Assembly (NCBI GenBank): GCA_002702705.1
Contig: PABH01000028.1
Location: 186,001-250,000 of the forward strand
Length of the DNA stretch: 64,000 bases
Source: Anaerolineaceae bacterium
GTDB lineage: Bacteria; Chloroflexota; Anaerolineae; Anaerolineales; Anaerolineaceae
Direction of reading: 5' to 3'
The notes beneath the pieces are model-generated. The model was given only the letters and a program-made list of their open reading frames with translations. It searched no databases and was not told where the DNA came from. This document shows, in pieces, positions 1 through 64,000 of this stretch. Made by a program: the position numbers and the translations under genes. Each line of letters starts with the position of its first letter. Position 1 is the first letter of the stretch.

Positions 1-2
1 CA

Positions 3-368
3 ATTAACAAGTTATTCCAGCAGTATCCGAACATGGATGCCGTATTTGCCGGTAATGATCAGATGGCACTCAGTGTTTTACATTATGCTAATCAGAAGGG
101 AATTCGTATTCCTGAAGATTTAGGCGTTGTCGGGTTTGATAATATCCCCGAGGGAGAATTTTTCTGGCCGCCGTTGACCAGCATACAACAAGAATTTCAT
201 CATATTGGAACGGTGGCTGTTCAAGAAATGCTCAAAGCAATCGAAGCGAATCGAAAAAATGATCTTGTTGAAGCGCGAACGATTATGCTTTCTCCATCAT
301 TGGTGGTTCGCGAAAGTTCGTTAAGGCTCAAGGAGGTGCAACCGCGTTCTAGTGTCAAAAAACCCTAA
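3..368 (+). CDS. LacI/GalR-family transcriptional regulator, C-terminal part (5' end outside window)
   Basis: The frame is open from the left edge, so this is the last 121 residues of a longer protein. It matches the sugar-binding core of LacI/GalR repressors: a DAVFAGNDQMAL stretch (the 'F..ND..A.G' effector-domain signature) is followed by IPEDLGVVGFDN and a C-terminal LVVRESS-type end. The DNA-binding helix-turn-helix lies outside the window. It sits about 150 bases upstream of an arabinose transport and catabolic operon on the same strand, so I infer that it is the local arabinose-responsive repressor. The ligand is not shown by sequence. Confidence 0.88.
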   Translation: MNKLFQQYPNMDAVFAGNDQMALSVLHYANQKGIRIPEDLGVVGFDNIPEGEFFWPPLTSIQQEFHHIGTVAVQEMLKAIEANRKNDLVEARTIMLSPSLVVRESSLRLKEVQPRSSVKKP

Positions 369-379
369 TCCCTTAAATA

Positions 380-423
380 GAAAGTGCCCGCCAGAATCAA
401 AATGGAAATTAGCAAGCACTTTC
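380..423. promoter_or_regulatory. Inverted repeat between the regulator gene and the arabinose operon
   Basis: GAAAGTGC (380-387) and GCACTTTC (416-423) form a perfect 8-bp inverted repeat with a 28-base spacer. It lies in the 153-base gap between the LacI-type gene and the sugar-binding-protein gene. There is no T-tract, so it is not a simple terminator. It could be a pair of operator half-sites or an mRNA stem. This is an inference from position only. Confidence 0.3.
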
Positions 424-521
424 GTCGGAGCGATCAATCCTTGAATCAGAAGGATAAATCGCAAACCCAAACAAATTTTATCTCATTTCCATAAAACAAT
501 AAACTCGAAGGAGAGTTGAAA

Positions 522-1628
522 ATGTCTCGAATTAAGACGATCGCTTTTTTGGTTTTAATTGCCGTAATGTTGTTAGCAGCTTGTTCCCCCGCAGCAGCCC
601 CAGCCACCAATGAAGAACCCGCAGCGGAAGAAACCTCCAATGGTAAATTAGTTGCGATTTCGATGCCGACCAAATCCTCTTCCCGCTGGATTTCCGATGG
701 GAACAGCATGGTAACCACATTTGAAGAAATGGGTTATGAAACCGATTTGCAATACGCAGAAGATGATATTCCCAATCAATTAGCACAAATCGAAAACATG
801 GTTACCAAAGGTGCAGATGTTCTCGTGATTGCAGCCATTGATGGAAGCACATTATCTGACATTCTTCAAAAAGCACATGATGCCGGCATTCTCGTGATTG
901 CTTATGACCGTCTGATTACCAAAACCCCCAATGTTGATTATTATGTAACATTTGACAATTTCCAGGTTGGTGTTTTACAAGCCAGCCAGATTGAAACCGC
1001 TTTGAAATTAAAAGACGGTAATGGCCCATACAATATCGAATTATTCGGTGGCTCACCGGACGATACCAATGCCTTCTATTTTTATGATGGTGCTATGTCC
1101 ATTTTACAACCCTATATCGACAATGGTCAGTTAGTTGTTCAAAGTGGCCAGATGGGAATGGACAAAGTTTCCACCCTGCGTTGGGATGGTGCAACAGCCC
1201 AGGCTCGTATGGATAATATCTTAAGTGCTTATTACACTGACAAACAGGTTGATGCCGTGCTTTCTCCTTATGATGGTCTGAGCATTGGTATTCTCTCCTC
1301 TTTGAAAGGTGTAGGTTATGGCACTGGTGATTTACCGATGCCCGTTGTCACCGGCCAGGATGCCGAAATTGCCTCCATTAAATCCATGATTGCTGGTGAA
1401 CAGAGTTACACAGTCTTTAAAGATACCCGTGACTTAGCCAAACAGGCCGCCTTGATGGTTGATGCTCACTTAAAAGGTCAGGAAGTTCCGATCAACGATA
1501 CCGAAACCTATAACAATGAAGTAAAAGTTGTTCCTTCTTACCTGTTAGTGCCATATAGTGTTGATATTACCAACTACGAAGCTTTGTTAGTTGATACTGG
1601 CTACTATACCGCAGATCAACTCAAGTAA
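522..1628 (+). CDS. Sugar ABC transporter substrate-binding lipoprotein (ChvE/XylF type)
   Basis: This 368-residue lipoprotein should be anchored outside the membrane and pass a pentose or hexose to the downstream ABC importer. The first 20 residues are a lipoprotein signal ending in the lipobox LLAAC (Cys21). A short Ala/Pro/Glu-rich linker follows, then a periplasmic-binding-protein type I fold, with the family pattern '[15 protein letters not shown]...[10 protein letters not shown]' and a GQDAE segment near the end. ATG at 522 is chosen because GAAGGAGAG ends about 7 bases upstream; an in-frame TTG at 516 is too close to that site. The genes that follow make L-arabinose the likely ligand, by inference. 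Confidence 0.9.
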
Positions 1629-1643
1629 TTTTTACCTGTGTCC

Positions 1644-1682
1644 ATTGAGTGGGGGCTCCGGCTCCCACTCAATTCCTTTTTT
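1644..1682 (+). terminator. Hairpin plus T-tract between binding-protein and ATPase genes (probable attenuator)
   Basis: ATTGAGTGGG (1644-1653) pairs with CCCACTCAAT (1664-1673), with further G-C rich bases inside, and TCCTTTTTT follows. It lies in the gap between the binding-protein and ATPase genes of one transporter, where a leaky terminator or 3'-stabilising stem commonly raises binding-protein level over the membrane components. The structure is seen directly; the role is inferred. Confidence 0.7.
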
Positions 1683-1717
1683 CTCACATTTAAAAGTAAT
1701 CTAAGGATGAAATGAAT

Positions 1718-3256
1718 ATGTCTGATAATATTTTAGAAATGCGTAATATTACAAAGACATTTCCCGGCGTGAAAGCGTTAGATAATGTAAATTTTACAGT
1801 TAAACGGGGGGAGATCCATGCTCTGGTAGGGGAAAATGGTGCAGGTAAATCGACACTTATGAAAGTATTAAGTGGCGTACATCCTCATGGAACCTATGAA
1901 GGTGACATATTTTTCAACGGACAAAAATGTCAATTTAAAGATATTAGCCAGAGTGAAAAAATCGGATTGGTGATTATTCACCAGGAGCTGGCTTTGGTGC
2001 CGTTTTTATCGATCGCGGAAAATATTTTTCTTGGCAATGAACGGCAAAAAATGGGGATTATTAGTTGGTTTGATACCACAGAACAAACCAATGCTCTGTT
2101 AAAGAAGGTTGGATTACATGAACCACCTTCCACCAAAGTATCTGATTTAGGGGTTGGTAAACAACAGCTTGTGGAAATTGCAAAAGCTTTGGCTAAAGAA
2201 GTTAAATTATTAATCTTAGACGAACCAACGGCTAGTTTAAATGAAAATGATAGTCAGGCATTATTAGAATTATTACTACAATTAAAACAACAAGGTATTA
2301 CTTCGATTTTAATTTCCCATAAATTGAGTGAAATTTCCAGAGTGGCTGATTCTATTACCATCTTGCGGGATGGAGCTACGATTGAAACTTTGGATTGTTT
2401 GGAAGATCAAATTTCAGAAGATCGAATCATCCGCGGAATGGTTGGTAGAGAATTAACGAACCGGTTTCCGCCCCGAGTTTCAAATATTGGCGAAACCATT
2501 TTAGAAGTGAAAGATTGGACGGCGTATCATCCGATCTATGATGGGCGAAAGGTTTGTGATCAAATTAATATCAGTGTTCGAAAAGGCGAAGTTGTTGGAA
2601 TTTCCGGTTTGATGGGTTCGGGTAGAACGGAACTGGCAATGAGTATCTTCGGCCATTCATACGGAAGACATATTACCGGTACGGTATATAAGGATGGGCA
2701 GGAAATTGATGTAAGCACGATCGACAAAGCCATAACAAATGGGATTGCATATGCAACGGAAGATCGTAAAACCTATGGTTTGGTATTGATCGATAACATC
2801 AAGGACAATATCACCTTATCCAATTTGGAAGAGATTTCAGATAAGATGGTGATCAATGAACCACGTGAATTAACCGTAACGAATGAATATCGAGAGAAAT
2901 TAAGTATTAAATGCTCCAGCATATTACAAAAAACAGTTAACCTTTCTGGTGGAAACCAACAAAAGGTGGTTCTCAGCAAATGGTTGTTTGCAAATCCGGA
3001 CATATTGTTTTTAGATGAACCCACACGGGGAATTGATGTGGGTGCGAAATATGAAATTTATACCATTATTAATCAACTGGCCAGTGAAGGTAAAGGAATT
3101 ATTTTAATCTCATCTGAACTACCGGAAATTTTGGGGGTTTGCGACCGTATTTATGTTATGAGTGAAGGCAAAATTGTTGGTGAAATGCTGGCAAAGGACG
3201 CCTCACAAGAATCTATTATGAAATGTATTATGACCCAACAAGAGGTGATCAAATAA
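1718..3256 (+). CDS. Sugar ABC transporter ATP-binding protein with two nucleotide-binding domains (GguA/XylG/MglA type)
   Basis: This 512-residue cytoplasmic ATPase energises the adjacent permease. Domain 1 has Walker [10 protein letters not shown] (residues 38-46), a divergent signature ([13 protein letters not shown]) and Walker [12 protein letters not shown]. Domain 2 has a degenerate Walker A (GLMGSGRTE), an intact signature LSGGNQQ near residue 409, and [10 protein letters not shown]. One canonical and one degenerate P-loop is normal for this sugar-importer family. ATG 1718 is preferred over 1712 because family members begin a few residues before [17 protein letters not shown] and the AAGGA at 1703-1707 is better spaced. 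The stop overlaps the permease start. Confidence 0.93.
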
Positions 3257-4416
3257 TGAAAACTTTGGCTAACCTTTTTAAGAATAATATCCGTGAATAT
3301 GGGATGTTAATCGCTTTAATCGCCATTATGATCTTTTTCCAGGTAGCCACAAAAGGTACCCTGTTAAAACCGGTAAATATTACAAATTTGATTTTACAAA
3401 ATAGTTATATTGTCATTATGGCCTTAGGTATGCTGCTTGTTATTGTTGCCGGACATATCGACTTATCTGTTGGGTCGATTGTCGGTTTTATTGGTGCGGT
3501 TGCAGCTGTGCTTATGGTACGTTACAACCTCAATTTTGCATTAACCATATTGATTAGTTTATTAATCGGTGCATTGATTGGGGCATGGCAAGGGTTTTGG
3601 ATTTCAAATATCAAAATCCCATCATTTATTGCCACCCTGGCTAGTATGTTGATTTTCCGTGGTTTGACTTTAGCTTTGTTAGCTGGTGAATCCGTTGGTC
3701 CTTTTCCCGTAGCATTCCAGAAATTAAGCTCCGGTTTTATACCTGATTTTTTTGGAGAAACCAGTATCCATATTACCACCCTCGTTATTGGTGCAATCCT
3801 TTCCGTTGTTTTGGTCTTTATTGATATCAGAGCCAGAAAAAACCAGGAAAATTACCATTTTGATGTGCTGCCATTACCATTCTTCATCGCAAAAAACGTG
3901 GCGATCAGCGGGGCTATTATGGGTTTATGTTACTTAATGGCTTCCTATAAAGGTCTGCCGAATGTATTGGTGCTGTTATTTATTTTGATTGCGATCTATA
4001 CCTTTGTCACCTCACAAACCGTGATTGGCCGCAGAATTTACGCCATGGGTGGTAATGAAAAAGCCGCCAGTTTATCCGGTGTAAATACGAAACGCCTGCT
4101 TTTTAATACCTTTGTCAATATGGGTGTATTAAGCGCATTGGCAGGGATGGTGTTTGCTGCTCGTTTGAATGTCGCGACACCAAAAGCTGGTAACAGTTTT
4201 GAATTGGATGTCATTGCTGCCGTTTTTATTGGTGGGGCATCTGCCAGCGGCGGTATTGGTACTGTTATTGGGGCAGTCATTGGTGCTTTTATTATGGGTG
4301 TTATGAACAACGGCATGTCCATTCTGGGTGTTGGAATCGATTGGCAGCAAGCCATTAAAGGTGGTGTTTTACTTTTGGCTGTCTTTTTTGATGTGTATAA
4401 CAAACGCAAGGGTTAG
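3256..4416 (+). CDS. Sugar ABC transporter permease (GguB/XylH type)
   Basis: This 386-residue polytopic membrane protein has about ten hydrophobic segments and the typical permease sequences GMLLVIVAGHIDLSVGSIVGF near the N-terminus and VIAAVFIGGASASGGIGTVIGA near the C-terminus. The start ATG overlaps the ATPase stop (TAATG), with GAGGTGA about 6 bases upstream, which indicates translational coupling; a longer reading from an upstream codon would lie inside the ATPase gene. It forms the membrane channel of the importer made with the two preceding genes, and its cargo is probably L-arabinose from context. Confidence 0.93.
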   Translation: MKTLANLFKNNIREYGMLIALIAIMIFFQVATKGTLLKPVNITNLILQNSYIVIMALGMLLVIVAGHIDLSVGSIVGFIGAVAAVLMVRYNLNFALTILISLLIGALIGAWQGFWISNIKIPSFIATLASMLIFRGLTLALLAGESVGPFPVAFQKLSSGFIPDFFGETSIHITTLVIGAILSVVLVFIDIRARKNQENYHFDVLPLPFFIAKNVAISGAIMGLCYLMASYKGLPNVLVLLFILIAIYTFVTSQTVIGRRIYAMGGNEKAASLSGVNTKRLLFNTFVNMGVLSALAGMVFAARLNVATPKAGNSFELDVIAAVFIGGASASGGIGTVIGAVIGAFIMGVMNNGMSILGVGIDWQQAIKGGVLLLAVFFDVYNKRKG

Positions 4417-4462
4417 TTTATTTAGTCGGATGAAATGTTCGTTAGATTGATGGAGCAGTAAG

Positions 4463-5464
4463 TTGAAAGTTCTTCGATTGCATTCAGCAGGCAAACTTCA
4501 GTTTCATGAAGAAAAAGAACCACATCTTTTATCCGGTCAAAAACTGGTAAAACTGGGTGCAGTTGGTATTTGTGGGTCTGATCTGCATTGGTTCAACAGC
4601 AGCGGCATTGGTGACGCAAAATTACAAAACCCGCTGGTGTTAGGACATGAAATGGCGGGTTGGACGGAAGACGGTCAGCTCGTTGCGATTGACCCATCCG
4701 TTCCTTGTGGTAAATGTGATTATTGCTTAGAGGGGAATCCTAATTTATGCCCAACCCAACGTTTTGCCGGACATGCAGGTGAAGATGGCGGTTCACGTGA
4801 ATACATGGCCTGGCCAAGTGATTGTTTGTTTCCCTTGCCGGAAGGATTTACCGCTTCGGATGGTGCCATGCTGGAACCGCTCGGCGTAGCCATGTATGCT
4901 TTACAGCTGAGTAATTTTCAAATTGGGGATTCAGTTGGCGTTTTTGGATGTGGTCCGATTGGTTTGTTGATCATACAATTGGCCAGGTTAGCGGGTGCAA
5001 GCCAAATTATTGCTACGGACGTTTTGCAGCATCGTGTAAATGCGGCGATAGCCAACGGGGTCGACCAAAGTTATTTCGTGAAGGATATCTCAGCAGAAAA
5101 TCAATTTCAAGACTCTTTTCCAGGAAAACAACTTGATGTGGTATTTGAAGTTGCGGGTGACCAGGATGCCGTTAATTCCGCTTTGGCGCTGGTTAAACCA
5201 GGCGGCAAAGTGATATTGGTTGGCATTCCAGCGAATGACCGGACAGAGGTCTCTGCTTCATTGGTACGCAGAAAAGGGCTGGCTTTGCAGTGGGTGAGAA
5301 GAATGAAACATACCTATCCCAGATCGATCGAATTGGTAAAACAAGGTTTGGTTGATGTGAGAACAATAGTATCGCATCACCTGCCATTTGATCAGGCAGA
5401 AGAAGCATTTTTAATTGCTCAGCGGCGTGAGGGATTAAAAGTGATGCTGACATTTAATAAATAA
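4463..5464 (+). CDS. Zinc-dependent medium-chain alcohol/polyol dehydrogenase
   Basis: This 333-residue MDR-family enzyme should oxidise an alcohol or sugar alcohol with NAD(P). The catalytic-zinc ligands are visible: Cys37 in GICGSDLHW, His62-Glu63 in GHEMAG and Glu138 in LEPLG. The structural-zinc cysteines are Cys82, 85, 88 and 96. The nucleotide-binding loop is GCGPIG (162-167). The start is TTG at 4463, with TGGAG about 7 bases before it. It lies between the arabinose permease and ribulokinase genes, so a pentose, pentitol or related substrate is plausible, but it is not a step of the canonical AraBAD route and the substrate cannot be read from sequence. Confidence 0.87.
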   Translation: MKVLRLHSAGKLQFHEEKEPHLLSGQKLVKLGAVGICGSDLHWFNSSGIGDAKLQNPLVLGHEMAGWTEDGQLVAIDPSVPCGKCDYCLEGNPNLCPTQRFAGHAGEDGGSREYMAWPSDCLFPLPEGFTASDGAMLEPLGVAMYALQLSNFQIGDSVGVFGCGPIGLLIIQLARLAGASQIIATDVLQHRVNAAIANGVDQSYFVKDISAENQFQDSFPGKQLDVVFEVAGDQDAVNSALALVKPGGKVILVGIPANDRTEVSASLVRRKGLALQWVRRMKHTYPRSIELVKQGLVDVRTIVSHHLPFDQAEEAFLIAQRREGLKVMLTFNK

Positions 5465-5486
5465 AGCGTTTGTGTAAGGAGTTATG

Positions 5487-7160
5487 ATGGCAAAATATAC
5501 AATTGGTGTGGATTTTGGTTCAGAATCGGGTAGAGCGGTTTTGGTAAATGTCAGTAACGGTGAGGAATTAGCCACCAGTGTTCATGCCTATGCAAATAAC
5601 GTCATTGATGAAAAATTACCGGATTCAGAAGTTTACCTTGAGCCGGATTGGGCATTACAAGACCCAAATGATTATTTGGAAGTATTTAAGCAAACCATTC
5701 CATCAGTGATAGCTGAAAGCGGTGTTGACCCGGAAGATATTATTGGAATTGGCATCGACTTTACAGCCTGCACCATGCTGCCTACCAAAGCGGATGGTAC
5801 TCCTTTGTGCTTTTTACCGGAATGGAGAGAAAACCCCCACGCATGGATTAAATTATGGAAACATCATGCTGCACAACCAGAAGCTGATCAAATCAACGCC
5901 ACGGCCCGTGCAATGGGACAGGATTGGTTAGACCGGTATGGCGGAAAAATAAGTTCAGAATGGTTTTTCTCCAAAACACTTCAGATTTTGGATGAAGCAC
6001 CAGAAGTATATGATGCGGCCGACCGTTTACTTGAAGCAGCGGATTGGGTGGTCTGGCAGTTATGTGGTGTGGAAACGCGCAACGCCTGTACGGCCGGATA
6101 TAAAGCAATGTGGTCTAAAAAGGAAGGTTTTCCGGAGAAAAAATACTTTGCAGCGCTTGATCCACGTTTGGAAAATGTGGTTGATGAAAAGATGACCCGG
6201 GATATTAAGTCAATAGGAGAAAAAGCCGGAGAATTAACAGAAGAAGCCGCAAAATGGACTGGATTAAAACCGGGTACGGCGGTTGCTGTTGCTAATGTGG
6301 ATGCGCATGTATCGGTTCCGGCTGCAACGGTGGCTGGACCGGGTCAAATGGTGATGGTGATGGGTACCAGTACCTGCCATATGGTGTTAGGTGAAGAAGA
6401 AAAACAGGTGCCGGGCATTTGTGGTTATGTGGAAGATGGCATTTTACCTGGTTTGATTGGATATGAAGCCGGGCAGTCATGTGTTGGCGATCATTTTGCC
6501 TGGTTTGTTGAAAACTGTGTTCCGGCTGTCTACGAAGAAGAAGCAAAGGCTCGCCAGATGAATATTCACCAATTATTGGAGGAAAAAGCTGCCAAACTAA
6601 AACCGGGTGAAAGTGGTTTGATTGCTTTAGATTGGTGGAATGGGAACCGTTCGGTATTGGTTGATGTCGACCTGACCGGTTTGTTAATTGGTGCCACCTT
6701 GTTAACAAAACCGGAAGAAATCTACCGGGCGTTGATTGAAGCGACTGCCTATGGTACTCGTGTCATCATTGAGACATTGGAAAATCACGGTGTGCCTGTT
6801 AATGAATTGGTGGCTTGTGGTGGTCTGCCGGAAAAGAATGAATTATTAATGCAAATTTACGCGGATGTAACCGGCCGCGAATTTAAAGTGGCCGGATCCT
6901 CCCAGACGCCTGCTTTAGGCTCGGCTATGTTTGGAGCGGTAGCTGCAGGTAAGGAAATGGGTGGGTTTGATTCGATTTTCGAAGCAGCCCCGGTGATGGG
7001 AAAACTAAAAGATAAGAGTTATCAACCAAATTCGGATGCGACAAAAGTATATGACAGGTTGTTTGCGGAATATCAACTTTTGCATGATTATTTCGGCCGC
7101 GGTGAAAACAATGTTATGAAACGCTTAAAAGGCATCAAAGCAGAAGCACGGAAATTGTAA
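5487..7160 (+). CDS. araB: Ribulokinase (FGGY-family kinase)
   Basis: This enzyme phosphorylates L-ribulose to L-ribulose 5-phosphate, the second step of L-arabinose breakdown. The 557-residue protein begins with the FGGY ATPase motif [15 protein letters not shown]. It carries [14 protein letters not shown], a GTSTCHM phosphate-binding loop and NVDAHV with a probable catalytic Asp near residue 272, and the late FGGY motif region with ACGGLPEKN. The length matches bacterial AraB. ATG 5487 is chosen over the adjacent ATG 5484 because AAGGAG ends at 5481. It is followed after 36 bases by araD. Confidence 0.95.
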
Positions 7161-7196
7161 ACGGATCATGTAGATCATTAGAAAGGATCTATTGGT

Positions 7197-7838
7197 ATGT
7201 TGGAGAAATTAAAAGAAGAACTGGTAACACTACATCTCGAATTACCGAAAAACAATCTGGTGGTATGGACTGGAGGGAATATCAGTGCCCGTGATCCTGA
7301 AACCAATATGGTGGTGATTAAACCATCCGGTGTTCGTTATGAGGTGCTAAAACCAGAGGATCTGGTTGTTTTAGACTTGGAAGGAAATATCATAGAAGGC
7401 AAATATAAACCTTCTTCTGATACGTACAGTCATTTATATATTTACCGCCACCGGCCCGATGTGGGTGGCGTGGTTCATACCCATTCCCGTTATGCTTGTG
7501 CTTTTGCTGCCGTTGGTAAGCCAATCCCGGTGGTGTTAACGGCCATCGCAGATGAGTTTGGCGGACCGATCCCATGCGGTGGTTTTGCTTTGATTGGGGA
7601 TGAAGCGATTGGAAAAGTGGTGGTGGAAAGTATTGGGAACTCCCCTGCCGTTTTATTAAAAAATCATGGTGTTTTTACGGTGGGTAAAGACGCGGTTTCC
7701 GCGACAAAGGCCGCCATTATGACGGAAGATGCAGCAGCCAGTGTTTGGATGGCCATGCAAATTGGTACGCCGGAAGAAATTCCAGCTGATCTGGTGGCAA
7801 AACTACACAACCGTTATACCAATGTTTACGGACAATAA
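7197..7838 (+). CDS. araD: L-ribulose-5-phosphate 4-epimerase (class II aldolase family)
   Basis: This enzyme converts L-ribulose 5-phosphate to D-xylulose 5-phosphate, which feeds the pentose phosphate pathway. The 213-residue sequence shows TGGNIS (25-30), a phosphate-binding IKPSGV, Asp75 in SSDTYSH, the zinc pair His94-His96 in VHTHSRYA, and a third zinc His157 in LLKNHGVF. It is about 18 residues shorter than E. coli AraD (231). The shortening appears to fall in the loop between the IPCGGF segment and the KNHG motif, so the active site looks intact. The assignment over L-fuculose-phosphate aldolase rests mostly on its place between araB and araA. Confidence 0.9.
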   Translation: MLEKLKEELVTLHLELPKNNLVVWTGGNISARDPETNMVVIKPSGVRYEVLKPEDLVVLDLEGNIIEGKYKPSSDTYSHLYIYRHRPDVGGVVHTHSRYACAFAAVGKPIPVVLTAIADEFGGPIPCGGFALIGDEAIGKVVVESIGNSPAVLLKNHGVFTVGKDAVSATKAAIMTEDAAASVWMAMQIGTPEEIPADLVAKLHNRYTNVYGQ

Positions 7839-7865
7839 TGTGTAAGGATTAAAGGAGAGTCGTTT

Positions 7866-9365
7866 ATGATTGACCTGAAACAATATGAAGTTTGGTTTGT
7901 CACTGGAAGCCAACACCTTTACGGACCAGAAACCCTGGATCAAATTAAAATCCACTCACAAGAAATTACAGCTGGTTTGGCAGCACAACTTCCGGTTAAA
8001 GTGGTTTATAAACCGGTAATGACAACTTCCGAGGAGATATATGAATTGTGTTTAGCTGCAAACGCTGAAAAGCAGTGTATTGGTTTAATTACCTGGATGC
8101 ACACTTTTTCTCCGGCTCAAAAATGGATAAGGGGATTAACCACGCTAAAAAAACCTTTTGTCCATCTGCATACACAATATAATGCGGAAATCCCATGGTC
8201 TGAAATTGACATGGATTTTATGAACCTAAATCAAGCAGCACATGGAGACCGTGAGTATGGGTTTATTGGCAGCCGTCTCCGCTTGAACCGAAAAGTTGTG
8301 GTAGGACATTGGCAGGATCCTGAAGTAATCGCCGCCTTATCTTCTTGGTCTCGTTCAGCCAGCGCTTGGGCGGATTGGAAAACCCTGAAAATTGCCCGCT
8401 TTGGTGATAATATGCGCGAAGTAGCTGTTACCGAAGGGGATAAAGTCGAAGCGCATATTCAATTCGGCTATGCAGTTTTTGGGTATGGTGTAGGTGACCT
8501 GGTGCGAGCGGTTGATTCAGTTTCCGAAGGTGAAATTGATGAGCTAATCAACGTTTATCATCAAGAATACGAAGTTGCCCCTGAATTGCAAAAAAATGGT
8601 GATAAATATGAATCGTTAAGGGAAGCTGCAAAAATCGAAGCTGGGATGCGTCGTTTTTTGGAAGCAGGCGGATTTAAAGCCTTCACAACCACATTTGAAG
8701 ATTTGCATGGGTTAGCTCAATTACCTGGTTTGGCAGTACAGCGGTTGATGGCGGATGGGTACGGTTTTGGGGCTGAAGGTGATTGGAAAACAGCTGCATT
8801 AGTTCGTGCCATGAAAGTGATGAGTGCTGGTTTGGAAGGGGGCACATCCTTTATGGAAGATTACACCTATCATTTCAGTCCCTCCGGAGACAAGGTATTG
8901 GGAGCCCATATGCTGGAAGTTTGCCCCAGCATCGCCCAAGGCAAATCCCGCCTCGAAATTCACCAGCTTTCGATTGGTGATAAAGAAGATCCTGCTCGTT
9001 TAGTGTTTGACACGCGGATTGGACCGGCATTAAATGCCTCCATAATGCATATGGGTGAACGGTTCCGTTTGTTGGTGAATGAAGTGGATGTTGTTCCTAC
9101 GGATGCACCCCTGCCGAAATTACCGGTTGCTCGTGCCTTTTGGGCACCAAAACCTGATTTAAAAGTGGCAGCGGCAGCCTGGATCTATGCAGGCGGGGCG
9201 CACCATACCTGTTTCAGCCAGATTGTTACAACCGAACAGCTACAAGATTTTGCTGAAATGGCAAATATGGAATTTTTACTAATCAATGATAAGACCGACT
9301 TGTCTGAATTTAAAAAAGAACTGCGTTGGAATGATCTCTATTTTAAGTTAAATAAATCGTTGTAG
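7866..9365 (+). CDS. araA: L-arabinose isomerase
   Basis: This enzyme isomerises L-arabinose to L-ribulose, the first catabolic step. The 499-residue length is that of bacterial AraA. The four metal ligands of the family are present in order: Glu304 in GAEGDW, Glu331 in [10 protein letters not shown], His348 in GAHMLEVCP and His447 in GGAHHTCFS. The N-terminus [17 protein letters not shown] is characteristic. The gene has an AAAGGAGAG site before its ATG, lies 27 bases after araD, and is the last gene before a strong terminator. Confidence 0.97.
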
Positions 9366-9403
9366 ATCGATACATCATTTTTTGATCACTTCTCCTTATA
9401 AAG

Positions 9404-9430
9404 AAAAACCACCCGATGCGGGTGGTTTTT
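9404..9430. terminator. Bidirectional rho-independent terminator
   Basis: CCACCCG (9409-9415), loop ATG and CGGGTGG (9419-9425) form a perfect stem flanked by A5 on the left and T5 on the right. It separates the convergent araA and exporter-permease genes and can serve both strands. Confidence 0.9.
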
Positions 9431-9441
9431 CTGGTTGAACG

Positions 9442-10638
9442 CTAGTTTTGTTTTGTTTTCAGCGTAAAAGCCGCCGCTAAAAAGAATAAGACCCCATATC
9501 CGAACAGGACAATCACGGGCAGCCAGATGGTTTCTAAACCCGTGTTGGCGTTTAGAATGGATTTGAAACCGTCCATACCCCAGGCGACTGGTGATAAGTG
9601 GCCGATGGTTTGAAAAGTTTTGCCTGTGAATTCCAACGGCATCCAGGCACCGCCTAATCCGGAAAAGATGAACATAGGAATTAAGGCGAAGATAATGGCC
9701 TGATCATCTGATTTGGCAAGCATACCTATCAACAGTCCAATCGCAGCGATGCACATGGCACAAGCAAGTGTCAGGAGGAAGGTTGGCAAAGCCTGGTTTA
9801 GATAATCCAACCCCATGATAAATTGTCCGAACAAGATTAAAATCACGAATTGAACAAATACCAGTGCCAGAATGGCAAAATAATGGCCGAAAAGAATGTG
9901 ATATTGACTGGTAGCTGTAGTTAATAACCGTTGAAAAACTCTGCTTTTGCGTTCATTTACGATCATTTGCCCGGCGGTTAACAACCCTGCCAAAGAGAAT
10001 TGAAGCATCATACCGGGTGCTGTTTGTGCGGCGGACATCCCATTGGAGTTGTTCTGTTGGTTTGGTACGATTTGACTTGAGATAACGATGGGGGGATTAC
10101 GCCAGGCTTTGTTTATCTTATTTAAGTTTTCCTCAAAGGATAAACCTGGAATTAACCTAACCAATGTGTGTGAGATTTTTGTAGACTGCACCATTCGGTT
10201 ACTTAACTTTTTTACTTCTGTTTCAATTAGGTAAGCATGATTGTTGTTTTGTTTAATCAGAAGCTCTAAAACGATCGGCTGATCACTTTTTAGGGATGCG
10301 GTGTATCCAGTTGGTACTGTTACCACAGCAGCAACGCTATCGTTTTTCACAAGTGATTCCAATTCAGTTTGGTTTTGGTTCTGCTCAGTTTTTATTTGAA
10401 TTAAGTTCGACCCAGAAAAAATATCTGCAAGCTGATTTCCTAAATTTCCATCATCTTGATTGTTAAAAACAACAATCGGGCGGGTATCAGCATTAGCTTC
10501 CGGTTTATTAAAACTTCCAAAGGCAAGACCAAATAAGAGCGTAAAGGCAATGGGCATCAAGAGCAGAAATAGAAATGTCTGGCGATCTCGTAACAGTTGG
10601 CGTAAATCATTGAGGGTGATATCAAAAATGCGGTTCAT
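9442..10638 (-). CDS. ABC-2 type transporter permease (second permease of the exporter)
   Basis: This 398-residue membrane protein has one N-terminal transmembrane segment (FLFLLLMPIAFTLLFGLAF), a roughly 150-residue extracytoplasmic part, and about five C-terminal segments. This is the layout of ABC-2 exporters of the Drr/Lnr/YhaP kind. It starts 13 bases after the stop of a related permease, and both follow an ATPase gene, so two unlike permeases probably pair as a heterodimer. Export of a drug, lipid or antimicrobial compound is the usual role in this family; the cargo here is unknown. Confidence 0.88.
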   Translation of the reverse strand: MNRIFDITLNDLRQLLRDRQTFLFLLLMPIAFTLLFGLAFGSFNKPEANADTRPIVVFNNQDDGNLGNQLADIFSGSNLIQIKTEQNQNQTELESLVKNDSVAAVVTVPTGYTASLKSDQPIVLELLIKQNNNHAYLIETEVKKLSNRMVQSTKISHTLVRLIPGLSFEENLNKINKAWRNPPIVISSQIVPNQQNNSNGMSAAQTAPGMMLQFSLAGLLTAGQMIVNERKSRVFQRLLTTATSQYHILFGHYFAILALVFVQFVILILFGQFIMGLDYLNQALPTFLLTLACAMCIAAIGLLIGMLAKSDDQAIIFALIPMFIFSGLGGAWMPLEFTGKTFQTIGHLSPVAWGMDGFKSILNANTGLETIWLPVIVLFGYGVLFFLAAAFTLKTKQN

Positions 10639-10651
10639 GAGGTTTTCCTAT

Positions 10652-11923
10652 TTAGATAAATCGTTTTGAAAAACGAGGTATACCAATCACAAAAAATACG
10701 ATACTCCAAAGGAGCGAAATAACAAGTGGCAGAACCAAAGCTGTTGTGGTCTCTGCAGACATGGAAAGGTTCAGCGTGTGAATTGACCAGCCTTGGGGAA
10801 CCAATAAGGATACTTTACTTAAGGTCGCCGAAGAATTGCCGCCCGTAAAAATTTCCATCATTCCGATCATGCCGGTTACGGTTAACAAGCCGCCAAAAAT
10901 GGCGCCACTTTGTTTTGTGTTTTTGACCAATGTATTTACGAAAATTCCAAAGGCGGCCGCAGGCACCACAATTGCGATTATGGCTATCAGGACGTGAAGT
11001 GGCGTGCCCCAATTGATATTGAATAGATAATGAGAGACAACGATCAAAACACTTACCTGAATGAGGACGGTGAATAAAACTGATAAAAACTTTCCAGTTA
11101 AGATCGTGCGGTGCGATGTGGGTGTCGTAAATAATCGGGACAATGTTCCGGATTCCGCTTCTCGAAGTATGGATTGGGCGGTGGTAGTGCCGGTGAAAAA
11201 GGCGAAAAAGATCATCATGCCGCCCATAATCGGTGCGAGCATGGATAAAATCAGGCTGGATTGTTGAGGTTCATCGAGAGTTCTTACGTCTACCAGGAAA
11301 TCTCGTTTCGTTGTTGGGAATGAACTGACTTCTTGCACAATATTTTGCACGGTGCTGTTTTGGTCTGCAACTTCTGATGTATCAGCCAATGCAGTATCCA
11401 CCGCAATCCGCCGGATTGATAATTCATCTACAATTGAGGAAAGAGCAGATTGGAGACCGTAGACTTTCCCTGCATTTTCCGCGGTGTAATAGATTTCAAT
11501 TACATTATTCTCACCAGGCATTGTAAAAGTGGTGGATAGATCTGAGGGGAAATAAATTGCCACATCTGCTGTACCATTATTTACCTCGGTTTGAGCGGAA
11601 GCATAATCGCTTTTATTATCCACGTTGTAATATTGGGCAGTTTCTTCTGTGAAAAGAGTCTTTTCAATTAAATTCCCTAATGAGGTTATGGGCAAACCGG
11701 ATTGTTGATCCATTCTGTTTTGAAAATTTGGGTCACCCATATCCATGTTGACGAGGATTACTCTGATTTGTGGTACTGTTATTTCAGGCTCAGTAGGATT
11801 GCCACCAAACATGAGGGTGAACATACCGGTTACCAATAGGGGAATACCAAACATAAAAATTAATAAAAATAGACTGCGGAAGGAACTGGTCAGGTCTTTT
11901 ATCACGATATCAAAAATTTTCAT
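10652..11923 (-). CDS. ABC-2 type transporter permease (first permease of the exporter)
   Basis: This 423-residue protein has the same architecture as its downstream neighbour: an N-terminal transmembrane helix (LFLLIFMFGIPLLVTGMFTLMF), a large extracytoplasmic domain of about 200 residues, then five or six C-terminal helices after the ABC-2 cytoplasmic motif ILREAESGTLSRLFTTPTS. It starts 11 bases after the ATPase stop. The two permeases are similar in plan but divergent in sequence, which suggests a heteromeric channel. Confidence 0.88.
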   Translation of the reverse strand: MKIFDIVIKDLTSSFRSLFLLIFMFGIPLLVTGMFTLMFGGNPTEPEITVPQIRVILVNMDMGDPNFQNRMDQQSGLPITSLGNLIEKTLFTEETAQYYNVDNKSDYASAQTEVNNGTADVAIYFPSDLSTTFTMPGENNVIEIYYTAENAGKVYGLQSALSSIVDELSIRRIAVDTALADTSEVADQNSTVQNIVQEVSSFPTTKRDFLVDVRTLDEPQQSSLILSMLAPIMGGMMIFFAFFTGTTTAQSILREAESGTLSRLFTTPTSHRTILTGKFLSVLFTVLIQVSVLIVVSHYLFNINWGTPLHVLIAIIAIVVPAAAFGIFVNTLVKNTKQSGAIFGGLLTVTGMIGMMEIFTGGNSSATLSKVSLLVPQGWSIHTLNLSMSAETTTALVLPLVISLLWSIVFFVIGIPRFSKRFI

Positions 11924-11934
11924 CAGATTACCTC

Positions 11935-12870
11935 TTAATCCCGTAATGCTTTTCCGGTCAGATGTAAAAAGACCGCTTCCAGGTTGGGTTCCTGGATATT
12001 AATGGCGGTGATGCGTGTATTATTTACTGCGGCAATTTCAAACAGCCGGGGTAAAACCTGGTTGCTATCTTCCGCCAACAAATCAAGGCTGCCATTCACA
12101 CCGCTGATTTTTTGTACGCCGGGGACAGATTGCCAAAGGTCCATTATCTGGGAGTGGTCCTTGTCAATCTCAATGGTGAGACGGTCTGATTGGCCAACAA
12201 TTTTGATCAATTCAGCCTGTGTACCCATTGCAATGATTCTTCCCTTGTCCATGATGGCAATTTGATCAGATAATTCTTGTGCTTCTTCCATATAATGGGT
12301 TGTGTAAAGAACGGTCATTCCTTGTTGGTTTAGCAGTTTGATACTGTCAAGAATATGCCGCCTGGATTGGGGATCAATACCAACAGTTGGTTCATCCATA
12401 AAAAGGATTTTTGGGTTATGCAGCAGTGCAACACCGATATTTACCCGACGTTTCATCCCGCCGGAATATTTGCCTACCCGTTCATTTTTTCTGTCATCAA
12501 GGCCAATCATTTCCAACACGACTTGAATACGCTTTTTCAGTAAATTTCCGCGCAGCCCATACATTTTGCCCCAAAAATTAAGATTCTCTGCTGCAGTCAG
12601 ATCTTCATACAACGCTATGTCTTGTGGAACAACACCCAAGCAGGCTTTTGCTTTGCTTGTTTCCTGTTTCAAGTCGTATCCCATGAGGGTAACGCTGCCG
12701 CTATCAGGCTTTAACAGCGTCGAAAGGATGGAGATGGTTGTTGTTTTTCCAGCGCCATTTGGCCCGAGCAGTGAAAAAATTTGTCCTTGGGTAATATCAA
12801 AAGAAATTCCTTGTACTGCTTGGGTATTGTCAAATGTCTTTTTAAGATTTTTTACTTCAATTGCTTTCAT
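11935..12870 (-). CDS. ABC exporter ATP-binding protein (DrrA/LnrL type)
   Basis: This 311-residue ATPase has Walker A GPNGAGKT (36-43), signature YSGGMKRRVNIG, Walker B ILFMDEPTVGID and an H-loop YTTHYME, followed by the C-terminal extension usual in ABC-2 drug/lipid exporters of the DrrA class. Its AAGGAA ribosome site lies within the last codons of the 59-codon gene upstream, so the two are probably translated together. With the two downstream permeases it makes a complete exporter. Confidence 0.93.
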   Translation of the reverse strand: MKAIEVKNLKKTFDNTQAVQGISFDITQGQIFSLLGPNGAGKTTTISILSTLLKPDSGSVTLMGYDLKQETSKAKACLGVVPQDIALYEDLTAAENLNFWGKMYGLRGNLLKKRIQVVLEMIGLDDRKNERVGKYSGGMKRRVNIGVALLHNPKILFMDEPTVGIDPQSRRHILDSIKLLNQQGMTVLYTTHYMEEAQELSDQIAIMDKGRIIAMGTQAELIKIVGQSDRLTIEIDKDHSQIMDLWQSVPGVQKISGVNGSLDLLAEDSNQVLPRLFEIAAVNNTRITAINIQEPNLEAVFLHLTGKALRD

Positions 12871-12875
12871 TTTTT

Positions 12876-13055
12876 TTATTCCTTATCTAAACTAACGATT
12901 GCTAAACAAAATAAACCAATGCCTAATAATGTAATTTGTGATTTGTTGTCCATAACATTCAGAATATTGGTAATGACAACAGCCACGCTCATTGCTAATG
13001 CGACTGCTTTAAAAACGATATTCATAAACATTTTTGTTGAGGTGATTTTTTGCAT
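12876..13055 (-). CDS. Small membrane protein, first gene of the exporter operon
   Basis: This 59-residue protein has two predicted transmembrane segments, roughly residues 10-30 and 40-55, and ends in LDKE. I choose ATG at 13055 because GGAG sits about 7 bases upstream, and a plausible promoter (-10 TATACT, - strand 13084-13089) places the transcript start about 20 bases before it; longer readings would begin upstream of that promoter. It is 5 bases from the ATPase gene. I do not recognise a family. A small regulatory or accessory subunit of the exporter is possible. Confidence 0.6.
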   Translation of the reverse strand: MQKITSTKMFMNIVFKAVALAMSVAVVITNILNVMDNKSQITLLGIGLFCLAIVSLDKE

Positions 13056-13083
13056 TTTTTTCTCCATTGATGATCTTGTTCGT

Positions 13084-13111
13084 AGTATAGAACTTGTCTC
13101 GAAATTTGCCA
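13084..13111 (-). promoter_or_regulatory. Probable sigma-70 promoter of the exporter operon
   Basis: Read on the - strand, TGGCAA (13106-13111) and TATACT (13084-13089) are separated by 16 bases. The expected start of transcription lies about 22 bases before the chosen ATG of the small membrane protein. This is a consensus match by eye. Confidence 0.5.
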
Positions 13112-13143
13112 TCGACCAAGCAGGTAGGGCGGAAGGGTATTTT

Positions 13144-13153
13144 GTACATGTAC
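13144..13153. promoter_or_regulatory. Palindrome in the divergent promoter region (candidate response-regulator site)
   Basis: GTACATGTAC is a perfect 10-bp palindrome lying between the divergent exporter operon and sensor-kinase gene, about 35 bases upstream of the proposed exporter -35 box. LuxR/NarL-type regulators bind short inverted repeats in such positions. Its function is inferred from position. Confidence 0.35.
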
Positions 13154-13196
13154 TTTCGGACAATATGAAATAATAAATTTAAGCTAAAATGAAACA

Positions 13197-14417
13197 ATGA
13201 AAATGAAATCAAAAACCCCTTCTGACAAGATCGAAAAAGACACCATTTGGTTTATGTGGATCCTTACCTTTGTTGTTGTTGGTATTTATATAACGACTTT
13301 GTTTTCCAACCCTAATGTTCTAAAACCAGTGAGGTTAGTTCCTTTTACGATATTAATGGCTGTTCATTTGTTTTTGCATTGGTGGTTAGGAAAAATCACC
13401 AAAAACCCGGTTTGGATTCCGCGATATGTGATTGCTCAGGGTGTGATTGCTTTCACGGTGATTTTAATTTCAGAATCAATTGTGTTACCGATCGCTTTGT
13501 TTATGGGTTTGATAGGAGAAGTGATTGGCTTGTTAGGCATTACCCGCTGGGGTATTTTGGCGGTTATTTATTATGTTGTTTTAGGAGTTATTAACGTTTC
13601 TGTTATTGAAGATATCAGATCAATGTGGGGATGGTTGATTGGTCTGGTGCCAATGTTGTTTTTTGTTGTGATTTACGTAATGCTTTATCAAAGACAAATG
13701 GATGCTCGAGAAAAAGCGCAGGACTTGGCAAACCAACTTGAAGAAGCGAACCAACAACTAAGTGAATATGCTGTCCGGGTGGAAGATTTAACACTTTTGG
13801 CAGAGCGCCAGAGGATGGCACGCGAACTACATGATACTTTGTCGCAGGGATTGGTGGGTTTGATATTACAACTCGAAGCTGTCGATGCGCATCTTTCTAA
13901 GCACCAGGTAGAAAAAGCCAGGGAGATTATAGGGTTGTCCATGGAACGAGCCCGCTTGACCTTATCCGAAGCGCGGTATACGATCGGCGATTTGCGGGGT
14001 GAAAAAAGGGTTGATTTATCCTTAGCAGAAGCACTTCAAGAAGAATTAGATCGATTTAAGAAAACGAGCGGAGTTGATTTTCATTTTGAACATTCTGTTT
14101 CGGATGGATTACCCCAAAAAATGACCGAGACTCTAGTGCGTATTACAACGGAAGCTTTATCCAATATATTAAGATATGCAAACGCAAAACTGGTAACTAT
14201 AAATCTTTCAGCAATTGATGGCAAAATAACCCTATTAATTCGGGATGACGGAATTGGTTTTAATCCTCAACAGGTAAAAGAAGGTCACTATGGCATTATT
14301 GGCATGCGGGAACGGGCTAAATTAGCGGGAGGAACCTTTAAAATAACAAGCCAGGCAGGGCAAGGAACAACAATTGAAGTTGTTCTTCTGATAGAGAAGG
14401 AACATGAAACAAATTAA
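13197..14417 (+). CDS. NarL-type sensor histidine kinase (HisKA_3)
   Basis: This 406-residue membrane kinase has an N-terminal block of about six hydrophobic segments (residues 18-165) with little extracytoplasmic sequence, a coiled coil around 170-205, and the HisKA_3 dimerisation motif ARELHDTLSQG with phospho-acceptor His212. A HATPase_c domain follows (LSNILRYANA, RDDGIGF, GIIGMRERA). The scarce external sequence suggests membrane-embedded or intramembrane sensing, as in LiaS/DesK/LnrJ-like kinases. It overlaps the response-regulator gene by 14 bases and is divergent from the ABC-2 exporter it probably controls. A TAAAAT box 6 bases before the ATG, and the lack of a clear Shine-Dalgarno site, hint at a nearly leaderless mRNA. 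Confidence 0.92.
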   Translation: MKMKSKTPSDKIEKDTIWFMWILTFVVVGIYITTLFSNPNVLKPVRLVPFTILMAVHLFLHWWLGKITKNPVWIPRYVIAQGVIAFTVILISESIVLPIALFMGLIGEVIGLLGITRWGILAVIYYVVLGVINVSVIEDIRSMWGWLIGLVPMLFFVVIYVMLYQRQMDAREKAQDLANQLEEANQQLSEYAVRVEDLTLLAERQRMARELHDTLSQGLVGLILQLEAVDAHLSKHQVEKAREIIGLSMERARLTLSEARYTIGDLRGEKRVDLSLAEALQEELDRFKKTSGVDFHFEHSVSDGLPQKMTETLVRITTEALSNILRYANAKLVTINLSAIDGKITLLIRDDGIGFNPQQVKEGHYGIIGMRERAKLAGGTFKITSQAGQGTTIEVVLLIEKEHETN

Positions 14418-15060
14418 AATTCTTTTGGCAGATGATCATTTTATTGTCCGGCAGGGATTGCGATTAATTTTAGATACCGAACCGGGTTTTGTCGTTGTGG
14501 GAGAAGCAGAAAATGGGGAAGAAGCCATTCAATTGCTGGAAACATCCTTTCCGGATGTAATTCTGATGGATTTACGGATGCCTGTTTTGGACGGTATCTC
14601 TGCTATTCATAAAATTATGCGTAAACCAAATCCTCCCGCAATCGTAATTCTCACGACATTTAATGAAGATGAACTCATGATGCAGGGCTTACGAGCTGGT
14701 GCAAAAGGATTTTTATTAAAAGATACAGACCGGAAAACCTTATTTGATACCATTCATGCTGCAGCCCGCGGGGATACATTATTACAACCGGATGTGATGG
14801 CTCGTTTGATAAACAGGGTAGATTCCGGTCCCAATGGTATCACCCAACGGGAAGGTCCGCCTTTGAGTGAACGGGAATTGGAAGTGTTACAAGCAGTGGC
14901 CAAAGGGGAGCGCAGCAAGGAAATAGCATTTCACCTGGGTATTACAGAACGGACCGTAAAAGCACATTTATCCAATATCTATGCAAAATTTGGTGTGGAT
15001 TCACGTGCTGCCGCCATTGCAATTGCATCTCAGCGTGGGTTATTAAAAGATATCTCATAA
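14404..15060 (+). CDS. LuxR/NarL-family response regulator
   Basis: This 218-residue regulator has an N-terminal receiver domain with acidic pocket Asp10-Asp11, phospho-acceptor Asp56 in ILMDLRMP, Thr in VILTTFN and Lys in FLLKDT. The C-terminal LuxR helix-turn-helix (about residues 157-212) includes LSERELEVL and ITERTVKAHLSNIYAKFGV. GAAGGAAC precedes the ATG within the end of the kinase gene, so the pair is co-translated. The likely target is the divergent exporter operon. Confidence 0.95.
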   Translation: MKQIKILLADDHFIVRQGLRLILDTEPGFVVVGEAENGEEAIQLLETSFPDVILMDLRMPVLDGISAIHKIMRKPNPPAIVILTTFNEDELMMQGLRAGAKGFLLKDTDRKTLFDTIHAAARGDTLLQPDVMARLINRVDSGPNGITQREGPPLSERELEVLQAVAKGERSKEIAFHLGITERTVKAHLSNIYAKFGVDSRAAAIAIASQRGLLKDIS

Positions 15061-15265
15061 GTAGAACGATTTTCAATTCAATTAAGATAAGAACAAAACC
15101 TAATTTTTATACAGGATTAAATTATTCAGTTGAGAAAACGTATTGATCATCTGTTAGCAAAGTGTCATGTTTGATCACTGATTTATGACAATACGTCATA
15201 CAAGATTAGACCCAAACGGTTTTTTCGTTTATCATTATTTTAATGGCAAACCAAAGGATTAAGAG

Positions 15266-15505
15266 ATGAGCAATCGAAAATCAATTCGGCCCAGTGAAAA
15301 GGTTGAGCGTCATTACGTATGGATCGTGATCTTGTTTTTGGTCATTGTTGGCAGTGGGGTGATTTACCTTGTTTTTGGGGCTTCGGCATTAATCCTGGCA
15401 GTACCTATTTTAATCGGTGGAGCATTATTATTGTTACTTCCGTTTTTGTTAATGCAAATCATCGGTTGGCTTTTAGAAAAATATCACCAAAAAAATAAAA
15501 ATTAA
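15266..15505 (+). CDS. Small membrane protein of unknown function
   Basis: This 79-residue protein has a charged N-terminus (residues 1-15), then two long hydrophobic segments (about 18-36 and 41-68), and a Lys/Asn-rich tail. GATTAAGAGATG supplies a weak ribosome site. A 205-base gap separates it from the response regulator and it converges with degV. I recognise no family. It could be an unrelated small envelope protein. Confidence 0.55.
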   Translation: MSNRKSIRPSEKVERHYVWIVILFLVIVGSGVIYLVFGASALILAVPILIGGALLLLLPFLLMQIIGWLLEKYHQKNKN

Positions 15506-15510
15506 TCGCT

Positions 15511-16365
15511 TTATTTTTCCATAATAACCACAATGCCTAATAAACCGGCACCTGCGTGAACAGAAAGCCCAGGGGTAAATTCTGCTGTAAATGCGTCTGT
15601 TGGACAATTGATTTGTTCACAAAGTTCATCCAAGAGTTTTTTTGCTTCGAGAGGGGCATTCACATGGATTACGGCTAGCCGTTCCATCTTTTTTCCATCC
15701 AGTCTTTTAACGGACAAATCAATGATATGTTTTAAGGCTTTTTTCTGGGTGCGTACTTTTTCCAGCATATCCAGTTTACCGTTTTGGACAGTCAGAATGG
15801 GTTTGATATTTAATGTATCCGCCATTCCGGCAGCTAATTTTCCAACACGACCGCCCATTGCCAGATATTTTAAGGTAGGTAAGGCGCCGTAAATAAAGGA
15901 TCGTTCTCCAACACCTTGGATTGTATTGATGATTTTCTCTTTAGAAAGCCCTGCTGAGGCCGCTTCGGCAGCTGCTAAAACCATAAAACCTTGTGCCATG
16001 GTTAATGTTTTGGAATCGATTATTTCAATGTCTTTATCCGCAAAGTATTCTTTTGCATTTAAGGCGGATTGATAGGTAGCACTGATTTCACTGGATACAC
16101 AAATGCAGATAATGCTTTCTGCGCCTTCGTCAAAAGCGGCTTGAAACGCGTTGATAAATTCTTGTGGAGAAGGAGCAGAAGTGGTTGGTATTTTTTGTTC
16201 CCGGTCAATGATCTCAAAAAGCTGCTGATCATTAATATCAATTCCACTGCACATGGTTTTTTCATTAAAATGAATGGCGATCGGCACTTGTTGGATGCCA
16301 AATTTTTTACTGAGTTCTAAGGGAAGGCTTGAATCGCTATCCGTAATAATCACGGTTTTGGTCAT
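15511..16365 (-). CDS. DegV family fatty-acid-binding protein
   Basis: This 284-residue protein belongs to the DegV/FakB family, whose studied members bind a fatty acid and present it to a fatty-acid kinase. The N-terminal VIITDSDSSLP and the PTTSAPSPQEF motif are family signatures, as are IEIIDSKTLTMAQG and KYLAMGGRVGK. ATG 16365 is chosen because AAAGG lies 7 bases upstream; a longer reading to 16425 lacks a site. No FakA-like kinase gene is in the window. Confidence 0.93.
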   Translation of the reverse strand: MTKTVIITDSDSSLPLELSKKFGIQQVPIAIHFNEKTMCSGIDINDQQLFEIIDREQKIPTTSAPSPQEFINAFQAAFDEGAESIICICVSSEISATYQSALNAKEYFADKDIEIIDSKTLTMAQGFMVLAAAEAASAGLSKEKIINTIQGVGERSFIYGALPTLKYLAMGGRVGKLAAGMADTLNIKPILTVQNGKLDMLEKVRTQKKALKHIIDLSVKRLDGKKMERLAVIHVNAPLEAKKLLDELCEQINCPTDAFTAEFTPGLSVHAGAGLLGIVVIMEK

Positions 16366-16768
16366 AGTTTGCCTTTCTGGAATAAGATTTTTGCTGCAAT
16401 CGGAACATAGAGAATGATAAACCATAATTCAAAAAATTGTTAGAATTTCCTTAAAAAACGAAAATATTCATATTTAAGCTTTAAATGAACAAAAATTATT
16501 GAATGGTTTGACTCTTTAGTCATAACACCTTACCTTGTAAAAGGATATCAATAAACCGTGACTACCTTATTGAAAAAAATGAGTTATTAATTTTATGGGG
16601 TTGAGAAAATAAAAATTGTTTGAAAAAGTTTGACCATTATCCAGAAGCATATTTATTAAACAGTTTATAAAAAAAGGATAGGTATAATTATTAAAAATCT
16701 CATATCATTTTAGAGAAAACAATTCAATAAGCTGACTATTCGATAGATAATGTAAATAGGAGTAAAAA
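16366..16768. other. Intergenic region between divergent degV and pepF
   Basis: This roughly 400-base AT-rich gap holds no credible gene. A TATAAT box at 16683-16688 on the + strand could be the -10 element of the oligoendopeptidase gene, about 80 bases before its ATG, but no convincing -35 was found. Several long A/T runs and no strong hairpins are seen. Confidence 0.4.
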
Positions 16769-18592
16769 ATGCAGCAGTCAAACCTAAAGAATCGTTCTGA
16801 GGTTAATATTGAGGAAACCTGGAATCTTGAAAATATATTCTCTACCCCAAACGATTGGGAAAATGCGATAAAGGTGGTTGAGGAAACAATTCCGGTCTTA
16901 AAAAAATATGAAAATACAGTTGAACAAAGTGCTGAAAACCTGGCTTCTTTTTTTGAGCTTTGGCAAAAGACACAACGTTTGGCAGATCGCATCTTAATGT
17001 ACGGTATGTTACCTTCTTCCGTAGATACATCGGATCAGGAAGCCTTAGCGAAGGCAGGGCAGGCACGAGGTTTGTACGCTAAACTCCAGGCCGCAACTGC
17101 TTTTCTTGAACCGAAGTTATTGGATATTGGAGAAACACAATTAATGGATTGGTGCGAGACTAATCCGGAGTTGGCGATTTACAAACAATATTTCCAACAG
17201 TTATTAGAAACACGGATCCATATTCGTTCAGCTGAAGTGGAAGAAGTATTAGCACTGGTAGGTGAACCGATTGGAGCGTCTTCCCTGATTTACAATGCCT
17301 TAACGAATGCAGATCTGAAATTTAAAGCAGCAAAAAATGCCCAAAATGAATCTATTGAAGTCGGGCAAAGTAATATTGGTGCGTTGTTAACTAACCAGGA
17401 TCGAACGATTCGGCAATCTGCCTGGGAAAACTATGCAGATGGATATCTCGGAATGAAAAATACACTGGCGGCCACTCAAACCGGAGGAATCCAAAAAGAT
17501 GTGTTTCGGATGCGGGTTCGTGGTTATGAATCTTCCCTGCAGGCATCTTTAGAGCCAAACAAAGTGCCGGAAGAAGTTTTTCATAATCTGGTTAAGGTGT
17601 TTCGGAAGAATCTGCCGACCTGGCATAAATATTGGCGGTTACGGCGGGAATATCTTGGATATGAAAAACTTCAAGTTTACGATATTAAAGCGCCTTTATC
17701 ACAAAACTCACCCCATATTCCTTATGAACAGGCTATCGATTGGATCTGCGGAGGAATGGCACCTCTGGGGGAAGAGTATGTCTCTATTTTAAGAAACGGA
17801 GCGACCAAAGATCGTTGGATCGATCGTGCGGTGAATAAGGGAAAACGGCAGGGTGCGTTCTCCGCTGGTGTTTATGATTCGAATCCCTTTATTATGATGA
17901 GTTATACGGAAGATGTTTTCAGCCTGAGCACGTTGGCTCATGAATTAGGTCACTCCATGCATTCTTATTATACAAAGGTAAACCAGCCTTATATCTACAG
18001 TAACTATTCTTTGTTTGTTGCTGAAGTAGCATCCAATTTTAATCAGGCGATGGTGCGAAAGCATTTATTTGACAGCCAAAAGGACCCTGCTTTTCAATTA
18101 GCGTTAATCGAAGAAACAATGTCTAATTTCCATCGTTATTTCTTTATCATGCCCACATTGGCTCGCTGGGAATTGGCGGTTCACGAACGAGTGGAAAAGG
18201 GTCAACCGCTCAATGCAGATATTATGACAAAAATTTGCGCGGATTTTTTCCGTGAGGGGTATGGTGACGAAGTGGAATTTGATCAAGACCGGATTGGAAT
18301 CACCTGGGCTCAATTTGGACATATGTATATGAACTTTTATGTTTATCAATACGCAACCGGCATATCCGGTGCACATGCTTTGGTAGACCGAGTCTTATCT
18401 GGTGGCGCTGATGCGGTTTCGGATTATTTAGGTTTTTTGAGTGCTGGTAGTTTTAAATATCCTCTGGATGCGTTGAGGGATGCCGGTGTGGATTTACTTC
18501 ATCCTGAGCCTGTTCAAAAAGCATTTGACTTTATGGCTGATGTGGTGGACCGTTTTGAAGGTGAAGTGAAAAAGAAAAAAACAACGAATTAA
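16769..18592 (+). CDS. pepF: Oligoendopeptidase F (M3 family metallopeptidase)
   Basis: This cytoplasmic zinc peptidase cleaves short peptides. The 607-residue protein has an N-terminal helical region typical of M3B enzymes and the catalytic HELGH motif at about residue 391 (LAHELGHSMHSYY), with the second zinc-ligand glutamate in the following FVAEVASNFN segment. The length is normal for PepF. The start is supported by TAGGAGT 6-7 bases upstream. It stands alone, with a palindromic repeat downstream. Confidence 0.95.
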   Translation: MQQSNLKNRSEVNIEETWNLENIFSTPNDWENAIKVVEETIPVLKKYENTVEQSAENLASFFELWQKTQRLADRILMYGMLPSSVDTSDQEALAKAGQARGLYAKLQAATAFLEPKLLDIGETQLMDWCETNPELAIYKQYFQQLLETRIHIRSAEVEEVLALVGEPIGASSLIYNALTNADLKFKAAKNAQNESIEVGQSNIGALLTNQDRTIRQSAWENYADGYLGMKNTLAATQTGGIQKDVFRMRVRGYESSLQASLEPNKVPEEVFHNLVKVFRKNLPTWHKYWRLRREYLGYEKLQVYDIKAPLSQNSPHIPYEQAIDWICGGMAPLGEEYVSILRNGATKDRWIDRAVNKGKRQGAFSAGVYDSNPFIMMSYTEDVFSLSTLAHELGHSMHSYYTKVNQPYIYSNYSLFVAEVASNFNQAMVRKHLFDSQKDPAFQLALIEETMSNFHRYFFIMPTLARWELAVHERVEKGQPLNADIMTKICADFFREGYGDEVEFDQDRIGITWAQFGHMYMNFYVYQYATGISGAHALVDRVLSGGADAVSDYLGFLSAGSFKYPLDALRDAGVDLLHPEPVQKAFDFMADVVDRFEGEVKKKKTTN

Positions 18593-18630
18593 CACGGGTT
18601 AGCTTGAAGAATAACATAATCACTGTGAAG

Positions 18631-18761
18631 TGGCACGAAGAAACGGTAGTAAAGTTTTTTCTTCGTTGGTAAGAAATTTCCCACAGAGGTACGGAAGCAC
18701 AGAGAAAAAAGGATTTTTTAGTCAAAAAGTTTTCCTTCTCTGTGTCTCCGTTTACTTCTGT
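18631..18761. repeat. Composite palindromic repeat (REP/MITE-like)
   Basis: Two hairpins follow pepF. CGAAGAAA (18635-18642) pairs with TTTCTTCG (18658-18665). A longer imperfect palindrome pairs 18683-18713 with 18733-18761, with core CACAGAGAA against TTCTCTGTG and roughly 80% matching arms. The 'cacagag ... ctctgtg' wording resembles dispersed palindromic repeats common between genes in many bacterial genomes. There is no coding content. Only one copy was noticed in the window. Confidence 0.55.
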
Positions 18762-18821
18762 AATTTTTTAAATAGGATTCCTAATACCAATCGCTTGTCT
18801 GAATTAGGATAAGCGCTAACT

Positions 18822-19376
18822 TTATGGTTGAATGAATGGGGTAATGGTTTGTGCCAAAGTGTTTTCCGTGAATAATCCGACATGGATATACTGCACAATA
18901 CCATTCCCATCGACCAAAATTGAAGTAGGAAAGCCCGTTACTCCCATTTCTAGTAAAGTATGGGCTTCAGGATCTAATACGACGGGAAATGAATAGTTAT
19001 ATGAATTAATAAAATCCGCGGCTAATTGTTGGGGCTCTCCGGCGTTAACCGCCAAAACCACAAAGTCGGAATTTTGGTGCTTCTGATAAAAAGCTTCGAG
19101 CGCAGGCATTTCTGCGCGGCAGGGGGGACACCAGGTTGCCCAGGCATTAATTAAGACTGTTTTTCCCGCATAATCACTTAATTTCGCCGGGTTACCGTTT
19201 AAATCAAGGAGTTCAAAATCACCAATTGGTTTACCAATTTGTGCCAGATTAACACCTTGTACCTCCGCCTCATGGCTGGCTACTAACAGAATACTGATTA
19301 TCACAAAGACGGCAAGTCCAATCAATATTTTTTGGTTTCTTTTTTTTGTCCTGGTTGTATTTGAGTTGTTTTTCAT
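18822..19376 (-). CDS. Membrane-anchored TlpA/ResA-like thioredoxin-fold protein
   Basis: This 184-residue protein has a positively charged N-terminus, one transmembrane segment (about 17-33) and an external thioredoxin fold of the AhpC/TSA-TlpA class. The redox motif is Cys83-Pro-Pro-Cys86 in NAWATWCPPCRAEMPAL, and a cis-proline occurs in TGFPTSILVD. Such proteins reduce disulfides outside the membrane, for example in cytochrome c maturation or envelope protein repair. No cytochrome genes are nearby, so the partner is unknown. Confidence 0.93.
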   Translation of the reverse strand: MKNNSNTTRTKKRNQKILIGLAVFVIISILLVASHEAEVQGVNLAQIGKPIGDFELLDLNGNPAKLSDYAGKTVLINAWATWCPPCRAEMPALEAFYQKHQNSDFVVLAVNAGEPQQLAADFINSYNYSFPVVLDPEAHTLLEMGVTGFPTSILVDGNGIVQYIHVGLFTENTLAQTITPFIQP

Positions 19377-19461
19377 TTTTTCCTATAACTGGGTATGATA
19401 TTTGCACCGAATCATATGTTTCCATTAATTAGATACAAACTAACAAAAAAAGTTGCAAAAA

Positions 19462-19495
19462 ATGGTTTGTATTTTCAAACCATCCCATATAGAAT
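19462..19495 (+). promoter_or_regulatory. Inverted repeat overlapping a possible promoter of the exported-protein cluster
   Basis: ATGGTTTG (19462-19469), loop TATTTT and CAAACCAT (19476-19483) form a perfect 8-bp inverted repeat. It overlaps a possible -35 (TTGTAT, 19467-19472) spaced 17 bases from TAGAAT (19490-19495), upstream of the TTG start at 19526. It could be an operator. Inference from layout only. Confidence 0.35.
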
Positions 19496-19525
19496 AAATA
19501 ATTAATCGTTTTTTTGGAGGTTTCT

Positions 19526-20077
19526 TTGAAAAAAAATATTTTTATTCTTTTATTAATTGTATTAATTGGCGGCTTGTTTTTTGTATTCAACCAGCCCTAT
19601 CATGCAGAAGCACAACCAACCAGATTTCTTTCGGATTCAAGGGTGGAGACATGGACATTTGGCGTTACCTCTGAGGGAAGTGCAGCTTATTCTGAAACAG
19701 CCAGCCGATTGATTACGAATGTGGCTTCATTCCGTGCGAATCAGGGAGAAAATGATGTTTATTTTATTTTCCCTGCACCTGCAGAAACAAAAACCGTGCA
19801 AGCAGGCAGTGTGAATTTTTTGTCACGTTCGGGAACAACCCCCAATACAGCTACCTTAAGTTTGGATGTGGTAAATCTGGATGGAACCTGGCAGCATACG
19901 GTAACCCAATCTTTGGATGCCTTGGTGATTACGTCCGGTGATTGGGTCGATTTTACTCTGTCAGATGTGCCCGCCGATTTGGTGATTACCCCAGGACAAA
20001 CATTGGTTGCTCACCTCACATTTTCAGAACCGGGTGATTTGGATATCAAATGTATATTTGATATTGAAGTGGAATAA
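19526..20077 (+). CDS. Exported protein of unknown function (first of three-gene cluster)
   Basis: This 183-residue protein starts with TTG, supported by GGAGG 5 bases upstream. Residues 1-20 form a hydrophobic signal sequence (KKNIFILLLIVLIGG). The mature part is rich in beta-prone Thr/Ser/Val sequence without cysteines until one near the end, and it reads like a single beta-sandwich domain. The next gene encodes a protein of similar size and plan. I recognise no family. It probably acts on the cell surface with the S74-containing protein downstream. Confidence 0.6.
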   Translation: MKKNIFILLLIVLIGGLFFVFNQPYHAEAQPTRFLSDSRVETWTFGVTSEGSAAYSETASRLITNVASFRANQGENDVYFIFPAPAETKTVQAGSVNFLSRSGTTPNTATLSLDVVNLDGTWQHTVTQSLDALVITSGDWVDFTLSDVPADLVITPGQTLVAHLTFSEPGDLDIKCIFDIEVE

Positions 20078-20081
20078 GCCC

Positions 20082-20663
20082 ATGTCCATTCAGAACAGAA
20101 AAATTTATCTCAAAGGATTGGGCCTGGGTTTCACCCTAATCTTTCTTTTAATTACCCTAACCGGTGGCCTGGTATATGGTGCATCACGCTCTGCTCACTT
20201 GGAACATTGGCGATATATATATTCCATCCCATCTTTAGACCAATTGCAAGATCCGGTTGGCCGAGGTTTATCTTTGGTGAGAAGCCACAATGGTCAAACT
20301 GCATTCGATGTTTTTCCGACCCATGCTGTTTTATTCACCCTGGAAAAAGTGAATATTTTGCTGCCTGAAGCGGTTATCACGGAAGGATATCCAGTGACAT
20401 TAACCGTATTCGCTGTCAGTGAACAAGGAACCGTGAGTAGGGAAATCACAGAGTGGGAGATCACAACAGATACATTACAAATTGGTGAATGGTTGACTAT
20501 TTTTGAAAGCACCTCAGAATCGATCTCACCAGAAGAAACGCTCGTTGTTCGTTTGACCTGTGAACAAAATATGGATCTTCAAATTGCATACGAAGTAACC
20601 GTAAATATTTATGACTCAGAGAATCCGTTATTAAAAATCTTCTTACCTTTGATTTTAAAATAG
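20082..20663 (+). CDS. Exported protein of unknown function ending in FLPLILK
   Basis: This 193-residue protein begins 4 bases after the preceding stop. It has a signal/transmembrane segment (about 13-33, GLGFTLIFLLITLTGGLVYG) and a beta-rich mature part similar in plan to the previous protein (roughly 150 residues, an ExxEW/'TLQIGEWLTI' region matching its neighbour's 'SGDWVDFTL'). It ends in KIFLPLILK. A terminal '(Y/F)LPL(I/V)..' peptide is frequent on exported Anaerolineae proteins as far as I recall. A longer in-frame reading lies inside the previous gene and is rejected. Confidence 0.6.
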   Translation: MSIQNRKIYLKGLGLGFTLIFLLITLTGGLVYGASRSAHLEHWRYIYSIPSLDQLQDPVGRGLSLVRSHNGQTAFDVFPTHAVLFTLEKVNILLPEAVITEGYPVTLTVFAVSEQGTVSREITEWEITTDTLQIGEWLTIFESTSESISPEETLVVRLTCEQNMDLQIAYEVTVNIYDSENPLLKIFLPLILK

Positions 20664-20677
20664 GAAAGTGAAAAACT

Positions 20678-22405
20678 ATGAAAAAGAAACTATCAATAAT
20701 TAGCATTTTTATCTTGTTAACGATGGTATTAAGTGCAGTGTGGATGCCCGTTCAAGCACAGGACAGTGTGGATAATCTACAACTCGTTTTGCAAGATGGG
20801 GTTTTAGAGTGGCAAACCGGATGGAAAGATCAGGTTTCAAACTTAACCATTGGTTACCCTGATAATCGCACAACAGAATTAACCTTTACGGATGGTAAAG
20901 CGGTTCAGTTCGATACAACGACGTTAAAAGATGGTGTTTATACCTTTCGTTTAGTTGGTTTTCCATTGGCTGATTATGAACTTTTGAGTCAAGCAGCTTT
21001 GAGTGAGGATGGCCGTGATCGGATCTTAACCAACTTGAGTGATTTGGAAACTCATATTTGGAGCGGTAGTTTCAGCGTGCTAGATGGAATTATTTATTTG
21101 CCGGAAGCAGAAGATTTGTCAGAAGAAACTTCTATCGGGATCAAAGATGTAGTTACCGCCGATGATGCCATTATAACCGGTAGTCTTTGTGTTGGATTTG
21201 ATTGTGTGAACGGTGAATCCTTTGGTTTTGATACCATTCGATTAAAAGAAAACAACTTACGCATCAGGTTTCTAGATACCAGTAATTCAGCCGGTTTTCC
21301 AACGACAGATTGGCAAATAACCATAAACGATTCAAACAGCGGTGGGGCAAGTTATTTCGCAATTGATGATATTGATGGCGGCAGGACACCATTTAAAATT
21401 GAAGCAAATGCACCAAGCAACAGCTTGTACATTGAAGATTACGGCCGGATAGGTTTTGGCACCAATAACCCCGTTGTTGAACTTCATATAGCGGATGGAG
21501 ATACTCCTACTGTCCGGCTTGATCAAGATGGAACATCAGGTTGGTCGCCTCAAGTTTGGGATGTGGCTGGAAATGAATCAAATTTCTTTATTCGGGATGC
21601 GACCAATGGAAGCAAGCTGCCTTTCCGGATTCAGCCGAGTGCACCTTCAAGCAGCTTAACAATTAAAAACACCGGAAATATTGGTTTCGGAACATGGTTA
21701 CCGGAAACTAGTTTACATATTTTTGACCTGGATTCTGCCCCAACCATTCGTTTTGATAATGGGACGTATGCTTGGAACGTATCAGGTTCCGCATCCGGTT
21801 TTGTTGTAAACGACGGCACAACTGACAAAAACCCATTCCAAATATTAACTGGAGCAGAATCAGATAGCCTGGTCATCAGCACAGATGGAAAAGTTGGCAT
21901 TGGTACCCAAGCACCACAAGCGGAACTGCATGTGGAAGGGGACGCATTTGTGAATGGTGATATTGTGTTGGAAGGATATATCAGTGAACGGTCCGATGTA
22001 GCCGCTAAAGAGAATTTTAAGGTTGTAAGCGGCCGGCAGATTTTGGATCGATTAGCAGAACTCCCCATTACCACCTGGAATTATAAGGGTGATGCTTCAA
22101 CTTTGCATATTGGCCCAATGGCACAGGATTTTTATGGGTCCTATGGCGTTGGTAAAGACGATAAACATCTCTCCGCGCTGGATGTGAACGGGGTTGCATT
22201 AGCTTCCATCCAAGAGTTAAACCGGATCGTAGAAGAAAAAGATGCCCAGATTGCTAATTTGGAAGCCGATTTGAGCAGCTTAAATAAGCGGGTTCAGCAG
22301 CTTGAAACCGGCCAATCTGGGAGCACGCTTAACCTGGTTTTACCTTTTGTGTTTGGTTTGGGCGGTATGGTTTTGGGGGCATTGTTTTTATCAAAACGCC
22401 GTTAG
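20678..22405 (+). CDS. Exported tail-fibre-like protein with C-terminal S74 intramolecular chaperone domain and membrane anchor
   Basis: This 575-residue protein has a signal peptide (1-27, ending VQAQ), a beta-rich region, and about three degenerate repeats of roughly 70 residues built around 'PF.I....SSL.I...G.IGFGT..P...LHI'. A peptidase S74/endosialidase-chaperone domain starts near residue 439 with SDVAAK (cleavage-type Ser-Asp, Lys444) and includes GPMAQDFYG and LDVNGVALASIQEL. A coiled coil follows (505-545), and then a C-terminal transmembrane helix with KRR. S74 domains trimerise beta-helical fibres and then self-cleave. Here the domain precedes a membrane anchor, so cleavage would release the fibre. 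Phage genes are absent, so this is a cellular surface protein. Confidence 0.8.
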   Translation: MKKKLSIISIFILLTMVLSAVWMPVQAQDSVDNLQLVLQDGVLEWQTGWKDQVSNLTIGYPDNRTTELTFTDGKAVQFDTTTLKDGVYTFRLVGFPLADYELLSQAALSEDGRDRILTNLSDLETHIWSGSFSVLDGIIYLPEAEDLSEETSIGIKDVVTADDAIITGSLCVGFDCVNGESFGFDTIRLKENNLRIRFLDTSNSAGFPTTDWQITINDSNSGGASYFAIDDIDGGRTPFKIEANAPSNSLYIEDYGRIGFGTNNPVVELHIADGDTPTVRLDQDGTSGWSPQVWDVAGNESNFFIRDATNGSKLPFRIQPSAPSSSLTIKNTGNIGFGTWLPETSLHIFDLDSAPTIRFDNGTYAWNVSGSASGFVVNDGTTDKNPFQILTGAESDSLVISTDGKVGIGTQAPQAELHVEGDAFVNGDIVLEGYISERSDVAAKENFKVVSGRQILDRLAELPITTWNYKGDASTLHIGPMAQDFYGSYGVGKDDKHLSALDVNGVALASIQELNRIVEEKDAQIANLEADLSSLNKRVQQLETGQSGSTLNLVLPFVFGLGGMVLGALFLSKRR

Positions 22406-22420
22406 GTAATGTTATTTTTC

Positions 22421-22450
22421 AAAAAAAGCCGGAATTTTCCGGCTTTTTTT
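22421..22450. terminator. Bidirectional rho-independent terminator
   Basis: A7-GCCGGAA (22421-22434) and TTCCGGC-T7 (22437-22450) form a perfect stem flanked by A and T runs between convergent genes. The stop codon of the - strand phosphatase gene lies at its right edge. Confidence 0.9.
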
Positions 22451-23054
22451 ATATCCATCGAGTTGGGACTTGTTGGTTTAAGTGGATCAATTTTCCCACA
22501 TTGTTAATAATTCGGATGGTACTGACGGAGGCAGGGGCAATTCGTAAAAAATTAAATTGGTTTAACGGCAATCCAATCGCTGCACTGACACTGTGACGGA
22601 TGATTGAACCATGACTGAAAATAGCAATGACGCTTTCCTGTGGTTCTTTTTGGGCATAAGATAACAAGGCCTGATGCACCCTTTCTCGAACCGCAGCAGC
22701 TGATTCTCCATTCGGCGGCGTGATTTCACTGGGGCGCTGTTGAAAGGTCTTCCATGCGGGTATTAAGTCCAGTTCTTCAAAAGGAATACCCTCCCAATCT
22801 CCAAAAGAAACCTGCAAAAAACTTTTTTCTATGGTTACTGGCAGGTTAAGTTGTTTTGCTAAAGGTTGGGCGGTTTGTTGAGCACGTAGCAGCGGGCTGC
22901 TTAAAACTTTTTGAATCGGTAAATGAGTCAGGGTGTCCGCGAGAAGGGATGCTTGTTGGTGCCCCTGTTCATTGAGTGGGCTGTCAATCCGCCCCGCCAG
23001 AGCATTACTTACATCATCGGTTTTTCCATGTCGGATCAATAAGAAGGTAGTCAT
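22449..23054 (-). CDS. Histidine phosphatase family protein (phosphoglycerate-mutase-like)
   Basis: This 201-residue enzyme has the phosphohistidine motif LIRHGKTD (His9) and later the conserved VIAIFSHGSIIR with the second catalytic His, plus PNGESAAAVRERV. These are the marks of the branch-1 histidine phosphatases, which include GpmB-like and CobC-like enzymes. It is the last gene of a - strand operon with a rhodanese gene and a second phosphatase of the same family. The substrate cannot be told from the sequence. Confidence 0.9.
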   Translation of the reverse strand: MTTFLLIRHGKTDDVSNALAGRIDSPLNEQGHQQASLLADTLTHLPIQKVLSSPLLRAQQTAQPLAKQLNLPVTIEKSFLQVSFGDWEGIPFEELDLIPAWKTFQQRPSEITPPNGESAAAVRERVHQALLSYAQKEPQESVIAIFSHGSIIRHSVSAAIGLPLNQFNFLRIAPASVSTIRIINNVGKLIHLNQQVPTRWI

Positions 23055-23077
23055 TTCTCTCTCGTTATATTGTTTTT

Positions 23078-23422
23078 TTAGTATTGGGGAATTTCCGGTG
23101 CATAAACCGCCGTATAACCATTAATGCCGCCCAGTAAATTATACAGGGGTTTTGAAGTGAATTGTTCTAACCAATAACAAAACTGCTGGCTGCGTTGGCC
23201 GATATGGCAGAAAATAATTAGCTTTTGTTCGCCGGACAAGTAAGATTGTGGGATACCATCAATACCTTGTTCAGCAATTTTACTTAAGGGAAGGTGAACA
23301 ACCCGTTCATCCGGAAAACTGGCAATCCGAAGTTCCAGAGCTTCCCGAATATCCAATAAAACCACTGAATCTTCACTGGTTAAGAGCTGGTGTAACTCAT
23401 TTGCATCGATATGATAAATCAT
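23078..23422 (-). CDS. Rhodanese-like domain protein
   Basis: This single-domain protein of 114 residues has the CH2A-like motif LLDIREALEL near the N-terminus and a catalytic Cys72 in IIFCHIGQRSQQ, the position that carries persulfide sulfur in sulfurtransferases. Its start overlaps the stop of the upstream phosphatase gene by ATGA, and another phosphatase follows 23 bases downstream. A sulfur-transfer role is expected from the family. The reason for its sitting between two histidine phosphatases is not clear. Confidence 0.9.
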   Translation of the reverse strand: MIYHIDANELHQLLTSEDSVVLLDIREALELRIASFPDERVVHLPLSKIAEQGIDGIPQSYLSGEQKLIIFCHIGQRSQQFCYWLEQFTSKPLYNLLGGINGYTAVYAPEIPQY

Positions 23423-24066
23423 ACTGGTTTAGGCTTTTTCTTAGGATCAATAAAAACGGAAGAAAAATCCTGTGTGATAATTTGATTAACAAAGGGCACC
23501 CGGATGAATTTTTCCGTCAGATGGATTACGCTGACGGAAGCGGTATGGATGGCAACTCGCTGGAAGTCATTAAGCTGCATGTTTAAGAAATAAGCCACAA
23601 GCAAGCGAATGGAGTCCGAGTGACTGAAACAAGCAACAACATCCACTTCTTCATGTTCTTGACTGATGGATTTTAAACATTCGGCTAAACGGATTTGTGC
23701 ACCTGAAAAAGATTCTCCACCGGGAAATACCATTTCTTGAGGATTATTTTGGACAGTTTTCCAAAGTTTTCTGCGGGCAAGTTGTTTGATACTTTTTCCC
23801 TGCCAATCACCAAAATCTATTTCCTGTAAATCCGGCTTTTGAACAATTTGAAGACCTAATTTTTCTGCCAGTGGTGTGGCTGTTTCTATGGTCCTTTCCA
23901 TTGGACTGCTGTAAATTGCTTTTATTGGGGCATCTTTAAGAACATCAGCGATTTTTTGGGCTTGCTGATGTCCATTTTTATTTAAATGAACATCCGGTAA
24001 ACGCCCTGCCAGTTTTTTTCCGACCCAGTCATTTTCTCCATGACGGATTAATAAAAATATGGTCAT
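23419..24066 (-). CDS. Histidine phosphatase family protein (second copy)
   Basis: This 215-residue enzyme has phosphohistidine motif LIRHGENDW and a second catalytic His in VVACFSHSDSIR. MTIFLLIRHG aligns with the start of the other phosphatase, MTTFLLIRHG, so the ATG at 24066 is chosen over an upstream reading. It begins 1 base from the mgsA stop and overlaps the rhodanese start by ATGA, which indicates tight coupling. The two phosphatases are paralogues at perhaps one-third identity by eye. The substrate is unknown. Confidence 0.9.
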   Translation of the reverse strand: MTIFLLIRHGENDWVGKKLAGRLPDVHLNKNGHQQAQKIADVLKDAPIKAIYSSPMERTIETATPLAEKLGLQIVQKPDLQEIDFGDWQGKSIKQLARRKLWKTVQNNPQEMVFPGGESFSGAQIRLAECLKSISQEHEEVDVVACFSHSDSIRLLVAYFLNMQLNDFQRVAIHTASVSVIHLTEKFIRVPFVNQIITQDFSSVFIDPKKKPKPV

Positions 24067-24067
24067 T

Positions 24068-25426
24068 TTAGGATTCTTTACCTTTCTTGCCCGATAATCC
24101 TTCTTTTTGTTGTTTGCGCCAAGCATCTATTCTTTGTTTAACTTCCGCTTCATAACCTTGTTCGGATGGTTTATAAAAATATTGACCAGATAAATGCTCG
24201 GGAAGATATTGTTGGGCGACAAAATGATTCGGAAAGTCATGGGGATAGAGATAACCCTGTCCGTGACCGAAGCCTTTTGCGTCACGGCTGCTATCCATCA
24301 AATGAATCGGCACCTGTCCCATACCTTCCTCTTCCATTAATTTTCTGATTTTAAAATACGCCATGCCGGAATTGGATTTGGGTGCAGTCGCGCAGTATAA
24401 TGTGGCTTCTACGATTGGAAAAATTCCTTCTGGCATACCTATATATTCAAAAGCTTGTGCAGCTGCATTTGCCACCACCAGGGCTTGTGGATCTGCCAGA
24501 CTAATATCTTCTCCGGCCAGAATAATTAAGCGCCGTAAGATAAATCGCGGGTCTTCCCCAGCAGCCAACATTTTTGCCAGCCAGTAAAGGGCTGCGTCCG
24601 GGTCGGAACCGCGCAGGCTTTTAATAAACGCTGAAATGGTGTCGTAGTGCGCATCGCCTTTTTTGTCATACAGGACGGCTCGTTTTTGGATGGATTCTTG
24701 CGCAATGGGGAGGGTAACATGAATTTGGCCATTTGAATCCGGTGTGGTCGTTTCTACGGCTAGTTCCAGGGCATTTAATAAATTGCGGGCATCGCCACCA
24801 CTCATTCGCAGTAAATGAAGTTCAGCGTCAGTATCCAGAAGGATATTTTTATTTCCGTATCCGTAAGAAACATCCGTTAGGGCACGATGTGCGATTTTTT
24901 TTAGATCATCTTCTGTAAGCGGTTCAAGCTGAAAAATGCGTGAGCGGGAAACCAGTGCTGGAATGACATCGAAATAAGGGTTTTCTGTGGTGGCACCAAT
25001 TAAGGTTAACATACCGCTTTCTACATGCGGTAAGAGGGCATCTTGTTGGGCTTTATTCCAGCGGTGCACTTCATCAATAAATAAAAGTGTACGCTGTTGG
25101 TATAAGCTGCGGCGTTCTTCAGCCTCTTTAATCACTTTTCTCAATTCGGCAACGCCGGCCAAAACGGCAGAAATTGTTTCAAATCTTGCCTGGGTATGCA
25201 AGGCAATTAATTGCGCCAGGGTTGTTTTGCCGGTGCCGGGTGGGCCTGTGAAGATGATGGATGAAAATAAACGATCCGCCTGAATAGCGCGGCGCAGTAA
25301 TTTCCCTTCGCCAACAATATGCTGTTGACCGATGTAGTCCTCAAATGTGCGCGGCCGCATACGGGCAGCCAGTGGAGCTTCTTGCTGCATTCGTTCTTGC
25401 ATGGCATGTTGAAATAAATCTGACAT
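24068..25426 (-). CDS. rarA: Replication-associated recombination protein A (MgsA/RarA AAA+ ATPase)
   Basis: This 452-residue AAA+ ATPase is related to clamp loaders and acts at stalled replication forks. It shows RMRPRTFEDYIGQQHIVG, Walker A GPPGTGKT (61-68), Walker B LLFIDEVHRW, the sensor-1 region LIGATTENPYF and the C-terminal MgsA domain with LRGSDPDAALYWLAKM and SGMAYFKI. The length is standard. ATG at 25426 is preferred over 25456 because MSDLFQHAM matches the usual start. It heads a four-gene - strand operon. Confidence 0.95.
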   Translation of the reverse strand: MSDLFQHAMQERMQQEAPLAARMRPRTFEDYIGQQHIVGEGKLLRRAIQADRLFSSIIFTGPPGTGKTTLAQLIALHTQARFETISAVLAGVAELRKVIKEAEERRSLYQQRTLLFIDEVHRWNKAQQDALLPHVESGMLTLIGATTENPYFDVIPALVSRSRIFQLEPLTEDDLKKIAHRALTDVSYGYGNKNILLDTDAELHLLRMSGGDARNLLNALELAVETTTPDSNGQIHVTLPIAQESIQKRAVLYDKKGDAHYDTISAFIKSLRGSDPDAALYWLAKMLAAGEDPRFILRRLIILAGEDISLADPQALVVANAAAQAFEYIGMPEGIFPIVEATLYCATAPKSNSGMAYFKIRKLMEEEGMGQVPIHLMDSSRDAKGFGHGQGYLYPHDFPNHFVAQQYLPEHLSGQYFYKPSEQGYEAEVKQRIDAWRKQQKEGLSGKKGKES

Positions 25427-25531
25427 AAACGGTCTTTCACCACTCCCTATAAGCATTCTTATTAATTTAAAGTAACCTGCGTTCCTTCGGAGTATACAGA
25501 TCTTAAGCGATTAAATCAATCGAGTTTATAA

Positions 25532-25551
25532 ATCAAGAAAATTTTCTTGAT
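25532..25551. promoter_or_regulatory. Perfect 20-bp palindrome upstream of rarA
   Basis: ATCAAGAAAATTTTCTTGAT reads the same on both strands. It lies in the 305-base gap between the end of the hybrid-kinase gene and the rarA start, about 105 bases before rarA. It has no adjoining T-run, so an operator is more likely than a terminator. The rest of the gap shows nothing recognisable. Confidence 0.4.
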
Positions 25552-25731
25552 GTGTAATTTGGAAGATCAAATAATCGACATTGTCAGGTAAATCTTACAC
25601 CCGAAAAATCATTAAATCGACTATCTTTTGGGAATTTTTCTTTAGTTTAAACAAAAATCAACCCCGAATCTGAAATGGTTTGATAAAACAATGTAGCAAA
25701 AGATGAAGTTGGCTGGACAGTGACGATTTTT

Positions 25732-28700
25732 TTATACTTGTTCTTGTTTTAGTTGAACAAAAAATTGCTGTAAGCGTGGAATTTCAATTTCCAATGCTTC
25801 CAGATTTTTTTCCGTATTGGAGAGATCCGAAAGACGGGCCTCATCATCAATCTGTTTACTTAATTCGACCATCCGGTAGGCTTCAAACGTTGCAGAGACA
25901 CCTTTTAAATTATGGGCGACTTTAGAGAGTGTTACGGCATCTTGAACTTCATAGGCACGGCGCATATTTAGAAATAATTCGTGGGACTGAACAATATAAT
26001 CTGAGAACATTTCCATAAAAAAGTCCATGTCATCACCAAAACGTTCCAATGCGATATCGATGTTGATTGGTGCTGTGATTTTTGAGGTCTCCGTGAAGGG
26101 TTCCATGCTTGAACGGTCTTCCAAAACCCCGGATTGAATGATCCATTTATCTAAAACCGACATCAATTCTTTTGGACGTAATGGTTTGGAAAGATAATCG
26201 TCCATGCCCGCTTCCAGGCAGCGCTCGCGGTCACCCTTCATGGCGTGAGCTGTTAAAGCGATAATGGGAATATGGACTTCCGGGCCTTCTGTTTTGCGAA
26301 TGGTACGTGTTGCTTCCAGACCGTCAAATTCCGGCATTTGTACATCCATTAATATCAGGGTGTAAAGGCTTTTTTGTAAGGCTTGAATGGCTTCATACCC
26401 GTTGTTTACAACATCCACTGAATATCCTGCTTTTTGCAGCATCAGTACAGCCAGTTTTTGGTTGATGGGATTATCTTCTGCCAAAAGAATTTTTGCATAT
26501 TTTCGTTTTTCTTCAGCCAAGGTATGTTGGGTGACCAAGGTTCTTTTTTTATGATCATCCCGATTGAAATTGCTAAAGATCGATACGATTGAATCATATA
26601 ACTGTTTTTGTTTGATAGGTTTTACCAAATAACCTGCACAACCGATTTCTTGAAGCCGTTTGGCATCACCCCGTTGGCCCATAGAGGTTAAGATAATGGT
26701 TACCGTGTTGTTAATCAATTCATCAGCCATGATGGTGCGTAAAGTGTCTTCACCATCCATTTCCGGCATTTGCATATCCAACAACACCAATTCATACGGT
26801 TTGCCTATTTTTGCAGACTTCCTTAATTCTTCCAAACCTGCTTTACCACTATCGACCAAAACAACATTTAAATCAAAATTTTGTAATGTTTTTTCAAGGA
26901 TCATCCGGTTGGTTTGGTTATCGTCGATGACCAGAACAGAAAGCCCTTTTATATCCACAGGTACTTGCAGTGGTTTTTCCGGTTTTCCGTTTTGTTGTTT
27001 GGTTAAAGAAGCGGTGAAAAAAAAGGTCGACCCCTCGCCTAGTGTCGAACGAACGCCGATATGTCCGCCCATCATCGTTGTCAGTTGTTTGGAGATACTT
27101 AAGCCTAAACCGGTGCCACCGTATTTTCTGGTAGTAGAACTATCTACCTGGGTAAACTGGTCAAAAATTGCAGCTTGCCTTTGTTCCGGAATACCGATGC
27201 CGGTATCACTGACCTCAAATCGAATATTGGCTTTTGTTTCACTTTCTTCTTCTGTGCGTACCCGTACAACAATCTCCCCTCTTTCAGTGAACTTTATTGC
27301 ATTTCCAATCAGATTAATTAAAATTTGACGAATACGGCCTGGATCACCAATTAATTTTGATGGCGTATCGTGATAGACCAGACAGGCCATTTCAAGTCCT
27401 TTATTTTCGGCCCGTTCTGCCATCGTTGCGACGACCGATTCTACTGTTGTTCGCAGGTCAAATTCTATCTCTTCAAGGTCTAAATGACCGGCTTCAATTT
27501 TGGAGAAATCCAAAATATCATTTAATAAAGTGAGTAATGTGTCTGCGCTTTCACGAGCAAGATTCAAATAATCCGCTTGTTCCGTATCTAAAGTGGTGCC
27601 TTGTGTGAGCTCGATCATACCAATAATGCCGTTCATTGGTGTTCGAATTTCATGACTCATGTTTGCTAAAAATTCACTTTTAGCCTGGTCGGCAGCCTCT
27701 GCAGCTCTGCGTGCTTCAATTAATTCAGTTATATCATGATAGATTGCCAGTGCACCAATACTTTTTCCGTCGATTTTTATTGGCACTCCAGCCAGTTCAA
27801 CTTCGATTTTGCTGCCATCTTTATGAACTCTAGTAGCAAACCGGTTTACACGTGAGCCGTTCATAACCTGTTTGGTTATTGCTTCCCCTTGATTATAAAT
27901 TTCTTCCGTGGTTACCAAACGGTCAAGGTTTTTACCCAGCACTTCATTTTTTGTATAACCGTATAAATCTTCAAAGGCTGGGTTGCAGGACACAATATTT
28001 TCTTCTGAATCAAGGGTGACAATGGCTACCGGGCTATTCTCAAACAGGGTTTCAAAAAACTGTTTCTGACGTAGAATCTCGGTTTCTGCTAATTTTTGAT
28101 TTGTGATATTGCTAAACACAAAAATGGAGCCTATGGAATCTTTTTCCAATGGAACAGGATACTTTGAAACCAGAAACCATCCTTCCATAATGGGAATTTG
28201 AATTTCAGAGCCTTCTGAAGTATATGTTGTGAGATCGATCGTTTCATCAAGGAAGAAAGTTAATCCAAAATCTTTTCCAATAATTTTTTGATAGGTGGTA
28301 TTTAGATTTTTAATAACTGCTTGATTGCACCGCAAAATCGCACCATTCGGATCAACAACGATTACCATATCTTCAACTGCATCAAAGGTTGCTTCCCAAG
28401 TCCGTTTTGCCCTTCCGATCGTTTCTTCGATATGCTGACGTTCCAACACTTCATTTTCTAGGGCTTTATTTATCCCTTCGATTTCAGCAGCACGCGTTCC
28501 AATTAATGCTTCCAGTGTTTGAAAGGTGTCGAAATTTTTGTTTTTTTCCACCCAATAGAAATAAGATAAAACGGTAAAAAATATTGGTGTAAGATAAATC
28601 AGCCAAACCCATGGAGAAAAACTATGTAAGATACTAATCGAAGTTATTGTTATAGGGAGATTATTGATTTGAAATAGAATCAAAAACAAAAAAAACAGCC

Positions 28701-28773
28701 CGGCAAGGCCAGTTATGAATCCTAAGAATAGATAGGTTAAGATCTTTGGCGTTGATTTTTGGGGTGTGGACAT
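25732..28773 (-). CDS. Hybrid sensor histidine kinase with two PAS, two receiver and one HPt domain
   Basis: This 1013-residue BarA-like membrane kinase begins with two transmembrane helices (about 12-33 and 47-68) and a short coiled coil. Two PAS domains follow (about 120-230 and 240-355), the second with the PAC sequence RVHKDGSKIEVELAGV. The HisKA motif is FLANMSHEIRTPMNG with His374. HATPase_c has NLIGNAIKFT, DTGIGIP and GGTGLGLSI. Two receiver domains follow, with LVLLDMQMPEMDG and LILMDVQMPEFDG. The C-terminal HPt domain has His954 in VAHNLKG. All phosphorelay residues are present. No partner regulator is adjacent. Confidence 0.95.
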   Translation of the reverse strand: MSTPQKSTPKILTYLFLGFITGLAGLFFLFLILFQINNLPITITSISILHSFSPWVWLIYLTPIFFTVLSYFYWVEKNKNFDTFQTLEALIGTRAAEIEGINKALENEVLERQHIEETIGRAKRTWEATFDAVEDMVIVVDPNGAILRCNQAVIKNLNTTYQKIIGKDFGLTFFLDETIDLTTYTSEGSEIQIPIMEGWFLVSKYPVPLEKDSIGSIFVFSNITNQKLAETEILRQKQFFETLFENSPVAIVTLDSEENIVSCNPAFEDLYGYTKNEVLGKNLDRLVTTEEIYNQGEAITKQVMNGSRVNRFATRVHKDGSKIEVELAGVPIKIDGKSIGALAIYHDITELIEARRAAEAADQAKSEFLANMSHEIRTPMNGIIGMIELTQGTTLDTEQADYLNLARESADTLLTLLNDILDFSKIEAGHLDLEEIEFDLRTTVESVVATMAERAENKGLEMACLVYHDTPSKLIGDPGRIRQILINLIGNAIKFTERGEIVVRVRTEEESETKANIRFEVSDTGIGIPEQRQAAIFDQFTQVDSSTTRKYGGTGLGLSISKQLTTMMGGHIGVRSTLGEGSTFFFTASLTKQQNGKPEKPLQVPVDIKGLSVLVIDDNQTNRMILEKTLQNFDLNVVLVDSGKAGLEELRKSAKIGKPYELVLLDMQMPEMDGEDTLRTIMADELINNTVTIILTSMGQRGDAKRLQEIGCAGYLVKPIKQKQLYDSIVSIFSNFNRDDHKKRTLVTQHTLAEEKRKYAKILLAEDNPINQKLAVLMLQKAGYSVDVVNNGYEAIQALQKSLYTLILMDVQMPEFDGLEATRTIRKTEGPEVHIPIIALTAHAMKGDRERCLEAGMDDYLSKPLRPKELMSVLDKWIIQSGVLEDRSSMEPFTETSKITAPINIDIALERFGDDMDFFMEMFSDYIVQSHELFLNMRRAYEVQDAVTLSKVAHNLKGVSATFEAYRMVELSKQIDDEARLSDLSNTEKNLEALEIEIPRLQQFFVQLKQEQV

Positions 28774-28916
28774 ACTTCCTCTACTGTATAATTTAATCTA
28801 ATCCATTATAAAACTAGCAGAATTAAGATCGTCAAAAGTTTAGCTGCTTTTTGGATAAAATTTACTTATTATTAATTTGTGACAGGAATTGTTATCAATT
28901 AAAAAGGCTAAATTCC

Positions 28917-29774
28917 ATGAAACTTGTTCATTATATTGATCCGGATCAATTTTTAACCCTTGTTTTGAAATTGTTTGGTGATCAGGAAGCACGTTATAAT
29001 CTTTTACTGAGTTTGGTAAAACGGGTTGTTGAGAATCCCAATTATTATGAAAAAGAGCCATTAATGACTGCGGTCTATGAGGAAAATCAAGTTATCTTAT
29101 TGGCTTTTATGACCACTCCACCAAGAGATTTGTTACTGGTATCTACACAGGAATATCCATCAGCCGCACTGGATATGCTCGCTGATGATTTGTGGCAGAA
29201 GGGGATATCCATACACGGCGTAAACTGCGAAAAAACGCTTTCCGCAGCTTTTGCACACTTGTGGGGTCATCGTGGAGCACTAAAACCTGAAATCGGAATG
29301 CGACAGCGGATTTACCGGTTAGATCGGGTATTCAAACCCATTCCTAGTCCAGGTAGTTATCGTAAAGCAACAGAGCAGGATAAACCGATTCTACTTGATT
29401 GGACTATCCAATTTATGAAAGAAGCTATGGGGGAAGAAGACCCTGAACGGGCAGAAAAACTAGTTGACTTACAAATCCAAACGGGGAATTTATTTGTCTG
29501 GGAAGATGAGTACCTTGTAAGTATGGCAGCGAAAACAAGAGAGACAAATCATGGTGCTGTAGTTAGTCTCGTCTTTACTCCATTAGAAAAACGAGGAAAG
29601 GGTTACGCATCAAATCTGGTTGCAGTTTTAAGTCAAAATTTATTAAATCAAGGGTTTACGTTTTGCGCTTTATTCACGGATCTTTCAAATCCAATTTCTA
29701 ATGCAATTTACCAACAAATTGGTTATTATCCGGTAGCGGATATGGATCAATATGTGTTTTCAAAAGAATTGTAA
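28917..29774 (+). CDS. GNAT family N-acetyltransferase
   Basis: This 285-residue protein has an N-terminal region of about 130 residues, which is not recognised, and a C-terminal GNAT domain with acetyl-CoA loop EKRGKGYASNLV (the R-G-x-G-Y/x-A pattern) and the late N-A-I-Y-Q-Q-I-G-Y-Y motif. It acylates an unknown amine. The start at ATG 28917 (MKLVHYID) is preferred; an in-frame TTG 66 bases upstream has no ribosome site. It converges on and overlaps by 28 bases the next gene on the - strand. Confidence 0.88.
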   Translation: MKLVHYIDPDQFLTLVLKLFGDQEARYNLLLSLVKRVVENPNYYEKEPLMTAVYEENQVILLAFMTTPPRDLLLVSTQEYPSAALDMLADDLWQKGISIHGVNCEKTLSAAFAHLWGHRGALKPEIGMRQRIYRLDRVFKPIPSPGSYRKATEQDKPILLDWTIQFMKEAMGEEDPERAEKLVDLQIQTGNLFVWEDEYLVSMAAKTRETNHGAVVSLVFTPLEKRGKGYASNLVAVLSQNLLNQGFTFCALFTDLSNPISNAIYQQIGYYPVADMDQYVFSKEL

Positions 29775-30169
29775 AAGTGATCTTTGATTTGTTTCAGAAC
29801 CAATGGTAGCGTCTTTACCGATTCATATGGAAAAATGGCCGTAGCGATGCCTTTTAAAGTATTAGAAACCTCCACATGAGGTGGGTGAATGACATAAACA
29901 GGTATGTTCAGAGCGTATGCATATCCTGCTTCTAAACCGATCCCAACTCCTTTTTCAGAAAATTCAATTAAAACAAATTGGCATTTGCGAATGGTTTCAA
30001 AAGATATTCGCATTAACTCCTGTGGATCAAAAGAAAAATCTCCCCATTTTTCTACGTGCTGCATTATGTTTATACAATCCAGATTTATGGATTTGCAAGT
30101 ATCAGAGATGGAGAGAATCAAATCTTTATTTTTATTATCCGGATGATATTTGATCGCTAGATAAATCAT
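29747..30169 (-). CDS. Nucleoside 2-deoxyribosyltransferase-like protein
   Basis: This 140-residue protein has a small Rossmann-like fold. The stretch FVLIEFSEKGVGIGLEAGYA resembles the nucleoside 2-deoxyribosyltransferase motif, in which a Glu followed by GYA binds the nucleoside, and IPVYVIHP follows. It starts 7 bases after the stop of the HAD-like gene, so they form a two-gene operon. The activity is tentative; related proteins of this fold are often annotated only as hypothetical. Confidence 0.6.
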   Translation of the reverse strand: MIYLAIKYHPDNKNKDLILSISDTCKSINLDCINIMQHVEKWGDFSFDPQELMRISFETIRKCQFVLIEFSEKGVGIGLEAGYAYALNIPVYVIHPPHVEVSNTLKGIATAIFPYESVKTLPLVLKQIKDHFYNSFENTY

Positions 30170-30176
30170 TTGCTGG

Positions 30177-30545
30177 TTATTTGTTCCATGGTTTAAATTT
30201 TAATAATTCTTGCGGGTCAAACCACTTACCTTGAAAATTAATGGCTCGATCATCGATTGTCAAAAAGGCTTTTGGTTTTTCCTTTGCAAACTCAACTTCT
30301 GGAAAACCATGTTTTTTCATCCAGGCCTGCATGGCTTCGGTACCACCCGGTTGATTGCTGCGTGAACTGTAAATAACCACTTTAAAATAATTCTGGGCAT
30401 TGGTAACGAATTCAACTGCTCCTGGGGTGGGGTCATCGTCAATCACTGCTGCACCTTTCCAGCCATTGCGGTACCAATGCAAAACCCCATCAAAATCCAG
30501 GCTTAAAACGGGTTTGAATTTTCTGGTTTTTTTAATTGATGTCAT
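30177..30545 (-). CDS. Small HAD-like protein
   Basis: This 122-residue protein starts its fold with LSLDFDGVLHW (the HAD motif I DxDGV, with both aspartates present), a motif II-like VVIYSSRSNQPGG and a motif IV-like FLTIDDRAINF. It lacks a cap domain. AAGGAGA precedes its ATG by 4-5 bases. Such minimal HADs include phage-type polynucleotide phosphatases and uncharacterised phosphatases. Its neighbour is a nucleoside-enzyme-like gene, which points weakly to nucleotide work. Confidence 0.75.
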   Translation of the reverse strand: MTSIKKTRKFKPVLSLDFDGVLHWYRNGWKGAAVIDDDPTPGAVEFVTNAQNYFKVVIYSSRSNQPGGTEAMQAWMKKHGFPEVEFAKEKPKAFLTIDDRAINFQGKWFDPQELLKFKPWNK

Positions 30546-30568
30546 CGGATCTCCTTAAGAAACTATGC

Positions 30569-31099
30569 TTAAGATTCTACCCGAATTTCTCCAACAAAAA
30601 ACCAGGAATCCACAATTACTTTTTTGGATTGATTGTTATAATCCGGATTGGAGTAATTTAATGTGCTCAAGAAGTGATCTTGTTTATGCCCAAGAACTTT
30701 GCTATCCGTGATAAATGCTTTTGAGCTGACTTTTAATCCCGCTGATTGTGGTTCTCGGATGCGGATATCTCCAACGAAACTAAACAATTTGATTTGGGTA
30801 ATACCTTCAGGAATAATTGCCTGACTAAAGTCCAGTTCTACAGATCCAACAAAAAACCAAATTTCTTGTGGAGAAACCTGCCAACTATTTCGAAAATCAA
30901 TATCACCAAGTGGTTTAAAAATAAAGTTCGTGTTTGCATCTAAGGTTTTTGGACGAAAAACGATCAAAAGTCCAATACCAATGATTAATAACGGCAGTAA
31001 AATTGACCAAAGATTGATTTGGAATAATGTATTAAAGATCGCTATAATTCCTAAAGTAATCAATCCGATCCCAATCACTAAGGTTGTCCGATTTTGCAT
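30569..31099 (-). CDS. LiaF-like membrane protein
   Basis: This 176-residue protein has two transmembrane helices (about 7-25 and 29-47) and a C-terminal beta-solenoid-like domain with repeated 'F.G....D' elements (IWFFVGSVELDFS, LFSFVGDIRIREP, SWFFVGEIRVES), typical of the LiaF/cell-wall-active antibiotic response group. Known LiaF proteins modulate the LiaSR two-component system in Firmicutes. No such pair is adjacent here, so its role may be different. GGAGG lies 5 bases before the ATG. Confidence 0.78.
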   Translation of the reverse strand: MQNRTTLVIGIGLITLGIIAIFNTLFQINLWSILLPLLIIGIGLLIVFRPKTLDANTNFIFKPLGDIDFRNSWQVSPQEIWFFVGSVELDFSQAIIPEGITQIKLFSFVGDIRIREPQSAGLKVSSKAFITDSKVLGHKQDHFLSTLNYSNPDYNNQSKKVIVDSWFFVGEIRVES

Positions 31100-31159
31100 A
31101 TAATCCTCCGGTTGGTTTCTTTGTATGTTTTATATACGTAAAAACCGCTTGTAAAGTTG

Positions 31160-32041
31160 CTAAATGTGTTTCACTTTTTTAACACGCACCTGTGCTAAAA
31201 CAATTGCGGACATAACCAAAACACTGCCGATTAATTGTTCGAGTGTTAATAATTCTCGTAAAAATAAAAAGCCTAATACAGCGGCGAACACAGATTCCAT
31301 ACTTAAGATTAAAGCTGCATCGGTTGGGGGAGCGTATTTTTGACCAACAGCTTGCAAAGTGAATCCAATCGCAACAGAGGCAATCCCGTTATATACGATC
31401 GTCCACCACAAATTGGGCACTTGTTGAATGGCTGCGGGTTCAATGATAAAACCTGTTAAAAAACTAAAAAAAGCACATATAAAAAACTGCCCCACTGCAA
31501 AATGAAGCGCAGGCGTATGTTGAACGGATCTGCCCACCACAATGACATGTAAGGCCCATAATACGGCTCCTGCTAACTCGAGTAGATCACCAATAGCCAT
31601 TTTAAATTCGCCGCCATTGCTCAATAATAACATTCCCAGAATTGCCACAAATGCAGCTAACCAAACATTCCAGGTTTGTTTTTGTTTCCAAAAGAGCAGC
31701 AGGAAAAAAGGAACAAAAATTACATATAAACCGGTGATAAATCCGGCATTGGCTGCTGTGGTGGTACGCATACCAGCTTGTTGTAATGCGCCTGCCGAAA
31801 ACAATAATAAACCGGCGGCAAAGACGCCAAGGGCATCTTTTTTATGTATGGTTAACCTGAACTTGATTAAGGGGAGAATTAAAAGTGCACCTAATAAAAA
31901 GCGACCCCCATTATAAAAGTAGATGCTCATGTGTGGAGCTGCTACTCGTTGGGCAATGAATCCGCTGCCCCAAACAAAGGAGGTTAACAATAAGAGTAAA
32001 TCGGCTTGAATTCTGGTTAATGGTCGGGGGTTTTTTAACAT
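31160..32041 (-). CDS. DMT-superfamily transporter with two EamA domains
   Basis: This 293-residue membrane protein has about ten hydrophobic segments in two EamA repeats (residues 10-140 and 150-285). It contains LLLLTSFVWGSGFI at the first helix and AALILSMESVFAAVLGFLFL in the second repeat, both characteristic. The family exports amino acids, metabolites or drugs. The substrate cannot be assigned from sequence. Confidence 0.92.
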   Translation of the reverse strand: MLKNPRPLTRIQADLLLLLTSFVWGSGFIAQRVAAPHMSIYFYNGGRFLLGALLILPLIKFRLTIHKKDALGVFAAGLLLFSAGALQQAGMRTTTAANAGFITGLYVIFVPFFLLLFWKQKQTWNVWLAAFVAILGMLLLSNGGEFKMAIGDLLELAGAVLWALHVIVVGRSVQHTPALHFAVGQFFICAFFSFLTGFIIEPAAIQQVPNLWWTIVYNGIASVAIGFTLQAVGQKYAPPTDAALILSMESVFAAVLGFLFLRELLTLEQLIGSVLVMSAIVLAQVRVKKVKHI

Positions 32042-32110
32042 GATGCTTCCAGGTTAATTGAGATAGTAGATTTTCTCAAATAAAACCTGTTTCGGGAAGG
32101 GCGGCCAGAC

Positions 32111-33259
32111 TTATTCAGGGTTTTTTAGGATTTTATGAGGATAATCAGCCGACCGGTTTTGAAACCGTAATATACGCTCGTTACAGATATGGCCATCGCG
32201 TATGTGAATAGCGCGTTGAATTGTATCATCCTTATCCCAGGAAGATTTACCTTTTGTTATGGTGGGTAGATAAGGCAGCAGGCTTTTTGAAATTTCCCAC
32301 GAGGCATTGTTCCATAAATAGGAGGAGGTATGATCAACCGCGTAATACCATGCTTCTGCAATTGGCAGAATGGGTTCTTGAAAGGAGGTAGGGCGTGAAA
32401 ATGGAAATCCCATTCCCTCATCTCTGGCTATATCAATAATCAATACACCGCGTTTTAAACGGTTAATTTCTTCCATCTTCATAAACATGATTGGATTGAT
32501 TAAATCTTGCCGGATACCGTTTACGATAATATCTGCCTGGGCAATCTCATCAATTAATGGGTTCCGACTGCGATCAGTATGGATCGCAATCAACTCACCA
32601 TTTTGGTCAAAACCTAATTGGTGGTAGGTTGTATCATAGGTTTGTGGGGCGATAAATGTATGAGAAGGCCGGGTGTAGATATGAATATCTTTATATCCTA
32701 GTCCTTTTAAAGCCTGTAAAGCGCCTCGGCTGACAGATCCGGAGCCTACAATCATAACCCGTTGGTTGACACCATAATGTCCATCTATGCCGCGCAGCCT
32801 AAGGGCATCTAACACACCGGCATATCCGGCAATTTCATTGTTTTTATGAAAAACGTGATATTGAAACTCACCTTTGCGATTCCATTTATGCATCGATTCC
32901 CAAGCAATCATTGTCAGGTTCAAGTCAATTGCGGCTTGGGTAATCCAGGTTTCCTCAACACAGTGCAGCCAACCCCAAAGGGTTTTACCAGGTTTTATGT
33001 ATGGCAGATCCGCTTCAACGGGTTTTGGAATAACAATTACATCACATTTTTCAAATACCTCATGACGGGATAATATACCACCGCATAAATCGGCTATATG
33101 CTCATCTTGAATTTGAAACGGCTTTCCATATCCTTCCTCAAAAAAAAGTTTTTTTCGGGTGGAAACATTGATCCAATCAATTTGCTCCGGATGAATTGGA
33201 ACCCGTTTTTCGTTTTCTTTTAAGGAACTACCAATCACGCCAATGCTAAGTGAATTCAT
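32111..33259 (-). CDS. N5-(carboxyethyl)ornithine synthase-like / alanine-dehydrogenase-family enzyme
   Basis: This 382-residue protein resembles the alanine dehydrogenase N-terminal domain (ENEKRVPIHPEQ) and has a central NAD(P)-binding Rossmann site VMIVGSGSVSRGAL. The segments KTLWGWLHCVEE and LNLTMIAWESMHKW look like carboxyethylornithine synthase of lactic bacteria, which reductively joins pyruvate with ornithine or lysine. The start at ATG 33259 has GGAG 8 bases upstream. No partner genes for opine use are nearby. I am sure of the superfamily, but less so of the reaction. Confidence 0.75.
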   Translation of the reverse strand: MNSLSIGVIGSSLKENEKRVPIHPEQIDWINVSTRKKLFFEEGYGKPFQIQDEHIADLCGGILSRHEVFEKCDVIVIPKPVEADLPYIKPGKTLWGWLHCVEETWITQAAIDLNLTMIAWESMHKWNRKGEFQYHVFHKNNEIAGYAGVLDALRLRGIDGHYGVNQRVMIVGSGSVSRGALQALKGLGYKDIHIYTRPSHTFIAPQTYDTTYHQLGFDQNGELIAIHTDRSRNPLIDEIAQADIIVNGIRQDLINPIMFMKMEEINRLKRGVLIIDIARDEGMGFPFSRPTSFQEPILPIAEAWYYAVDHTSSYLWNNASWEISKSLLPYLPTITKGKSSWDKDDTIQRAIHIRDGHICNERILRFQNRSADYPHKILKNPE

Positions 33260-33442
33260 AGAATTACTCCATAACAGTGGGTTAAAAGGATCAGGCAAAC
33301 TTTGGGTGTTTTTGTCTGGTTCATTTCTTATTTATCTTACCTGTGAAATGGTGAATTGGCAAACAAAAAGCATCAAGTTTTGTGTTACACTTTTGCTATT
33401 CAAGAATAGTCATAAAAATTTAGATAAACCAGGTAATCGTAA

Positions 33443-33904
33443 ATGGAAAATCAAACCCCATTTTGGAAAAGTAAATCGTTAGCAGAACTCAACACCCAGG
33501 AGTGGGAATCTTTGTGTGATGGGTGTGGTAAATGCTGCTTGTTCCGTTTGATTGATGATGATACAGAGGAATTGTTTACCACAAACGTAATTTGTAAATT
33601 GTTCAATGAGGAAACCTGTCAGTGTACCGACTACGTTAATCGTACAACCTTAGTGCCGACTTGCTTAAAATTGGATGCTGATCTGGTAAAAGAATTGGAT
33701 TGGATGCCGTTTACCTGTGCGTATCGTTTATTAGCAGAGGGAAAGGACTTGCCCTGGTGGCATCATTTGGTATGTGGAAATAAAGAGATGGTACATTCCG
33801 TCGGGGTTTCAGTGCGGGGAAAAGTAGAATTTGAAACAGAAATCGATATGGATGATCTGGAAGATCATGTGGTGGATTGGTTTGATCAAAAGTGGATGAT
33901 ATAG
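33443..33904 (+). CDS. YcgN-family cysteine-cluster protein
   Basis: This 153-residue protein belongs to the UPF0260/YcgN group, defined by conserved cysteines likely to bind zinc or an iron-sulfur centre. Cysteines at 25, 28, 31 and 32 (CDGCGKCC), 51, 59, 61 and 74 are followed by two more after residue 90. FWKSKSLAELNTQEWESLC at the start is also typical. Its function is not established. Confidence 0.88.
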   Translation: MENQTPFWKSKSLAELNTQEWESLCDGCGKCCLFRLIDDDTEELFTTNVICKLFNEETCQCTDYVNRTTLVPTCLKLDADLVKELDWMPFTCAYRLLAEGKDLPWWHHLVCGNKEMVHSVGVSVRGKVEFETEIDMDDLEDHVVDWFDQKWMI

Positions 33905-34005
33905 GATTGGGGTATTATCAGTTTCGTTGCTTTGATTTGACTATTTTCCTCGTTTTAGAAGTCTTGATTAGCCTTCCTTTAGGCAGAAATATCTAACCAC
34001 GGAAA

Positions 34006-34746
34006 TCATACGATTTCTTTAAGGTCCAATAAAGTTTCCAATTGATAGTCTGGTTGGATGTGGCGGTGCTGCTGATTAAACTCGGTTCTACCGCGCCGTT
34101 TGATCCAGGCACTATGGATACCAGCGTTTTGCGCGCCTAATACATCGTTTGCTAATTTGTCACCTACCATTAGATAGGACTCTTGCGGATATTCAAAATA
34201 CTGAATTGCCTCGTTAAAAATGGCGGGATGAGGCTTTCGCAGCCCATAGGCTGCGGATATTATGATTTTTTCAAAATATTGATTCAATTGGTATTTTGAT
34301 AATAGGGTATTTACATCAATTGTATCACTGGCGTTTGTGATTAAACCCAACCGGTAACCTTGTGAAGTTAACCAGGTAAGGATCTCATAGGCGTCTTTTT
34401 CGAGAAACCAATGATTTTGGGAAACACGATACATTTCGACCAAAGCAGTTTCTATGGTTGAATCCGAAATTTTTCCGACCCCCAGTTTTTCCAACGTGAT
34501 TTTTAACATTTCAATACTGGTATATTCAATATATGTAATTTCCCTTTGTTTGTAATACCACTGCATTTGCTTTGAAAATGCCGTTAAAAATGCTATTTTC
34601 TCAACCTGGATGCCCTGTTCAATAAGACTATGGAAAAGGGCCAGGTTGGATTGAATCAACATTTTTTCCCACTTCCCATCAAAATAAATAAGTGTATCCC
34701 CTAAATCAAAGAGGATCACGTCAAATGATCTGTTTTTTTGAATCAA
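34006..34746 (-). CDS. HAD-superfamily hydrolase
   Basis: This 246-residue HAD protein has motif I ILFDLGDTL (nucleophile Asp14), an alpha-helical C1 cap (about 25-110), motif II LGLITNASD, motif III Lys in AYGLRKPHPAIF and motif IV MVGDKLANDV. The residue two after the nucleophile is Gly rather than Asp, a variant seen in many 'DLGDTL' HADs. It shares the strand and is close to a 2-hydroxyacid dehydrogenase gene 18 bases upstream, so they are probably cotranscribed. The substrate may be a sugar or glycolate phosphate, but this is unknown. Confidence 0.9.
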   Translation of the reverse strand: MIQKNRSFDVILFDLGDTLIYFDGKWEKMLIQSNLALFHSLIEQGIQVEKIAFLTAFSKQMQWYYKQREITYIEYTSIEMLKITLEKLGVGKISDSTIETALVEMYRVSQNHWFLEKDAYEILTWLTSQGYRLGLITNASDTIDVNTLLSKYQLNQYFEKIIISAAYGLRKPHPAIFNEAIQYFEYPQESYLMVGDKLANDVLGAQNAGIHSAWIKRRGRTEFNQQHRHIQPDYQLETLLDLKEIV

Positions 34747-34764
34747 ACAGCCGCCTCTCTGAAC

Positions 34765-35796
34765 TTAATAACCTGTAACGGGGTTAAATATATTTAATAA
34801 AGGGCAATCTTCTAAATAAAGGTTTAGGTTTTTTATAAACAAGGAAACTGATCTTTCATTGTATTTACTACTAATACCACTAATGTGCGGGCTGATGATC
34901 AGATTCGGGGTTTCCCATAGTGGACTATCTTTTGGTAAGGGTTCTTCAGGAAATACATCCAAAGCTGCACCAGCAATTTCTTTTTCTAACAAGGCGGTAC
35001 GTAAGGCTTCACTATTGGTAATGCCTCCCCGGCTAACATCAATAAAAAATGCTTCGGGTTTCATTGCACCAAATTCGGCTTCGGAAATCAAACCAATCGT
35101 TTCTTTTGTTTTAGGCAGAGAAATAACAACAAAATCACAAAGTTTAAACATAGATTTAATTGCCTGGATCGGGTATAACCGGGTAAAAAGATTTCCTTCA
35201 GGGTCTCCAAGACCCTCCGGTGTATAACCGCTTTCTTCCGGGTGCATGACATCCCGTTTACTAGCCATAACTTTAACACCAAACGGTTGTACCAGTCGAG
35301 CAATTTCACGTCCGATACTGCCGTAACCTACCACGCCAAGGGTTTTTCCGCGAAGTTCGGTTGGAACAAGGCGGGTGTAACGATCTGGCAGCCATTCCCG
35401 ATTACGCTGGTGCCTCATGATGGCAGGAATTTTATGTCCCAAAGATAACATCATGGTTAAAATATATTCTGCAACTTGGGGGGCTGCTGCACCGCTTAAG
35501 GATGTCAGTTTTATATCACTGTTTTGGGTGATTGGATGATCCAATAAAAAGTCGAGCCCGGCATAATTAAATTGTATCCAGCGCAAATTAGGCGTAATTG
35601 CTGAATCAGGTATGAACTGATCTGTAAACAGCACCTCTGTTTTTTTCAAAACTTCGTTAGGTATATCTTGGAGGTTTTTTGCCGTTTGGACTGTTATATT
35701 TAACTTGGGGGAAACGTTTTTTAAAGACTCGATCAGGTTTTCATTTAGGGGGACCGTAACCAAGACTTCAACTTTTTTTTGTGCCTCATTTTTCAT
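34765..35796 (-). CDS. D-2-hydroxyacid dehydrogenase (NAD-dependent)
   Basis: This 343-residue enzyme has the Rossmann motif GVVGYGSIGREIARL and the family's catalytic residues: Arg in IDVSRGGI, Glu in DVFPEEPLP, and His in IISPHISG. A roughly 30-residue insertion after the Rossmann motif (KRDVMHPEESGYTPEG) is seen in the glyoxylate/hydroxypyruvate reductase-like subgroup. The start overlaps the stop of the CoA-transferase beta gene by ATGA, so it is coupled to CoA-transfer, which suggests a shared 2-oxo or 2-hydroxyacid pathway. Confidence 0.92.
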   Translation of the reverse strand: MKNEAQKKVEVLVTVPLNENLIESLKNVSPKLNITVQTAKNLQDIPNEVLKKTEVLFTDQFIPDSAITPNLRWIQFNYAGLDFLLDHPITQNSDIKLTSLSGAAAPQVAEYILTMMLSLGHKIPAIMRHQRNREWLPDRYTRLVPTELRGKTLGVVGYGSIGREIARLVQPFGVKVMASKRDVMHPEESGYTPEGLGDPEGNLFTRLYPIQAIKSMFKLCDFVVISLPKTKETIGLISEAEFGAMKPEAFFIDVSRGGITNSEALRTALLEKEIAGAALDVFPEEPLPKDSPLWETPNLIISPHISGISSKYNERSVSLFIKNLNLYLEDCPLLNIFNPVTGY

Positions 35797-36551
35797 TTAA
35801 GATATATTCCATCGGGATCTAGTTCTTCTCGTAAGATTCTTAATTCTTCGGATGTTGGTTGTTCTGTGACGGTTATTTTTGGTGCTAATTTTAATAACCA
35901 ACCCGTATTTTGTTGAACTTCTTCCACCGTCACCCCAGGATGAAGTGCAGTTAGCGTTAATTCACCTGTTTCATCCGGTGTCATGATACATAAGTGGGTA
36001 ACGACAGCCTGTGGTCCACCACCACGGGCGCCACTTGTTTGGCGTTCACCTTGCCCATTTAGAAAACCGGCTGAAGTGATAAAGTCAACTTTTTCAGGGA
36101 AACGCCTTTTTTGATGTGGCGTAATAATATAACAGCGGTTTGCCCAACCAGCGATTTCCATTGAACCGCCGGAGCCTGGTAAACGGGTTTTGGGGTTTTC
36201 GTAATCACCAATGACCGTAGCGTTAATATTACCAAAACGGTCAATTTGTGCGCCGCCTAAAAAGCCTACATCCACATTACCACGTTGAAGATAAAAACTA
36301 AAAATATCGTACATGCTGCATACAGCGGTTGCACCGCTAACCAGGGTGGGGTCACCGATGGATAATGGTAAACGTGAAGGCCGGGCACCAATTACCCCGG
36401 CTTCGTAAATCATTACCAGATTCGGGGCATGGGTATGCATTGCGAGATTACATGCCAGGTTTGGCAAACCAACACCCACAAATACAACATCTTCATCCCG
36501 CAATAAGCGGGCAGCGTTTACGGTGAGAAGTTCAGAGTTGCTGTATTCCAT
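35793..36551 (-). CDS. CoA-transferase, beta subunit (glutaconate CoA-transferase/IpdB-like)
   Basis: This 252-residue subunit has a family-I CoA-transferase fold. MIYEAGVIGARPSRLPLSIG carries the likely catalytic Glu, and VDVGFLGGAQIDRFGNINATVIG and KVDFITSAGFLNG are typical of the glutaconate CoA-transferase B/IpdB branch. ATG 36551, one base after the alpha stop, is chosen over alternatives within the alpha gene. Substrates may be short or branched organic acids, but the sequence does not say. Some close relatives act as ring-opening hydrolases rather than transferases. Confidence 0.88.
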   Translation of the reverse strand: MEYSNSELLTVNAARLLRDEDVVFVGVGLPNLACNLAMHTHAPNLVMIYEAGVIGARPSRLPLSIGDPTLVSGATAVCSMYDIFSFYLQRGNVDVGFLGGAQIDRFGNINATVIGDYENPKTRLPGSGGSMEIAGWANRCYIITPHQKRRFPEKVDFITSAGFLNGQGERQTSGARGGGPQAVVTHLCIMTPDETGELTLTALHPGVTVEEVQQNTGWLLKLAPKITVTEQPTSEELRILREELDPDGIYLK

Positions 36552-36552
36552 T

Positions 36553-37455
36553 TTAGTAATCTCCATAATTAATCGGTGCGCTGAAATTATCTTTGACATG
36601 TAACCGTTCGTGCGTTTCATCTCCTAATTTTTGCCAGTAGGTCTCTCGATCCGCTACACCATATACCCATTCATCAAGCCAGGCTTTGATGCTTTCATCG
36701 GTTTTGCTGACTTCGTCCCATCCCAAATAAAAAGGGTTATCGCGATCATAGTATCCCTGGGTATACGACGGGTGAGCGGCAAAGGGGACATGACAAACGG
36801 CAGATACGACAAAGGAAGGAATAACGGTGCGGTTGGGATCACTACGAATAACAGTCTCATCAACGATTTCTTCCGCAGTCACGATGACGCGCTTGGAAGC
36901 AAAGGCGGCTTCTTTTTGTTCACCAACAATACCCCAAATTTGTGCATTCCCGTGAATATCAGCCCGTTGAACATGGACGATAGCGACATCCGGGAGAAGA
37001 GGAGGAACAACGATTACTTCTTTTTGAGTATAAGGATCGACCAGACGTTTGATATTGGGATTGGCTTTTTCCAGGCTTGGTGCGGCTGTAGGATTCATTG
37101 GAATAAACGGAAGGCCCGTAGCTCCTGCTTGCAACCGTGAGATCATGCCATAATGAGAATATTCTTCCCATTCGACTTGTTTTTCCTCAATTGCTTTTCG
37201 CATAATCCTTAATGAACCAACACCTGGGTTACCCATATAGGAAAAAATAATTTTTTTCACACATCCGGCTGCCGTGAGCATATCATAGATCAAATCGGGT
37301 GTAGCTCGGGCTACGGTCAGGTCTTTGATTCCCTGACGAATGATTTCATGAGCAGCGGCGAACGGGATTAAATGGGTAAATCCCGCGGCATACAAAAGAT
37401 CACCATCATGCACATTGTTTTGGATTGCTTCTTTTAATGAACAGAGTTTTGACAT
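36553..37455 (-). CDS. CoA-transferase, alpha subunit (glutaconate CoA-transferase/IpdA-like)
   Basis: This 300-residue subunit pairs with the beta subunit that starts at the next base. Signatures include GDLLYAAGFTHLIPFAAAHE, the MGNPGVG loop, VAIVHVQRADIHGNAQIWG, and RVIVTAEEIVDE, all common to the GctA/IpdA family. The start ATG at 37455 has GGATGA upstream; a longer TTG reading is less likely. The operon continues into a 2-hydroxyacid dehydrogenase and a HAD hydrolase. Confidence 0.9.
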   Translation of the reverse strand: MSKLCSLKEAIQNNVHDGDLLYAAGFTHLIPFAAAHEIIRQGIKDLTVARATPDLIYDMLTAAGCVKKIIFSYMGNPGVGSLRIMRKAIEEKQVEWEEYSHYGMISRLQAGATGLPFIPMNPTAAPSLEKANPNIKRLVDPYTQKEVIVVPPLLPDVAIVHVQRADIHGNAQIWGIVGEQKEAAFASKRVIVTAEEIVDETVIRSDPNRTVIPSFVVSAVCHVPFAAHPSYTQGYYDRDNPFYLGWDEVSKTDESIKAWLDEWVYGVADRETYWQKLGDETHERLHVKDNFSAPINYGDY

Positions 37456-37506
37456 TTTTTCATCCGATGCTGTGTAAGATTTTGGTTTTTTAAACAAACA
37501 GAGCCG

Positions 37507-37794
37507 CTATTTTTTTTGAGCGCTCTGAGGTTTTGCGGAGTCTTTATTGCTGGGTTTTGGTGAACTATTGTTTTTGTCTTTTGATTTTTTAGATCGCAGC
37601 AAACGAAAGCGGTTGCTTTTTGGCTTTTCCGTTGGATTCTTTAACCATAACATTGCCCCAAAAACGATTAATAAAAAACCTGCAATTAGTAAATTCATAT
37701 TTGCAGTTTCTGCAATGGATGAAAAGAAAAATAAGAGGAGATTGAGTGCCCCGATCCACAGAAAGAAGACACCGATGCGATTTGTGAATTCCAT
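37507..37794 (-). CDS. Small membrane protein with basic tail
   Basis: This 95-residue protein has two hydrophobic segments (about 7-26 and 32-51) followed by a roughly 44-residue tail rich in Lys, Ser, Pro and Asn that should be cytoplasmic. No strong ribosome site is seen. It lies between the ALDH and CoA-transferase genes on the same strand. I recognise no family. Confidence 0.5.
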   Translation of the reverse strand: MEFTNRIGVFFLWIGALNLLLFFFSSIAETANMNLLIAGFLLIVFGAMLWLKNPTEKPKSNRFRLLRSKKSKDKNNSSPKPSNKDSAKPQSAQKK

Positions 37795-37805
37795 AATATT
37801 CGTTG

Positions 37806-37835
37806 AACCTGGCAGGCATTGAATCCTGCCAGGTT
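37806..37835. repeat. Perfect hairpin between aldehyde dehydrogenase and small membrane protein genes
   Basis: AACCTGGCAGG (37806-37816), loop CATTGAAT and CCTGCCAGGTT (37825-37835) form an 11-bp perfect stem. There is no T-run on either side, so it may be a processing or stabilising stem, or a weak terminator, for the ALDH transcript. Confidence 0.5.
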
Positions 37836-37847
37836 GATTTAAATGAG

Positions 37848-39437
37848 TTATGCTTTCTTTACAATATTATACACCTGTTCGTGCATATACATCTGTAAAT
37901 AGTGCACTCCACCAGCATTTTTTCCCGTTGCGCCTGAGCCCTTCCAGCCGCCAAATGGTTGGAATCCAGGCCATGCACCAGTGGTTGCTCCTTGTGGTCG
38001 ATTCGCATAGTTTACACCAGCTTGAATATGATCAAAGAACCAATTTGCCTCCTCTGGTGTACCATAAAAACCAGAAGTTAAGCCATAATCAACATCATTA
38101 GCGATTTTCATAGCTTCTTCTAAAGACTTAACCTTACCAATGGTTGTAATGGGCAAAAACATTTCTTGTTTCCATAATGGATGATCAAAGGGTACATCGG
38201 TAACCAAAGTTGGAGCGACAAAATAACCTTGACCGAATTCATCTTCCTTCAAAACCTTACCACCGGTTACGATTTCACCGGATTCACCCAGGTCTTTTAC
38301 AAAGGTTTGATAATCTTCATAAGCGCTTTTGTTAATGACAGGCCCCATAAAGGTTGCTTTATTGGTTGGATCACCAATTGAGAGTTTGTTGGTTAATGCT
38401 ACCAATCTTTCTACCAACGCATCATGAACTTCTTCTTCAACTAAAACCCGTGAGCAAGCAGAACATTTTTGTCCCTGTAAACCAAAGGCAGAGCGAACAA
38501 TTCCAAGTGCAGCGGATTCAATATCCGCATGTTTTGAAACGATGGTTGCGTTTTTGCCACCCAGTTCAAGGATGGTGGGGCGTACCCATTTGCCATTTTC
38601 AGCAAAATTACGGAAGATACCCATTCCGACATCAAATGATCCGGTAAAGGTTACGCCAGCGATGTCTGGATGATTGACCAGGGCATTTCCTAAGGTGCGG
38701 CCAGGCCCGGTAACAAAATTAAACACTCCGTTGGGAATACCGGCATCCAAAAATGCTTCCGCTAACAAATATGGTGTGAGGGGCGTGTCAGTGGCGGGTT
38801 TCATGATGACGGTGTTTCCCGCTACCATTGCTGCACCAGCTGGACCGCCTGTTAATGCACCTGGAAAATTGAAGGGGCTGATGACCAACCAGACTCCATA
38901 TGGCCGCATAACACTACGGTTGGTTGAAACGAAACCTTCGTAAGGATCGGGGTTCATTTGTACTTCAAACCCATCATTTTTTTCCAGTTGATCGCAGGCA
39001 TAACGAATCAAATCTGCGGTTTCAACTGCATCACCGATGGCTTCCATTCTGGTTTTTCCAACCTCTACAGACATTGCTGCACCAATATAATAACTTCGGT
39101 CTTCGATTAGATCTGCCGCTTTGCGTAATAGTTTCACACGTTCTTGCCAGGGTGTTTTACGCCATTCCTCGAAAGCCTTTTTTGCGGCGGCTACGGCTGC
39201 ATTGGCATGTTCTTCATTTCCTTTTTGAAAAACACCGATTACCTGGTTTGTGTTAATTGGTGAGTGGTTTTCAAATTTTTCTGTTGCGAATACTTTTTCG
39301 CCATCAATTAACATTGGGTATTCTTTTCCAAAATTGTCTCTTAGTTTCTGCAGTTCTGTTTCATAACGAGTGTGAAATTCATCGGGTGGATTAAACATTG
39401 TCCCGTACGTTAATTTAAATTTTTTGTCACTAGCCAT
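37848..39437 (-). CDS. L-glutamate gamma-semialdehyde (1-pyrroline-5-carboxylate) dehydrogenase-like ALDH
   Basis: This 529-residue aldehyde dehydrogenase has VISPFNFPGAL, the active-site Glu in LELGGKNATIV and catalytic Cys in GQKCSACSR, and a C-terminal NRPQGATTGAWPGFQPFGGWKGSG. The N-terminus and the GQKCSA motif match the PruA/RocA group, which oxidises glutamate semialdehyde in proline or arginine catabolism. AGGAGGT lies 9 bases before ATG 39437. No proline dehydrogenase is in the window, so the pathway role is inferred. Confidence 0.88.
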   Translation of the reverse strand: MASDKKFKLTYGTMFNPPDEFHTRYETELQKLRDNFGKEYPMLIDGEKVFATEKFENHSPINTNQVIGVFQKGNEEHANAAVAAAKKAFEEWRKTPWQERVKLLRKAADLIEDRSYYIGAAMSVEVGKTRMEAIGDAVETADLIRYACDQLEKNDGFEVQMNPDPYEGFVSTNRSVMRPYGVWLVISPFNFPGALTGGPAGAAMVAGNTVIMKPATDTPLTPYLLAEAFLDAGIPNGVFNFVTGPGRTLGNALVNHPDIAGVTFTGSFDVGMGIFRNFAENGKWVRPTILELGGKNATIVSKHADIESAALGIVRSAFGLQGQKCSACSRVLVEEEVHDALVERLVALTNKLSIGDPTNKATFMGPVINKSAYEDYQTFVKDLGESGEIVTGGKVLKEDEFGQGYFVAPTLVTDVPFDHPLWKQEMFLPITTIGKVKSLEEAMKIANDVDYGLTSGFYGTPEEANWFFDHIQAGVNYANRPQGATTGAWPGFQPFGGWKGSGATGKNAGGVHYLQMYMHEQVYNIVKKA

Positions 39438-39544
39438 GGTTAATAAACCTCCTGTAAATAAAATGCATACCAAAAACTGTTTATAAGTCCAGTATATTAT
39501 ACAAGAAGGCTATAGTCAAAAAACAAGGCTCTGCAAACAGCGGG

Positions 39545-40726
39545 TTATTTTGAGGTTTTTTTTCTGATTTTAGGTTTTTTTCCAGGGCGCTGCTGCCACC
39601 AGCGAAGTTTCGGCGGGGGTAAGGGAGGAACGGATGTGACTCGATCCGGAAATGGGTTTTGATCAAATAATCGGGCGTAAATATACCCACCCAAAACACG
39701 TAATGAAGCAATCGTGGGAGCTGCTAAAACCACTCCTAAGACACCAGCGAGGGAAGCGCCCGCTAAAATACCTAGAATAACAACCAATGGTGGTAAATGC
39801 ACCGATCGTCCGATGATTTTCGGAATTAAATAATTTAAATCAAATTGGGTAAAGACAAGGTGAATCGATACAATCAGGATTAAAAAGACCCAATTGGGTA
39901 TCGGAAGCCAAGTTGATCCGAGGATAAGTGCTAATAAAGATGCAACCACAAGCCAAATGCCGTGGCCAATACTCGGTAAGAACTCCATCAATCCGGCGAA
40001 AACACCCATTAATAAGGCGAAGGGTAAACCGATAAGTAAACCCTCAGCCGTAATAATAACAGAAACAATTATCGCCAATAATAATTGACCACGAAAAAAT
40101 GCACTCCATATGATATTTATTTCATGTAGGATATGGTTGTAATCCATCCTTCCATAAGGGGGGACCAAATGCTCAAACCAGGCTAAGATGGATTTACTTT
40201 CTTTAATGAGATAAATGGAGATGATGATGATAAATACAATCCAGGCAATTGATTCAATCAGGATACCTACAATGCCGATTGTGCTGCCTACCATGGGTTC
40301 GAGGAAATTTTGCAGTGCATTGGTGATCGGTTCCAAAAGCACATCGCCTGATATGATATAAGAACCAATTTGAAAATCTTGGGCGAAGAAATTGAGCGCC
40401 TGGTTAATCCATATGTCGATATCTTTAATAAAAACTTGGATTTGATTTAATAAAATTGGAATGATAATCCATAAAATCGCCCCAAATAAAATAAATAAAC
40501 CCAGGTAAACCAGAATAATGGCTAACACACGATTCATTTTTAATTTTCTTTGGAGCAAAGTTACCAAGGGTGCCAGAATAAATGCCAGAATTAAGGCAAG
40601 AATGACAGGATAAATTGCTTCACCAAATTTACGGGCAATTAAACCACCAACTAACAATATTAACAAAACGACGACAATTTTTGTGGTGGTGGACCATTTT
40701 GGACGTGTTGTGGGGAGAGAATTCAT
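39545..40726 (-). CDS. AI-2E family transporter (UPF0118, PerM-like)
   Basis: This 393-residue membrane protein has about eight hydrophobic segments: two N-terminal pairs, a central amphipathic region, and a C-terminal block with LPSIGHGIWLVVASLLALI and VILGILAGASLAGVLGVVLAAP. These are typical of the family, whose members transport autoinducer-2, sodium or protons, or are uncharacterised. The C-terminal ~45 residues are Pro/Trp/Lys rich and cytoplasmic. The specific cargo is not known. Confidence 0.9.
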   Translation of the reverse strand: MNSLPTTRPKWSTTTKIVVVLLILLVGGLIARKFGEAIYPVILALILAFILAPLVTLLQRKLKMNRVLAIILVYLGLFILFGAILWIIIPILLNQIQVFIKDIDIWINQALNFFAQDFQIGSYIISGDVLLEPITNALQNFLEPMVGSTIGIVGILIESIAWIVFIIIISIYLIKESKSILAWFEHLVPPYGRMDYNHILHEINIIWSAFFRGQLLLAIIVSVIITAEGLLIGLPFALLMGVFAGLMEFLPSIGHGIWLVVASLLALILGSTWLPIPNWVFLILIVSIHLVFTQFDLNYLIPKIIGRSVHLPPLVVILGILAGASLAGVLGVVLAAPTIASLRVLGGYIYARLFDQNPFPDRVTSVPPLPPPKLRWWQQRPGKKPKIRKKTSK

Positions 40727-40792
40727 GGTTTGATTTTAGCCTTTATTTAAGAGATTATCAATTTTGTGGGAAACTCTTTTTATATTTACGGA

Positions 40793-41719
40793 TTATAGGA
40801 GGTTTTGTTGCATTAATTTTTTTGCTATATCTTTAATTTGCTCCACGTTCCATCGCATTGGATCATTTGGAGGATAAAACCCTTGTAACTGGTTTAACCA
40901 TGAATTGGGTATTGTTGAAAGCCCATAAAATGCACCAGCAATTGCGCCAATAATAGCTCCAGCTGTATCAGCATCATTACCGAGATTTACTACCTGAATG
41001 ACAGCATCCTTAAAAGAATTGGTATTGGATAATGACCAAACAACACTTTCTAATGAATGTTGAACCCAACCAGAATTGGCTAACTGATTCCTTGTTTTTG
41101 ATGGCGCCTGCATTAATCGTTGTAAAAATTCATTTGAAAAAGCGGCTTCATTATAAGCAGAGGGGATGCTGGCGAGCAGCTCAGAACCCAATAACGCATT
41201 GGAGATTAAATGATTTATAAAAATACAGGCACTGATACAATCCGGATGGGGATGAGTGATCTCATTTTGTAGAATGGTATCATGTTTGTTTTGTGACCAG
41301 TTTTGCCAGTGGGCTAATGCCACAGGCCAGCAGCGCATAGCAGACCCATTGCCTGCAGCATCAGGTCGGGTTTTAAGCATCCATTGTTTTGTTTCTAGCC
41401 AAGTTTTCCCCTGTTTTATTTTATCTAAAACTAGTCGGGTTTGGATGCCAATATCTGGTGGGTTGGACTCTGCCCAAACCAGGAATCGCTGTGCTACGTC
41501 ATGCGGATCAATTGGGTTAGATTGAATTAAACTGGTGGCTACTGCCAATGCCATTTCAGTATCGTCGGTAAAGGTACCTGCAGGCAGCCGGCCAGCTTTC
41601 ATTTCGGTGACCGGATTATTATCTGGTTGAGGCGGTCCAAATTCGAGCGGCATACCGAGGGCATCGCCGACAGCAGCCCCTACAGCACAGCCATATACTC
41701 GATCAAAAAAGTTGTTCAT
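40793..41719 (-). CDS. ADP-ribosylglycohydrolase family protein
   Basis: This 308-residue protein has the DraG/ARH fold motifs: GDALGMPLEFG near the start, the metal-binding FTDDTEMALA, and GNDADTAGAIIGAIAGAFYG near the C-terminus, with the acidic di-magnesium ligands present. Such enzymes remove ADP-ribose from proteins, nucleic acids or small molecules. No ADP-ribosyltransferase is adjacent. It is a monocistronic - strand gene divergent from the DUF2971 gene. Confidence 0.92.
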   Translation of the reverse strand: MNNFFDRVYGCAVGAAVGDALGMPLEFGPPQPDNNPVTEMKAGRLPAGTFTDDTEMALAVATSLIQSNPIDPHDVAQRFLVWAESNPPDIGIQTRLVLDKIKQGKTWLETKQWMLKTRPDAAGNGSAMRCWPVALAHWQNWSQNKHDTILQNEITHPHPDCISACIFINHLISNALLGSELLASIPSAYNEAAFSNEFLQRLMQAPSKTRNQLANSGWVQHSLESVVWSLSNTNSFKDAVIQVVNLGNDADTAGAIIGAIAGAFYGLSTIPNSWLNQLQGFYPPNDPMRWNVEQIKDIAKKLMQQNLL

Positions 41720-41841
41720 AGGAACCCTTTTAAATTTTCAATATTTTTGCGGTTGAAATAAAGTCTTATTTTACACTGAAAATCTTTATCCTTTTGTAAA
41801 AAAAGAATTCTTGAAATATTAACCATTCTGATGAAAGTGCC

Positions 41842-41847
41842 TATAAT
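41842..41847 (+). promoter_or_regulatory. Probable -10 box very close to the DUF2971 start codon
   Basis: TATAAT ends 6 bases before the ATG at 41854 and no Shine-Dalgarno sequence is present, so transcription would start at or near the ATG, giving a leaderless mRNA. A convincing -35 at the usual spacing was not found. Confidence 0.4.
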
Positions 41848-41853
41848 TAAGTT

Positions 41854-42495
41854 ATGAACCCACCAAAAATACTTTTCCAATATTTGGATATATCGGAATT
41901 TACATTGATCAATTTATGGAATCGTCATATATTCTTAAACGATCCGGGGGAATTTAATGATGTATTTGAAGGTTCCGTTTCAATTTCGGAATCTCAGGCT
42001 GATACCGGTTTGTCGTATCGACGTTTATCACCAAAAGATTTAAATTTGAGGATATCTTGTTTTAGTGAAATTGATAATAATGTATTAATGTGGTCACATT
42101 ATGCAGATTCCCATCGTGGTTTGGTATTGGCATATAGCACAGATCATGCCCCGTTTTCTTCAGCCATTCCAATCCAGTACAAATCTAATTTATCCCAGGA
42201 TGAGTATCCCGATTTATTTGATGATAACCAGTTTTTTCCTTGGTATGAATTTAAAGGAGAGCCCTGGGCGTATGAGAAGGAATGGCGCATCATAAATCAC
42301 GGCGCTGTGTCCGAATTATCCTATCCAAGCGAAGCATTAAAACGGGTGATATTTGGAATCAATACCGATCCTTCTTTGCAAGCGATTATTATTAATATTG
42401 TGCGTACACGGTATAAAGATGTCGTTTTTCAAAAGGCAATTAAATCATTAGCGGAATTAATGATTAGTTTTGAGGAAATTTACCCCGAAGTTTAA
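41854..42495 (+). CDS. DUF2971 domain-containing protein
   Basis: This 213-residue cytoplasmic protein has the DUF2971 signature: an early 'N....FNDVFEG' (NDPGEFNDVFEG), then ISCFSEIDNNVLMWSHYADSHRG, and later the YEKEWRII motif. Its function is unknown. Members are often found in accessory or defence-associated contexts, but the neighbours here (ADP-ribosylglycohydrolase and M23 peptidase) are not an established system. Confidence 0.85.
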   Translation: MNPPKILFQYLDISEFTLINLWNRHIFLNDPGEFNDVFEGSVSISESQADTGLSYRRLSPKDLNLRISCFSEIDNNVLMWSHYADSHRGLVLAYSTDHAPFSSAIPIQYKSNLSQDEYPDLFDDNQFFPWYEFKGEPWAYEKEWRIINHGAVSELSYPSEALKRVIFGINTDPSLQAIIINIVRTRYKDVVFQKAIKSLAELMISFEEIYPEV

Positions 42496-42498
42496 ACC

Positions 42499-43452
42499 TT
42501 ATTCACCAATATGCATAACCGTATCACCGGTAACAATAATTTTACCGTCTTCTTCTTTTACCCCGCCTATAGGCATAACGGGACCGTCATGATCCCTAAA
42601 ATATAAAGGTAAACCCTCAGCAAAATTTACTGGAAATTTTGCAGGGTCCTGGCGTTGATGGTGAATATGGATATGGGGTTCACTGGTATTGCCGGAATTA
42701 CCGCACTCTCCGAGTTGCTGTCCTTCCAAAACAGTATTCCCTTCTTGAACCAGTATGCTGCCTGGTTTGAGATGAGCAATTACTAAGAAAGTGCCACTTT
42801 CCATTTTTATTGAAACATAGTTGCCTGTAGGAGCAAGAGTATTATTAGAAGAAACCCCCGGTGTCATATCCGGTTCATTTTCACGTACACTGCTAATATA
42901 TCCATCTGCTGGGGAAAGGACGGGCGTACCGTAACAACCATAATCACTTAATTCATTGCTGCCAATAAGATAGGGTTCAACAACCAGATCATATGCCCAC
43001 CGTTGGTCAGGGACAAAAACATGGTAGTTGTTTTTAATATTATCGCCGCCCCAAATTACTTTTAATGGAACGTCTGCTGGCAATCGAACAGTTGCGGCAG
43101 GGAAAGTTTTTTCCAACGAACTAGGATATGGAACTTTAATCACCAATAACAATATTGGCAGCAATGAAATTAATGAAAGAACCATGGTTACGATCATTAA
43201 TGGATTAAATTTTTTTTGGATTAAGCCATATAAAACAACAACGACTAAAAAAACGAAACCGAAAATTGGTGGGATAAATTGAAACAAATACCAAGCCATA
43301 ATTCTCGGCATCCCTCCGATGAAATAAACAGCCAAAAGACCGAGCAAGATGATCATCATCAATAACAGCGGAACCCATCTGAGAACTCGCCATAATAAGG
43401 TTTCTGTAATAGGTTTTTTGATATTTTTATTTTCGGAAAGATTTGTATTCAT
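42499..43452 (-). CDS. Membrane-anchored M23-family peptidase
   Basis: This 317-residue protein begins with about 30 cytoplasmic residues, then three hydrophobic segments (about 30-105), and an external LytM/M23 domain from around 140. PVLSPADGYISSV and the zinc HxH motif in PHIHIHHQR are clear. The first zinc motif departs from the usual HxxxD: DQRWAYD supplies the Asp but not the common His. It matches a 'NYHV....QR.AYD' subgroup. It probably cleaves peptidoglycan peptides or is regulatory. GGAGG lies before the ATG. Confidence 0.85.
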   Translation of the reverse strand: MNTNLSENKNIKKPITETLLWRVLRWVPLLLMMIILLGLLAVYFIGGMPRIMAWYLFQFIPPIFGFVFLVVVVLYGLIQKKFNPLMIVTMVLSLISLLPILLLVIKVPYPSSLEKTFPAATVRLPADVPLKVIWGGDNIKNNYHVFVPDQRWAYDLVVEPYLIGSNELSDYGCYGTPVLSPADGYISSVRENEPDMTPGVSSNNTLAPTGNYVSIKMESGTFLVIAHLKPGSILVQEGNTVLEGQQLGECGNSGNTSEPHIHIHHQRQDPAKFPVNFAEGLPLYFRDHDGPVMPIGGVKEEDGKIIVTGDTVMHIGE

Positions 43453-43546
43453 ACGCCTCCATCAAAAAACGATGAATATAAAAATATCAAATTAAATAAA
43501 CAGCTTCAATTTTTTATATAAACGAGCTTAAGTACTTTTTCCGGTA

Positions 43547-43600
43547 TTATAATCGTCTTCCATACTGATCCAGTTTTGTGCTATTTTTTGGATTTTTCAT
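43547..43600 (-). CDS. Candidate 17-codon small ORF with strong ribosome site
   Basis: On the - strand, AGGAGGAG (43607-43614) lies 6 bases before an ATG that opens MKNPKNSTKLDQYGRRL, then TAA. The ribosome site is among the best in the window, while no other gene explains it. A hairpin (43621-43643) lies just upstream and the M23 peptidase gene begins about 95 bases downstream. It could be a leader peptide or small basic protein. No homologue is known to me. Confidence 0.35.
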   Translation of the reverse strand: MKNPKNSTKLDQYGRRL

Positions 43601-43620
43601 CTTTTACTCCTCCTGATGAC

Positions 43621-43643
43621 AAACCTGATTTGTTATCAGGTTT
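43621..43643. promoter_or_regulatory. Hairpin just upstream of the small ORF
   Basis: AAACCTGAT (43621-43629), loop TTGTT plus and ATCAGGTTT (43635-43643) form a 9-bp perfect stem immediately before the strong ribosome site of the 17-codon ORF. There is no long T-tract in either direction. It may be a structured leader or the end of a transcript. The remainder of 43453-43792 shows nothing further except the terminator. Confidence 0.4.
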
Positions 43644-43684
43644 TCACAACGTGTTCTCGTTTTGTAATCAAGCATGGGTGATTT

Positions 43685-43716
43685 AAAAAAATCGCCCTCC
43701 TTAAAAAAAGGAGGGC
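43685..43716 (-). terminator. Rho-independent terminator of the RRM gene
   Basis: On the - strand, GCCCTCCTT (43708-43716) pairs with AAGGAGGGC (43694-43702) and is followed by a run of T (43685-43691, seen as A on the + strand). It lies about 75 bases after the stop of the RNA-binding-protein gene. Confidence 0.88.
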
Positions 43717-43792
43717 TGTTTATATTTTTTCTAATCTCGCTGGAGTCTAAAAAATCCAGAAAAGAGGATCATCGAACTTCAGCTTTGATGAT

Positions 43793-44230
43793 TTAGCCTC
43801 GGTCGTCACGGCCTCCACGATTGCCTTGACCACCGCGATTACCATAACCACCGCGATCACCACGATCACCGCGATCATTCTGACCACCACGACCACCGTA
43901 ACCGCTTGGTCCACCACGGCCACCTTGACCACCACGGCGATTTGGTCCATTAAAAGATCGTCCACCGCCACCTGGTCGTTCTTCGCGAGGTTTAGCAACA
44001 TTAACCGTCAACGCACGCCCACCAACTTCTTTACCATTAAATACACTAATGGCATTATCCGCTTCAGCCTGGCTGCCCATTGTGACAAATGCGAAACCTT
44101 TCGCTCTCCCCGTGGCACGGTCTTTGATAATATCCACCGTTACCACATTACCAGCCTCTGAAAACAACGTACGCAGCTGTTCTTCGGTGGTACTATAAGT
44201 CATATTTCCAACATAAAGCTTTACTTCCAA
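43793..44230 (-). CDS. RRM-domain RNA-binding protein with Gly/Arg-rich tail
   Basis: This 145-residue protein has one RRM (about residues 1-80) with RNP2 LYVGNM and RNP1 KGFAFVTM. The tail is of about 60 residues made of RGG/GGR/GDRGG repeats, the low-complexity RNA-binding type found in cold-induced bacterial RRM proteins. I choose TTG 44230 because AGGA lies about 6 bases upstream and family members begin a few residues before LYVGN; a TTG 12 bases further upstream is possible. A TATAAT on the - strand (44326-44331) would give a leader of about 90 bases. The repetitive tail also creates long antisense open frames that I reject. Confidence 0.93.
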   Translation of the reverse strand: MEVKLYVGNMTYSTTEEQLRTLFSEAGNVVTVDIIKDRATGRAKGFAFVTMGSQAEADNAISVFNGKEVGGRALTVNVAKPREERPGGGGRSFNGPNRRGGQGGRGGPSGYGGRGGQNDRGDRGDRGGYGNRGGQGNRGGRDDRG

Positions 44231-44442
44231 GGTGTTCCTCAACTTTTAACTAAAGCAGACTTGGTTTATGAAAATCTGACACCTTCCATTGTGTGGTTTA
44301 GTGGCGACCAATGAACACAAATCTGATTATAAGACACGAACAGTATATCATAAAACAAGGTTTGTATAGTTATCAAAATCGCACTTTTTTCACCATAAAA
44401 TTGTTAGTGTTTTCTGTGCAAAATCGAAAAATTGGTCTTTAC

Positions 44443-45597
44443 TTAAAATCTTAATATGGCCGCCTGGGGTGCTTTTGCAGGCATCGTTCCTTCATCTACT
44501 ACGAATACGGTTCCACCATTTTTTAAGGTGTAAATGCTGACCAAATTAAGTAAATCTTCATCACCGGCTTGGAATTCATTATGGATGTGCACTTTGTTAG
44601 TATCTACATCATAATTGCCCCACACCTGGTAATCCTCCACAGTAAAAACCAATTCTATCCGGCCTTGATAGGCTGCCAAAAAAGTTTTTTCAAGATTAGT
44701 TGTAACTTGATCGGTATTAGATAGGTCTTTATAGCGGCTAAAAGCCTCATTTTGTGTTTCCATAAAGTAGGGTTTGATTAACGGCCATGCTTTTGTGTGC
44801 AATTCTTCTGCACTTAAATCATCCGGGTTCCCTTCTACCCCTTTTGCCATAATATTATTAAAGGAACTTGTTTTTTTGAATAGAGGGAACAGATACTCTA
44901 CACCAGCAAGTACGATCGGTGATTGGCGATTGGTAATTACTTCACCTAATACATCATCCACTTTATGGAACCATTGCAGCAACCGTTTTTCTTCTTTATC
45001 GCTGGGGTCATGTCCAAAGAACATCGCTGCGGTCTCTCCCGAATCGGTTTCTCTGGCGGTTCCAGTGTGGAACTGGAGTTGTTTTGAGAATAGATCAAAT
45101 TTAAGCGTTTCTGCTAGGTTGGGTAAATTCTTTTCCATATCCACTTCATCAACGGTGTATTGTGTTCCTTCTAGCAGGCGGACTTCATTTTGGCTGAGTG
45201 CCAAGATATAAAAATGGCCGTCATTTGTAAATAAGGGCAGCAAAGGTTTGATATGAAAATGATTTGAAATAACAACCAACTCCTCAAATCGAATCGGAAG
45301 GCGGTAAACCTCAAATGCTTCAGGAGAAGCAAATACTGCTAAACCATCACTTTGATGCTGCCAAAATTCAAAGTCCTCTATTAAATCGCGTGCCGGTTTT
45401 AAGATGTTCTTTATGTCCGGAGTTCGACAACCCCTTTCTTCAAGTTGTCCTTCTGCTTTGTTTAACAAGTTCTTAAAACGAATAGGGTCTTTTTGTGTTT
45501 CACGACCTGCACGGTGTGCAGGCATAAATAGAGACATACTCCATTCGGAATGGCTGTTTAACAAATGGTCTAATGCTTGTTGAGTAATTAAGTCCAT
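44443..45597 (-). CDS. baeRF-like (bacterial archaeo-eukaryotic release factor family) protein
   Basis: This 384-residue protein starts with a helical segment and LFMPAHRAGRETQKDPIRFKNLL, the opening of the baeRF family 3-like proteins (related to the eRF1 middle domain). FFILALSQNEVRLLEG follows, and the C-terminus ends with a beta-rich NGGTVFVVDEGTMPAKAPQAAILRF, the usual last block. AAGGAGGATA precedes the ATG. These proteins are predicted from fold analysis to act on stalled ribosomes or tRNA. Direct function is not shown. Confidence 0.75.
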   Translation of the reverse strand: MDLITQQALDHLLNSHSEWSMSLFMPAHRAGRETQKDPIRFKNLLNKAEGQLEERGCRTPDIKNILKPARDLIEDFEFWQHQSDGLAVFASPEAFEVYRLPIRFEELVVISNHFHIKPLLPLFTNDGHFYILALSQNEVRLLEGTQYTVDEVDMEKNLPNLAETLKFDLFSKQLQFHTGTARETDSGETAAMFFGHDPSDKEEKRLLQWFHKVDDVLGEVITNRQSPIVLAGVEYLFPLFKKTSSFNNIMAKGVEGNPDDLSAEELHTKAWPLIKPYFMETQNEAFSRYKDLSNTDQVTTNLEKTFLAAYQGRIELVFTVEDYQVWGNYDVDTNKVHIHNEFQAGDEDLLNLVSIYTLKNGGTVFVVDEGTMPAKAPQAAILRF

Positions 45598-45810
45598 TAA
45601 ATATCCTCCTTAGGTTATTTTTAATTTATGTAAATAGGGCATTCAGTCTAAAATATTGAATGATGCTGTAATTTAATCTTACAAAAATAACATTTCGTTT
45701 ACAAGGAACGCGCTTCTACAATCCCCTGGCCGAAATCACCTTTTAATTTATCGTTCAAAAAAATATTGTACATCGACAAATTTAGAGAAGCGGTTGGAAA
45801 ATCTTTTTTG

Positions 45811-46455
45811 TCATCTTTCCCCGATAATTTCCCAACCATGTTGAAGCGCTGTTTCTTTTAACACGGCATCCGGGTATACTGCGATTGGCTTTTTAGCGGA
45901 TTTGAGCATGGGAATATCTTGCCAGGTATCACCAAATGCCATATCCACTTCCTCCACTCCTAACGTTTCCAATACGCGAGTGATCTTCTGTTCACTAACC
46001 GCCAATGGTTGTTGAATTTTTAACACACCGGCTTGAATTTCAACCGGAGTGCCAATTGCTTTTGCGCCAAAACGTTTAGCAAAGATTTCTACCATGGGGG
46101 CATAAACACTGCTGGCAACATAAATTTGCGCTCCTTTTGCAGCTTCTTGTTGGAGGCGTTCTAAAACATCCTTACGGCGTTTTGCCCATAGTTGTTTTTC
46201 GACTGCCCATTCTGCCATTTTGTCGATCATCGTTGGGGCACAGTCTCTTAACAAAGGAAGGCAAGAATACATTGTTCTCATCGCCCATTTTTGATAGTTG
46301 ATCAAACCGGCTTTTGCTAAAAAATAACCGGGCAAAATAGAGGCCATATACATATTTGCGCGGAATTTGCTTTGATGTTGGCGTACCCAACTTACTAAAC
46401 CAAGTACCGGGGAACCGGTGGTAAGTGTACCTATTAAATCTGAAACAATAATCAT
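45811..46455 (-). CDS. HAD-like phosphatase with altered motif I
   Basis: This 214-residue protein has a SerB-like HAD fold. Motif I is IIVSDLIGTLT, with nucleophile Asp5 but Ile where the general acid/base Asp is usual. Motif II is IYVASSVYAPM, and the C-terminus has FGDTWQDIPML (the metal-binding Asp pair). The replaced residue could reduce phosphatase activity. The gene overlaps the upstream glycosyltransferase gene by ATGA, which suggests joint work on a glycolipid or on envelope synthesis. Confidence 0.8.
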   Translation of the reverse strand: MIIVSDLIGTLTTGSPVLGLVSWVRQHQSKFRANMYMASILPGYFLAKAGLINYQKWAMRTMYSCLPLLRDCAPTMIDKMAEWAVEKQLWAKRRKDVLERLQQEAAKGAQIYVASSVYAPMVEIFAKRFGAKAIGTPVEIQAGVLKIQQPLAVSEQKITRVLETLGVEEVDMAFGDTWQDIPMLKSAKKPIAVYPDAVLKETALQHGWEIIGER

Positions 46456-47627
46456 GCGTCCTCCTTGCTATTCTGTTTAATGGGTACCCTATGTCTTTGG
46501 AAACAGGCATACCCATATAATAAACCTGTTAATATGGGAGGCCAAAAGAACCAGACATCATCTACTAGTAAAGTGCGTTGGTAAAACGAAATGCCATTAG
46601 CAACTAGTAAAACACATACCATTATGATAGCGTTAAATTTGTTTATATTTCCTTCAGTTATCCATTCTAGTATATGAAGAATAGGAATTAAAAGCATTAT
46701 TTGATCGTAACTCCAGCCAATTGGTGAAATTATTAATCCACATATTAGTGAAATATCGATTAGGTTTCGTATGTCAACTTTATTTCTATAAAACCATAAG
46801 CTCAGGATTGATCCCACCAAAATAATAATCCACAACCGTTTTCCAAGAAAATAATTTCCTGTAAAAACGAATAATCCATTTATTGTTGGTGTTAATCTAA
46901 CAGTTGCCATGCCATAACTTACGAGATGTAAAAACCTGGCAGGCCATTCCGGATTAAGGAGAAATAATAGAATTACGCTGACCAAGAAAGCGCTTACAAA
47001 TCCCGCTAAAATCCGCCAATTTTTTCGCTTAAACAATTCCAAAATTAATAATGGTAAAGTTAATATCACAAGGTGGGGTTTGATGGTTGTGAGGATGAGA
47101 CTGCTTCCTGCCAGGAAATCTTGTTTCTTTTTGTAGAAGGTCAAAAATAAAATAACCCCCAATAAAACCATCGTATTTACTTGACCATATTTTAGTGAAA
47201 TCAGGGTCATGGAAAAGCCAAAAATTGTTAATAGTGGAATCCAAACCTTTTTATTGGTTTTTGGCCAAATTAGTATCGCTGAAATAAATAAACCAATGAT
47301 GTTGGTTATCAGCCAATAAAAACTAGCTCGCGAAAAAGTTAAGTAGGTATACGGCAGAAGGATTAAATTACCGGTGGGAAAGAACCAGGCAATCATTGTG
47401 AATGGTAAGTCCCACCCTGTAAGTGCGCGTTCAATTTCATCCATTTTTTCGGGATTACTAAAATCTTGCCCATTTCTCAAAAGATAAGTGGAGCTCCAAT
47501 AAGGGCGGAAATCGATATCTCCTGATTCAGGAGGTAATTCAAATGGAACGCGAACTATTAGAAATAATAAAACCAGTAATAATGCTATTAGTAAGATTTT
47601 TTTACTTCGTTTTGGCATGGTTCTCAT
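46452..47627 (-). CDS. Membrane glycosyltransferase-like protein (GT87/DUF2029 type)
   Basis: This 391-residue protein has about ten hydrophobic segments, beginning with a basic N-terminus and helix (ILLIALLLVLLFLIVRVPF). The first extracytoplasmic loop contains DIDFRPYWSSTYLLRNGQD, matching the polyprenol-phosphate-mannose-dependent alpha-mannosyltransferase (GT87/DUF2029) pattern in which an early Asp is catalytic. SSLILTTIKPHLVILTLPLL is another conserved region of the family. It probably glycosylates lipid or cell wall outside the membrane. The sugar is not known. Confidence 0.83.
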   Translation of the reverse strand: MRTMPKRSKKILLIALLLVLLFLIVRVPFELPPESGDIDFRPYWSSTYLLRNGQDFSNPEKMDEIERALTGWDLPFTMIAWFFPTGNLILLPYTYLTFSRASFYWLITNIIGLFISAILIWPKTNKKVWIPLLTIFGFSMTLISLKYGQVNTMVLLGVILFLTFYKKKQDFLAGSSLILTTIKPHLVILTLPLLILELFKRKNWRILAGFVSAFLVSVILLFLLNPEWPARFLHLVSYGMATVRLTPTINGLFVFTGNYFLGKRLWIIILVGSILSLWFYRNKVDIRNLIDISLICGLIISPIGWSYDQIMLLIPILHILEWITEGNINKFNAIIMVCVLLVANGISFYQRTLLVDDVWFFWPPILTGLLYGYACFQRHRVPIKQNSKEDA

Positions 47628-47887
47628 TGATTAACGCCCCACTTTTTAGGCAGGTTTTTATAATGAAAATGCTATTGGTTTGAGATATGCGATCTGTGTT
47701 CGTTTTCAATAGAAAAAACAGTAATTTAATAATACAATGAAATTTGTATATTAGGGAGTTTGTTCTTTAACAAAAGCACGCTTGTTCGCAAAGTAGCGTT
47801 ATAAGAAATCGTGTGGGGTGTTTTTTTGGTATATTAAAATGAAGAATCTTTTGGTTTTTTCAAATGATCAGAAGGAGGATGGGAAAA

Positions 47888-49264
47888 ATGAAGGTTGCCA
47901 AAAAAGTTATTTTGCTTTGTTTAATTCTGTTAATTCTGCCAGTCTCGGTTGCATTCGCAGAAACAAACACTGAGGAAGATGATTTTTATGTTAAATTAGC
48001 AATAATGGCGACAACCAATAACAGGATGGATGGTGTATTGTCCACTGGTGATTATGCGGCAATCGCTAATTTAGCAAATGAAGTAATCGAAAAAAAACTT
48101 AATCAACTTAAAAACACAAAAGATCTGGATTATGATAGTCAACTAGCATATGATGGGTTAGCTCAATATCGGGTTGATTTAATGAATGCTCTTTTAAAAA
48201 AATATAACCAGCGAAAAAAACAAGAAGCACGCGATATATTAGACACAATTATCCAAATTTCATCCACAATCGAAGACAAAAATGATGCTGTAAAAACCAT
48301 TCCGCAAGTGATTTCGGATGGTGCTGATTCGGTTAACCCTTCCAATTTGTCCACAGGTTATTCTGATGACCTTTTTGCATTTGCAAAAGACATCCACTTT
48401 GACCAGTCTATTGATCAAACTGATTTGGCAATTGATACTTTTGTCGCAAATATTGTTGACTCTACCGCTGTAATTGATACACAAAATGAAAATCAATCGG
48501 ATAATGATGGAAGTTCCATTATTATCGGGGGCGTTTCCTCTGACCCAAATGCCTCACAAAACGTTTTATCTGATGAAATCGATTTACGCCCTGTAAAGTT
48601 TGTTAACACCGGTTCTGAATCTGCGACCGTTATGGTGAGTGAATTTTCATCTGCTCCGGGTTATTCTGCTTCCATGCCGATGGCTTCAACAGTTGTTTTT
48701 CCAGGCCAATCGAACTCATCAGCAATACTTAATTTACCACTTGGGACTTATGTTTTCTGCTTTGAATGGGAATTAGACGGAGATATTGATGGGGATGATT
48801 ATATCGATTATAAACATGGGTTTACCAGTCCCTTCACGTTAAACATTAATCACAGCGAAGATCCCAGTTTAGCTGTACAAGTCAGTATTTCTGCCCCCGC
48901 AACCAACCCAACCAATGGTCGCTGCCGTGGAGAAAATAATGCCTCCACTGAGCTTACACCGGAGGAACAAGCCAATCAGGGTACTTATGCCTATTATGTA
49001 ACCGAGTCTGACGGAAACACAGATATTTCGGAGATCTTTAATTCTGTCACATTTAATTTCGGTAATGGCAAAGTCAATGTCACGATTGAGGGTGAAACAA
49101 TGCCATTTGCGAAAGCAGGTTTAAATCACTATATTTATTCAGATACTGAATTGGAGATGAGTTTTACATTCACAATGGATGGTTTTCTCTATACATATAA
49201 AGCCGAATGGGGATATGACGGTATTGAATATGTACTCTCCAATGGTACGGGTATTCGGCAGTAG
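47888..49264 (+). CDS. Exported protein of unknown function with beta domain and DxDxDG-like loop
   Basis: This 458-residue protein has a signal peptide (1-23, ending AFAE), then a helical N-terminal half (about 25-190), and a beta-rich second half. The segment near 225-320 reads 'VKFVNTGSESATVMVSE ... GTYVFCFEWELDGDIDGDDYIDYKHGF', including a calcium-loop-like DGDIDGDDYIDY at 297-308. ATG 47888 is chosen because AAGGAGG lies 9 bases before it. The next gene, 9 bases on, encodes a lipoprotein. I do not recognise a named family. Confidence 0.65.
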   Translation: MKVAKKVILLCLILLILPVSVAFAETNTEEDDFYVKLAIMATTNNRMDGVLSTGDYAAIANLANEVIEKKLNQLKNTKDLDYDSQLAYDGLAQYRVDLMNALLKKYNQRKKQEARDILDTIIQISSTIEDKNDAVKTIPQVISDGADSVNPSNLSTGYSDDLFAFAKDIHFDQSIDQTDLAIDTFVANIVDSTAVIDTQNENQSDNDGSSIIIGGVSSDPNASQNVLSDEIDLRPVKFVNTGSESATVMVSEFSSAPGYSASMPMASTVVFPGQSNSSAILNLPLGTYVFCFEWELDGDIDGDDYIDYKHGFTSPFTLNINHSEDPSLAVQVSISAPATNPTNGRCRGENNASTELTPEEQANQGTYAYYVTESDGNTDISEIFNSVTFNFGNGKVNVTIEGETMPFAKAGLNHYIYSDTELEMSFTFTMDGFLYTYKAEWGYDGIEYVLSNGTGIRQ

Positions 49265-49273
49265 GAGGGCGTA

Positions 49274-49837
49274 ATGACTAAAAAACTTCAAATTCTTATC
49301 CCTTTATTTCTTTTAATTATGCTGACTTTATCGTGTAACTTGCCTTATCGCACAAACCCATTAACTGCTTATTCAGATGGTCTTATTCAAAATTATGTTA
49401 GCCGGTCTGATCCCAACAATTTACCAAGTTACACGTTAAGCGTTGATCAAACAATGGTTATGAATGAAACCGGCTTTCCGGATCGGTTTACTATTCAATT
49501 TGATCGTAATGCAGATCGAACGGAAATATGGTATTACGATCAAATGGGGTTAAACATCAGTTTTAAAAATGGAAGTGAAATAAGTAGAGTGGAGACGAAC
49601 CCCGTTCTAAGTGAAGCTCTTGGCAGTACCTATTATTTACCCCAAAACTTTACTAAAAATTATTCATTAGATGATATTTTAGCGCTTACTAGTGAAACTG
49701 GATTTTATTTGGAAACCATTCAAAACGGTATCATTGAAAATGGAAAGCTGGTTTTCATCAAAGGTTTTTCTTTATTTTTCATCGATAACCAACTGCGATA
49801 TGTGGAAACAATTCCAATTGGCAATGCTGGGCAGTAG
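49274..49837 (+). CDS. Lipoprotein of unknown function
   Basis: This 187-residue lipoprotein has a signal ending in lipobox LTLSC (Cys about residue 18). The mature part is a mostly beta domain with PDRFTIQFDRNADRTEIWYYDQMGLNISF. It starts 9 bases after the exported protein gene and TAGGAGG provides its ribosome site, so the two form an operon. It may hold its partner at the cell surface. I recognise no family. Confidence 0.65.
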   Translation: MTKKLQILIPLFLLIMLTLSCNLPYRTNPLTAYSDGLIQNYVSRSDPNNLPSYTLSVDQTMVMNETGFPDRFTIQFDRNADRTEIWYYDQMGLNISFKNGSEISRVETNPVLSEALGSTYYLPQNFTKNYSLDDILALTSETGFYLETIQNGIIENGKLVFIKGFSLFFIDNQLRYVETIPIGNAGQ

Positions 49838-50271
49838 GGAACAAAAGCAGTTTTCTAAGAACATGCTCAAGTGATGGGATTCTTAATTGAAAATTAACCT
49901 GTTTTTCGTTTAAATACATCACTTATTCAAAAACTTAGTCCTTTTATGGCAAATTCACCATAAGCTGGCTTGGTTTTATAACAATAACTAATTTGATGTA
50001 GTTTGAACTACACTGCTGCAGCGACTAGATTTAAAGTTTAATTTTTATCAAATACTTTTTTGTGAATTTCATAATCTTGTGTGTTTTGGCGAACTACTAA
50101 AACTCGCAGGATCTTTCTACATGCCTCTCAAATAGAAGAAGGTCTTAGCTTTAAGGATAGTTCTAAAATTCTACAGAAGAAATCTTCACAGTAACTTCAT
50201 AAGTAATATGAATTTTCTTCATATCCCTGAAATACACTTGTCTTATCAAAAAAAATTTCAGGAGATTGTGG
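49838..50271. other. Intergenic region before the MacB-type operon
   Basis: This 430-base gap has no credible gene. ATATGAA (50206-50212) and TTCATAT (50218-50224) form a 7-bp inverted repeat with a 5-base loop, about 48 bases before the first start codon. It may be part of a promoter or operator. Nothing else stands out. Confidence 0.35.
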
Positions 50272-51765
50272 ATGACTACAACAAATATTCGTTTATTAAA
50301 ACGAAAACGTCAGAAACGTAATCGTTGGATTACAGTAATTATTATATTACTCGTTATGTCCGGTGGAGGCTATTATTATACGCAGGTTTATAATAACACC
50401 CCCACATCTACAGAAGAACCCGCACTTCAAACTGCAAAAGTTCGCACTGGGGATATTGTTATTTCTTTAAATGGAATTGGCGAAATCTTACCACTGGACG
50501 ATATTTCTGTAGGATTTCAAACTAACGGCACAATTAAAAGTATACCTGTTTCTGTAGGGGACATTGTGGAAGAAGGGCAACTTCTAGCACAATTAGATGA
50601 TACAAACGCTCAACTTCAACTGGAACAAGCACAATTAGATTGGTTGGTGATGACATCGCCACAAGCAATTGCAGAAGCTGAACTTGATGTCTTTTTGTCT
50701 TATGACCAAGTTACAGTGGCCGAAGAAAATTTGAAGTACTTGATCAGTCCTTCGGTTTACCATTGGGAAATCGAAGTTGATATTTTAGAAAAAAATCTTC
50801 TGGAACTTAATGCAGATCCGCAAACAACGGAAGAAACCTTACAGTTAGTTCAGAACGAATTAAAGACTGCCAAAAGTAATTTGGACCAAGCGAAATATGT
50901 GTACCAGACTGTTTACTTAATCGAAAATTTTGCTTACACATATACAGATTTAGAGACCGGTGATTTAGCAATTGACCCGGAGACAGGGGAACTCCTTTTA
51001 AATCTTGTACCACCGACAAGTAATCAAATCTCTCTTGCAAGAGCCTCATTAAGAGATGCACGATTAACTTATCAAGAGGCACAAGCTTATGTATCGCTTT
51101 TAAAAGGGGAATCCATTCCTGAAGAAGCAAATAATATCATAAATGGAAATTCCATAGCAAAGCTAGAACAAGCAAAATTAGCATTAGAAGCGGCTAACCT
51201 TGCTATTGAAAACACATCGCTAAGATCTCCTATTAGTGGAACGATCACCAATGTATCAGCCCGTGAAGGGCAGCCATCTGGAACGAATTCAATTATTGAG
51301 ATCAAATCAATTGATCAGATGGTTTTAAGTTTTTATCTCGAAGAGAATGCCCTGCCATATATTCGTCCTGATACACGACTTGTCGCACATTTGGATGCTT
51401 ACCAAGATTTAGAGATTGCTGGAAAAATAATTAATATTGATCCTTCATTAACTACTAAAGATGGTGAGTTAGTCATTCATGGTTGGGCATCTCTTGAAAT
51501 TCCCCAAGGAATCCAATTGTTATCTCTGATGTCTGCTGAGGTCGAAGTTATTGCTGCAGAGACTTATGATGCGTTGATTGTTCCTGTTCAAGCGGTTCGC
51601 GAATTAGCTCCAGGATCCTATTCTGTTTTTGTTGTCAAAGAAGATCAACAACTTGAAATGCGTGTTGTTTCGCTTGGTATAAAAGATTTTGCTAATGCCG
51701 AAATTCTCAGCGGGCTGTCCAAGGGTGAAATTGTTAGCACTGGAACAATTGAAACGGTACAGTAA
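50272..51765 (+). CDS. HlyD/MacA-type periplasmic adaptor subunit (first adaptor)
   Basis: This 497-residue protein has a basic N-terminus and a single transmembrane helix (about 18-36). A barrel-sandwich half-motif with 'VGDIVEEGQLLAQLDD' follows (about 60-110), then a long coiled-coil hairpin (about 110-320), then the second half-motif 'LRSPISGTITNVSAREGQP', and a beta-barrel/C-terminal domain. AGGAG lies 7 bases before ATG. Its C-terminus 'DFANAEILSGLSKGEIVSTG' closely matches the second adaptor of the operon. It should couple a MacB-type ABC machine to the cell envelope. Two adaptors in one operon are unusual. Confidence 0.88.
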   Translation: MTTTNIRLLKRKRQKRNRWITVIIILLVMSGGGYYYTQVYNNTPTSTEEPALQTAKVRTGDIVISLNGIGEILPLDDISVGFQTNGTIKSIPVSVGDIVEEGQLLAQLDDTNAQLQLEQAQLDWLVMTSPQAIAEAELDVFLSYDQVTVAEENLKYLISPSVYHWEIEVDILEKNLLELNADPQTTEETLQLVQNELKTAKSNLDQAKYVYQTVYLIENFAYTYTDLETGDLAIDPETGELLLNLVPPTSNQISLARASLRDARLTYQEAQAYVSLLKGESIPEEANNIINGNSIAKLEQAKLALEAANLAIENTSLRSPISGTITNVSAREGQPSGTNSIIEIKSIDQMVLSFYLEENALPYIRPDTRLVAHLDAYQDLEIAGKIINIDPSLTTKDGELVIHGWASLEIPQGIQLLSLMSAEVEVIAAETYDALIVPVQAVRELAPGSYSVFVVKEDQQLEMRVVSLGIKDFANAEILSGLSKGEIVSTGTIETVQ

Positions 51766-51776
51766 GGAATTACATT

Positions 51777-52538
51777 ATGTCTATACAAACAGAAAATCAG
51801 ACAATTACCCAGAATACAGAAATCGTATCTGCAGATAATCCTATCATCCAAATCCGGGATATGACAAAAGTTTACGGCTCGGACCGGGCAGAAACCCATG
51901 CATTACGGGGTATCTCCATTGATATTTACTCGGGGGAATTTGTTGCAATAATGGGCCCTTCCGGTTCTGGAAAATCGACCTTTATGAATATTTTGGGATG
52001 TCTGGATCGTCCAACCGCTGGATCTTATATCCTTGGAGATGAAGATGTAAGTGAATTAGATCTTGGAGACTTAGCAGAAGTTCGTAACGAAAAAATTGGC
52101 TTTATTTTCCAGTCTTTTAATCTACTACCAAGGTTAACCGCTTTGGAGAATGTTGTTTTACCTATGTTATACGACGCCAGAGAACGATGGTCTGCTGATG
52201 AAAAAGTAAAACGAGCTATTGCAGGGTTAAAGTCAGTTGGTCTGGAAGATCGCATGGACCACTTGCCAAGTGAATTGTCTGGTGGGCAGCAGCAAAGAGT
52301 AGCCATCGCTCGTGCGTTGGTGAATGAACCAGTTATTATCTTTGCTGATGAACCAACGGGAAATCTGGATACAAAATCCAGTTATGAAGTCATGGTAATT
52401 CTTAAATCTCTGCATGAACAAGGCAGAACAATAGTTATGGTTACCCACGAACCTGATATTGCGACTTATGCGCAAAGGGTAATTTGTGTTCGAGATGGAT
52501 TGATTGTCAAGAATGAAGGGGAGACGCCTTGTCGTTAA
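51777..52538 (+). CDS. MacB/LolD-type ABC transporter ATP-binding protein
   Basis: This 253-residue ATPase has Walker A GPSGSGKST (60-68), signature LSGGQQQRVAIARAL, Walker B IIFADEPTGNLD and H-loop TH. The Y-G-S-x-A-E-T-HALRG start and short total length are typical of the LolD/MacB/FtsE group that works with FtsX-like permeases. The first 20 residues are a short, poorly conserved extension. The ATPase is separate here, while MacB proper is fused to the permease. It begins 11 bases after the first adaptor. Confidence 0.95.
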   Translation: MSIQTENQTITQNTEIVSADNPIIQIRDMTKVYGSDRAETHALRGISIDIYSGEFVAIMGPSGSGKSTFMNILGCLDRPTAGSYILGDEDVSELDLGDLAEVRNEKIGFIFQSFNLLPRLTALENVVLPMLYDARERWSADEKVKRAIAGLKSVGLEDRMDHLPSELSGGQQQRVAIARALVNEPVIIFADEPTGNLDTKSSYEVMVILKSLHEQGRTIVMVTHEPDIATYAQRVICVRDGLIVKNEGETPCR

Positions 52539-52549
52539 AAGTGATTATT

Positions 52550-53923
52550 ATGAAAAAGAAGATTTTGATCACGTTAACCTTCATTATTCTCACCTTTGCT
52601 GTTATTAGAATCGCTCTAGGAATGTTTCAGAGTGCCGAGAATTCCTCTAACCCTACTCCTCAAACAATAAAGGTAAAAAAGGAAAATTTCCAAATAATCA
52701 GTTATGGGACTGGTTATCTCGAAGCTGTAAATACGGCTACCATGTTTTTTTCAACGACAGGCGTGCTTGTTGATATCCCTGTAAAACTAGGGGATACAGT
52801 TTCAACGGGAGATATATTAGCTGTTTTGGAGGATAAAGAAAAACAAATATTGCTTCAAAAAGCTATTATTAATCTCGAAGAATTAACAGCACAGTCAAAT
52901 ATTTCGCAAACAGAAATTGATGTTTTTGAGGCTTTTCAATCGCTAGAGGAAGCAGAATCGAATCTTAACCTTGTTATTGCTGGTCCAGATATAGATTACT
53001 ATAGACAACAATTAAATTTAGCAAATGAAGCTTATCAAGAAGCAGTTGCAAAACTCGAAAAAGTAAAAAGCCCTAGTGTACAAATGTATACCGCAGTAGA
53101 AAACGCAAGACTGCTCGTTGAACAAACACAACTGGATTTGGACAATGCCTTAAGCTACATTGTTCCAGAAGAAGATATTCAACGAGCTCTTGCGGAAGTT
53201 AACCTTGCGAAAACAAATTATCTTACTCAAAAAACACTCTTGGATTATCTTCAGGGACTTCCAATCGAGACAATGGAAAACCCATTTTATAGTGCAAGCT
53301 TAATCGAAATTATTAATGCAGAAAAATATTTGGAGGTGTCAAAACAAAATTTGAATGAAACAGTTTTGATTTCTCCTATGACCGGAACGATCACTTCTAT
53401 CAATAGTCAAGTGGGTACAAGTATTACAAGTAATACCTCGATAATGACCATAACCAATACAGATGACTATACTCTGCGGTTTTATGTTGATGAATCTGAA
53501 TTAGCAACAATTTCTTTGAATGATGCTGTTAATATCACATTACAATCTTTCCCAGAATTAGTACTGACTGGCCACATCATAAAAATCGACCCATCTCTTG
53601 TTGAGGAAGATGGGGTCAAAAAAATTCAAGCATGGGCATCCTTTGATGATGGTCTTCTTGATATTCAGTTTTTTAATGGTGCAATTGCCGAAGTGGAAGT
53701 AATTGCCGTTGAAGAAAAAGATGTTATTTTGGTTCCATACCAAGCACTGTTAAAAACCGAATCCGGAACCCATCAAGTTGTGGTAATTAATAACGGAATC
53801 CCTGAATTTAGGAATGTTACAGTTGGGATCAGTGACTTTGCAAACGCAATAATTGAATCCGGTTTAAGTATCGGTGAGATTGTTAGCACAAATCCTATTA
53901 CGTATATAGAGGATCAATCATGA
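52550..53923 (+). CDS. HlyD/MacA-type periplasmic adaptor subunit (second adaptor)
   Basis: This 457-residue protein has an N-terminal transmembrane helix (about 5-22), a short linker, barrel half-motif 'VKLGDTVSTGDILAVLED', a long coiled-coil hairpin (about 95-270), and 'LISPMTGTITSINSQVGT', then the beta-barrel and C-terminal region ending like the first adaptor. It is about 40 residues shorter in the coiled coil. The start is ATG 52550, 11 bases after the ATPase stop; an in-frame TTG inside the ATPase gene is rejected. Its stop overlaps the permease start by ATGA. Confidence 0.88.
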   Translation: MKKKILITLTFIILTFAVIRIALGMFQSAENSSNPTPQTIKVKKENFQIISYGTGYLEAVNTATMFFSTTGVLVDIPVKLGDTVSTGDILAVLEDKEKQILLQKAIINLEELTAQSNISQTEIDVFEAFQSLEEAESNLNLVIAGPDIDYYRQQLNLANEAYQEAVAKLEKVKSPSVQMYTAVENARLLVEQTQLDLDNALSYIVPEEDIQRALAEVNLAKTNYLTQKTLLDYLQGLPIETMENPFYSASLIEIINAEKYLEVSKQNLNETVLISPMTGTITSINSQVGTSITSNTSIMTITNTDDYTLRFYVDESELATISLNDAVNITLQSFPELVLTGHIIKIDPSLVEEDGVKKIQAWASFDDGLLDIQFFNGAIAEVEVIAVEEKDVILVPYQALLKTESGTHQVVVINNGIPEFRNVTVGISDFANAIIESGLSIGEIVSTNPITYIEDQS

Positions 53924-55131
53924 AATTATCAACAATTTTATCTATTGCTTGGGAGGGATTAAAACAAAACAAAATCCGTTCCTTTTTAACCACCTTGGGA
54001 ATTATCATTGGTGTTGCTGCTGTTATCATTATGTTAGCCATCAGCGCAGGTGCTGAGGCAGCCATTGCGGATCAGATCAATTCCCTTGGTGCTAACCTAT
54101 TGATTATTGGTCCAATGCGCGGTATGCCTGGTGCCTCAAAAACACTTGTCTTGGATGATGCCCTTGCAATCAATGAGCGAATAATCAACATTGATGGGGT
54201 TTCAGCAGAACAAGCTCCTCCAAGCCAGACGATTAAAGCGAACAATATCACCTTGGAAGAAATTCAGGTGATAGGCACCACATCTGATTTCCCAATTGTC
54301 CGAGATTTTCCAGTTGATCTTGGACGGTATTTCACTTCAGAAGAAGATGAGCGGAAAGCTCGTGTAGTGGTTTTAGGCACCGCTATCGCTGCTGATCTTT
54401 TTGGTGAACAAGACCCTATTGGGCAAACAATTACCGTTGGGACTTCAAAACTGACAGTAATTGGTGTTATGTCGCCGAAAGGAGTTGTTGCTGATATAGA
54501 TTATGATGGGAGGATTTACATTCCTATTGAATTAGCCTTTGACAAATTTATCACTGCATCATCCATGAGCGGAGACAGGGTAAAAACCATTTATGTAAAA
54601 GTTTCTGATTCTGAAAATATGGAAAGCATCATTCAACAAATTACCTATTTGATGGCAGAACGTCATAATGTTGAACCTTATGATGCTGATTTTTCTATCA
54701 GTACTCAGCAAGATATCATAGCGACCCAAGAGGCCACAACGGAAGCCTTTCGCAGTTTACTTGGGTGGGTTGCTGGAGTTTCCCTCTTGGTCGGGGGAAT
54801 TGGAATCATGAACATAATGTTAGTATCAGTCACCGAACGCACACGCGAAATCGGTTTACGTCAGGCTTTAGGTGCTCGCCCAGAGGATGTGCTTAAACAA
54901 TTTTTAATTGAAGCAATCATTCTTAGTTTGGCTGGTGGATTGATTGGGGTGCTTCTCGGAATCGTTGGTGCTTATTTGTTTGGACAATTAGGTGGAATGC
55001 GGACTGAAATCGTTCCAATATCTATTCCAATCTCTTTTGGTGCGGCAGCTATTATTGGTATTTTCTTCGGATTTTACCCAGCGCAACAAGCCGCCAAATT
55101 AGAACCAATCGTCGCATTGCGACACGAATAA
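53920..55131 (+). CDS. MacB-type FtsX-like ABC transporter permease
   Basis: This 403-residue protein has the MacB/FtsX layout: one N-terminal transmembrane helix (FLTTLGIIIGVAAVIIMLAI), a 220-residue extracytoplasmic MacB_PCD domain, and three C-terminal helices including GIMNIMLVSVTERTREIGLRQALGA, the conserved FtsX coupling motif. It ends with a typical PAQQAAKLEPIVALRHE. It uses the ATPase two genes upstream and probably the adaptors, driving mechanical transport of a substrate from outer to external side rather than across the membrane. The substrate is unknown. Confidence 0.93.
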   Translation: MKLSTILSIAWEGLKQNKIRSFLTTLGIIIGVAAVIIMLAISAGAEAAIADQINSLGANLLIIGPMRGMPGASKTLVLDDALAINERIINIDGVSAEQAPPSQTIKANNITLEEIQVIGTTSDFPIVRDFPVDLGRYFTSEEDERKARVVVLGTAIAADLFGEQDPIGQTITVGTSKLTVIGVMSPKGVVADIDYDGRIYIPIELAFDKFITASSMSGDRVKTIYVKVSDSENMESIIQQITYLMAERHNVEPYDADFSISTQQDIIATQEATTEAFRSLLGWVAGVSLLVGGIGIMNIMLVSVTERTREIGLRQALGARPEDVLKQFLIEAIILSLAGGLIGVLLGIVGAYLFGQLGGMRTEIVPISIPISFGAAAIIGIFFGFYPAQQAAKLEPIVALRHE

Positions 55132-55149
55132 TATAAAAGAAGGATCATT

Positions 55150-55785
55150 ATGAAAAAAAGTATTTTTATTATCGCAACCATTATTATCGTTTCATTGACA
55201 GCTTGTGCTGGAGCATCTTCGATAGAGGAAGTAGCAGAATCTGGTCAAGTAACACCCACATCCCTAATGGCTAATGCCTTAAATTTGGATTTTGATGATG
55301 CGGCAAGTTTAAGAACGCAGTTAGCCTATGGAACATTAAAACTCCAAGAAAGTAATACCCCAATTACATCAGAGGATGCAAAATCTTTGCTACCTCTATG
55401 GCAAGCAATCTTGGCTTTAGAAAACAATCCGGATTCAGCAGACCAGGAATTAACAGCTGTCCAAGATCAGATTATTTTGAGTATGCAAAGTGAACAACTG
55501 GAAACAATTGCGGCTATGCAAATTACGAATGCTGAGTTAACTGCTTTTTATACAGAACAAGGATTAACCATTCCTACTCCGAATCCAGACAGTACATTAA
55601 CTTCAGCGGTGGGTGGTGGTGGTAAAAATAGTGGGTTATCAACAGAAGAAAAAGAAGCGACAAAAACCGCCGCAGAAGCACTTGGGACTCCAGTTGGAAC
55701 CAATACTGGTTCAAGTGGCTCGGATCGAAAAAATATATTAACTGCTTCAGTAATCGAATTATTGACTGTTTTAGCGAACCAATAA
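55150..55785 (+). CDS. Lipoprotein of unknown family in the MacB-type operon (first paralogue)
   Basis: This 211-residue lipoprotein has a signal ending in lipobox SLTAC (Cys19). A helical mid-region (about 45-135) contains 'RTQLAYGTLKLQ', 'LLPLWQAILALENNP' and 'AVQDQIILSM', and 'EATKTAAEALGTP' lies near the C-terminus after a Gly-rich linker. The same blocks recur in the next gene. It starts 18 bases after the permease. The fold and job are unknown; an adjacent-lipoprotein subunit of the ABC machine, or its client, is the main idea. Confidence 0.75.
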   Translation: MKKSIFIIATIIIVSLTACAGASSIEEVAESGQVTPTSLMANALNLDFDDAASLRTQLAYGTLKLQESNTPITSEDAKSLLPLWQAILALENNPDSADQELTAVQDQIILSMQSEQLETIAAMQITNAELTAFYTEQGLTIPTPNPDSTLTSAVGGGGKNSGLSTEEKEATKTAAEALGTPVGTNTGSSGSDRKNILTASVIELLTVLANQ

Positions 55786-55812
55786 TCCTATTCAAAGAAA
55801 ATGAAGGAAAAA

Positions 55813-56526
55813 ATGAAAAAAAGAAATACATTTATAATTTTTGTCATATTGTTAATTGGATTAACCGCTTGTTCAAAAGATGCTAATATTCAGCCAGAAG
55901 TTATCATTCAATCAGAAGTTGATGAAGATCAAAAACAAGTTAACACACAAGTGGTTTCTGGTGATACCCAATTGGAAATCATGACTGGAACACCGGCCCC
56001 ACTTGATTTTGCTACCTACTTTTCAGTGGAATATGAAGATGCATTAAATCCACGAAATCAATTAGCAGTCGGGACTTTAAAATTGGCTGAAACAGACTAT
56101 CCGATCACCACAGACCAAAGCAAGACATTACTTCCCTTGTGGCAAGCTATTCTGGTTTTGGAGTCAAATCCCGGATCCTCATCTCAAGAATTAAGCGCTG
56201 TTCAAAACCAAATTATGTTTTCCATGACATCTGATCAGTTAGATGCGATTTTAACCTTCCAACTTACAAATGACCATCTGCTTACTATTTATAATGAACT
56301 TGGGATTTCACTTGTGGAAAATATTGATGGGACAACAATGGGTTCTGGTCAAGGAAACGGTAAGGGTAGCGGTGCCGGTCAAGATCCTGCAGCTAGGGAA
56401 GCCACCAGAGCAGCTGCCGAAGCACTTGGTACTCCAACAAGTGAACGTGGTGCACAGGGTCAAAATAATAAAAATCAATTAACGGAAGCTGTTATCGATT
56501 ATTTAATACAATTAGCTGAAAGTTGA
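55813..56526 (+). CDS. Lipoprotein of unknown family in the MacB-type operon (second paralogue)
   Basis: This 237-residue lipoprotein is a paralogue of the previous one. The lipobox is GLTAC (Cys near residue 20). It shares 'RNQLAVGTLKLAE', 'LLPLWQAILVLESNP' and 'AVQNQIMFSM', with a Gly-rich linker and 'EATRAAAEALGTPT'. The N-terminal linker after the Cys is about 20 residues longer. ATG 55813 is chosen since AAGGA lies 4 bases before it; an ATG at 55801 precedes that site. It is the last gene of the operon, with a 15-bp hairpin just after. Confidence 0.75.
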   Translation: MKKRNTFIIFVILLIGLTACSKDANIQPEVIIQSEVDEDQKQVNTQVVSGDTQLEIMTGTPAPLDFATYFSVEYEDALNPRNQLAVGTLKLAETDYPITTDQSKTLLPLWQAILVLESNPGSSSQELSAVQNQIMFSMTSDQLDAILTFQLTNDHLLTIYNELGISLVENIDGTTMGSGQGNGKGSGAGQDPAAREATRAAAEALGTPTSERGAQGQNNKNQLTEAVIDYLIQLAES

Positions 56527-56537
56527 TTCATAGAATC

Positions 56538-56580
56538 TATCCGAATTCTCTACCATTTTGTTTGATAGAGAATTCGGATA
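56538..56580. terminator. Perfect 15-bp hairpin after the MacB-type operon
   Basis: TATCCGAATTCTCTA (56538-56552) and TAGAGAATTCGGATA (56566-56580) are exact inverted copies with a 13-base loop. It lies between convergent genes, 12 bases after the operon stop. There is no T-run after the stem, so this may terminate weakly or protect the 3' end. Confidence 0.55.
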
Positions 56581-56604
56581 TTACCATACGCCTGATCAAA
56601 AGAA

Positions 56605-58479
56605 CTAGATTACAAAAAGATTCAAGCTCCAGATTAACCATAAAAATACGATGGATGCCAAACTAATTATGGAATAATGAATTCGCCAGCCGACTGTCCA
56701 GGATTTATGCTGCCAGGACCGCACAGTTAGTATCAAAACCAAAAATGTCCACGGAACAGCTAACCAATATAGAGTCGAAATCAGCGTTATGGTTTCCTGT
56801 GGAAAAACAAAGGTTGAGCCGTATTGGAAAAGCTGCATGATATACCATATAAATAAACTGATATCAAATAAACCTAATAATGCACTTAACCACAGGCTGA
56901 TTTCATTTGGTTTATTGGCTCCATTTTTACTCTGTTTTTTTCTAAAAGGCCAAATGACCCAAGCGGATAAAAAGATAATAAAACACACACCCAATGTGAT
57001 AAAGATAAAATTGAGAGATTGAGACCAAGGAACTTGAAAGAATGCCAGGATACCCATATACATCCAGCGTTGTCCTTCTTTATCTTCTTCAAAGACTAAG
57101 ACGCGATTACCATCTTTTTGATGAAAAACATTCGGTTCTGTTTCGACAAAAGTCATTCCGAATAAATTTGTTTTTCCTTCATTTATTTTTATTGGTGTGG
57201 ATTGTAATAATCCGATCATTTTTTGAGGTGAGGTTAAATTAATTTTTGCTGGTAAATAAATTCCATTAAAAAGTTGTGCCCGGTTTTCCCAACCAGAAAT
57301 GGGTTGATTGTTAATAGCAGATCGTGTGAACGGGTAAAACCTGTCCAAAAAATCAAATAGAATTTCATCACCTTCAATCGGTGAAGTGTTGTATGAAACA
57401 AATAGTCCTAAATTTTGTTCCGGGATTAATGCCATCAAGGTGATAAAACGTGTGCTTTCTCCGAGGTGCCATAATACGGTTTGCCCATTAAATTCGGATC
57501 TCAAAAAACCGTAAGCCATACCGCTTGTGGATGGGTGATTTGTAAATTGCTGATTATGCATTTGCTGTACGGTTTCAGCTTTTAAAATGCAGTTATTGTT
57601 TAAGCATCCGTCGTTAAGGTGGGCTATCATAAAATTACCTACGTCTGATGCGGTGGTCCGAATTGGGGCACAAGGGACCGCCGCGGTCCATTCAAAATCA
57701 GATGGAAGAAAACTTCCGTGTTGGTAAACAAATCCTTTTGATAAATCTTGCTTAAGGTTTTCCGGTATATCATTTCCAACAAAACTTTGATTCATCTCCA
57801 GTGGTTTAAGGATATGATTTGATAAATAGGCTTCAAAAGTTTCACCTGAGATTTTTTCAACAATGTAACCGGCTAAAGCTGTTCCATAATTTGAGTAGGC
57901 CATTACCTCACCAGGAGCATAAATTCGATTTGGCATAAATTGAATTAAATGTTCACGCAGTGAGAGAAGATCAGTCTCTTTTTCTCGAAATAGAGAATTT
58001 AATTGATCTTCAAACCCTGCCGTGTGGGTTAGTAAGTGATGCATAGTAATGGGTTCATCAAATTGATCGGGAATTTGAAAGTCGAGATAGTTATTTACAT
58101 CTGCGTTTAAATCAAGTTTTCCTTGTTCCACCAGCTGCATAACTGCTGTCCATGTAAAGAGTTTTCCATCGGATCCAATAAAAAACAAGGTTTTGTTTTC
58201 ATCAACTGGAATGCCTTCTTCTTTATTCGCGAAACCATACCCTTTGGCAAAAACCAACTTATCATTTTTTACTACCGCTACCGTTGCCCCAGCGATGTTA
58301 TTGGTTGTCATTTGATTTAATAAAATTTCATCAAAAAACCCTTCATACTCTGCTGATGTCACAGGCTCTTGAGAATCTGCAATAACAGGTGTGGTTTGAA
58401 AAATTTGCAGAGATAACAGGAAAATCAACAATAAAACACTAAAGTGAAATTTGTATTTTGGACACGATTTATTATGCAT
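56605..58479 (-). CDS. Exported beta-lactamase-fold serine hydrolase with C-terminal membrane domain
   Basis: This 624-residue protein has a signal sequence (about 12-35), then a class-C beta-lactamase/D-aminopeptidase-like domain with SxxK as Ser103-Asp-Gly-Lys106, YxN as Tyr195-Ser-Asn197, and a later WHLGES in place of the KTG box. After residue 480 there are about four transmembrane helices. Such fusions are usually uncharacterised peptidases or esterases of the cell envelope rather than antibiotic-destroying enzymes. AGAGG lies 7 bases before ATG 58479. Confidence 0.88.
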   Translation of the reverse strand: MHNKSCPKYKFHFSVLLLIFLLSLQIFQTTPVIADSQEPVTSAEYEGFFDEILLNQMTTNNIAGATVAVVKNDKLVFAKGYGFANKEEGIPVDENKTLFFIGSDGKLFTWTAVMQLVEQGKLDLNADVNNYLDFQIPDQFDEPITMHHLLTHTAGFEDQLNSLFREKETDLLSLREHLIQFMPNRIYAPGEVMAYSNYGTALAGYIVEKISGETFEAYLSNHILKPLEMNQSFVGNDIPENLKQDLSKGFVYQHGSFLPSDFEWTAAVPCAPIRTTASDVGNFMIAHLNDGCLNNNCILKAETVQQMHNQQFTNHPSTSGMAYGFLRSEFNGQTVLWHLGESTRFITLMALIPEQNLGLFVSYNTSPIEGDEILFDFLDRFYPFTRSAINNQPISGWENRAQLFNGIYLPAKINLTSPQKMIGLLQSTPIKINEGKTNLFGMTFVETEPNVFHQKDGNRVLVFEEDKEGQRWMYMGILAFFQVPWSQSLNFIFITLGVCFIIFLSAWVIWPFRKKQSKNGANKPNEISLWLSALLGLFDISLFIWYIMQLFQYGSTFVFPQETITLISTLYWLAVPWTFLVLILTVRSWQHKSWTVGWRIHYSIISLASIVFLWLIWSLNLFVI

Positions 58480-58859
58480 TACAATACCTCTCATAATTTT
58501 TGATTATTGGATAAAAATCCATTCAATATTTTTGATAGGTAAAGTTTATCTTTACAGGCTTGGTACGTCCCCTATCCGAAGGTAGGTTGATGAGATAGGT
58601 TTAAGAAAAAAGTCTATCTTGTAGATTTTACGTTTTACGGTTTTTTTTTTGATACTCGTTATAATCAGTTTAAGGACGATTAAAATAAATTAAGTTTTTA
58701 TAAAAACGATACAATGGTGGCAATCTTGATTTGCCTTTCATTGACGATTTAATCAACAAATCAATTTGCTAAACATCACAACCGTTGTTGAACGATACAA
58801 GAGGTTCGTTTGTTATGGTTTTTCTTTTGCAATTGTGAAAGGAAAAGAAAGGAATAAAA
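58480..58859. other. Intergenic region upstream of the FAD-reductase gene
   Basis: This 380-base gap has no plausible gene. GTAAAG/CTTTAC (58539-58544, 58550-58555) and CCTATC/GATAGG (58571-58576, 58594-58599) give two short stems, and a run of ten T (58641-58650) and a TATAAT (58660-58665, + strand) follow. They could be a leader and promoter, but none is strong. No riboswitch class was recognised. Confidence 0.3.
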
Positions 58860-60035
58860 ATGAAACGCTATCAATACCTAATCATTGGGGGTGGAATAGC
58901 TGCTGATGCGGCTGTTCGTGGTATTCGTGCAATTGACGAAGATGGAACCATAGGTATTATCAGTGCAGAAGTTGATCCGCCTTATATTCGCCCAAAACTT
59001 TCCAAAGGGCTTTGGAAAGGTGAACCGGTTGAAGAGATATGGAAAAACACCCAAGAACTGAATGTTGATTTGTTTTTGGGGCAACTCGTTACCAAAATTG
59101 ACACATTAAATAACTTTGTCCGTGATGAAGATGGTGGAGAATATGTGTACGACAAATTGTTGATCACTACGGGCGGATCACCAAAACATCTTCCCTTTGG
59201 AGATGAGTACATATTGTATTATCGAAATTTTCAGGATTATCAAAGACTCCGAGAGGAAAGTAATTTCGGAGATAAATTTTTGGTAATTGGGGGGAGTTTT
59301 ATTGGCTCTGAGTTGGCAGCGGCTTTGACCATGGTTGGAAAAAAGGTGACGATGGTTTTTCCGGAATCTGCAATTGCAGCGAACAATTTCCCGCAAGGGC
59401 TGGCAAATTATATCAGTGATTATTACCGAGATAAGGGAGTAGAAATTTTGGCTGGAGAAGAAGTCAAAACCATTCAAAAGCAAGGAGAGAAACTCGTTAT
59501 CACGACAAACAATAACAATCAATTTGATGTGGATGGGATTGTAGCTGGGATTGGTATCAAACCGAATGTAGAGCTTGCAAAACAAGCTGGCATTAAGGTT
59601 GATAATGGAATTGTAGTGAATGATTATTTACAAACTTCATCTCCAGATATTTATGCTGCTGGCGATGTGGCCAATTTTTACCACAGTGCCTTAGAAAAAC
59701 ATATTCGGGTGGAGCATGAAGACAACGCACTAATTATGGGTAAAATCGCCGGAAAAAACATGGCTGGTGAAACGCTTGCTTACACTCATGTACCAATGTT
59801 TTACTCTGATTTATTCGATTTGGGGTATGAAGCTGTGGGTCAATTGAACAGTGAACTGGATATTATTGAGGACTGGCAGGATGGATATAAAAAAGGGGTT
59901 GTTTATTACCTATCAGATGGGCGAGTACGAGGCGTCTTGTTGTGGAACGTGTGGGATCAGGTTGATACGGCAAGAGAATTGATGAAGGAAGAAGGCCCGT
60001 TTAAAGAAAATGATTTAAAGGGGAGAATTTCATAA
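58860..60035 (+). CDS. FAD-dependent NAD(P)H oxidoreductase (ferredoxin/rubredoxin reductase or AIF-like)
   Basis: This 391-residue flavoprotein has an N-terminal FAD-binding motif GGGIAADAAVRGI, the central NAD(P)-binding motif VIGGSFIGSELAAAL, and the second FAD motif SPDIYAAGDVANF near residue 268, then a C-terminal domain. These match the reductases of electron-transfer chains. AAAGGAAT lies before the ATG. No ferredoxin or rubredoxin gene is adjacent, so the electron acceptor is not indicated. Confidence 0.9.
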   Translation: MKRYQYLIIGGGIAADAAVRGIRAIDEDGTIGIISAEVDPPYIRPKLSKGLWKGEPVEEIWKNTQELNVDLFLGQLVTKIDTLNNFVRDEDGGEYVYDKLLITTGGSPKHLPFGDEYILYYRNFQDYQRLREESNFGDKFLVIGGSFIGSELAAALTMVGKKVTMVFPESAIAANNFPQGLANYISDYYRDKGVEILAGEEVKTIQKQGEKLVITTNNNNQFDVDGIVAGIGIKPNVELAKQAGIKVDNGIVVNDYLQTSSPDIYAAGDVANFYHSALEKHIRVEHEDNALIMGKIAGKNMAGETLAYTHVPMFYSDLFDLGYEAVGQLNSELDIIEDWQDGYKKGVVYYLSDGRVRGVLLWNVWDQVDTARELMKEEGPFKENDLKGRIS

Positions 60036-60137
60036 AGAAACATCTCGGAGAGTAAACCAAACCAAAATCAGATAAGTGAAGAAAATTCTTTATCGAAAAA
60101 TACCCCTAAGTTTCAATTAAGTGATAAAATCTTAAGG

Positions 60138-60164
60138 ACAAGCTGTGGTTGTCACCCAGCTTGT
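60138..60164 (+). terminator. Stem-loop after the reductase gene
   Basis: ACAAGCTG (60138-60145) pairs with CAGCTTGT (60157-60164), with inner GGT/ACC pairing and one bulged T. TTCTTTAAG follows. It lies about 100 bases after the reductase stop and 36 bases before the next start, so it is a plausible weak terminator or leader structure. Confidence 0.5.
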
Positions 60165-60199
60165 TTCTTTAAGAAAGTTCAACTTAAGGAGACATTTGA

Positions 60200-61285
60200 A
60201 TGGATTTATTTACTTACCCATTTCAATTTGAAGAAGAAGATCATAGTCAGATCACCGGAAATCTGATCCTCGAAAAGCCGCTTTCCTACCAGGATAACCC
60301 TCAGGAAAGCGGCTTTTATCGTCCCGGTAAGATTACTCTCGGCGAAGGGATTAATCTCGATGTTGTGTTTTACCATAATCCAGCCACAGCAGCTTTTATG
60401 TATCTACAACATCAACAGGTTGATACCAATGCTTTTCAAATCATTGGGTTAACAGAACAGGAAATCAAAACATTGGATACCATTACACTACCAGGTCAAT
60501 TGTGTATGGGAGCCAATCGCGCTAATTTGATTGGGCAGGCGATGCATCGTCTGTTTGCTGCACCCCCCTTAAAAGAAAGCCTGAAAGAATACCAGCAACA
60601 TAATATTGCTGTTTTTCCAATTGCCAGGGAAGGACTGAAGTATCAAGTTTCCGAGGCGATTTTTTCCAATTATGATTATTACTGTGATGAAATTGTGTTG
60701 GATGCTCACCATGTATTCGATAGCAGCGTTCCAGTTTACAACCGTAAAGTGGAAATGACCTTATTTAAAGATAAAGATTTAGACCAACATCAACATGAAA
60801 ACATTACGGTGGCATTTATTGCTGATAGTATCGCCAGCGGTTTGGTGATGCGTGAAACGATTACAGAAATCAAAAAACGGTTTAAGAACCTGGAGCGTGT
60901 GGAAGTTATAGCGCCATTGGCAACCATCCGCGGGTTAAGCCGCATTGCTGATACGGAATGCCGGAATGGCGTAAAAGTACGCGTACATATTTTTGAAACC
61001 ATTTTAAATGCACTACCCCCAGATTATTATTATTCTGCCCATTTTAACCTGCCAGAAATGCATATTCGACCAGATTTGGAAGAGGCCTACCGCGCCTGGT
61101 GGGGCAAAGACAAAAAAGGGTTGATGATTGCAGATACGGCTTGTGCAGGATATGGTTGGAGTGAGGTCTTTTATTCTCCTCGAAAGCAAATTGAAATGAT
61201 CAACGGAGAATTACAGCAGCGACATGACCTGAAACTGATGGATATCATTCGTAGAAATTCATTCAACGATTCCAATCCGTTATAA
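60200..61285 (+). CDS. Uncharacterised protein with phosphoribosyltransferase-like motifs
   Basis: This 361-residue protein is not one I can name. Its C-terminal two-thirds reads like a type I phosphoribosyltransferase of the uracil-PRTase kind: FPIAREGL (139-146) corresponds to the usual P-I-L-R-A-G-L, IADSIASG (207-214) to the PRPP-loop D-x-x-x-A-T-G/SG, and GYGWSEVF (317-324) lies where the UPRTase uracil/C-terminal loop would be. The first 110 residues are unrelated. Acidic residues of the PRPP loop are partly changed, so activity is doubtful. AAGGAG lies 8 bases before the ATG. Confidence 0.6.
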   Translation: MDLFTYPFQFEEEDHSQITGNLILEKPLSYQDNPQESGFYRPGKITLGEGINLDVVFYHNPATAAFMYLQHQQVDTNAFQIIGLTEQEIKTLDTITLPGQLCMGANRANLIGQAMHRLFAAPPLKESLKEYQQHNIAVFPIAREGLKYQVSEAIFSNYDYYCDEIVLDAHHVFDSSVPVYNRKVEMTLFKDKDLDQHQHENITVAFIADSIASGLVMRETITEIKKRFKNLERVEVIAPLATIRGLSRIADTECRNGVKVRVHIFETILNALPPDYYYSAHFNLPEMHIRPDLEEAYRAWWGKDKKGLMIADTACAGYGWSEVFYSPRKQIEMINGELQQRHDLKLMDIIRRNSFNDSNPL

Positions 61286-61310
61286 ATCAATTTATGTTAG
61301 TTAAAATAAA

Positions 61311-61343
61311 AATACCGCAAATCTGGTTTTGCGGTATTTTTTT
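61311..61343. terminator. Bidirectional rho-independent terminator
   Basis: AATACCGCAAA (61311-61321), loop TCTGGT and TTTGCGGTATT (61328-61338) form an 11-bp stem followed by a T-run to 61343, with A-rich sequence on the other side. It serves the + strand gene that ends at 61285 and the - strand glycosyltransferase gene. Confidence 0.9.
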
Positions 61344-61386
61344 GATAAAAGAATCAGGGAATACGAGGTTGGTATTACAGTGTAGT

Positions 61387-62814
61387 CTAATGGAACGATG
61401 TTTTCTGGTGAAGCCTAAGTGACATAATAACCACCCCGCCATATCCGGCAGTGTACATGAACATCCAAGGTACAAAACCCCAGTTTTGATTTATCATTGC
61501 TAACACCATGGAACTGAAGGCAAAAACAGCTAAAGCTAATTCTGTCCAAACAATGGCGTTTAGGTTTTGTTTTGATTTTTGGCTGATTAACTGATCCTGA
61601 CCGGCGAACTTAGGTGTGCGGATGAATTCGCCTTCCATTGGGCCAAACAAACCAACGAATACCGCCAGAGCATTATTCAATGAGATTCCGATGCTGAATA
61701 CCAGTAATGCTGGAATTAATTTCAACCGTTGTTTCCAATCCGGAGCCTCTGGTGCGGCAGCTGTTAAGTATAATAATGGAGGACCAATGGCGGTGAGGGT
61801 TAACCACGGCAGCCATTGCAACGTTTCGGTCAATGTGAATCGCATCCATACCGATAATAACAGCAAAAACAACACCAACGGATGGACCAAGTAATGCGTT
61901 AAATGCAGTACACCTTCAAATTTGACCCAACCATTAAATCCGGATTGTATTAATGGTTTAAGTAGTTTGCGTGCGGTTTGGATGCTGCCACGAGCCCAAC
62001 GTTTTTGCTGGGTTTTATATACGCTAATTACTGGCGGTAGTTCTGCAGGTACAACGACATCCGGCAAATAATCGAGACGCCATCCTTTTAATTGAGCCCG
62101 ATAGCTTAAATCAAAATCTTCTGTCAGTGTTTCAGCTTGCCACCCACCCGCATCTAGAATACAGGTCTTTCGCCAAATCCCAGCGGAGCCATTAAAACTC
62201 ATCAGGTATCCATTGCGGGAGCGTACAGTCTGTTCCACCATAAAGTGAGCATCTATCGCTAATGCTTGTAGCTGCGTTAAGATTGAATCATTCCGGTTGA
62301 GATGGCCCCAACGTGTTTGAATACAACCCAGGTTTTTATCCACAAACCAAGGCATTACTTTCTTTAAAAAATTAGGAGGTGGAATAAAATCTGCATCAAA
62401 CACAGCCAAGAATTCACCTTTTGCACTTAGTAAACCTTCTGCAAGCGCTCCAGCTTTATATCCTGAACGGTGTTTACGGTGAACATGAGTAATGAGAATT
62501 CCATCGGGCTGATGGTTGGTTATAAAATCTTGAACAATACTGGTTGTTTCATCGGTGGAATCATCCAAAATCTGAATTTCCAACTGATAATTGGGGTAGT
62601 CCAATGCGTAAATCGCGGTTAACAAACGAGTGATTGATGCTGCCTCATTATATACAGGTAGTTGGACGGTAACCGTTGGCCAGATTTCGGGTGTTGGTGG
62701 ACTTGCTCTGTTTGCCTTCTTCCGATGATACAACCAAAGCAAATAAAGGCCATTAAATGAATAAATAGCCAACCAGACCGAAATAACCGTATACAGAATG
62801 GTTACCAAAACCAA
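61387..62814 (-). CDS. Processive family 2 glycosyltransferase (cellulose-synthase/CslA-like)
   Basis: This 475-residue membrane enzyme has one or two N-terminal helices, a GT2 catalytic domain with VQLPVYNE, ILDDSTDET, the metal-binding AVFDADFIPP, the catalytic TEDFDLSYR and the processivity motif QQKRW, then about four C-terminal helices. The pattern belongs to polysaccharide or glycolipid synthases such as beta-mannan synthase-like enzymes. It overlaps the upstream DoxX gene by 13 bases. The product is unknown. Confidence 0.92.
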   Translation of the reverse strand: MVLVTILYTVISVWLAIYSFNGLYLLWLYHRKKANRASPPTPEIWPTVTVQLPVYNEAASITRLLTAIYALDYPNYQLEIQILDDSTDETTSIVQDFITNHQPDGILITHVHRKHRSGYKAGALAEGLLSAKGEFLAVFDADFIPPPNFLKKVMPWFVDKNLGCIQTRWGHLNRNDSILTQLQALAIDAHFMVEQTVRSRNGYLMSFNGSAGIWRKTCILDAGGWQAETLTEDFDLSYRAQLKGWRLDYLPDVVVPAELPPVISVYKTQQKRWARGSIQTARKLLKPLIQSGFNGWVKFEGVLHLTHYLVHPLVLFLLLLSVWMRFTLTETLQWLPWLTLTAIGPPLLYLTAAAPEAPDWKQRLKLIPALLVFSIGISLNNALAVFVGLFGPMEGEFIRTPKFAGQDQLISQKSKQNLNAIVWTELALAVFAFSSMVLAMINQNWGFVPWMFMYTAGYGGVVIMSLRLHQKTSFH

Positions 62815-63293
62815 GATTTTATCCCTTTATCTCCAAATTTTTGTACCAACCACCGATCCACACCCCACACACGGCCGGCTTTCATTATCCAAACCACACC
62901 CAAGATAGAGATTGGTAAGAGATAGGCCCAAGGCCAATCATGGCTGAAGGTCGCCAGGAAGGTGTTAAGCAAAAAAAAGATACCCGCCAGGCTGAATAAA
63001 CGCGTAAATGTGCCTGTTAATAAAGCCAGACCAAGAACAAATTCCATTACCAGTTGAAAGGGTGCAAAAATATTCCGGATCGGTAAAATCACGTTGTTAA
63101 TAAATAGTGCATACCAGGTTAATGGGTTTTCGGATTGGGGAAAATTGTTGGTAAAAAAATCAAGCAGCCCGTTCGGTGTATATAAACCTTTGGTAACGTT
63201 ACTTAACCAGGTGGTCAGAAACATCAAACCCACCACGATTCTTAAAACCGCAATCCAATTGATTGGTTTATTAATTTCTTCCTTGATATTCAT
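62802..63293 (-). CDS. DoxX family membrane protein
   Basis: This 163-residue protein has four hydrophobic segments (about 15-35, 60-80, 85-105 and 108-128) and the DoxX opening NWIAVLRIVVGLMFLTTWLSN. AGAGGAG lies 6 bases before ATG 63293, while an ATG 6 bases earlier abuts that site. It shares an overlap with the glycosyltransferase gene downstream. The family has assorted roles including quinol- or sulfur-related membrane functions, so the role here is not settled. Confidence 0.85.
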   Translation of the reverse strand: MNIKEEINKPINWIAVLRIVVGLMFLTTWLSNVTKGLYTPNGLLDFFTNNFPQSENPLTWYALFINNVILPIRNIFAPFQLVMEFVLGLALLTGTFTRLFSLAGIFFLLNTFLATFSHDWPWAYLLPISILGVVWIMKAGRVWGVDRWLVQKFGDKGIKSWFW

Positions 63294-63372
63294 TCCCATC
63301 TCCTCTTAGTTTATCGTGATTGTTAGATGAATTGAGTCTTTATTTTCTTACGGACTATTTTTTATTTTGTTT

Positions 63373-63413
63373 AAAAAAGCAACGATCTCCCCTATTAAAA
63401 TCAAGGGAGTTGC
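63373..63413 (-). terminator. Terminator of the right-edge gene
   Basis: On the - strand, GCAACTCCC pairs with GGGAG(ATC)GTTGC with a three-base bulge, and a run of T (63373-63378) follows. It lies about 30 bases after the stop of the gene ending at 63445. Confidence 0.75.
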
Positions 63414-63444
63414 AGATAAAAAATATTTCTTTTAGTATAGATTT

Positions 63445-63999
63445 TTAATCCGGAAATTCAAAAAACAACCTTCTGCGAATTAATGCCCAAATTAACAAAC
63501 CATACACGGGAAGGTATTCTGCCCATAATACCCATTTCCAATTTTGATTTATATAAAGAAGGTAGGATAGTGATACCGTGATAGAAAACCATAACCAGGG
63601 ACTTCGAAGTGGTTTTTCGGCAAGGATGGTAATGAAGGGGATCAATAAAACCAAATACCAGGGATGAACTGTTGCTGAAAACAGCAAAAACAAACCATAA
63701 CCAATCAACATGGCTTGTAAGGTTGTGTAAAAAAGTTTATATGGGTCAGTAATCTTCCGAAATTTCTGTTTAAAAGATACCGATACCCAGCTTAATAAAC
63801 CAACAAAAATAATCATCGATACCAATCGGGTGATTTGTACCAGTTTTTCATTAGATAACCATTTAATGGGTAAGTAATTCATCAATCCGGATAATAAAGA
63901 GAAAGTGCTGCCATTAAACTGCCAATATTGAAGGTAAATTCGAACAGCTCCCAATACCCCCGTACCATCCATTACACCAAATAAACCCAATCCGGCGGA
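63445..63999 (-). CDS. Membrane glycosyltransferase-like protein, C-terminal part (start beyond window)
   Basis: The frame is open to the right edge, so these 184 residues are the C-terminal part of a longer polytopic protein. 'YLQYWQFNGSTFSLL' after GLFGVMDGTG, then about five hydrophobic segments with FSATVHPWYLVLLIPFITI, match bacterial membrane mannosyltransferase/DUF2029-like proteins with a conserved 'HPWY' motif. A terminator follows. It may belong with the nearby GT2 enzyme for envelope glycan assembly. Confidence 0.75.
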   Translation of the reverse strand, partial: SAGLGLFGVMDGTGVLGAVRIYLQYWQFNGSTFSLLSGLMNYLPIKWLSNEKLVQITRLVSMIIFVGLLSWVSVSFKQKFRKITDPYKLFYTTLQAMLIGYGLFLLFSATVHPWYLVLLIPFITILAEKPLRSPWLWFSITVSLSYLLYINQNWKWVLWAEYLPVYGLLIWALIRRRLFFEFPD

Positions 64000-64000
64000 T

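Follow-up and report, generated by a model that had tools for sequence, protein, structure and literature searches.

What use does a bacterium have for a fibre protein that carries an export signal at one end and, behind a Peptidase_S74 domain, a membrane anchor at the other? The question is raised by three plus-strand genes that form a unit in the 64,000-nucleotide stretch of the Anaerolineaceae contig PABH01000028.1 analysed here (the window), which belongs to a genome of 5.9 Mb in 74 contigs. ORF1 (19526-20077), ORF2 (20082-20663), and ORF3 (20678-22405) are separated by gaps of 4 and 14 bases, respectively, and ORF1 starts with a TTG codon, with GGAGG at 19516-19520. The unit is flanked by two minus-strand genes, a redoxin gene on the left (18822-19376) and, on the right, a histidine-phosphatase-like gene named from sequence only (22449-23054). 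By eye, a terminator-like stem-loop (GCCGG-AATTTT-CCGGC) with a T run lies at 22428-22449, without strand assignment, although the automatic terminator scan reported nothing at this position. All three products have a strong hydrophobic N-terminal segment, and ORF3 alone has a second, C-terminal one. The gene order, the N-terminal segments, the PF13884 match, and the C-terminal helix of ORF3 bear out the initial sequence-only reading of the locus as an exported three-gene cluster ending in an S74 protein with a membrane anchor.

ORF3 (575 aa) is the sole S74 protein found across its own genome, and the order of its parts, its catalytic dyad and the hydrophobic segments at both termini are evident from the sequence or the structural model. 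A signal peptide (approximately aa 1-28, 20678-20761, its end placed by eye; KD19 hydropathy of 2.42 at aa 5-23) is followed by an Ig/FnIII-like domain (approximately aa 33-140, 20774-21097), which AlphaFold2 modelled with block pLDDT values of 83-95 over aa 31-100 and 65-92 over aa 101-140, and which matches 3sd2 with a target TM of 0.71. The fibre region (21143-21961) contains three capping motifs, G-x-[IV]-G-[FI]-G-T-xx-P/A-xxx-LH, located by motif search at aa 256, 333, and 404, and has a sequence match to Bd2133, a Bdellovibrio MAT chain of the non-S74 group (E 1.7e-10); approximately aa 163-345 are strongly conserved in an alignment of 33 sequences (A3). The monomer model is weak in the later fibre part (block pLDDT 41-51 over aa 311-430; pTM 0.32), and the beta-helix is deduced from the motifs and homology rather than from a good model. 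The S74 core (21992-22132) matches PF13884 over aa 439-485 (E 1.4e-8; 35.3 bits against a curated cut-off of 22) and retains, in SDVAAKE at aa 439, the intact SDxxxK dyad of Ser439 (21992-21994) and Lys444 (22007-22009). It resembles the ICA domain of MyRF (7dc3) in the model (rmsd 3.2, target TM 0.63), and ORF3 also matches 7dc3 in sequence (E 1e-5). A modelled coiled-coil helix (aa 500-549, 22175-22324) leads to the C-terminal transmembrane helix (approximately aa 553-571; modelled helix aa 555-574; KD19 2.33), which ends in the basic tail KRR (helix and tail, 22334-22402).

In the available sections of PMC8326128, mass spectrometry places the MyRF cut between P586 and S587, the latter being the Ser of the MyRF dyad, S587 and K592 are essential and correspond to S911 and K916 of endoNF, and cleavage depends on the trimer. 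The bacterial protein Bd3182, which has SDxxxK, also self-cleaves, and cleavage is abolished by S782A, according to the accessible text of PMC10769870. Because the MyRF cut falls directly before the dyad Ser, the bond cut in ORF3 should be Arg438-Ser439, and the bond originally proposed, Ser439-Asp440, is not favored by this comparison. By analogy, ORF3 probably cuts itself loose from its membrane anchor.

We consider it somewhat more probable than the opposite that ORF3 folds while tethered to the membrane and is then released as a fibre by self-cleavage. The signal peptide would export the chain and the C-terminal helix would hold it on the outer side of the membrane, where the coiled coil and the S74 domain would join three chains and fold the beta-helix. 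Once complete, the S74 trimer would cut each chain just before Ser439 by means of the Ser-Lys dyad, so that the fibre (approximately aa 29-438) would leave, with S74, coil, and anchor remaining in the membrane. For trimer, cut, and release we extrapolate from other S74 proteins, namely MyRF, endoNF, and Bd3182. The N-terminal Ig-like domain, or the ORF1/ORF2 pair, in which ORF2 has a putative YLP-type sorting tail, might then hold the fibre at the surface or bind a target; that ORF1 and ORF2 dock or display the fibre once it is free is a guess.

In layout, ORF3 resembles MYRF/MrfA, which shows the same order of payload, beta-helix, S74/ICA domain, coiled coil, and transmembrane helix, and in which the payload is freed by self-cleavage, as proposed here for ORF3 (available sections of PMC8326128, PMC3742443, and PMC3828593). 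However, MYRF has an Ndt80-type DNA-binding domain and a cytoplasmic payload, whereas the ORF3 payload, judging from the signal peptide, would lie outside the cytoplasm; no Ndt80-type domain is among the Pfam matches of ORF3. In the accessible parts of PMC10769870, the S74 group of Bdellovibrio MATs (Bd3182) is likewise exported, with a beta-helix bearing capping-loop motifs and an S74 domain with SDxxxK; the motif is given as V-G-G/N-pi-X-X-P-X-X-X-L, and motifs of this kind are reported for both Bdellovibrio MATs and MyRF. The MATs have a conserved beta-rich domain of ~130 aa after the signal peptide; the ORF3 model places a beta domain of ~110 aa there, at most a candidate counterpart. The same text, from which the word transmembrane is absent, describes neither a C-terminal membrane anchor nor a partner pair for the MATs, and ORF3 has both. 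Phage S74 tailspikes and fibres, such as endoNF and the T5 L-shaped fibre (4uw8, among the weak fold matches of the ORF3 model), likewise place an S74 chaperone-protease behind a beta-helix, but ORF3 lies outside a phage and adds an export signal and an anchor. Since cellular S74 fibres are already in print (PMC10769870, in the text available), what is new here is the anchor, the phylum bias, and the partner arrangement. Our literature search found no paper on S74 in Chloroflexota, none on the YLP-box, and, for S74 combined with transmembrane segments and autoproteolysis, no bacterial example of the ORF3 layout.

The arrangement of ORF3, a MYRF layout turned outward, recurs in Chloroflexota. 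We found S74 in 52 of 298 genomes of the class and 20 of 400 of the phylum, the two samples overlapping. Counting only ORFs with the stop codon in hand, collapsing rows identical over their final 100 residues and including a few fragments (two L179 rows and one each from L142 and L186), S74 is followed by a C-terminal helix (KD19 ≥ 1.6) in 60 of 116 Chloroflexota ORFs (52 of 100 within the class, 8 of 16 in other classes of the phylum) versus none of 61 from other phyla, in samples that differ, the 61 having been chosen by likeness to ORF3 and most Chloroflexota rows by PF13884. Fisher's test gives p 6e-15 for this bias, with genome relatedness ignored. Weaker helices (KD19 1.2-1.6) add 10 class ORFs and four from other Chloroflexota classes, again versus 0/61. 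The anchor that the sequence-only reading placed on an S74 protein behind two exported proteins is present in the window; however, two of the five loci with ORF1/ORF2-type genes (G036 and L029, below) lack the C-terminal helix. The tether is thus not needed in every member, given these two loci and the 42/116 Chloroflexota S74 ORFs with KD19 below 1.2.

The C-terminal helix could also be read as a sorting signal. Some C-terminal sorting signals are processed by enzymes, LPXTG and PEP-CTERM tails being examples, and the helix and basic tail of ORF3 might be removed in the same manner, leaving no lasting tether while S74 would still trim the fibre. A short helix that closes the protein with only a K/R-rich end behind it fits such a signal, and K/R-rich ends stand behind most of the post-S74 helices in the Chloroflexota listing, in several of which LP, PW, or WP occurs by eye before or at the helix start; in addition, NCBIfam lists the tail of the partner proteins described below as a putative sorting motif. 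Against this, the NCBIfam sorting models gave no hit to ORF3 at E 10, and no constant motif precedes the helix across the Chloroflexota listing, by eye. We regard this reading as unlikely. It is improbable, too, that ORF3 is a permanently displayed adhesin, one that is cut slowly or not at all and whose fibre remains on its anchor with the N-terminal domain pointing outward. Such a protein would need no more than a signal peptide, a fibre, and an anchor, and some homologs carry Ser or Asn at the aligned Asp, but 111 of 116 Chloroflexota rows retain both Ser and Lys (SDK in 102, SNK in five, SSK in four). That ORF3 is left over from a phage tail fibre acquired by accident and has no cellular role is very hard to credit, because, although PHROG tail-fibre families match it (best 7e-10), its neighbors are ordinary cellular genes, the matches to phage records (five, covering no more than 40% of the query) are confined to the fibre repeats, the only viral-contig relative (L249) has by eye neither C-terminal helix nor signal peptide, 483 stretches of the genome collection encode relatives, and the reading frame is intact and conserved. 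The cellular neighbors, signal peptide, and anchor agree with the original view of ORF3 as a cellular, non-phage fibre protein.

Tethered folding followed by release being the reading that we prefer, we turn to the partners. Directly after many Chloroflexota S74 genes, often with overlapping start and stop codons, lies a gene for a small exported protein with the consensus YDLSWxTVDGGGGxSxGGxYxLxGTxGQPDAGxLxGGxYTLxGGFW...YLPLVLR. NCBIfam (NF050076 / NF053834) names such a tail the YLP-box, a putative sorting motif; when two such partners taken from other genomes were compared with NF050076, one attained the model score of 15 and the other 12.8. Of 113 Chloroflexota cases, 45 encode a YLP-type tail downstream of S74 (41 of them with gene overlap), versus 0/61 in others, and five of the 113 encode one upstream, upstream counts being lower bounds because the upstream flanks are short in many loci. 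Where no downstream tail is encoded, the genes still overlap in 31 of 68 Chloroflexota cases, and they do so in 8 of the 61 others. By profile, the downstream partner was recognized in 61/113, with seeds taken from the same loci; the tail count is independent of that profile. Among the 298 class genomes, 160 encode the small partner, which is present in 48 of the 52 S74-bearing genomes and in 112 of the 246 that lack S74 (relatedness ignored). Exclusivity of this partner to S74 is rejected by the latter count.

The genome of the window has no copy of this small partner. ORF2 (193 aa), itself exported, ends in FLPLILK (20640-20660), a tail similar to the YLP-box, although NF050076 (model score 15) did not report ORF2 at E 10. 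Since tailed exported partners recur beside Chloroflexota S74 genes, ORF2 looks like a local form of this common arrangement of an S74 fibre gene and a tailed exported partner. Tails of this kind are frequent in the genome of the window, where the pattern [YF]LP..hh[KR] has 50 matches in the DNA, the ORF2 tail among them, versus 16 for the reversed pattern, and 19 of 30 loci (L219-L248) close a frame of at least 225 residues, placing YLP-box-like tails on long proteins (for example, L228, L234, and L240).

ORF1 (183 aa) has no YLP-type tail. It was right to describe ORF1 and ORF2 as two small, exported, beta-rich proteins upstream of S74, and the two are, in addition, homologous to each other: a single profile of ~150 residues, with both among its seeds, covers ORF1 (E 6e-54) and ORF2 (E 7.9e-48), and F54, P55, G92, and W112 (numbering of the ORF1 piece) are invariant in the family. 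Pfam, NCBIfam, and PHROGs gave no family above chance scores for either protein. The ORF1 model, of moderate confidence (pLDDT 67.4, pTM 0.65), is a jelly-roll-like sandwich and falls among jelly-roll sandwiches in Foldseek and VIA-align comparisons. The best Z is 10.3, to 8yzo (rmsd 4.4 over 130), and the xylan-binding CBM15 1gny gives 9.5 (rmsd 3.0 over 118). A carbohydrate-binding role suggested by the latter match is only a lead, from a model in which no residue reaches pLDDT 90.

The ORF1/ORF2 family was found in five loci, namely the window, G005/L053, L063, G036, and L029, the G005 ORFs being identical to those of Chloroflexi bacterium HGW-Chloroflexi-10 (L053). In all five, there are two copies that adjoin an S74 gene, the first untailed and the second tailed (FLPLILK, FLPLIMK, FFPLIVK, FLPLVGR, and YVPIFAK); in L029, the two copies are fused and placed after the S74 gene. 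Among the 298 class genomes, only G000 and G258 carry the family, the G258 copy lying beside an S74 gene in what is probably the L029 locus and, hence, one of the five. Among 12 chosen genomes, the own genome included, matches at E < 0.001 were obtained for ORF1 in three and for ORF2 in two. Conserved co-occurrence of the three genes, initially suggested as a check, thus holds from the side of the pair, which stands beside S74 in 5/5 loci, but not from that of S74, 50 of the 52 S74-bearing class genomes lacking the family. For the S74 family at large, the upstream pair is not the rule, and most homologs occur without it (the pair family in 2/298 genomes, S74 in 52/298), an outcome that the initial reading had itself named as counting against it.

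Within the genus, the three genes come and go together as a unit, in two positive genomes only, since they are present together in two members, the window and G005, where they lie between the redoxin and phosphatase genes, and these flanks are joined in three others (G001, G006, and G007), where the redoxin and phosphatase genes are immediate neighbors and three genes would not fit between them. In G002, the neighbor is the second phosphatase gene, and in G003, also of the genus, no matching locus was found. G004 has another gene, reductase-like by eye, at the site of the unit (L256 2052-3038).

A wider proposal, which we put forward with considerable doubt, is that Chloroflexota possess a phylum-specific system in which a trimeric fibre held by S74 and a helix is released, and a translation-coupled YLP-box protein receives or displays it, an extracellular counterpart of the MYRF layout that might even be older than MYRF. 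PMC3742443 (in the text available) presents MYRF as the repurposing of a phage tailspike domain in eukaryotes, and an outward-facing counterpart from bacteria, its parts in the same order, makes the origin of the MYRF layout testable. The ORF3-type set also offers a simple system for studying whether S74 cleavage is timed by membrane tethering, and it links the YLP-box tail, so far named only as a putative sorting motif, with a definite partner and operon.

Two further observations concern S74 genes more generally. Two to four such genes lie close together in tandem in L033, L036, L044, L148, and L153, on contigs of Acidobacteria, Thermoanaerobaculia, Deltaproteobacteria, and Chloroflexota. 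A subgroup outside Chloroflexota (L043, L054, L056, L058, L064, L084, L087, L092, and L099) carries Ser at the position that aligns with Asp (SSxxxK) and keeps both Ser and Lys of the dyad.
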